A stretch of DNA of 23,058 nucleotides from a virus: positions 1 to 23,058 of the IMG/VR virus record IMGVR_UViG_3300035698_002929. The stretch is one strand, 5' to 3'. The translations under genes and the position numbers were made by a program. The notes under the pieces are model-generated. The model worked only from the letters and a program-made list of their open reading frames with translations, was not told where the DNA came from and ran no database searches. Each line of letters begins with the position of its first letter. The stretch's first letter is position 1. Below, in pieces: positions 1 to 23,058 of this stretch.

Positions 1-1
1 A

Positions 2-178
2 AAGGATGTACAAGATGGAATGTTTGATGCAATTAAAGAAGCTGAAGGAATTGTAATAAAGGACTATGAAGTTCTAAGTAATATGCAAAGACTATTAGAA
101 GGCACTAGATTTATTACTGCAAACCACGGTGTTAGAGGTAAGATTGATTTAGATAATACAATAACTGGATTATTTTAA
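2..178 (+). CDS. C-terminal end of an unrecognised protein (partial)
   Basis: The window opens inside a gene. The frame starting at base 2 is open for 58 codons and stops at 176-178. The visible tail is hydrophilic and ends in TGLF. The next gene's ATG begins on the base right after the stop, so the two are co-transcribed and probably translationally coupled. I do not recognise the family. Context (immediately upstream of late structural genes) suggests a virion or late protein, but nothing in the fragment shows a function. Confidence 0.6.
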   Translation, partial: KDVQDGMFDAIKEAEGIVIKDYEVLSNMQRLLEGTRFITANHGVRGKIDLDNTITGLF

Positions 179-643
179 ATGGCAAAGAAAACTAAAAAAT
201 ATAATAAGTCTAAGGATTCACCAGATAATTTATTTTATTTTATCAAGATATTCTTTACAGATAAGAAAAAGTATTCTTCTTTTACTAATTACGAAAAACG
301 TAAACACAAGTTTATGCTTCAGCGTTTCATGGCGATAAAACATCCTGTTACTGCAAACGTATTTAACATAAATAAGGTAAATCCATGGGCAGTAGTTGAC
401 TGCTGGCACTTAATAGGAAGTCAATATACAAAAGTTCCAGGATGGATATATACGAAGACGAAAGCAACTAAAAAGGAAAGTACTAAAAAAGAATTCGTAC
501 CAGAAGACTCAACAGTTGACTATTACTTACAAAAAACTGAAATGAGTATAAGGGACTATAAAGATGCTCTTAAATTTAATAAAGAATTACTTCTTAATGA
601 ATTGAAGATGCTTGAAAAACAAATGAATACTTATGGCAAATAA
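179..643 (+). CDS. Unrecognised 154-residue basic phage protein
   Basis: The ATG directly abuts the previous stop, and the coding frame overlaps the next gene by 11 bases. The protein has a lysine-rich N-terminus (about residues 1-15), a central aromatic-rich stretch including NPWAVVDCWHLIG and VPGWIYTKT (about residues 60-100), and a charged C-terminal helix that is probably a short coiled coil. There is no signal peptide or membrane segment. The Trp/Tyr-rich centre and basic ends would fit a nucleic-acid- or protein-binding accessory factor, but I do not recognise a named family. Its position in a tight late operon is the only functional hint. Confidence 0.65.
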   Translation: MAKKTKKYNKSKDSPDNLFYFIKIFFTDKKKYSSFTNYEKRKHKFMLQRFMAIKHPVTANVFNINKVNPWAVVDCWHLIGSQYTKVPGWIYTKTKATKKESTKKEFVPEDSTVDYYLQKTEMSIRDYKDALKFNKELLLNELKMLEKQMNTYGK

Positions 644-1319
644 AGTAGATCCTTCATATGAAGATATTCCTATTATTATTGATATAATTCTTTACAAGCA
701 CAATTATTATGATAATGCTTTAATATCATCTATTAAAAAGAGGTCTAAATATCTCAGACAAGAAAACAAAAATGGATATTTAATCCACGTAGCTGAATTC
801 AAAAATATATTCTTCCAGAAATTTAGCGTTGAACTTAATGAATTGAAAGATCATACTCATACTCAAATAGAGAAGGGCGCAACTTCCATATATTTCTTAA
901 ATCAAATCTTCCAAAATTTTAAAAATTTAAAGTATGTCAAGCTTAATATTTCTAATAAGAAAGATTACTCTCGTATACTTAAAGCCGATGATACAAATTC
1001 CGTAATTAATTTTGATTATAAGATTATACATTCAAAGATAGATTTTACTAAATTATTAAATGAGGAAGGTTTATATCTAATGAGACAATTCTTAATAGAT
1101 ATAGGATTAATAGAATATGATAAGTTTAGATCAGGTCCTCCGTATATTCATACTGATGCAAAAATAATATTACAAAAAATAGATCAAATCTTAGAATCCG
1201 AGGACACTGGATTTAAAGAGCAGTATGCTAATATAATTGATTTAGTGTTTACTCTTATAGACGCTAAAGTAGAAGAAGATAACTCAAGTCTAATTATAAT
1301 AACAGATTACCCAGAATAA
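633..1319 (+). CDS. Unrecognised 228-residue late-region protein
   Basis: This ATG lies inside the last codons of the preceding gene (11-base overlap), which implies translational coupling. The product is mostly helical by appearance, rich in Ile, Lys and Asn, acidic at the C-terminus, with no membrane segment, cysteine cluster or nucleotide-binding motif. In T4 the genes upstream of the terminase encode neck and tail-completion proteins (gp13, gp14, gp15). A role of that sort is possible from position, but I see no motif that supports it. The next gene follows after a 32-base gap that holds a palindrome. Confidence 0.65.
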   Translation: MANKVDPSYEDIPIIIDIILYKHNYYDNALISSIKKRSKYLRQENKNGYLIHVAEFKNIFFQKFSVELNELKDHTHTQIEKGATSIYFLNQIFQNFKNLKYVKLNISNKKDYSRILKADDTNSVINFDYKIIHSKIDFTKLLNEEGLYLMRQFLIDIGLIEYDKFRSGPPYIHTDAKIILQKIDQILESEDTGFKEQYANIIDLVFTLIDAKVEEDNSSLIIITDYPE

Positions 1320-1334
1320 AGCCGATAAATACTT

Positions 1335-1348
1335 AAATACATGTATTT
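1335..1348. promoter_or_regulatory. Perfect 14-bp palindrome just before a start codon
   Basis: AAATACATGTATTT is a perfect inverted repeat ending 3 bases before the ATG at 1352. A T4-late-promoter-like octamer, GATAAATA (1324-1331), lies just upstream. The palindrome could be a protein-binding site or a short hairpin near the ribosome start. In AT-rich DNA a 14-bp palindrome can arise by chance, so function is uncertain. Confidence 0.3.
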
Positions 1349-1351
1349 TAT

Positions 1352-3340
1352 ATGGCTAATTCAAATGTAATAAACGAAGTAGGAGACTATCTAATTGTTA
1401 AACTAGTTTCACCTTATACTTGCGTCAAACAAATACTTTCATATACAGATGAAACTTCAGGCGAAGATACGTCTGATAATTTCTTTTGTCGTACATTTCG
1501 ATGGTCGACCGATAATATAAACTTTTCGGAGTTTGTAGAACTTTCAGATTTAAACTTACAGAACTTAGAACTTAATCCAGATAAAGACTTCTGGATAGAA
1601 TACAAATATGAAGCTTGTGAATTAGAAACAGGTCATGAAGTTGAATTTATTTCTATAGCACTTGAAGTAGTTACTGAAGATGGTATACTTCAAGAGGTTG
1701 TACAAGTTGAATGTTGCAACGATCCATGGACTAATCAAGGACAAGCTAATTTAAAAGTTGAAAAATGTGGTACAGAAGACTGTGAGAACCTTTTTAATCC
1801 TTACGATTTAGGTCCAGCAAACAGTATGTATGATCAACTGTCTGAAATTGTTAGTGATGTATTTGGACATTGTTTTAAATATTTTAAAGTTGATCCCGAT
1901 GCAAGAACGAATGATTTTATTTTAAATGAATACTCTCTTCATAACTGTGATAAGATGGAAGAGATTAAAGTACTTGTCCCAGACAATGAATTTCCTACAA
2001 AAGAAATACTTTATAATTCTATCGAAGGTACTGACTGGGAAGAGTTTGAAGTACATATAACTAGAAAAGAATTTCAGGAAGCATTCGGAGCTAAAGCAAG
2101 ACCTAGAGTTAGAGATTATATTTATGTCGATTTAATGGACAGGATGTATGAAGTTAATTCAATTGCACTTGCAGATGAATTTAACCAACAGAACACTTAT
2201 TATAGAGTACTTCTTAAGAAGTGGTCAGATAGAAGAGGAACTAGCGTTGATCATAGTGATGACATACTCGAAGAACTTGATGATCTTGTTAAGAGCAATG
2301 ATACAATGTTCGAAGAAGAACGTACAGATCAGTTTGCTAAATTTACAAAGCCTCAACAATATGAGACTATTGGTACAGGAGATAATGATTACGTAAGAAG
2401 TGAAATAAATAAAGACGTTACGATTACCGATTACAAACTTAATAATAACTGGACAATTGTATCTAAGAATTATTACGAATTAAATAAGCTTGATAAAAAC
2501 GCACTTGCTGCTAAGTATAGAGTAGATTCTAAACTGTCTGCAGAAGAGAATAGAGCATTTACATTCTGGTTTAGATGGAAATCACAAATTTCCGATGCTA
2601 AGACAAAGCGTAAAACTGTAACTGATATTGTAGATACAAATGGGTTTGTACAAGTTACAACATTTGAAAAACATAGATACTCTGTAGACGATACTGTACA
2701 GTTAACTGGAACTAGTGACTATGATGGACTATCAATTGTTAAAGAAATAATTGATGTGAATAACTACATAATTAATAAAGCATATGTAACATCATCAACA
2801 TTCTCAAATGCAAGAAGTTATTTTAAAGAAGTTGCAATTCCAATTTATGGATACAATGAAGACAATCCTACAGCGAATGGAATGTCAATAAGTATGATGC
2901 ACGGATTTATGATTGTTAAAATTAATGGCGATGAACATGTTTACGATTATCACGATGAATTGAATGAATATGTCGAAGATCGTTGGTACGCAGTTACTAT
3001 CAATTTAAATAATACGCATAAGCAATTAGCACTCTATTTATATGAATTATATAAACCACTTAATAATACATACCCACAAGCAGAGTCTACTGACCTGGAT
3101 ATGAAGTATACTGAAGTTAAGACATTGTCTGCAGCTGCTGTATACGATTCTAGTGATAAGTTAATGTTATTAGGATCCGCAGTTCAATTTACAGGCTTAA
3201 GAATGTTTGATATTACAATTGAAGAAGAACAGATAATGAATATCTTAAACGCATATGTTGTTAGAGATACTCAGAACGCTTTACTTGTAGACAATGCAAT
3301 TCAACAAATGAAACTTATGAAATTAAGTAACCCAAGATAA
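1352..3340 (+). CDS. Large structural protein, possible gp14-like neck module with lectin-like C-terminus
   Basis: 662 residues. The N-terminus (about 1-110) reads as a beta-sandwich, Ig/Fn3-like domain. A short Cys-bearing linker follows (CC at 121-122, C139, C144). Residues about 148-295 (NLFNPYDLGP onward, through VHITRKEFQEAFG and RPRVRDYIYVDLMDRMYEV) match the general pattern I associate with T4-type neck protein gp14: an F-x-F-type strand pair, then a 'P..rD.iy.pl..r.yev' strand. The C-terminal part (about 500-645), with DRWYAVTINLNN and a late LMLLGSAVQFTGLRMFDI segment, looks like a concanavalin/LamG fold. T4 gp14 is 256 residues, so this would be a much enlarged form. The position two protein blocks upstream of gp16/gp17 fits a neck protein. 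It could instead be another baseplate or tail decoration protein; the fold assignments are inference. Confidence 0.5.
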   Translation: MANSNVINEVGDYLIVKLVSPYTCVKQILSYTDETSGEDTSDNFFCRTFRWSTDNINFSEFVELSDLNLQNLELNPDKDFWIEYKYEACELETGHEVEFISIALEVVTEDGILQEVVQVECCNDPWTNQGQANLKVEKCGTEDCENLFNPYDLGPANSMYDQLSEIVSDVFGHCFKYFKVDPDARTNDFILNEYSLHNCDKMEEIKVLVPDNEFPTKEILYNSIEGTDWEEFEVHITRKEFQEAFGAKARPRVRDYIYVDLMDRMYEVNSIALADEFNQQNTYYRVLLKKWSDRRGTSVDHSDDILEELDDLVKSNDTMFEEERTDQFAKFTKPQQYETIGTGDNDYVRSEINKDVTITDYKLNNNWTIVSKNYYELNKLDKNALAAKYRVDSKLSAEENRAFTFWFRWKSQISDAKTKRKTVTDIVDTNGFVQVTTFEKHRYSVDDTVQLTGTSDYDGLSIVKEIIDVNNYIINKAYVTSSTFSNARSYFKEVAIPIYGYNEDNPTANGMSISMMHGFMIVKINGDEHVYDYHDELNEYVEDRWYAVTINLNNTHKQLALYLYELYKPLNNTYPQAESTDLDMKYTEVKTLSAAAVYDSSDKLMLLGSAVQFTGLRMFDITIEEEQIMNILNAYVVRDTQNALLVDNAIQQMKLMKLSNPR

Positions 3341-3843
3341 TGAAAAAATATATTTACATATTATTAATCTGCATACTATCATTTATCCCATTAATACATT
3401 ATTCAAATGATAACGTAGCAGAAGTTCAAACTATAGAAGTAGTTGAACAAGATACTGGAGTACTTCAGGTTGATTGGACAATAGAAAATGAAAATCAATG
3501 GGGATCTTTTTACTGGTCTGTAAATAGAACTTCGTACGTAGACGAAAAAGGATATTATTGGTATTACATGTATTTTTATAGCAATTCATTATTATATAGT
3601 GAAAATGGACACTCTGCTGTCAATGCTTTAACATACATAAAAAATATTGATATTAAAATGATAGTTGTTGATAGATTCGGAGCAGATACTGAAATCTCAG
3701 CAGCAGTAAATTTACCGTATTACGTATGCGATTATTCTATAATTACTGAAAAGTATGCAGCATGGTTTTATTCAAGTTCACCTTACAATAGATTTGAGAT
3801 TGAATTCGATGAAGCTTCAGCATATGATTATTCAAATAAATAA
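3340..3843 (+). CDS. Secreted or membrane-anchored small protein
   Basis: The start overlaps the previous stop by one base (TAATG), so the genes are coupled. Residues about 4-20 (IYILLICILSFIPLI) form a hydrophobic helix after a MKK start, typical of a signal peptide or signal anchor. There is no lipobox cysteine. The rest is unusually rich in Tyr, Trp and Ser and looks like a beta-rich extracytoplasmic domain. I recognise no family. An export signal inside a virion gene cluster suggests a cell-envelope role during infection, such as lysis or exclusion of other phages, but that is inference. Confidence 0.6.
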   Translation: MKKYIYILLICILSFIPLIHYSNDNVAEVQTIEVVEQDTGVLQVDWTIENENQWGSFYWSVNRTSYVDEKGYYWYYMYFYSNSLLYSENGHSAVNALTYIKNIDIKMIVVDRFGADTEISAAVNLPYYVCDYSIITEKYAAWFYSSSPYNRFEIEFDEASAYDYSNK

Positions 3844-3848
3844 TTGAG

Positions 3849-4247
3849 ATGGCAAAGAAAAATGTAGCAGATAAAGTTGTAGATGATTCTACTCAATTAA
3901 ACATTTCAGTTAAGGCTGTTAAATGGATTCTAGGTATACTGATATCAAGTGTATTGGGTATTTTAGGATTTGCATGGGGATTATACATAAGCGTAAGCGG
4001 AGACTTAGATTCTTTAAGTACTAATATGCAATTGCAAATGAGCACGGATAAGAAAGAAATACTAAGCAAGCTAGAAAATTTAGAAGAAAAGAAGGTAGAT
4101 AAAAACGCGAAGATAAATAATGATCAGGATGTAGTAATAGGTATTGTATTTGATAGAACAAATTCTAGATCAGCAAGTGTTAATTCAAATTCAGTCAGAC
4201 CTACAAATACAAGTAATCTTCCACCTTCAATAAACAGGGACAACTAA
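3849..4247 (+). CDS. Single-pass membrane protein with coiled coil
   Basis: 132 residues. A single transmembrane helix lies at about residues 24-48 (WILGILISSVLGILGFAWGLYI), followed by a charged heptad-like coiled coil (about 55-88, containing KKEILSKLENLEEKK) and a disordered Ser/Asn/Pro-rich tail. A short N-terminal segment precedes the membrane helix. This layout is seen in spanin-like and other phage envelope proteins, but no signature identifies one. It is the second of three consecutive membrane proteins (3340-4804), which may form one functional block. Confidence 0.6.
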   Translation: MAKKNVADKVVDDSTQLNISVKAVKWILGILISSVLGILGFAWGLYISVSGDLDSLSTNMQLQMSTDKKEILSKLENLEEKKVDKNAKINNDQDVVIGIVFDRTNSRSASVNSNSVRPTNTSNLPPSINRDN

Positions 4248-4249
4248 TT

Positions 4250-4804
4250 ATGACTATAGAAATAGCAATTTATATATTAGTAGCTATGATAATGTTCATT
4301 ATACGGACAATTATTAGTGGAAGAAAGAATGGATGTTTTTATCACAAAGATGATAAACCTCTCCCTCCTATGTTAAAAGAATCAATAGAGAATTTACATT
4401 TCATTGAAACTCCTGCGTGGTACGTACAGACAGCTGGAATATTCCTTTTAATATTTTCTATATGTAGGCTACTTAATCCTGTGTGGATTTTTGTAGATAG
4501 TACTTTTATACTAGGAAATTTATGGACTATTGTATATCAATTAGGAATAACATCATTGATTACAACAGGAGCATATATGGCACCAAGTTATCATTATCAA
4601 AGAGGGATCAGTGCAGGTTTAAGATCTGATGATAAGTTAGATTCCTTTGATGGAAAGAAGAGTGAAGTAGCTTTAAATCTCGGTTTTATAAAGATTCAAT
4701 TTTGGAAAAATCAATTGTTTTATAATAAAGGTAGAAAGACTTCGCAATGGTTAGGACTTTCACTTATTCTTATTGGAATAATTTTAATGTTTATACTGTT
4801 ATAA
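4250..4804 (+). CDS. Multi-pass membrane protein, unknown function
   Basis: 184 residues starting two bases after the previous stop. Four hydrophobic helices are visible: about residues 3-22, 60-80, 85-110 and 166-184, the last running to the C-terminus. Between helices 1 and 2 is a polar stretch with paired prolines (KPLPPM). A polar segment of about 55 residues separates helices 3 and 4. No family is recognised. As the last member of the membrane block before the terminase genes, it could take part in lysis, superinfection exclusion or envelope remodelling; the sequence does not decide. Confidence 0.6.
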   Translation: MTIEIAIYILVAMIMFIIRTIISGRKNGCFYHKDDKPLPPMLKESIENLHFIETPAWYVQTAGIFLLIFSICRLLNPVWIFVDSTFILGNLWTIVYQLGITSLITTGAYMAPSYHYQRGISAGLRSDDKLDSFDGKKSEVALNLGFIKIQFWKNQLFYNKGRKTSQWLGLSLILIGIILMFILL

Positions 4805-4811
4805 AATAAAC

Positions 4812-4825
4812 TTTATATAAAAATA
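4812..4825 (+). promoter_or_regulatory. Candidate late promoter before gp16-like gene
   Basis: TTTATATAAAAATA starts 30 bases before the ATG at 4842 and is followed by a second TATATAATA-like run. It resembles the T4 late promoter octamer TATAAATA and the GATATATA motif seen elsewhere in this window. It lies in the 37-base gap before the packaging genes. Confidence 0.4.
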
Positions 4826-4841
4826 CTATATAATACATACA

Positions 4842-5486
4842 ATGTCAGAAGATACTTTAAATAAAGATTCAAACGAACAGATACGACAAAGCCTAGACAG
4901 TCTTATAGAAGATGATGACTTAGGTGCTATTATAGATGCGACTGAGAATCTACCAGCTATAAACGCCATACCAGTAAATAATTATGCTGATATGAAATCT
5001 TCAGCTGAAAGTAAGGCTAAGACAACTATCACATCTCTGCTTAAGTTTTACTTAAGTGAAGATATAATTGAACAGGAAGATTATGTTAAAGCAAACATGA
5101 AGCTTCAGGAATTGTCTTTATCTAAGTTGATCTATTTAATGGAGACCGGCGAAAAAGCAATTACTACTCTATTAAATAGAATAGATAGCGGAGAATTTTC
5201 TCCACGTATGTTTGAGGTTTTAGGAACACTTCAAAAATCATTGCTTGATGTTATTAAGAGTCAAACGATGTATTTGATGGCAGCTGAAGAATCAACTAAG
5301 AAAATTGCAAGAGACATTGACATTTATGAAAAGGGAAGTGGAACTGCAAAGACAGTAACAACTGGCGAAACAGATAATGTAAGAAGAGGAACTAAATCTC
5401 TTATGTCTGAAATACAAAACGATCTTAAAGAAGAACGGATCGAAGATATTGAAGCAGAAGAGAATTTAGACGATATTAATGATTAA
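4842..5486 (+). CDS. 16: Terminase small subunit, gp16-like
   Basis: 214 residues (T4 gp16 is 164). The N-terminus is acidic. A long helical region (about residues 50-155), rich in Leu/Ile heptads (for example QEDYVKANMKLQELSLSKLIYL), fits the coiled-coil oligomerisation domain of T4 gp16, whose ring loads DNA and regulates the gp17 ATPase. A short segment containing GTKSLMSEI, near residue 183, resembles the conserved C-terminal tail of the family. The gene lies two genes before the large terminase, as expected. The call rests on position, helical architecture and weak motif likeness. Confidence 0.72.
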   Translation: MSEDTLNKDSNEQIRQSLDSLIEDDDLGAIIDATENLPAINAIPVNNYADMKSSAESKAKTTITSLLKFYLSEDIIEQEDYVKANMKLQELSLSKLIYLMETGEKAITTLLNRIDSGEFSPRMFEVLGTLQKSLLDVIKSQTMYLMAAEESTKKIARDIDIYEKGSGTAKTVTTGETDNVRRGTKSLMSEIQNDLKEERIEDIEAEENLDDIND

Positions 5487-5503
5487 TTTTAAATTTTAAG
5501 AAA

Positions 5504-5695
5504 ATGTATTATTTAGCAAAAGTAGAAATGAAAGAAGAAGGTGCAAACAAGTCATCTAAATTACAAGTACTAGTAGAAGATACTGGTATAACAGAAGCAG
5601 AAGCTGTAGTATCTCAATATATGAGAGACACAATGGCAGACTGGAAAATAACATCTATATCTCAAACAAAGATAGAAGACGTTATCAAAAAATAA
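5504..5695 (+). CDS. DUF4494-like small protein
   Basis: 63 residues. The pattern is a YYLAKVEM strand, a VLVED strand, then TEAEAVVSQYM helix and a WKITSISQTKIEDVI ending. This matches what I know of DUF4494, a domain of unknown function common in Bacteroidota and their phages (strand - 'EAEA' helix - 'V..I..t....vi'). The protein is shorter than typical members, so it may be a minimal version. It sits between the two terminase genes, where T4 has no extra gene, and helps suggest a Bacteroidota host. Its role is unknown. Confidence 0.5.
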   Translation: MYYLAKVEMKEEGANKSSKLQVLVEDTGITEAEAVVSQYMRDTMADWKITSISQTKIEDVIKK

Positions 5696-5705
5696 CGAAT
5701 GATTT

Positions 5706-7592
5706 ATGCCGGATTATAGTGAAGGCGCAGGTAATAGTTCATGGCTAACAGACGGTGCATCTACAACAGATGCACCTTCTGATAGGATGGTTTGGTCTAC
5801 GAAGAAAATAGACGAACTTACTATCGCAATGGATCAGGGTTACAAACCTAAGATGGGTCTTCCATTTTATGATAGTAACCCAATGCTTAGAAAGGGTAAC
5901 ATAGTATTTGATTATAGTGAATTAGAACGCGACGAAATTAAAAAGTGCGCTGCAGATATTGTCTATTTTGCAAATCATTATTGTACTGTAATGACGGATG
6001 ATGGTTTACAGACCATTACTCTTCGTGATTATCAGGAGGATATGTTAAGAAGCTTCGTAGCAAATCGATTTAATATTACACTTGCAAGTAGACAGATAGG
6101 TAAAACAATCTGCTCAGCAATCTTTATTGCTTGGTATATTGTATTTAACATTGATAAGAATGCTTTAATTCTATCTAACAAATCTGCAACAACAAAAGAA
6201 ATTATTGATAAAGCAAAAGTTATACTTGAGAACCTACCTTTCTTTGTAAAGCCAGGTATCATAAAGTATGATGTAATGAATATGAAGTTTGATAACGGTT
6301 GTAGAATTGTAGGACAATCTACCACAGCAAAAGCCGGTATCTCATTTACGATTCACTTACTATTCCTTGATGAATTTGCTCATATCCATCACAGTATCGT
6401 AGAGAGTTTCTATGAAAACGTATATCCGACACTGTCATCGTCTAAGGTGTCGCGAATAATAATTACTAGTACACCCAACGGTTATAATAAATTCTTTGAG
6501 ATTTATGATGCCGCAGAGAAGGGCTTAAATGAATACGCTCCATTTAAAGTCGATTGGTGGCAAGTAGAAGGGCGTGATGAAGAATGGAAAGTTAAAGAGA
6601 TTGCAAACTTAGGAGGTGAAGAAGCTTTTAACAGACAATATGGTAACCAATTTATGGCTACTTCTAATATGTTATTAGAATCACAATCACTTAAGAAACT
6701 TAAGAAACATAAGAGAGAATTTAAATACGAGGACTTTGCAGAATTTGAAGATATTCATATTGATGTAAATGGATTCTTAATGTGGGATCCTACATTTGAA
6801 TTAGATGATCTTAAATCTACTGAAAGGTTTTGGGTAGTAAGTGTAGATATAGCTGAAGGTAACGGAGGAGATTATAGTGTACTTAATATATTCGAACTTC
6901 TTCCTATCAAGAAGAAATATTTAAAACATATTTTATCTCCTGGGGCTTTATATGATTTCTTTGGATTAGTTCAAAGAGGAATATTCTTTAGTAATGAACA
7001 TGGTATTGAAGACTTTGCAAAGGTAGTATACACTTTGGTTGCAGATATCCTTAATCCTGAGAACGTTAAAATGGTTTTAGAATATAATACATATGGTTCT
7101 GAGCTTATTAAATTCTTACAGACTGTATTCCCACAAAGAAATGAGTTTGATGACGAGATAGTTGTTAAGTATAAACATCGACATGATGCAAAGCTTGCAA
7201 AGTATGGTTTAAAACTTAAAGGTGATAACAAAACAATCTTCTGTCAAGACTTTAGAAAGTATTATGAACAGAACAGAATTGAATTATTTGATTTTGAATC
7301 TGTTAAGCAAGCTGGTAAGTTTGGTAAATTACCAAATGGAAGTTATGGTGGTCAAAGTGGTCATGATGATGTTATAATGTCAGCTATTACTGGATGTACA
7401 TTCTTGAAAACTGTAGACTATGCCGATTTCGTTGAAGAACTTTTAGATATAATCCCAGCAGAAGATCATGATTACTTAGAAGATTTATTATACGGTGATA
7501 GTGAGAGAAACGAAGGAGATCTATTCTTTGACATCTATGATTTAGTTGATAATGCAGATGTTGAAGTAGAAGATGTAGGCTTCGGAATATGA
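5706..7592 (+). CDS. 17: Terminase large subunit (gp17): packaging ATPase and nuclease
   Basis: 628 residues, close to T4 gp17 (610). The N-terminal ATPase half shows Walker A ASRQIGKT at 127-134, Walker B LLFLDE at 218-223 and the coupling motif TSTPNG at 254-259. The C-terminal nuclease half has the RNase H-type acidic residues: D381 in VVSVDIAEG, E459 in MVLEYNTYG and the HDD at 553-555. Their spacing follows T4's D401, E458 and D542. The enzyme pumps DNA into the prohead at the portal and cuts concatemers when the head is full. The ATG at 5706 is 10 bases after the preceding stop; the stop overlaps the next start as ATGA. Confidence 0.95.
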   Translation: MPDYSEGAGNSSWLTDGASTTDAPSDRMVWSTKKIDELTIAMDQGYKPKMGLPFYDSNPMLRKGNIVFDYSELERDEIKKCAADIVYFANHYCTVMTDDGLQTITLRDYQEDMLRSFVANRFNITLASRQIGKTICSAIFIAWYIVFNIDKNALILSNKSATTKEIIDKAKVILENLPFFVKPGIIKYDVMNMKFDNGCRIVGQSTTAKAGISFTIHLLFLDEFAHIHHSIVESFYENVYPTLSSSKVSRIIITSTPNGYNKFFEIYDAAEKGLNEYAPFKVDWWQVEGRDEEWKVKEIANLGGEEAFNRQYGNQFMATSNMLLESQSLKKLKKHKREFKYEDFAEFEDIHIDVNGFLMWDPTFELDDLKSTERFWVVSVDIAEGNGGDYSVLNIFELLPIKKKYLKHILSPGALYDFFGLVQRGIFFSNEHGIEDFAKVVYTLVADILNPENVKMVLEYNTYGSELIKFLQTVFPQRNEFDDEIVVKYKHRHDAKLAKYGLKLKGDNKTIFCQDFRKYYEQNRIELFDFESVKQAGKFGKLPNGSYGGQSGHDDVIMSAITGCTFLKTVDYADFVEELLDIIPAEDHDYLEDLLYGDSERNEGDLFFDIYDLVDNADVEVEDVGFGI

Positions 7593-7804
7593 AAAAATGG
7601 ACAGCTACTGAATGGTGTTTATTCTTCTTAACATTGACTATACCCTTGACAATGATTTTGCTTTTTCTAGCAGGAATTATAAGAGGTATTGCATTACCTC
7701 CAGAGAATGTTGCTATATTTGAAGATTTTCTTAAAGTTCTATCTGGAGGTATCATAGGTATAGTAGGAACTACAATATCTAAACGTAAAGAAAATACACT
7801 ATAA
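7589..7804 (+). CDS. Small two-helix membrane protein, holin-like
   Basis: 71 residues, coupled to gp17 through an ATGA overlap. Helix 1 spans about residues 9-32 (a Leu/Phe-rich run ending AGIIRG) and helix 2 about 48-62 (VLSGGIIGIVGTTIS), followed by a positively charged tail (KRKEN). Two short helices plus a basic C-terminus are typical of small phage holins, and Gly-rich second helices are common there. No family signature makes the call certain; it could equally be a packaging-associated or exclusion membrane protein. T4 has no such gene between 17 and 18. Confidence 0.55.
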   Translation: MKKWTATEWCLFFLTLTIPLTMILLFLAGIIRGIALPPENVAIFEDFLKVLSGGIIGIVGTTISKRKENTL

Positions 7805-7842
7805 AAATAAAATCTATAGGGGATATTTACTAAGTACATAAT

Positions 7843-7851
7843 GATATATAC
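7843..7851 (+). promoter_or_regulatory. Candidate late promoter (GATATATAC) for gp18
   Basis: The motif begins 36 bases before the sheath ATG and is followed by A-rich DNA. It is one copy of a motif repeated ahead of several late genes here. Confidence 0.5.
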
Positions 7852-7878
7852 AAAAAGATAAAAAATATATATTTAATT

Positions 7879-10800
7879 ATGGCATTATCACCAGAATTAC
7901 AACAATTTGTCGCATCAGGAGTATACAGACTTGAATTCGATCGTTCACAAACTGCAAATGTACCAGCTGAAACTATCAGATTAGTAGTTGGTTTTTCTAA
8001 GACGGGACCTTTTAATACACCTGTTTTTGTAGAGGATGCAGTATTTTTCCAAGAAGTATTTGGAGGAGTCGATAGAACATTAGAAAGAAAAGGATCATAC
8101 TTCCACAGAAATGCATTAACTGCATTAGAAAGAGGACCAATCCTAGCTTTAAACCTTTTAAGATTAAATAATGACGACGACGCAGGTAGTGCCGATAAGG
8201 TAAACTATCAAGCTTTCTCAACAGCAGCAACATATACTAATCCAGCTGTAAACGAAGCATTATATTCAGGGTATTATAACAAAGATAAATTCTGGTACCC
8301 AGAAGATCAAGCTTTCTTATCAAATATAGATACTGGAAGTCAACTATTTCAAATGGTTAACTTAAAGCAATCTCCTATTACAGTTCTAACAAGAGTTGCA
8401 GGTGATGTATCAGGTTTTGAAGTACTTGCTAAAGAATGGTATGGATCAGGTAATGTACCTGAGTTCATGGATGACAGTGATTACATCTCAGATTATATGA
8501 TTGATGTTGTCGTGCTTAACGGTGATTTTAGTAATTACGATACGTTAGCAATCGACCCAATCTTCTCAGATTACTTCGATGCAACTAAAGGATTAGATAA
8601 GTCTAAGCTTACTCAATTTTTAAATTTACCAGAAGTATCTGTAGCAGCAGCTTATACAGGAACACTTATTCCTGATTTTATTGATAAAGATGGTAACAAC
8701 TTATTCATTCAAGATATCATAAACTTTGAAACTTCAAAGACAGGTCTATTCTGTGCTATTGAAAAACAATTATTTGATATTGGTGAAGTTATTTCAGGTA
8801 CTGACTCAATTAATTATGACGGTAGAAACTTCTCAGGTCTTGATTTAGTAGGTCATAACTTAGAATACAAAACAAATACTGACACTTCATTTGATAGAAT
8901 TAAATATTTATCATATGACAGAGTTATTAAAGATGATCTATCATACGCAAAGCATGAAAGTGTTCCAGTTGCATTTGATGTAGTAGCAGATGCTGATATT
9001 AATTTTGATACTGTACCTGCTACAACAGGAGGTGCAAGTCCAATTCCACCTGCATTACCAACAGCAGATGTTGCAGTAGCAGGTAGTGGAGTTGTTAACT
9101 ATCAAATTATCATTCAAGCTTCAGGACCAGATGCTCATCCACAATACGATGAAATAGACGGTCAATTATTTATTAACGTTCCTGGTGGAACAGATAGACA
9201 AGTAGGTTCATATATCTTAATGTATAACGGAGTTACTTATGCTTGGGCCCCAGTTGTTTCATTACAAAAATCAAGTGGAAAACTTTATATAGGACTATCT
9301 GTAGAAGCTACACACTATGCAGTACATCTTGAAAGTGTATTAGGTGTTAACAAAATGTATTTCTTATTAACTCCTGATTTCATGGAAAGAGGAAATTCAT
9401 CAAGCCAAGCAGATTTATTTGCTTCAGCTGATTTTGGATTCTTTAGTGCAATCTATGATGGAATGTATGATGACTTCGATACTGGTATTCTTACAAGTGG
9501 AGATAAGGTAGAAGCATTCACTGGAGTATGGGAAGATTTATTCCTTAAGATTCAAAAGACTACTCATGGTAAAGTCTATACTGACACAACTGCATTAGCA
9601 TTTGGAGATGAAAATGATGTATTACAAGCTAGTACTCATTATGCTATCCCAGTCGCAGTAGTAAAAGCATATGATTCAGATACATTATCATCTACTACAA
9701 TTACAAGCATGCCAGATACAACTATAGGAAACTATAAAGAAACTGATGGTGATGTAACTTCAACTGCAGTACTATTAATACAATCATTAGCAGGAAGCTT
9801 AAATGCATTCATGGAATTAGATAATGGATCAGATGATATCTTAGCATTTAATCAAATTCTATTGAACGCTGCAACTTACGAAGGATCAGTAGATGTAGGA
9901 GATTATTTAGTTGCAGATAAAACTGGACCAAACGGAGAATCTAGATTAACTAAGATTACTCGTATCAGTAAAGAAGGTTCTTACTTAACAGTAACTACCG
10001 TTGATAAAATCAAGATTACTGATGATGGAACTGGAACAAAATTTGTTGAAAGATACAAGCATATCGAAAGTGTAATCGAATATTACAAATTATTCCCACT
10101 TGCTGGATTTGCATTAGATAATAACTATCATGTTCCTAATGGAACTATGGATAGAGTTGATGAAATTCTTGATGATACTATCGGAGGAACAACTAAATTA
10201 TACGGAGCTCTTAAAGATAGAGATAATATTACATACAGATATATCGTAGATACATTTGGACTTGGTATTACTAACGAATCTAAGAAGCAATATACTATTC
10301 TTGCTAAGAACAGAAAGAATGTAAGTTGTATAATTAGTGCACCGTCAATGGAAGACTTCAAAAAGTCAACTGACCCTAAATTTGTAGACGCAACAGGAAG
10401 CGTTGATACAAGATTAATTGCAACTGGTGGAGATTTAACATTAAATCCTACTACTGTATACTCATTACCTTCATTAGCTAACGGAGCAAACTTCGGTTTC
10501 TACTTCGCACCTTATGTTGTTGTAAGAGACAGAGGTAAGAATATTACTGTACCACCTGCAGCATACGTATCTAACAATTATATAGATAAGTATACTAACG
10601 CTTTACCTTGGTCAATCGTAGCAGGACCAAGAAGAGGAGTTGTATCAGGAAGAGGAGTTGTTGGAATTGAGGTTAATTTTGATCTAGACGACAGAAAGAA
10701 TCTTGAGCCATTTGGTATCAACCCAATTATCTTCCAAAGAGGAGTTGGTTTAGAAATCACTGGTAATCAAACTGCACAGCAATCTATCAAGTCTGCTTTA

Positions 10801-11127
10801 TCTAAAGCACACGTAAGAGAGGTATTAATTTACATCGAAGATGGTATTGCAGAATTGCTTAAAGATTATCAAATGGAATTCAATACACCTCAGACAAGAT
10901 TAGAAATTGAAACACTTGCAGATGGATTTATGGATTCAGTATTAGCTGATAATGGAGTATATGCTTACGACAATGTAATGGATACTACGAATAATACGAA
11001 AGATGTTATCGATGCTGATATGGGAATCTTAGATACATATATAGAACCAGTTAGAGGTTTAGAAAAGATCATACATCGTACTACTGTTTTAGAAACAGGC
11101 GCAATCCAAACTGGACAATACCTATAA
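7879..11127 (+). CDS. 18: Tail sheath protein, gp18-like, enlarged
   Basis: 1082 residues against 659 in T4. The N-terminus (about 1-100) carries the sheath pattern: RLVVGFSKTGPFNTPVFVED followed by FFQEVFGG. The C-terminal domain (about 895-1082) has the conserved core: PWSIVAGPRRGVV, then a helix with SALSKAHVREVLIYIEDGI, and a final strand region near LEKIIHRTTV that forms the inter-subunit sheet. About 400 extra residues, rich in Asp, Thr, Ser and Gly, lie in the middle and probably form outward-facing insertion domains. The protein polymerises round the tube and contracts on infection. It has its own candidate promoter. No alternative start looks better. Confidence 0.88.
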   Translation: MALSPELQQFVASGVYRLEFDRSQTANVPAETIRLVVGFSKTGPFNTPVFVEDAVFFQEVFGGVDRTLERKGSYFHRNALTALERGPILALNLLRLNNDDDAGSADKVNYQAFSTAATYTNPAVNEALYSGYYNKDKFWYPEDQAFLSNIDTGSQLFQMVNLKQSPITVLTRVAGDVSGFEVLAKEWYGSGNVPEFMDDSDYISDYMIDVVVLNGDFSNYDTLAIDPIFSDYFDATKGLDKSKLTQFLNLPEVSVAAAYTGTLIPDFIDKDGNNLFIQDIINFETSKTGLFCAIEKQLFDIGEVISGTDSINYDGRNFSGLDLVGHNLEYKTNTDTSFDRIKYLSYDRVIKDDLSYAKHESVPVAFDVVADADINFDTVPATTGGASPIPPALPTADVAVAGSGVVNYQIIIQASGPDAHPQYDEIDGQLFINVPGGTDRQVGSYILMYNGVTYAWAPVVSLQKSSGKLYIGLSVEATHYAVHLESVLGVNKMYFLLTPDFMERGNSSSQADLFASADFGFFSAIYDGMYDDFDTGILTSGDKVEAFTGVWEDLFLKIQKTTHGKVYTDTTALAFGDENDVLQASTHYAIPVAVVKAYDSDTLSSTTITSMPDTTIGNYKETDGDVTSTAVLLIQSLAGSLNAFMELDNGSDDILAFNQILLNAATYEGSVDVGDYLVADKTGPNGESRLTKITRISKEGSYLTVTTVDKIKITDDGTGTKFVERYKHIESVIEYYKLFPLAGFALDNNYHVPNGTMDRVDEILDDTIGGTTKLYGALKDRDNITYRYIVDTFGLGITNESKKQYTILAKNRKNVSCIISAPSMEDFKKSTDPKFVDATGSVDTRLIATGGDLTLNPTTVYSLPSLANGANFGFYFAPYVVVRDRGKNITVPPAAYVSNNYIDKYTNALPWSIVAGPRRGVVSGRGVVGIEVNFDLDDRKNLEPFGINPIIFQRGVGLEITGNQTAQQSIKSALSKAHVREVLIYIEDGIAELLKDYQMEFNTPQTRLEIETLADGFMDSVLADNGVYAYDNVMDTTNNTKDVIDADMGILDTYIEPVRGLEKIIHRTTVLETGAIQTGQYL

Positions 11128-11135
11128 GTTTTACC

Positions 11136-11143
11136 GATATATA
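11136..11143 (+). promoter_or_regulatory. Candidate late promoter (GATATATA) for first endonuclease gene
   Basis: GATATATA followed by AAAATAAAAG starts 18 bases before the ATG at 11154. The same arrangement, GATATATAAAATAAAAG, precedes the second endonuclease gene at 22388, so the two insertions carry near-identical leaders. Confidence 0.5.
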
Positions 11144-11153
11144 AAAATAAAAG

Positions 11154-12980
11154 ATGCAATTTAATAAGTCTGATATTTTTTATATAAATGGTAAACTTAG
11201 TAACTCTAGATTAAAAGAGAATTATTTAAAAACTAATGAGAGTGTGCTCTATTATAAAATAATAGAACATCATTCTCATTTTTTTGTTAAAGGTAAATTT
11301 ACATTTTCACAAAAAATATTTAATTATATAAACTCTATAAATACTATACAGTTATGTGATTGTAAAAAACCATTAACATTTAAAAACTTTACAAAGGGTT
11401 ATAGTAGTTTCTGCAGCACTAAATGTGCAGCTAATGATATAGGTGTAATTAAAAGAAGAAATGAATCCTCTAATTTTGATGATATTGTTAAAAAACGGAA
11501 AAATACAATGTTAAGCAGATATGGTGTTGACCATCAAATGAAGCTTAAGGATATTAAAGAAAAAGTTAAAGCGACGAATTTAAAAAAATATGGCGTTGAA
11601 AACCCTTACCAATCAGATAAGATAAAGGAAAAGATTAAAGCAACGAATTTAGAAAGATACGGCGTTGATAACGCATCTAAATCAAAGAAAGTAAAAGCTA
11701 AAACACTTAAGACTAATTTAGAAAAATATGGTACATCACATTCAAATTGTTTAGATAAAAATAAAGAAAAAGCTAAAAAGTCTAATTTAGAAAAATATGG
11801 CGTTGAATGTACATTACATACAGATAAGAATAAACAAAAAGTCAAAAATACTAACTTAGAAAAATATGGTGTTGAACATCATATGAAAAATAAACAGATA
11901 TCAAATAAAGTCAAAGTACAATATAATAGGAATTATATTAAAAATATTAATAAAACTTATAATATTAATGTAATTTCGCACGAAAAAGGAAAAATAACAA
12001 TTTTATGTGGCATATGTAAAACTGAATATACTTTACAAACACAGTTATTTAGATTAAGAATATCTAATAATGTAATACCTTGTCTACTTTGCAATCCTCT
12101 CAACTCATATCATATTAATAAAAGTGAAAATGATGTTTTTGAATTCATTAAATCTTTAGACTCAACATTAAACGTAGAACAATCTAATAGAACAATTCTA
12201 AAAGGTAAAGAACTTGATATTTATATCCCAGAAAAGAAATTAGCAATTGAATTTGATGGTATCTATTGGCATTCAGAATTATATAAAGATAAAAATTATC
12301 ACTTAAACAAAACACTAGAATGTAATAAAGAAGACATCCAACTTATTCATATCTTTGAAGATGAATGGAATTATAAACCTGACATTGTTAAATCACGGCT
12401 TAAAAATATTCTTGGCTTAACTGAAGCTAGAATTTACGGCCGGAAATGTGAAATTAAAGAAGTTAAATCTAAAGAAGCATATGTATTCTTAACTGAAAAT
12501 CATATACAGGGCCCTTCTATATCAAAAGTCAAATTAGGTCTTTATTATGAAGGTTCTTTAGTATCATTAATGACATTCGGTAATCTAAGGAAGGCTCTTG
12601 GACAAAAAAGTATAGAAGGTCATTATGAGCTCTTACGTTTCTGTAATAAACTTGATACAACTGTTATCGGCGGTGCTAGTAAACTTTTTAAATACTTCTT
12701 AAACGAATATACACCTAATGAAGTAATCAGCTATGCAGACCGTAGATGGTCTAGTGGTAATCTTTATACTCAGCTTGGATTTAAAGAAGATAAAGCAAGC
12801 AGACCTGGTTATTGGTATGTAATAGATGGAATTCGCGAATACAGATTTAAATATAGAAAGGATAAATTAGTAAAGCAAGGATTTGACGAAAATAAATCTG
12901 AGAAGGAAATAATGTTTGAACGTGAAATATATAGAATTTATGATTGCGGAAATTTGAAATATAGCTATACTCTTCAATAA
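11154..12980 (+). CDS. Free-standing homing-endonuclease-type protein (Vsr/PD-(D/E)XK-like) with 23-residue repeats
   Basis: 608 residues in order: an N-terminal region with a zinc site (C68, C70, C87, C91); six tandem 23-residue repeats with Y-G at 123, 146, 169, 192, 215 and 238, mostly 'nLeKYGVe'; a second zinc site (C285/C288, C310/C313); a nuclease-like core with ELDIYIPEKKLAIEFDGIYWH (353-373) and a later H383/K386; and a C-terminal domain (about 425-608). The core is of the Vsr-like/EDxHD type of phage homing endonucleases, in which an Asp, a Glu and a His bind metal. The repeats probably read DNA. The gene lies between sheath and tube genes that are neighbours in T4, as expected for a mobile free-standing endonuclease. 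It is more AT-rich in feel and less Asp/Gly-rich than its neighbours. Confidence 0.85.
   Translation: MQFNKSDIFYINGKLSNSRLKENYLKTNESVLYYKIIEHHSHFFVKGKFTFSQKIFNYINSINTIQLCDCKKPLTFKNFTKGYSSFCSTKCAANDIGVIKRRNESSNFDDIVKKRKNTMLSRYGVDHQMKLKDIKEKVKATNLKKYGVENPYQSDKIKEKIKATNLERYGVDNASKSKKVKAKTLKTNLEKYGTSHSNCLDKNKEKAKKSNLEKYGVECTLHTDKNKQKVKNTNLEKYGVEHHMKNKQISNKVKVQYNRNYIKNINKTYNINVISHEKGKITILCGICKTEYTLQTQLFRLRISNNVIPCLLCNPLNSYHINKSENDVFEFIKSLDSTLNVEQSNRTILKGKELDIYIPEKKLAIEFDGIYWHSELYKDKNYHLNKTLECNKEDIQLIHIFEDEWNYKPDIVKSRLKNILGLTEARIYGRKCEIKEVKSKEAYVFLTENHIQGPSISKVKLGLYYEGSLVSLMTFGNLRKALGQKSIEGHYELLRFCNKLDTTVIGGASKLFKYFLNEYTPNEVISYADRRWSSGNLYTQLGFKEDKASRPGYWYVIDGIREYRFKYRKDKLVKQGFDENKSEKEIMFEREIYRIYDCGNLKYSYTLQ
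11517..11930 (+). repeat. Six tandem coding repeats of 69 bases (23 residues)
   Basis: Within the endonuclease gene, codons for the Arg/Lys-Tyr-Gly core recur at exact 69-base spacing (residues 122, 145, 168, 191, 214 and 237). The DNA copies are only partly alike, so selection has kept the protein pattern and period rather than the bases. Start and end are approximate. Confidence 0.85.
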
Positions 12981-12985
12981 TTTTA

Positions 12986-13049
12986 CAATATATAATTTAC
13001 AAATAGTATAGTCAGAAGTAAATAGCTTCTGACGTCAATATATAATCTA
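12986..13049 (+). promoter_or_regulatory. Two near-identical promoter-like 14-mers flanking a hairpin, before gp19
   Basis: CAATATATAATTTA at 12986-12999 and CAATATATAATCTA at 13036-13049 differ by one base and lie exactly 50 bases apart. Between them is a perfect 8-bp stem GTCAGAAG/CTTCTGAC (13011-13018 and 13026-13033) with a 7-base loop. No T-run follows, so it is not a typical terminator. The second 14-mer starts 39 bases before the tail tube ATG. Both copies resemble the GATATATA motif elsewhere. Probably tandem promoters for the highly made tube protein, possibly duplicated when the endonuclease gene was inserted. Confidence 0.5.
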
Positions 13050-13074
13050 AATGAAAGAAAAATAATCAAGCGTA

Positions 13075-13626
13075 ATGGGATTACCACATATAAGTAAATC
13101 AAAATCAGGAAGAGAAAACTTCGAGCCAGTTCAGGGTAATTTATTTGAACTTACACTATTACCACCTTCAGGCGTTGCAGATGGTCAATTACTATTAGAG
13201 CATGTGAATACTGTAGGAGGTCTAGGTGGTTTAAACCCAGCAATTGACGCAATAGGACAAAAATATAAGTCCTCAGATAGAAGTTATGCAGGTCAGCCAG
13301 GACAAACGTTCGTTGATATTGCAGTTAATTTCTCACTTAACTTAAATGATTCTAACCAAGCATATATCTACAAAACTCTTAGAGGGTGGTATAAGAAAAT
13401 CTATAATCCTCAAACAGGTGAAATGGGTCTTAAGAAAGATTATGTTGGAACAATCATATTAGTTCAATTTAATAGAGCAGGTGAAATTTATAGAAAAGTT
13501 ACACTTAAATCTACGTTCCCAACTGGCGAACTACCTTTTGCTGATGCATTAGATTATTCATCTCCAGATCCATTAGTAATGGATGTTACATTCAGATGTG
13601 ATTGGTTTGAAGAAGAAAATGCTTAA
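13075..13626 (+). CDS. 19: Tail tube protein, gp19-like
   Basis: 183 residues (T4 gp19 is 163). The sequence has the beta-rich character of contractile-tail tubes: an N-terminal FELTLLPPSG strand, a central loop region, a second strand pair around FVDIAVNFSLNLNDSN, and a C-terminal PLVMDVTFRCDWFE strand that resembles the usual family ending. It polymerises as hexamer rings on the baseplate to form the DNA conduit inside the sheath. In T4 genes 18 and 19 are adjacent; here they are parted by the endonuclease gene. A strong terminator follows 20 bases after the stop. Confidence 0.85.
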   Translation: MGLPHISKSKSGRENFEPVQGNLFELTLLPPSGVADGQLLLEHVNTVGGLGGLNPAIDAIGQKYKSSDRSYAGQPGQTFVDIAVNFSLNLNDSNQAYIYKTLRGWYKKIYNPQTGEMGLKKDYVGTIILVQFNRAGEIYRKVTLKSTFPTGELPFADALDYSSPDPLVMDVTFRCDWFEEENA

Positions 13627-13645
13627 GAAATTTAAAGAAATAATT

Positions 13646-13673
13646 AAACCGGTTACAACTAACCGGTTTTTTT
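13646..13673 (+). terminator. Intrinsic terminator after gp19
   Basis: AAACCGGTT (13646-13654) and AACCGGTTT (13661-13669) form a perfect 9-bp stem with a 6-base loop, followed by a T-run to 13673. A promoter-like motif starts four bases later. Confidence 0.9.
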
Positions 13674-13676
13674 AGG

Positions 13677-13687
13677 GATATATAATA
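13677..13687 (+). promoter_or_regulatory. Candidate late promoter (GATATATAATA) for the two-gene cassette
   Basis: It starts 31 bases before the ATG at 13708 and directly after the terminator, so the cassette at 13708-14641 is a separate transcription unit. Confidence 0.55.
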
Positions 13688-13707
13688 CAGATAAAAATAA
13701 TACACTT

Positions 13708-14088
13708 ATGCAAATGCACGAATCATTTGACGAATTCAATAAAGCACAACATATAGATGAAGGCTTATTTGGTAACAAAGTTAAGAAATATTTAGAAAGA
13801 GCTCAAGAATTTAGAAAGCAAACTAAGAAAGCTGGACTAGAATACAACGTAGAATATTTAATTCAAAGACTTACGTCTAAATTAGAAAAAGGCGATGCAG
13901 TTAAGGTTGGAAGAAAGACTGGTGGTACTCAGAAGGGTCCTATTACAGATAAGGGTGCTCTTGGAAAAATTAGTCATATCTTTGATTGTATTGTAGGTGG
14001 TAATTCAAAGGCTTGTAAATTAGTAGCTAATGAAGGCATAGATTTAGGAAAGTATACTTCTAACTTAAATGAATCCGATGAAGTTTAA
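13708..14088 (+). CDS. Possible internal head protein with capsid-targeting-like N-terminus
   Basis: 126 residues. The N-terminus, ESFDEFNKAQHIDEGLF (residues 5-21), resembles the T4 capsid-targeting peptide of internal proteins (T4 IPIII starts MKTYQEFIAEA). IDE at 16-18 followed by Gly fits the T4 prohead protease consensus (Leu/Ile-x-Glu). Removing it would leave a basic protein, a common feature of internal proteins, with NKVKKYLERAQEFRKQTKK near its start. A later start at 13714 is equally possible (ATG caa ATG). It overlaps the next gene by 11-20 bases. The body is not a family I recognise. The internal-protein role is inference. Confidence 0.6.
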   Translation: MQMHESFDEFNKAQHIDEGLFGNKVKKYLERAQEFRKQTKKAGLEYNVEYLIQRLTSKLEKGDAVKVGRKTGGTQKGPITDKGALGKISHIFDCIVGGNSKACKLVANEGIDLGKYTSNLNESDEV

Positions 14089-14641
14089 ATCTTATAGAGA
14101 TTTTGTAAATGAAGATACTTTTAATTCACTTTATAATAAAAAGAATAAGTGGATTGAAATGATAGATAAGGGTGAGAGAAAACAGGTAGCTGATAATTTA
14201 TGGGTTCTTGTACAAAACTCTTATGCCAAACTTGGAGGTCATCCTAGTATTCCTAATGTAGATTCTATATTTAAAGGTGATACTTATTATTGGGAAGGTA
14301 TAGATAATGATAAAGATCCTGAAGCAGATGGAGTACTATTCGGAAAGAAACGAAATGGTATTAAGATTTCTGGAATGGGACATGACGGAGAACGTTATAG
14401 TAAAGATCAGCTTATTCAAAAATTAAGTGCACAGTTAAAAAAGAAAGGATATTGGATAGAAGCTTCTGATGCTGTTGAGAAGATAATGTATAAGAACGGT
14501 GTTAAATATAGCGATCAGTCTACTGTAGAGAAAGTTTTCAAGCAAACTGTAGAATGGCAAAACAATAAAGGACAATATAAGAGAGAGGTTACACCAGGCA
14601 AATATCACATAGAAACATTATTCGGTAATCCAAAAATATAA
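14078..14641 (+). CDS. Conserved T4-like-phage protein with capsid-targeting-like N-terminus
   Basis: I chose the ATG at 14078 over 14069 because it gives MKFKSYRDFVNED, closely patterned on the T4 targeting peptide MKTYQEFIAEA; VNE at residues 10-12 would be the cleavage site, though Val replaces the usual Leu/Ile. The body carries NSYAKLGGHPSIPNVDSIF, a D/W-rich acidic part (YYWEGIDNDKDPEADGVLFGKK), GMGHDG, and a terminal YHIETLFGNPK. I recall similar hypothetical proteins in marine T4-like phages ('GGH ... D-D-P-D-A ... GHDG ... lfG.P'), with no known function. It may be a packaged protein delivered with the genome. Confidence 0.65.
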   Translation: MKFKSYRDFVNEDTFNSLYNKKNKWIEMIDKGERKQVADNLWVLVQNSYAKLGGHPSIPNVDSIFKGDTYYWEGIDNDKDPEADGVLFGKKRNGIKISGMGHDGERYSKDQLIQKLSAQLKKKGYWIEASDAVEKIMYKNGVKYSDQSTVEKVFKQTVEWQNNKGQYKREVTPGKYHIETLFGNPKI

Positions 14642-14646
14642 ACTTT

Positions 14647-14675
14647 AAAGGTTCGGTTAATTCAGAACCTTTTTT
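14647..14675 (+). terminator. Intrinsic terminator after the two-gene cassette
   Basis: AAAGGTTC (14647-14654) pairs with GAACCTTT (14665-14672) across a 10-base loop, with a T-run to 14675. The sequence after it, TTTAGGG, is also found after the terminator at 13646-13673. Confidence 0.85.
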
Positions 14676-14686
14676 AGGGTCTGATC

Positions 14687-14695
14687 GATATATAC
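14687..14695 (+). promoter_or_regulatory. Candidate late promoter (GATATATAC)
   Basis: It begins 36 bases before the ATG at 14723, the same spacing and sequence as the copy before gp18. It would drive the RHH-like gene and probably the tail-assembly genes after it. Confidence 0.5.
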
Positions 14696-14722
14696 TATGA
14701 TACTATAAAAATATTATACTAT

Positions 14723-14938
14723 ATGATGAAAGAGCAGTTAAATGAAAAAATACAAGTTCTTATCAGTAGAAATGATTTGCAAGATTTGAATAGAATTATA
14801 CTAAATAAAGCTTTAGAATCAGGAAAGAGGCCTTTGCCACTCTCTGCATATATTAGAGAACTTATTAAAGAAGACATCGATAAACACGTTGTCGAACAAA
14901 AATCTTTTGTAAAAGAACATACAGATAAAATTAAATAA
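14723..14938 (+). CDS. Ribbon-helix-helix-like small DNA-binding protein
   Basis: 71 residues. A short strand (KIQVLISRNDL, about residues 9-19) is followed by a helix (QDLNRIILNKALESG), a Pro-containing turn (KRPLPLS) and a second helix (AYIRELIKEDI). This is the order of an Arc/MetJ-type ribbon-helix-helix fold, in which paired strands from a dimer enter the DNA major groove. The tail (about 55-71) is charged. ATG at 14726 is an alternative start. It heads the transcription unit of the tail-assembly genes, so it may regulate them or other late genes. Confidence 0.55.
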   Translation: MMKEQLNEKIQVLISRNDLQDLNRIILNKALESGKRPLPLSAYIRELIKEDIDKHVVEQKSFVKEHTDKIK

Positions 14939-14945
14939 TCAAAAA

Positions 14946-15998
14946 ATGAGCGAAGACGGAACACTAGATAAAGGAAAACTAGAAGAACAAGCTGAAGAGT
15001 ATATCAGGAATGTTGAAGAAGAAAGTGATATCTTTAATGATGCTGCAGATGAACAAAAAACTGGCCAGGAGGTTGGAGACAAGTATACTGAATCTGCAGA
15101 GAAGATAGAATCTTCTACTGGAAAGAAATCCTTAGGTAGAGTTGAAATGGGTAAAGGTGAAGGTAGTTCTGAGATGAATTCAGACATGTTATTAGGATGG
15201 CAAACGATTAATCCACTTGATTTACCATCACAAGGAAAATTCTATCCTCTTAATACAAAAATATTAATACGTTCTGCACATACATCAGAAATTAGACACT
15301 GGTCGACGTTGAATGAATACGATATGTTTGATATTGAAGATAAAGTAAATTATATCTTGCAGCATTGTGTTAAGGTTAACATACAGGGAAGAGTACTCAG
15401 TTGGAAAGATATATGTGAAGAAGATAAGCTTTACGTTCTATTATCTATACGCGATCTTACTTTCCCAAATCCAGAGAATAAGTTACAATTAACTAAGAAT
15501 TGTCCTGACTGTGGCGCGAAATGTGTAATTGATGTATCAAGAAATAATTTCAAATTAAATACTATCCCTGAAGATATTGAAAAATATTATGATTCAGATG
15601 AAAGATTATTTAATATTCAAACTAAATCTTACGGCGTTTTAAAAATGGCACCACCTAGTATTGGAGTAATGAGTGCAATTTCAAAATACATTCAAAGAAA
15701 AAGAGATAACGAATTACCTTGGGATAAATCTTGGGTTCAGATTGCACCTTATATTACATTAGAACATAGAGGATTTGATGATGAATCGATCTTTAACGGT
15801 GAAGTTGAATTTAAAGGATGGGACAATACTAAATACATGTTACATTATAGAATAGCAGAAAAGATGAAAATTGGTGTTCAGACGGACATGACAACGGACT
15901 GTAAAGAGTGCGGTGCTGAGGTCACTGCACTGATAGACTTTCCAGGGGGAATCAAAAGTCTTTTCATTGTTTCAGATATCTCTGGAGAATTACTTTAA
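14946..15998 (+). CDS. 26: Baseplate hub assembly protein, gp26-like, with split zinc ribbon
   Basis: 350 residues (T4 gp26 is 208). Residues 1-80 are acidic and probably disordered. From about 88 (INPLDLPSQGKFYPLNTKI) the pattern is that of the T4 gp26-type baseplate family (PF12322): 'LPS.G.fY', then helices. Two Cys pairs, C186/C189 (with C193) and C319/C322, form a zinc ribbon separated by about 130 residues. In T4 gp26 takes part in baseplate hub assembly. The last 20 codons overlap the next gene in another frame just before a probable tape measure, where long-tailed phages usually keep a frameshifted chaperone pair. Confidence 0.65.
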   Translation: MSEDGTLDKGKLEEQAEEYIRNVEEESDIFNDAADEQKTGQEVGDKYTESAEKIESSTGKKSLGRVEMGKGEGSSEMNSDMLLGWQTINPLDLPSQGKFYPLNTKILIRSAHTSEIRHWSTLNEYDMFDIEDKVNYILQHCVKVNIQGRVLSWKDICEEDKLYVLLSIRDLTFPNPENKLQLTKNCPDCGAKCVIDVSRNNFKLNTIPEDIEKYYDSDERLFNIQTKSYGVLKMAPPSIGVMSAISKYIQRKRDNELPWDKSWVQIAPYITLEHRGFDDESIFNGEVEFKGWDNTKYMLHYRIAEKMKIGVQTDMTTDCKECGAEVTALIDFPGGIKSLFIVSDISGELL

Positions 15999-16275
15999 GA
16001 ATAAGTTCTATTTATATGAACATTTAGGTATTCAGCCAAGCGAAATTGAAAAGATGTACTATTATGAGTTTCAATATACGATAAATAACTTGGTAGAACA
16101 TCTGAAGAAACAGAAGGACAGGAATAGTGAACAAGAAGAAGATCAATCTTCTCAGTATGCTAATATGTCTAAGAAGTTTACAAGTTCTCAAAGTAGTTCT
16201 AATGCTGGTAAGGTACCAAGTTTAGGTAAGGTGAATTCACCAAAGATGCCAAGCATTAGAATACCAAAATTATAA
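15937..16275 (+). CDS. 51: gp51-like baseplate assembly factor, possibly made by frameshift from the upstream gene
   Basis: The frame is open from 15937 and has no ATG before residue 30 when counted from the TTG at 15967. Recognisable protein begins at LENYFKNKFYLYEHLGI (15982 on), followed by QPSEIEKMYYYEFQYTINNLVEHLKK, a pattern like short gp51-type hub assembly proteins of T4-like phages. The C-terminal part (Ser/Gln/Lys-rich) looks disordered. Either translation starts at TTG 15967 or near it, or the protein is made as a C-terminal extension of the gp26-like product by a +1 or -2 shift at GGGGGA (15945-15950). The next ATG is 8 bases after its stop. Confidence 0.6.
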   Translation, partial: TFQGESKVFSLFQISLENYFKNKFYLYEHLGIQPSEIEKMYYYEFQYTINNLVEHLKKQKDRNSEQEEDQSSQYANMSKKFTSSQSSSNAGKVPSLGKVNSPKMPSIRIPKL

Positions 16276-16283
16276 TTGTATTA

Positions 16284-19205
16284 ATGTCTTTTATCAATGC
16301 GTTTAAAAATCCTTTTGAAAAATGGTCAGCTGACAACCAAAAGAAAATGGTTGATGAGCTCGTTGAGATTAAGGAATCAGTAAAGAGCGGAAAGCATACT
16401 GTAATAGATGTATTAGTAAGCATTGATAAAAAGATGGATTTATTAATTAAAAAGAAATCTCTTAACTTTAGTCTATTTGGTAGTAAGAACGATTCTTTAG
16501 ATGCTGGACAATTAACAGCAATAGGTATAACATCTGGATTAATGGGACAGGGACTAGGATTAATAGTCGCTGCAATTAAAAGTTTTTCGGAAATACCTGA
16601 AACTGCAGTTGATAAAATGTTTGAGACAATCGATAAATTACTTGAACGATTTAATAAAGCTGCCAAATCATTTAAGGTATTTGGGTTGATTCCCAAGATG
16701 CTTAGAAGATTAGGATTAGCAATCATATTATTCGGCTTAGCTTTAGTAGCTGCAGCCCCACTTTATATTATAGGAATAGTTCCCGTCATGATCTTGGCAG
16801 GAATATTTATGTTATTTGATAAGGTCTTTGGTAAAAAGACAATGAATACAATGAAATCTATGTCTAATGCAATGATGATGGCTGGAATAGCTATTATTGG
16901 CTTAGCTGTAGCATTAGCAATATTCGATAAGATCTCACCTCAGTTTTCTGATGTATTATTAATAATGGGAGGAGTAGTTCTAATAGGACTTGCCTTTGGT
17001 CTTATAGGAACTATGAGTGGTTTTATTAAGAAAGGCGCAATTGCTTTATTATGGGCTTCACTTTCTATAGTTGCATTGACAGTTGGTATGTTTGCCATGT
17101 CTAAAGCACTAGGTAAAGATTGGGAACAACTTGGATTTATAGCAGCTGCCATTACTGGCATCGGAGCTATCTTTGCATTAGCAGGAACAGTCGCTGTATT
17201 TATAGGATTAGGTGCTGCAGCAATGATAATTGCAGGAATTGGTTTAATTACAATTGCAATTGGTTTAAGAATGTTCTCTAAAATGAGCTGGGATCAAAAG
17301 AATACAGATTCACTTAAAGGTGCAATGGGAGCATTAGTTGATAGCTTTGCAATTAATCCTATCAAGTCATTAGGAATGCTTCTAGCAATTCCAGGATTTA
17401 TGGGAGCATCACTTGCATTAATGACAATATCTACAGGACTTGAAATGTTTAAAGATGTTAAATTTACTAAGAAGGATCAGGAATCATTAATGAATACCAT
17501 TCAAGGTATAGGTGCTGCGTTCTCTTCAGTAGGTAGTAAGTTTACATACGTTGATAAAAACGGTGGTAAAATTGAAGTATCACCATTCAATATAAGAGCT
17601 GGTATCTGGTCAGTCAGAAAATCTGGAAGAGTTATTAAAGAACTTGCATCAGGTATTAGAGAATGGGCAGATCTTGCATTATCAAATTCAGAAGTAACAT
17701 CTATTGTAGCAAGTATCACACATACATTAAATGCTATAAGAATTCCATTCGCTGAGATTGGAAAAACCTCAAAGAATAGAAAAGGTTTATTAGGTCTAAT
17801 TGGATTTAATCAAAATGAAGTAGAAGATGGAATTGAAGCAGTTGAAGATTCTGGTAAAGTATTAACTCAACTTGCAGATGGTATTAAGAAATGGTCTGAG
17901 CTTGCTCTTACTAAATCACAAACAAATACTATTACTACAAACATTGCTACAACATTAAACGTAGTAAGAGAATCATTCGGAGCAATAGGTGAACTTTCTA
18001 AAGATAGAAAAAGTGGTATTGCTGGATTCTTAGGAATGCGTCAGAATACTGTTGAAGAAGGTGTTGATGCCGTTAAAGAATCTGGAAGTACATTAGTATC
18101 TCTTGCAGAAGGTGTACAGAAATTTGCGAATTTAGAATTTACTGATCCTGTTACAGGTAAAGTAGTTAAAATGAATAAGGCCACTTTAGATAAAGTAACA
18201 GGTAATATTCAAAAGGTATTGAGTGTTGTAGGAGATGCATTTAAAGCAATAGGTGCAGGAGAAGCTGAAAGTGCAACTGGAGGATTCTTAGGTTTTGGTA
18301 AATCAGGTAACGTTGAAAAAGGTATGGATGCTGTTAAAGGCATAGGTACTGAATTGATCGGAATATCAAACAGCATTGAAATATTTGGAAGAATTGGTCA
18401 AAAGACAAAGGATAGTGAAGGTAACATAATGCCAGCATTGGATCTTGATGTTATTGGTAAAAATATTGATAGTATAATTACTGTAGTTGCAAAAGCTTTT
18501 GCAAAAGTAGGTTCAGGTGATATTGATGGTTTAGATCCTGATGATGTTGAAACAGGTATACAAGTATTAAGTGGAGTACAAGATAAATTAATGTCATTTG
18601 CGGAATTTGCTAACAGCATGTCTAAAGTTGGTAATCTAAGAACATTCTCAGCTAACACAGCACACTTTATATTAAATACTTTAAGAGCAGTTGGAGCAGC
18701 CGATAAGTTAGTTCAAGAATCTGATATCTCTATAATATCAAGAACAGGTGATGTATTAACTGAATGGGCCAGATCATCTAAGAAACTTAAAGGTTCTGCT
18801 AAGAGTTTAGCAAGCATTGCAGATAGCTTCGGTAAAATTAGAAAAGAAGTTAACGCATTTGATCCTGAATTACTTAAAGATACTAAAGCATTATTTGAAG
18901 CTATTGCTGTCATCTCGGATGGAAGTGGTGCAGATGATCTTGTTTCAAAATTAGGAGATGCATTAGGAGATACTCTTAATCGCCTTGCAGGTCTTATTGA
19001 AGACTTCGGCGGAAAAACTGAAGATGGTAATAACAAAATCGCAGCTGCACTTTCAAGTAATAATTCAGGTACAGTTTCATCTATTGATAATCAAGTTACT
19101 CTAGCAGTAGCAAGTGGACTTTCTGAAATTTCAGAAACTCTACAAGATATTGATTCTCAATTAAGATTAGGAATTAAAGTTAAGCCTCAGGAAAGTTTAA
19201 TTTAA
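16284..19205 (+). CDS. Probable tail tape measure protein
   Basis: 973 residues, the longest gene after the sheath. Residues about 1-60 are charged helix; about 85-105 Gly/Ile-rich; about 138-330 contain at least seven hydrophobic, Gly/Ala-rich helices (for example IILFGLALVAAAPLYIIGI), as in the membrane-penetrating part of many tape measures. From about 465 to 810, five helical repeats of about 70-90 residues recur, each with a 'I..tL..v...f..iG' core and mostly a 'v..Gi.av...g..L..la..i..wa.la' core. The position after the gp26/gp51 pair supports the call (T4 gp29 is 590 residues). It sets tail length and is expelled into the cell envelope on infection. T4 homology is not demonstrated. Confidence 0.7.
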   Translation: MSFINAFKNPFEKWSADNQKKMVDELVEIKESVKSGKHTVIDVLVSIDKKMDLLIKKKSLNFSLFGSKNDSLDAGQLTAIGITSGLMGQGLGLIVAAIKSFSEIPETAVDKMFETIDKLLERFNKAAKSFKVFGLIPKMLRRLGLAIILFGLALVAAAPLYIIGIVPVMILAGIFMLFDKVFGKKTMNTMKSMSNAMMMAGIAIIGLAVALAIFDKISPQFSDVLLIMGGVVLIGLAFGLIGTMSGFIKKGAIALLWASLSIVALTVGMFAMSKALGKDWEQLGFIAAAITGIGAIFALAGTVAVFIGLGAAAMIIAGIGLITIAIGLRMFSKMSWDQKNTDSLKGAMGALVDSFAINPIKSLGMLLAIPGFMGASLALMTISTGLEMFKDVKFTKKDQESLMNTIQGIGAAFSSVGSKFTYVDKNGGKIEVSPFNIRAGIWSVRKSGRVIKELASGIREWADLALSNSEVTSIVASITHTLNAIRIPFAEIGKTSKNRKGLLGLIGFNQNEVEDGIEAVEDSGKVLTQLADGIKKWSELALTKSQTNTITTNIATTLNVVRESFGAIGELSKDRKSGIAGFLGMRQNTVEEGVDAVKESGSTLVSLAEGVQKFANLEFTDPVTGKVVKMNKATLDKVTGNIQKVLSVVGDAFKAIGAGEAESATGGFLGFGKSGNVEKGMDAVKGIGTELIGISNSIEIFGRIGQKTKDSEGNIMPALDLDVIGKNIDSIITVVAKAFAKVGSGDIDGLDPDDVETGIQVLSGVQDKLMSFAEFANSMSKVGNLRTFSANTAHFILNTLRAVGAADKLVQESDISIISRTGDVLTEWARSSKKLKGSAKSLASIADSFGKIRKEVNAFDPELLKDTKALFEAIAVISDGSGADDLVSKLGDALGDTLNRLAGLIEDFGGKTEDGNNKIAAALSSNNSGTVSSIDNQVTLAVASGLSEISETLQDIDSQLRLGIKVKPQESLI

Positions 19206-19235
19206 ACGTAAACTTTCTTCTTATTAGCCGTATAA

Positions 19236-19250
19236 TACTAAAATTTAGTA
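19236..19250. promoter_or_regulatory. Inverted repeat next to the KTSC-gene start
   Basis: TACTAAA and TTTAGTA (7 bp each, one central base) end 2 bases before the ATG at 19253, with GTATAATA just upstream (19230-19237). It may be an operator or a small start-site hairpin. Weak evidence. Confidence 0.3.
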
Positions 19251-19252
19251 TA

Positions 19253-19498
19253 ATGGCAAAACAATCACAACTCACATTTTTTGAATCTAAGATAATAGCT
19301 TTTACAAGATATTATTTTAATACTGGGATACTGCACGTTAAGTTCAATAACGGCAAGATATACGAATACTTTGATGTAACGTTAGCCTGCTATATCCAGT
19401 TGATTGCAGCTGAGTCAATAGGGTCAGCATTTCATAAAGTAATTAAGGCGAATTATGAAGGCGATTTAATCGCAGATATAAAACCAATAGATGGATAA
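19253..19498 (+). CDS. KTSC-domain small protein
   Basis: 81 residues. The run YYFNTGILHVKFNNGKIYEYFDV, then a helix (TLACYIQLIAAESIGSAFHKVIKANY), is the KTSC-domain pattern: 'Y....L.v.F..G..Y.Y..V......l..A.S.G..f...I...Y'. The domain is about 60 residues, occurs in phages and at the ends of some lysyl-tRNA synthetases, and has no settled function. Its last 8 bases overlap the next small ORF. Confidence 0.8.
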   Translation: MAKQSQLTFFESKIIAFTRYYFNTGILHVKFNNGKIYEYFDVTLACYIQLIAAESIGSAFHKVIKANYEGDLIADIKPIDG

Positions 19499-19649
19499 AG
19501 AAATAAAAAAATTAGAAGAAAGGCGTAAATTTCTCGTATCTGAGATAAACGCAGACGGTCATAACGATGGTTATATTGTAAGAGGTTTTAAAGAAGAACT
19601 TCAAGAATTAGAGCTAACTTTAAAAAATCTTAAAAATGGACAAGAGTAA
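19491..19649 (+). CDS. Small 52-residue coiled-coil-like protein
   Basis: ATG at 19491 lies inside the last codons of the KTSC gene, and the stop at 19647-19649 lies inside the start of the kinase gene: an overlap of 8 bases before and 14 after. Such a chain of overlaps suggests translational coupling and a real gene. The product has two charged helices (MDKEIKKLEERRKF and FKEELQELELTLKNLK) round a Gly/Asn turn, and might form a helical hairpin. No function is known. Confidence 0.6.
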   Translation: MDKEIKKLEERRKFLVSEINADGHNDGYIVRGFKEELQELELTLKNLKNGQE

Positions 19650-20121
19650 AAGAATAATATTATCTGGAAAAGCAGCATCAGGAAAAGATCATCTACGTAA
19701 AGTATATGAAAGTAGAGGTTTTAAATATGCCGTATCATATACTACAAGACCTCCACGAGAAGGTGAAGTAGAAGGTAAAGATTATCATTTCATTTCAGAA
19801 GATCAATTTAAAGAAATGGGACGCAATGATGAATGGTACGAATACGTTCCATTTAACGGTTGGTATTATGGTACATCTAAAGATCAATTTTATGGAGCAG
19901 ATCTATTTATCATGACTCCTAAGGGAATATCAAAAATAAATGATTATGATAGAAGGACTTCTTTTATCATTTACGTAGATATACCTGAACATACTAGAAG
20001 AGTCAGACTATCAGGTCGTGAGATGCTAGGGGATACACTTGATAGAAGACTTGAAGCCGACTATCACGACTTCAAACATTTCACAGACTTTGATCTCAGA
20101 GTTTGTAACCCTGATTTTTAA
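19636..20121 (+). CDS. Guanylate-kinase-like nucleotide kinase
   Basis: 161 residues, near the size of short guanylate kinases. The P-loop GKAASGKD (about residues 11-18) has Asp where Ser/Thr is usual, as in several phage nucleotide-monophosphate kinases. It is followed by SYTTRPPREGEVEGKDYHFIS (35-55), the GMP-binding motif of guanylate kinase, and WYEYVPFNGWYYGTS (about 67-81). The lid is represented by RRVRLSGRE. It would turn (d)GMP into (d)GDP for phage DNA synthesis. It starts inside the preceding small ORF. Its location among virion genes is unusual for a replication enzyme. Confidence 0.8.
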   Translation: MDKSKRIILSGKAASGKDHLRKVYESRGFKYAVSYTTRPPREGEVEGKDYHFISEDQFKEMGRNDEWYEYVPFNGWYYGTSKDQFYGADLFIMTPKGISKINDYDRRTSFIIYVDIPEHTRRVRLSGREMLGDTLDRRLEADYHDFKHFTDFDLRVCNPDF

Positions 20122-20123
20122 TA

Positions 20124-20576
20124 ATGCTAATATTTTCATATGGTTCTAATATGGATTTTGCACGTTTAAGCAAAAGAGTGCCATCTGCTAAATTTAAAAA
20201 CATTGGCTACGTAGATAGATACGTACTTGAATGTAATAAAATAAGTAAAGATGGTTCTGGCAAAGCCACTATATCATATACTGGTAATTTAAATGATATA
20301 GTGTGGGGCATTATATATGATATAAATGAAGATGAGAAATATAGACTTGATAAAGCTGAAGCTTTAGGTTATGGTTATAATGAAGACATGTTAGATGTTA
20401 ATATAGATGAAGATTTAGTTAAATGTCAAACTTATATAGCATCTGATAATTATTTAGATGATTCATTATTACCACATAAATGGTATAAAGATTATATAGT
20501 AAATGGAGCCAAGCAATTTAAATTACCTAAAAAATATATTAAAACATTAGAAAAACTTGAAACAAAGTTAAAATAA
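20124..20576 (+). CDS. Gamma-glutamylcyclotransferase (AIG2/GGCT)-like protein
   Basis: 150 residues. FSYGSNM (residues 4-10) is the substrate-loop motif of the family, VWGIIYDI (60-67) is the characteristic strand, and E79 in LDKAEALGYGY is at the position of the catalytic Glu of GGCT folds. Members open gamma-glutamyl amines or peptides as 5-oxoproline. The host substrate is unknown; in phages such genes are usually described only as 'gamma-glutamylcyclotransferase'. Its start is 2 bases after the kinase stop, so the two are in one operon. Confidence 0.75.
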   Translation: MLIFSYGSNMDFARLSKRVPSAKFKNIGYVDRYVLECNKISKDGSGKATISYTGNLNDIVWGIIYDINEDEKYRLDKAEALGYGYNEDMLDVNIDEDLVKCQTYIASDNYLDDSLLPHKWYKDYIVNGAKQFKLPKKYIKTLEKLETKLK

Positions 20577-20604
20577 CGTATAGAACAATAAAAATAAGCA
20601 AAAT

Positions 20605-21234
20605 ATGTCAACAGGAAAAGAAAAAGAAGCAAAGAAGACTAAGAAAATTAAATTAGATCCAACTAGTGGAACAGCCGCTGAAGAAGTAGTTGAAAAAGTA
20701 GATCTTACTAAACTTAGTGATAAAGAAATTGAAGAAGAAGTTGAAAAGATTTCTACAGAAGCCGAAAAAGTCGGTAAAGAATTAGCAGAAAAGAAATACG
20801 CTGTTGATCTTGATGGACCTGCAGGTCTTAATAAATTAATTAAGGCATGTGAAAATCATGTTAAGTGGACTCATAAAGAAGTTCCTCAATTAATTCAAAT
20901 GTATACAAATCTTAAGCATTGTAAAGTAGATGGTGTTGATAAAGATGGCAAATACGGATTAATCGGTTCAGATGTTGCAGGTGTTTATAACGCTATGCTT
21001 AAAATGGAAGGCTTAGGTTTCCATAGTGCAAAAGCACATCTAGCTTTAATTACTCTTATCGGTGAAGGCGTATCAAACGCAATGAAAGAGATCACTGATG
21101 ATAATCAAATATTAAGAGATGTTCATACAAGACTTTCTGATATTGATAGTGAGCAAGCAGCAAGACAAACTGGAATAGAAGTAGCTCCAGAAGTAAAAAC
21201 AGTAAAAACAGATAAGACTGATGAATCTAAATAA
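20605..21234 (+). CDS. Unrecognised protein with charged flanks and helical core
   Basis: 209 residues. The first 60 are Lys/Glu-rich, probably a coiled coil. The core (about 70-180) has a conserved-looking, less charged helical domain including GPAGLNKLIKACENHVKWTHKEVPQLIQMYTNLK and GVYNAMLKMEGLGFHSAKAHLAL. The tail is Val/Lys/Thr-rich. It overlaps the next, capsid-like gene by 14 bases. A scaffold, decoration or chaperone partner of that capsid-like protein is a reasonable inference from coupling and composition, but unproven. Confidence 0.65.
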   Translation: MSTGKEKEAKKTKKIKLDPTSGTAAEEVVEKVDLTKLSDKEIEEEVEKISTEAEKVGKELAEKKYAVDLDGPAGLNKLIKACENHVKWTHKEVPQLIQMYTNLKHCKVDGVDKDGKYGLIGSDVAGVYNAMLKMEGLGFHSAKAHLALITLIGEGVSNAMKEITDDNQILRDVHTRLSDIDSEQAARQTGIEVAPEVKTVKTDKTDESK

Positions 21235-22231
21235 TGAAGATAAAGATAAGTCGTATTTAAAAGCAATCGCAGAACAGGTATATAATGTACCTGTTCTCAA
21301 AGCTATATCATTTGTACAGGAAGTACATTTTCCATGCAACGAATTAAAATACGTTGATTTTGAAATGGAAAAAGCATCTGCTGTAGAGCTGGGCAGAGAA
21401 CCACATTTATCACTTGTACATAAAACGAAAGTTGCAGTTGTAGCTACATATCAAGTAGGTGCCAGTTTAACATGTGAACTCACTGAAAGTCTTAGTAAAT
21501 TTGGTATCGATGCAGTGTCCTCTGTAGAAAGTGTATTAATAGCCGAATCTACACAATGTTTATTAAAAAGTGCAATAGATAAAATTAATCAATTCGCGGA
21601 AGAATCATATCTTAAATCTTGGGATAAAATTGATAAGAAGAAATTAAAGCGTTCATCATTTATTCATAAGCATCTATCAATCTTAGAAAAATGGTTCCCA
21701 AAAATATTTAAAGGAATCTATAGAAAGGAATATGTAGTTAAAGATACTCTTACATCGATGGAAGGTCTACAATTTATTCAGAGTAAGATTATGAAACATT
21801 GTAGCATCATTCAAATATGTGGAAGAAGAGGCGCAGGTGATACGTTAATAACAAACGGGCAAGTCGGTGCATTAATACAAGATATGCCAGGTTTTAAACC
21901 GGCTAATCCAGGTGAAATAATAGCAGGCGTATCAGGTCTACAATATATCATTGGAACATTAAATGATAGAATTAAAATAATTGTAGACCCATATAAAAGA
22001 TGGGATGATAATGATATTACAATATTCAGAACTCCTGGAGAAGGTGAAGCAGGTTTAACAACTATTTATTATTCAGATGGTCTATCAATGTCTCAAATCA
22101 TTGCAGAGAAGACAATGGCTCCTAAAATCATGCTAGGATTAAGACATGCTCATGTATTTCAAGGAGATGATGCTAACGCTTATATGCACTATCAAAAATT
22201 CTATTTAAATTTTGAGAAAAGTTTTATGTAA
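21221..22231 (+). CDS. Capsid-like protein, gp23-family pattern
   Basis: 336 residues against 521 for T4 gp23. A helix-turn segment (THR-like KTKVAVVATYQVGASLT, then E-rich helices through SVESVLIAESTQCLLKSAIDKI, about 65-115) and a C-terminal part with KIIVDPYKRWDDNDITIF, then GEGEAGLTTIYYSDG and MAPKIMLGLRHAH (about 245-320), follow the order of gp23/gp24 proteins: 'vDPY', 'aG..Y..Y', 'mqPk...r'. There is no obvious targeting peptide or cleavage site. It may be a shortened major capsid protein, a vertex protein or a capsid paralogue; portal, protease and scaffold genes are not in the window. HK97-fold assignment is inference. Confidence 0.55.
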   Translation: MNLNNEDKDKSYLKAIAEQVYNVPVLKAISFVQEVHFPCNELKYVDFEMEKASAVELGREPHLSLVHKTKVAVVATYQVGASLTCELTESLSKFGIDAVSSVESVLIAESTQCLLKSAIDKINQFAEESYLKSWDKIDKKKLKRSSFIHKHLSILEKWFPKIFKGIYRKEYVVKDTLTSMEGLQFIQSKIMKHCSIIQICGRRGAGDTLITNGQVGALIQDMPGFKPANPGEIIAGVSGLQYIIGTLNDRIKIIVDPYKRWDDNDITIFRTPGEGEAGLTTIYYSDGLSMSQIIAEKTMAPKIMLGLRHAHVFQGDDANAYMHYQKFYLNFEKSFM

Positions 22232-22252
22232 ACAAATAGAAATATAAGAAAT

Positions 22253-22374
22253 TAGTCCAAGGTACAATGGACTCGGGGATAGCAGGATCCTAGGTAACGC
22301 CTGTGATATGATGACCGAAAAAACTATAGTACCACATACAGGCCTTCTGAAGATATTTCTTTTGAAGGTCTTTT
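22253..22374 (+). ncRNA. Structured RNA candidate ending in an intrinsic terminator
   Basis: Non-coding sequence after the capsid-like gene. Stems visible: AGTCCA/TGGACT (22254-22259 with 22268-22273), whose loop holds GGTAC (22261-22265) complementary to GTACC (22329-22333), a possible pseudoknot; GGGAT/ATCCT (22276-22280 with 22287-22291); GCCTGT/ACAGGC (22299-22304 with 22338-22343); and the terminator hairpin GGCCTTC/GAAGGTC. TAGTCCAA (22253-22260) can instead pair with TTGGACTA (22380-22387). I recognise no known RNA class. Confidence 0.5.
22341..22374 (+). terminator. Intrinsic terminator before second endonuclease gene
   Basis: GGCCTTC (22341-22347) pairs with GAAGGTC (22364-22370), with one G-T pair, and TTTT follows. 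The loop holds a smaller stem, AAGA/TCTT. Bases 22341-22343 are shared with the GCCTGT/ACAGGC stem, so the two stems compete. Confidence 0.65.
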
Positions 22375-22387
22375 AGTGTTTGGACTA

Positions 22388-22395
22388 GATATATA
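22388..22395 (+). promoter_or_regulatory. Candidate late promoter (GATATATA) for second endonuclease gene
   Basis: The motif starts 23 bases before the ATG at 22411 and is followed by AAATAAAAG, as before the first endonuclease gene. Confidence 0.5.
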
Positions 22396-22410
22396 AAATA
22401 AAAGAAATCT

Positions 22411-23058
22411 ATGAAAGTTTGTATCGAATGCGGAAGAGAATATCAAGAAAGAAAAAATAATATAGGTTTAACTATTTGTGGAAAATGCTCAGGCCGTGCT
22501 AAAACAAAAGAACAAGTAAAAAAAGATATTGAAAATAAAACTTTTACTCGAGATTGCCCACAGTGCAATAATGAAATTGTATATCGAAATAAACATGTAC
22601 ATGCTACAGCAATTAAAACTAATAAGATATGTAAACCATGTTCGCTCTTAAACCATAATAAGCAAATGGGATTAGAAACTAGATTAGGGTTAAGGGAAAA
22701 TGGATTTAAAGGCAAAAAACATACTATAGAAACTAGAAAAATTTTATCTAACGCGGATAAAAGTTATTGTGCTAATCTTTCTTATGACTGGGTCCTAAAA
22801 GGTAAATATCATCCAATGTATGGCAAATCTTTATATGAGCTGATGGTTAATAAGCATGGTAAAATAATAGCAGATAAAAAATATAATAAAATAAAAAAAG
22901 ACCTATCGGCTAAATATACCGGTTCAGGTAATCCAATGTATGGGAAGCCTTCACCACAGGGAAGTGGAAATGGCTGGTCTGGATGGTATAAAGATTTTTA
23001 TTTTAGAAGTTTACATGAATTAAACTTTTTAATCATATGTGATAGATTCAAATTAGAT
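22411..23058 (+). CDS. Second homing-endonuclease-type protein, NUMOD3-like (partial)
   Basis: 216 codons to the window edge, still open. Zinc-ribbon-like pairs are visible: CIECG and CGKC near the N-terminus (C4/C7 with C24/C27), and CPQC with CKPC further in (about 50-80). Two NUMOD3-type motifs follow, HPMYGKS and NPMYGKP (about 130-175), then GSGNGWSGWYKDFYFRSLHELNFL, a start of a nuclease domain of the kind seen in PD-(D/E)XK/EDxHD phage homing endonucleases. It is probably free-standing, placed after the capsid-like gene with its own promoter-like motif. The catalytic core is beyond the edge. Confidence 0.75.
   Translation, partial: MKVCIECGREYQERKNNIGLTICGKCSGRAKTKEQVKKDIENKTFTRDCPQCNNEIVYRNKHVHATAIKTNKICKPCSLLNHNKQMGLETRLGLRENGFKGKKHTIETRKILSNADKSYCANLSYDWVLKGKYHPMYGKSLYELMVNKHGKIIADKKYNKIKKDLSAKYTGSGNPMYGKPSPQGSGNGWSGWYKDFYFRSLHELNFLIICDRFKLD

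Follow-up and report, generated by a model that had tools for sequence, protein, structure and literature searches.

How is the second of two overlapping frames translated when it has no start of its own? The window, i.e. the whole stretch of 23,058 nucleotides analysed here from the IMG/VR virus record IMGVR_UViG_3300035698_002929, raises this question between its tail tube gene and its tape-measure candidate. The gene order in the window is sheath (7879), tube (13075), an overlapping gp26-like and gp51-like pair (14946-16275) and then an ORF of 973 amino acids:

14946..15998, + strand: gp26-like ORF in the 0 frame, 350 aa, with a zinc ribbon (CxxC...CxxCG)
15937..16275, + strand: gp51-like +1 frame (the "T" part), open, at offset +1 to the gp26-like ORF
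16284..19205, + strand: 973-aa ORF, tape-measure candidate by its position and size only

The original prediction was that a programmed frameshift joins the two frames, and its description of the overlap is confirmed by the sequence: the frames overlap by 62 bases at offset +1, the second frame has no ATG before its recognisable, conserved part, and its first start-like codon is the TTG at 15967. Of the 74 loci in this family, 7 share the 62-base overlap with the window. In the loci with this overlap, including the window, a stop codon of the +1 frame lies directly upstream of the slip site described below. The 973-aa ORF at 16284..19205 had no informative match in family profile searches.

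Elsewhere in the window there is a homing-endonuclease-like gene between the tail sheath and the tail tube (11154-12980; DUF7487, weak MTES_1575), and a NUMOD3 homing-endonuclease-like gene after the Gp23-like capsid gene (22411-23058). The tape-measure candidate is separated from the capsid region by KTSC, guanylate kinase and gamma-glutamylcyclotransferase-like genes (19253-20576).

Conservation of the +1 offset

We studied the offset in two families from IMG/VR: the window's family (A2; 74 scorable loci, 44 representatives) and a second +1 family (A3; 79 scorable loci, 17 representatives). The gp51-like frame is at +1 in every scorable locus, i.e. 74/74 in A2 and 79/79 in A3, together 153/153. 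Each of the 15 other public relatives likewise has this frame at +1, continuing open into gp26; they comprise Lak phages, PAU, pT24, PTm1, MA9V, MaF61, large uncultured phages and IMG/VR contigs. Lak-B5 has a TAG in this frame, which is open only if the TAG is read as sense.

The original prediction had suggested an alignment of homologues to see if the open overlap and a G-run inside it are conserved. The open overlap is: the +1 frame is open across the last 20 gp26 codons in 43 of the 44 A2 representatives and in all 17 of A3, while the numbers expected when the protein is recoded with synonymous codons are 20.6 and 7.5, respectively. The G-run is not, as described below. The frame overlap is more than chance.

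The probable slip site

Three features around the start of the overlap are needed to locate the slip:

15934..15936, + strand: TAG, stop of the +1 frame directly 5' of the slip site, read from the sequence
15939..15942, + strand: UUU_C, putative +1 slip site, where Phe-tRNA on UUU would re-pair on UUC; the next codon is CAG (Q)
15945..15950, + strand: GGGGGA run, the site proposed earlier, not conserved

The Phe codon of the 0 frame at this site is TTT in 42/44 A2 and 17/17 A3 representatives (counts that ignore kinship), unlike in the rest of the A2 and A3 genes, where TTC is common. In the representatives of both families the following codon always begins with C, again without regard to kinship. 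When this codon encodes Arg it is CGN in 30 of 30 cases, compared with 23% CGN elsewhere in the same genes, where AGA is the usual Arg codon. When it encodes Pro in A3 it is CCC (17/17).

Over most of gp26 the synonymous codon identity is about 1.0-1.2 times the expectation, and at the 3' end it is about 2. Per column, the synonymous constraint climbs from the TTTC codon on, and from there both frames are constrained. Further, the TAG at 15934-15936 excludes slips earlier than UUU_C. Because of the conserved TTT with a C-first codon, the onset of the constraint and the upstream +1 stop, we place the site at UUU_C (15939-15942), so that the first +1 residue is Q (CAG). The predicted junction is ...LIDF-QGESKVF..., and not FPG or FPGG followed by ESKVF as first proposed; the corresponding peptide of the window would be ECGAEVTALIDFQGESK after a shift, versus ECGAEVTALIDFPGGIK without it.

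There are exceptions. Two loci (L044, L064) have TTC in place of TTT and are without a clear equivalent site, and two others (L008, L017) also lack a clear equivalent. Some genes carry further in-frame TTTC codons, so UUU_C alone is insufficient.

An SD-like element upstream of the site

Upstream of the slip site there is one further feature:

15917..15924, + strand: SD-like element TGAGGTCA (GAGG at 15918-15921, 17 nt before TTT), presumed stimulator

Across the +1 sites the SD-like sequence is GAGG, often in the form GGGGAGGTC or GAGGAGGTC, and the gap to the site peaks at 13-17 nt. A duplex with the anti-SD of -6 kcal/mol or lower, located 5-30 nt upstream, is present at 98% of the A2 sites and 100% of the A3 sites, versus 15% (A2) and 4% (A3) of the control positions. 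In the Chryseobacterium phages MA9V-2 and MA9V-1 (L010, L011) the UUU_C and the SD-like element are shifted downstream together within the last 21 codons of the gp26-like gene, and the gap is still 14 nt.

Only one A2 representative, L077, has a weak SD-like element (-2.7), and the same locus is the sole case among the 44 where the +1 frame is closed inside the overlap. Here, an ATG belonging to the gp51-like gene itself follows directly on the gp26 stop (L077:2330-2830). This single natural loss of the frameshift fits a role of the SD-like element, but does not prove it. The element probably delays or holds ribosomes at this point. A short spacing is a feature of the RF2 +1 site, which an element 17 nt away does not fit. 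A stimulatory 3' stem-loop at the +1 sites was rejected, the mean z being -0.4 and 0.3 in the two +1 groups.

Alternative explanations

The shift could take place elsewhere, or be a -2 shift, either at the G-run or at a CTT/ATT_TTC downstream, and we find both very unlikely. The GGGGGA is present at 15945-15950 as first described, and it permits re-pairing in the window; however, GGGGG is found near the site in only 4 of the 44 A2 representatives, and a slip at this run was rejected in favour of UUU_C, six bases upstream. A backward slip is attractive in that most A2 and A3 loci would allow TTC to re-pair -2 on TTT, and a long-spaced SD-like element is expected to favour slips in this direction. 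However, the NTT_TTC motif is missing in several lineages (Lak, pT24 and some A2 loci do not have it), the constraint on the +1 frame starts about 10 codons before it, and the -2 slip allowed for in the original prediction has no conserved re-pairing site; it was rejected as well. Slippage during transcription would suit AT-rich DNA, but the site has no conserved homopolymer long enough to be of use, and we give this explanation next to no credence.

It could also be that no frameshift is needed. In a sequence taken from a single virus contig, like the window, a chance overlap or a sequencing error might produce such a pair, but the same offset in all scorable loci of the two +1 families, and in divergent named relatives with isolates among them, already refutes this reading, and its probability is negligible. 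A start of the gp51-like protein at a non-ATG codon inside gp26 (TTG 15967 in the window), by coupling or reinitiation, deserves more attention, although we consider it unlikely. At the position of this TTG 27 of the 44 A2 representatives have an ATG, GTG or TTG, most A3 loci have ATG ATG nearby, and L077 uses its own ATG. However, the other 17 A2 representatives have no start codon at the position, and upstream of it the +1 frame stays open and under constraint as far back as TTTC, neither of which initiation needs. Further, more than 40 nt separate the SD-like element from the TTG. A +1 start in the window at normal spacing from this element would meet TGA/TAG at once: the TAG at 15934-15936 blocks +1 initiation from the element, and internal initiation from it was rejected for this reason. 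Where a real ATG is present, as in L077, both the SD-like element and the open +1 overlap are gone. A programmed shift into the +1 frame that joins the gp26-like and gp51-like genes, as originally predicted, is strongly supported by the comparative data.

Protein families and predicted structure

A shift at UUU_C would join 332 residues of the 0 frame to 110 residues of the +1 frame, giving an expected fusion product of 442 aa. In profile searches the 0-frame protein matches phrog_36717 (1.9e-27) and, weakly, phrog_150 "baseplate hub" (4e-4), and it scores 17.6 bits against the Pfam family T4_baseplate (PF12322), below the cut-off of 24.5. For the +1 frame there is a match to phrog_634 (gp51, baseplate hub assembly catalyst) at 1.8e-7, confined to profile positions 59-119 of 121. 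The fused profile of the window's family aligns with the fused cyanophage profile through the junction, over 264 columns (probability 95.7, E 9e-9), and the fused cyanophage profile in turn matches T4 gp51 across 222 columns (E 2.4e-5). When the fused A2 profile was compared with the single T4 gp51 sequence, the match was not significant over the length. A PDB sequence search found nothing relevant.

An AlphaFold model of the 0-frame protein of the window alone (mean pLDDT 80.8) matches viral T4-like baseplate hub proteins, with E-values of 1e-8 to 1e-11. When ranked by VIA-align, only among the PDB candidates of Foldseek, 2ob9, the tail assembly chaperone of HK97, comes first (Z 6.7, 89 of 107 residues, rmsd 3.7), and the next row has a Z of 3.4; Foldseek alone gives 2ob9 an E-value of 3.3. 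A Z of 6.7 is below 8 and can reflect a common arrangement, so the match of the model is support, not proof.

A low-complexity tail, with a repeated P-K-(F/M/L)-type motif at its C-terminal end, frequently closes the gp51-like part, as seen in the window (16230-16275) and in second-frame products of relatives; this may be a short binding peptide. In published annotations the start of the gp51-like protein is put at a late ATG (L010:5833-6009, L014:5989-6126, L017:5989-6111), which removes its most conserved part.

T4 and cyanophage relatives

In T4, both gp26 (208 aa) and gp51 (249 aa) match the full length of PF12322 (8.8e-64 and 3.9e-52), and they resemble one another (2e-6). Only T4 gp51, and not T4 gp26, has the extra C-terminal part with the match to phrog_634. 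Since gp51 has both the full PF12322 match and a phrog_634 part of its own, it is an in-frame "short + T" protein. In domain order the short form corresponds to gp26 and the long form to gp51; in T4 the two are separate genes on opposite strands, while here they are one gene and a +1 frame. T4 gp26 also matches the gp28 family phrog_1140 (9e-4; L019:5803-8882, T4 genes 26, 51 and 28), and gp28 may be a third paralogue.

In cyanophage-type IMG/VR loci the gp51 frame is at -1 (77/77), and T_TTT_TTC (U_UUU_UUC) is found in the last gp26 codons (80/80). In Straboviridae, the family of T4 itself, Vibrio nt-1 and Aeromonas Ahp1 are also at -1 with T_TTT_TTC; Rhizobium Y68 carries T_TTT_TTG and HTVC008M carries T_TTT_TTT. 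The gp51 frame is at -1 without a clear heptamer in the Ackermannviridae phage CBA120 and in Vibrio phage K469, the latter with ATG codons at the gp26 stop. The cyanophage, Vibrio nt-1 and Aeromonas loci resemble the window in that a homologous pair is joined near the gp26 stop and followed by a long ORF, and the cyanophage loci also have an SD-like element upstream. However, the cyanophage shift is -1 at U_UUU_UUC, with an SD gap of 7-10 nt, some 3' RNA structure (z -1.8) and a slip position in the protein several codons off that of the +1 families.

Tail assembly chaperone genes of T4-like phages were reportedly identified by Vladimirov et al. 2022 (Virology 566:9-15). In the passages that refer to that study, the PRFect paper cites it for short and long chaperone genes that are separate in some T4-like phages (PMC10885494), and the 2025 Adele paper for poly-T -1 slippery signals in T4-like phages (PMC12846349). 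Going by these citing passages, the remark in the original prediction that no such report was known for a gp26/gp51 pair is out of date, and the split of the short and long forms of T4 into separate genes was apparently already reported in 2022. In a 2010 review gp26 and gp51 are described as hub assembly chaperones, with gp51 absent from the final particle (PMC3004832). In the open-access literature we found no report of a +1 chaperone frameshift on UUU_C in this T4-related branch, nor of the SD-like element at 13-17 nt.

Other frameshift systems

Frameshifted G/GT chaperones are widespread, and most long-tailed phages have some form of them; a 2016 review treats T4 as an exception and the haloarchaeal myovirus HSTV-2 as a probable +1 case (PMC5009743). 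The locus resembles lambda gpG/gpGT, Mu (-2) and HSTV-2 in having two products with a common N-terminal part and a pair upstream of the tape measure (PMC5009743), but the slip direction and the site differ, and no sequence similarity to them is shown here. In influenza A PA-X the P-site Phe-tRNA also slips on UUU_C, with CGN next as in the commonest A2 form (PMC3498833). However, the gene is unrelated and the E-site codon is another one, and the shift predicted here would involve bacterial ribosomes and an SD-like element.

Proposed mechanism and its meaning

Taken as a prediction from sequence comparison and a structural model, the locus very probably encodes a two-form tail assembly chaperone of the G/GT type made by a +1 frameshift at UUU_C. 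This reading draws on the conserved offset, the conservation of the slip site and the SD-like element, the constraint on both frames, the colinearity of the fusion and the similarity in fold; from these we infer that the frameshift occurs, how efficient it is, what the SD-like element does and that the products are chaperones. Most ribosomes would make the short gp26-like protein of 350 aa. With peptidyl-tRNA-Phe on UUU (15939-15941) and a slow C-first codon in the A site, a minority would slip +1 to UUC and go on in the gp51-like frame, producing a 442-aa long form with the architecture of T4 gp51 and lambda gpGT. The conserved SD-like element upstream would slow or hold the ribosome at the slip site.

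More tentatively, and with somewhat less than even confidence, we suggest that an SD-like element, unusually placed at a distance of 13-17 nt, drives the +1 shift on UUU_C, that the chaperone family uses +1, -1 and duplication for the same two proteins, and that the ratio between the long and the short form could depend on the availability of the anti-SD. The named relatives of the +1 phages mostly infect Bacteroidota, and Bacteroidota hide the anti-SD from most mRNAs.

Such a frameshift would add a large branch of T4-related phages, mostly uncultured, to those that use tail-assembly frameshifting. The +1 direction has been missed by annotation pipelines, which in several published genomes start the second half at a late ATG. 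The many natural sequences, with one natural loss and one co-displaced site, are material for studying how a +1 slip is stimulated. Further, one and the same chaperone pair would have changed its decoding, being made by a +1 shift, by a -1 shift or from two separate genes.
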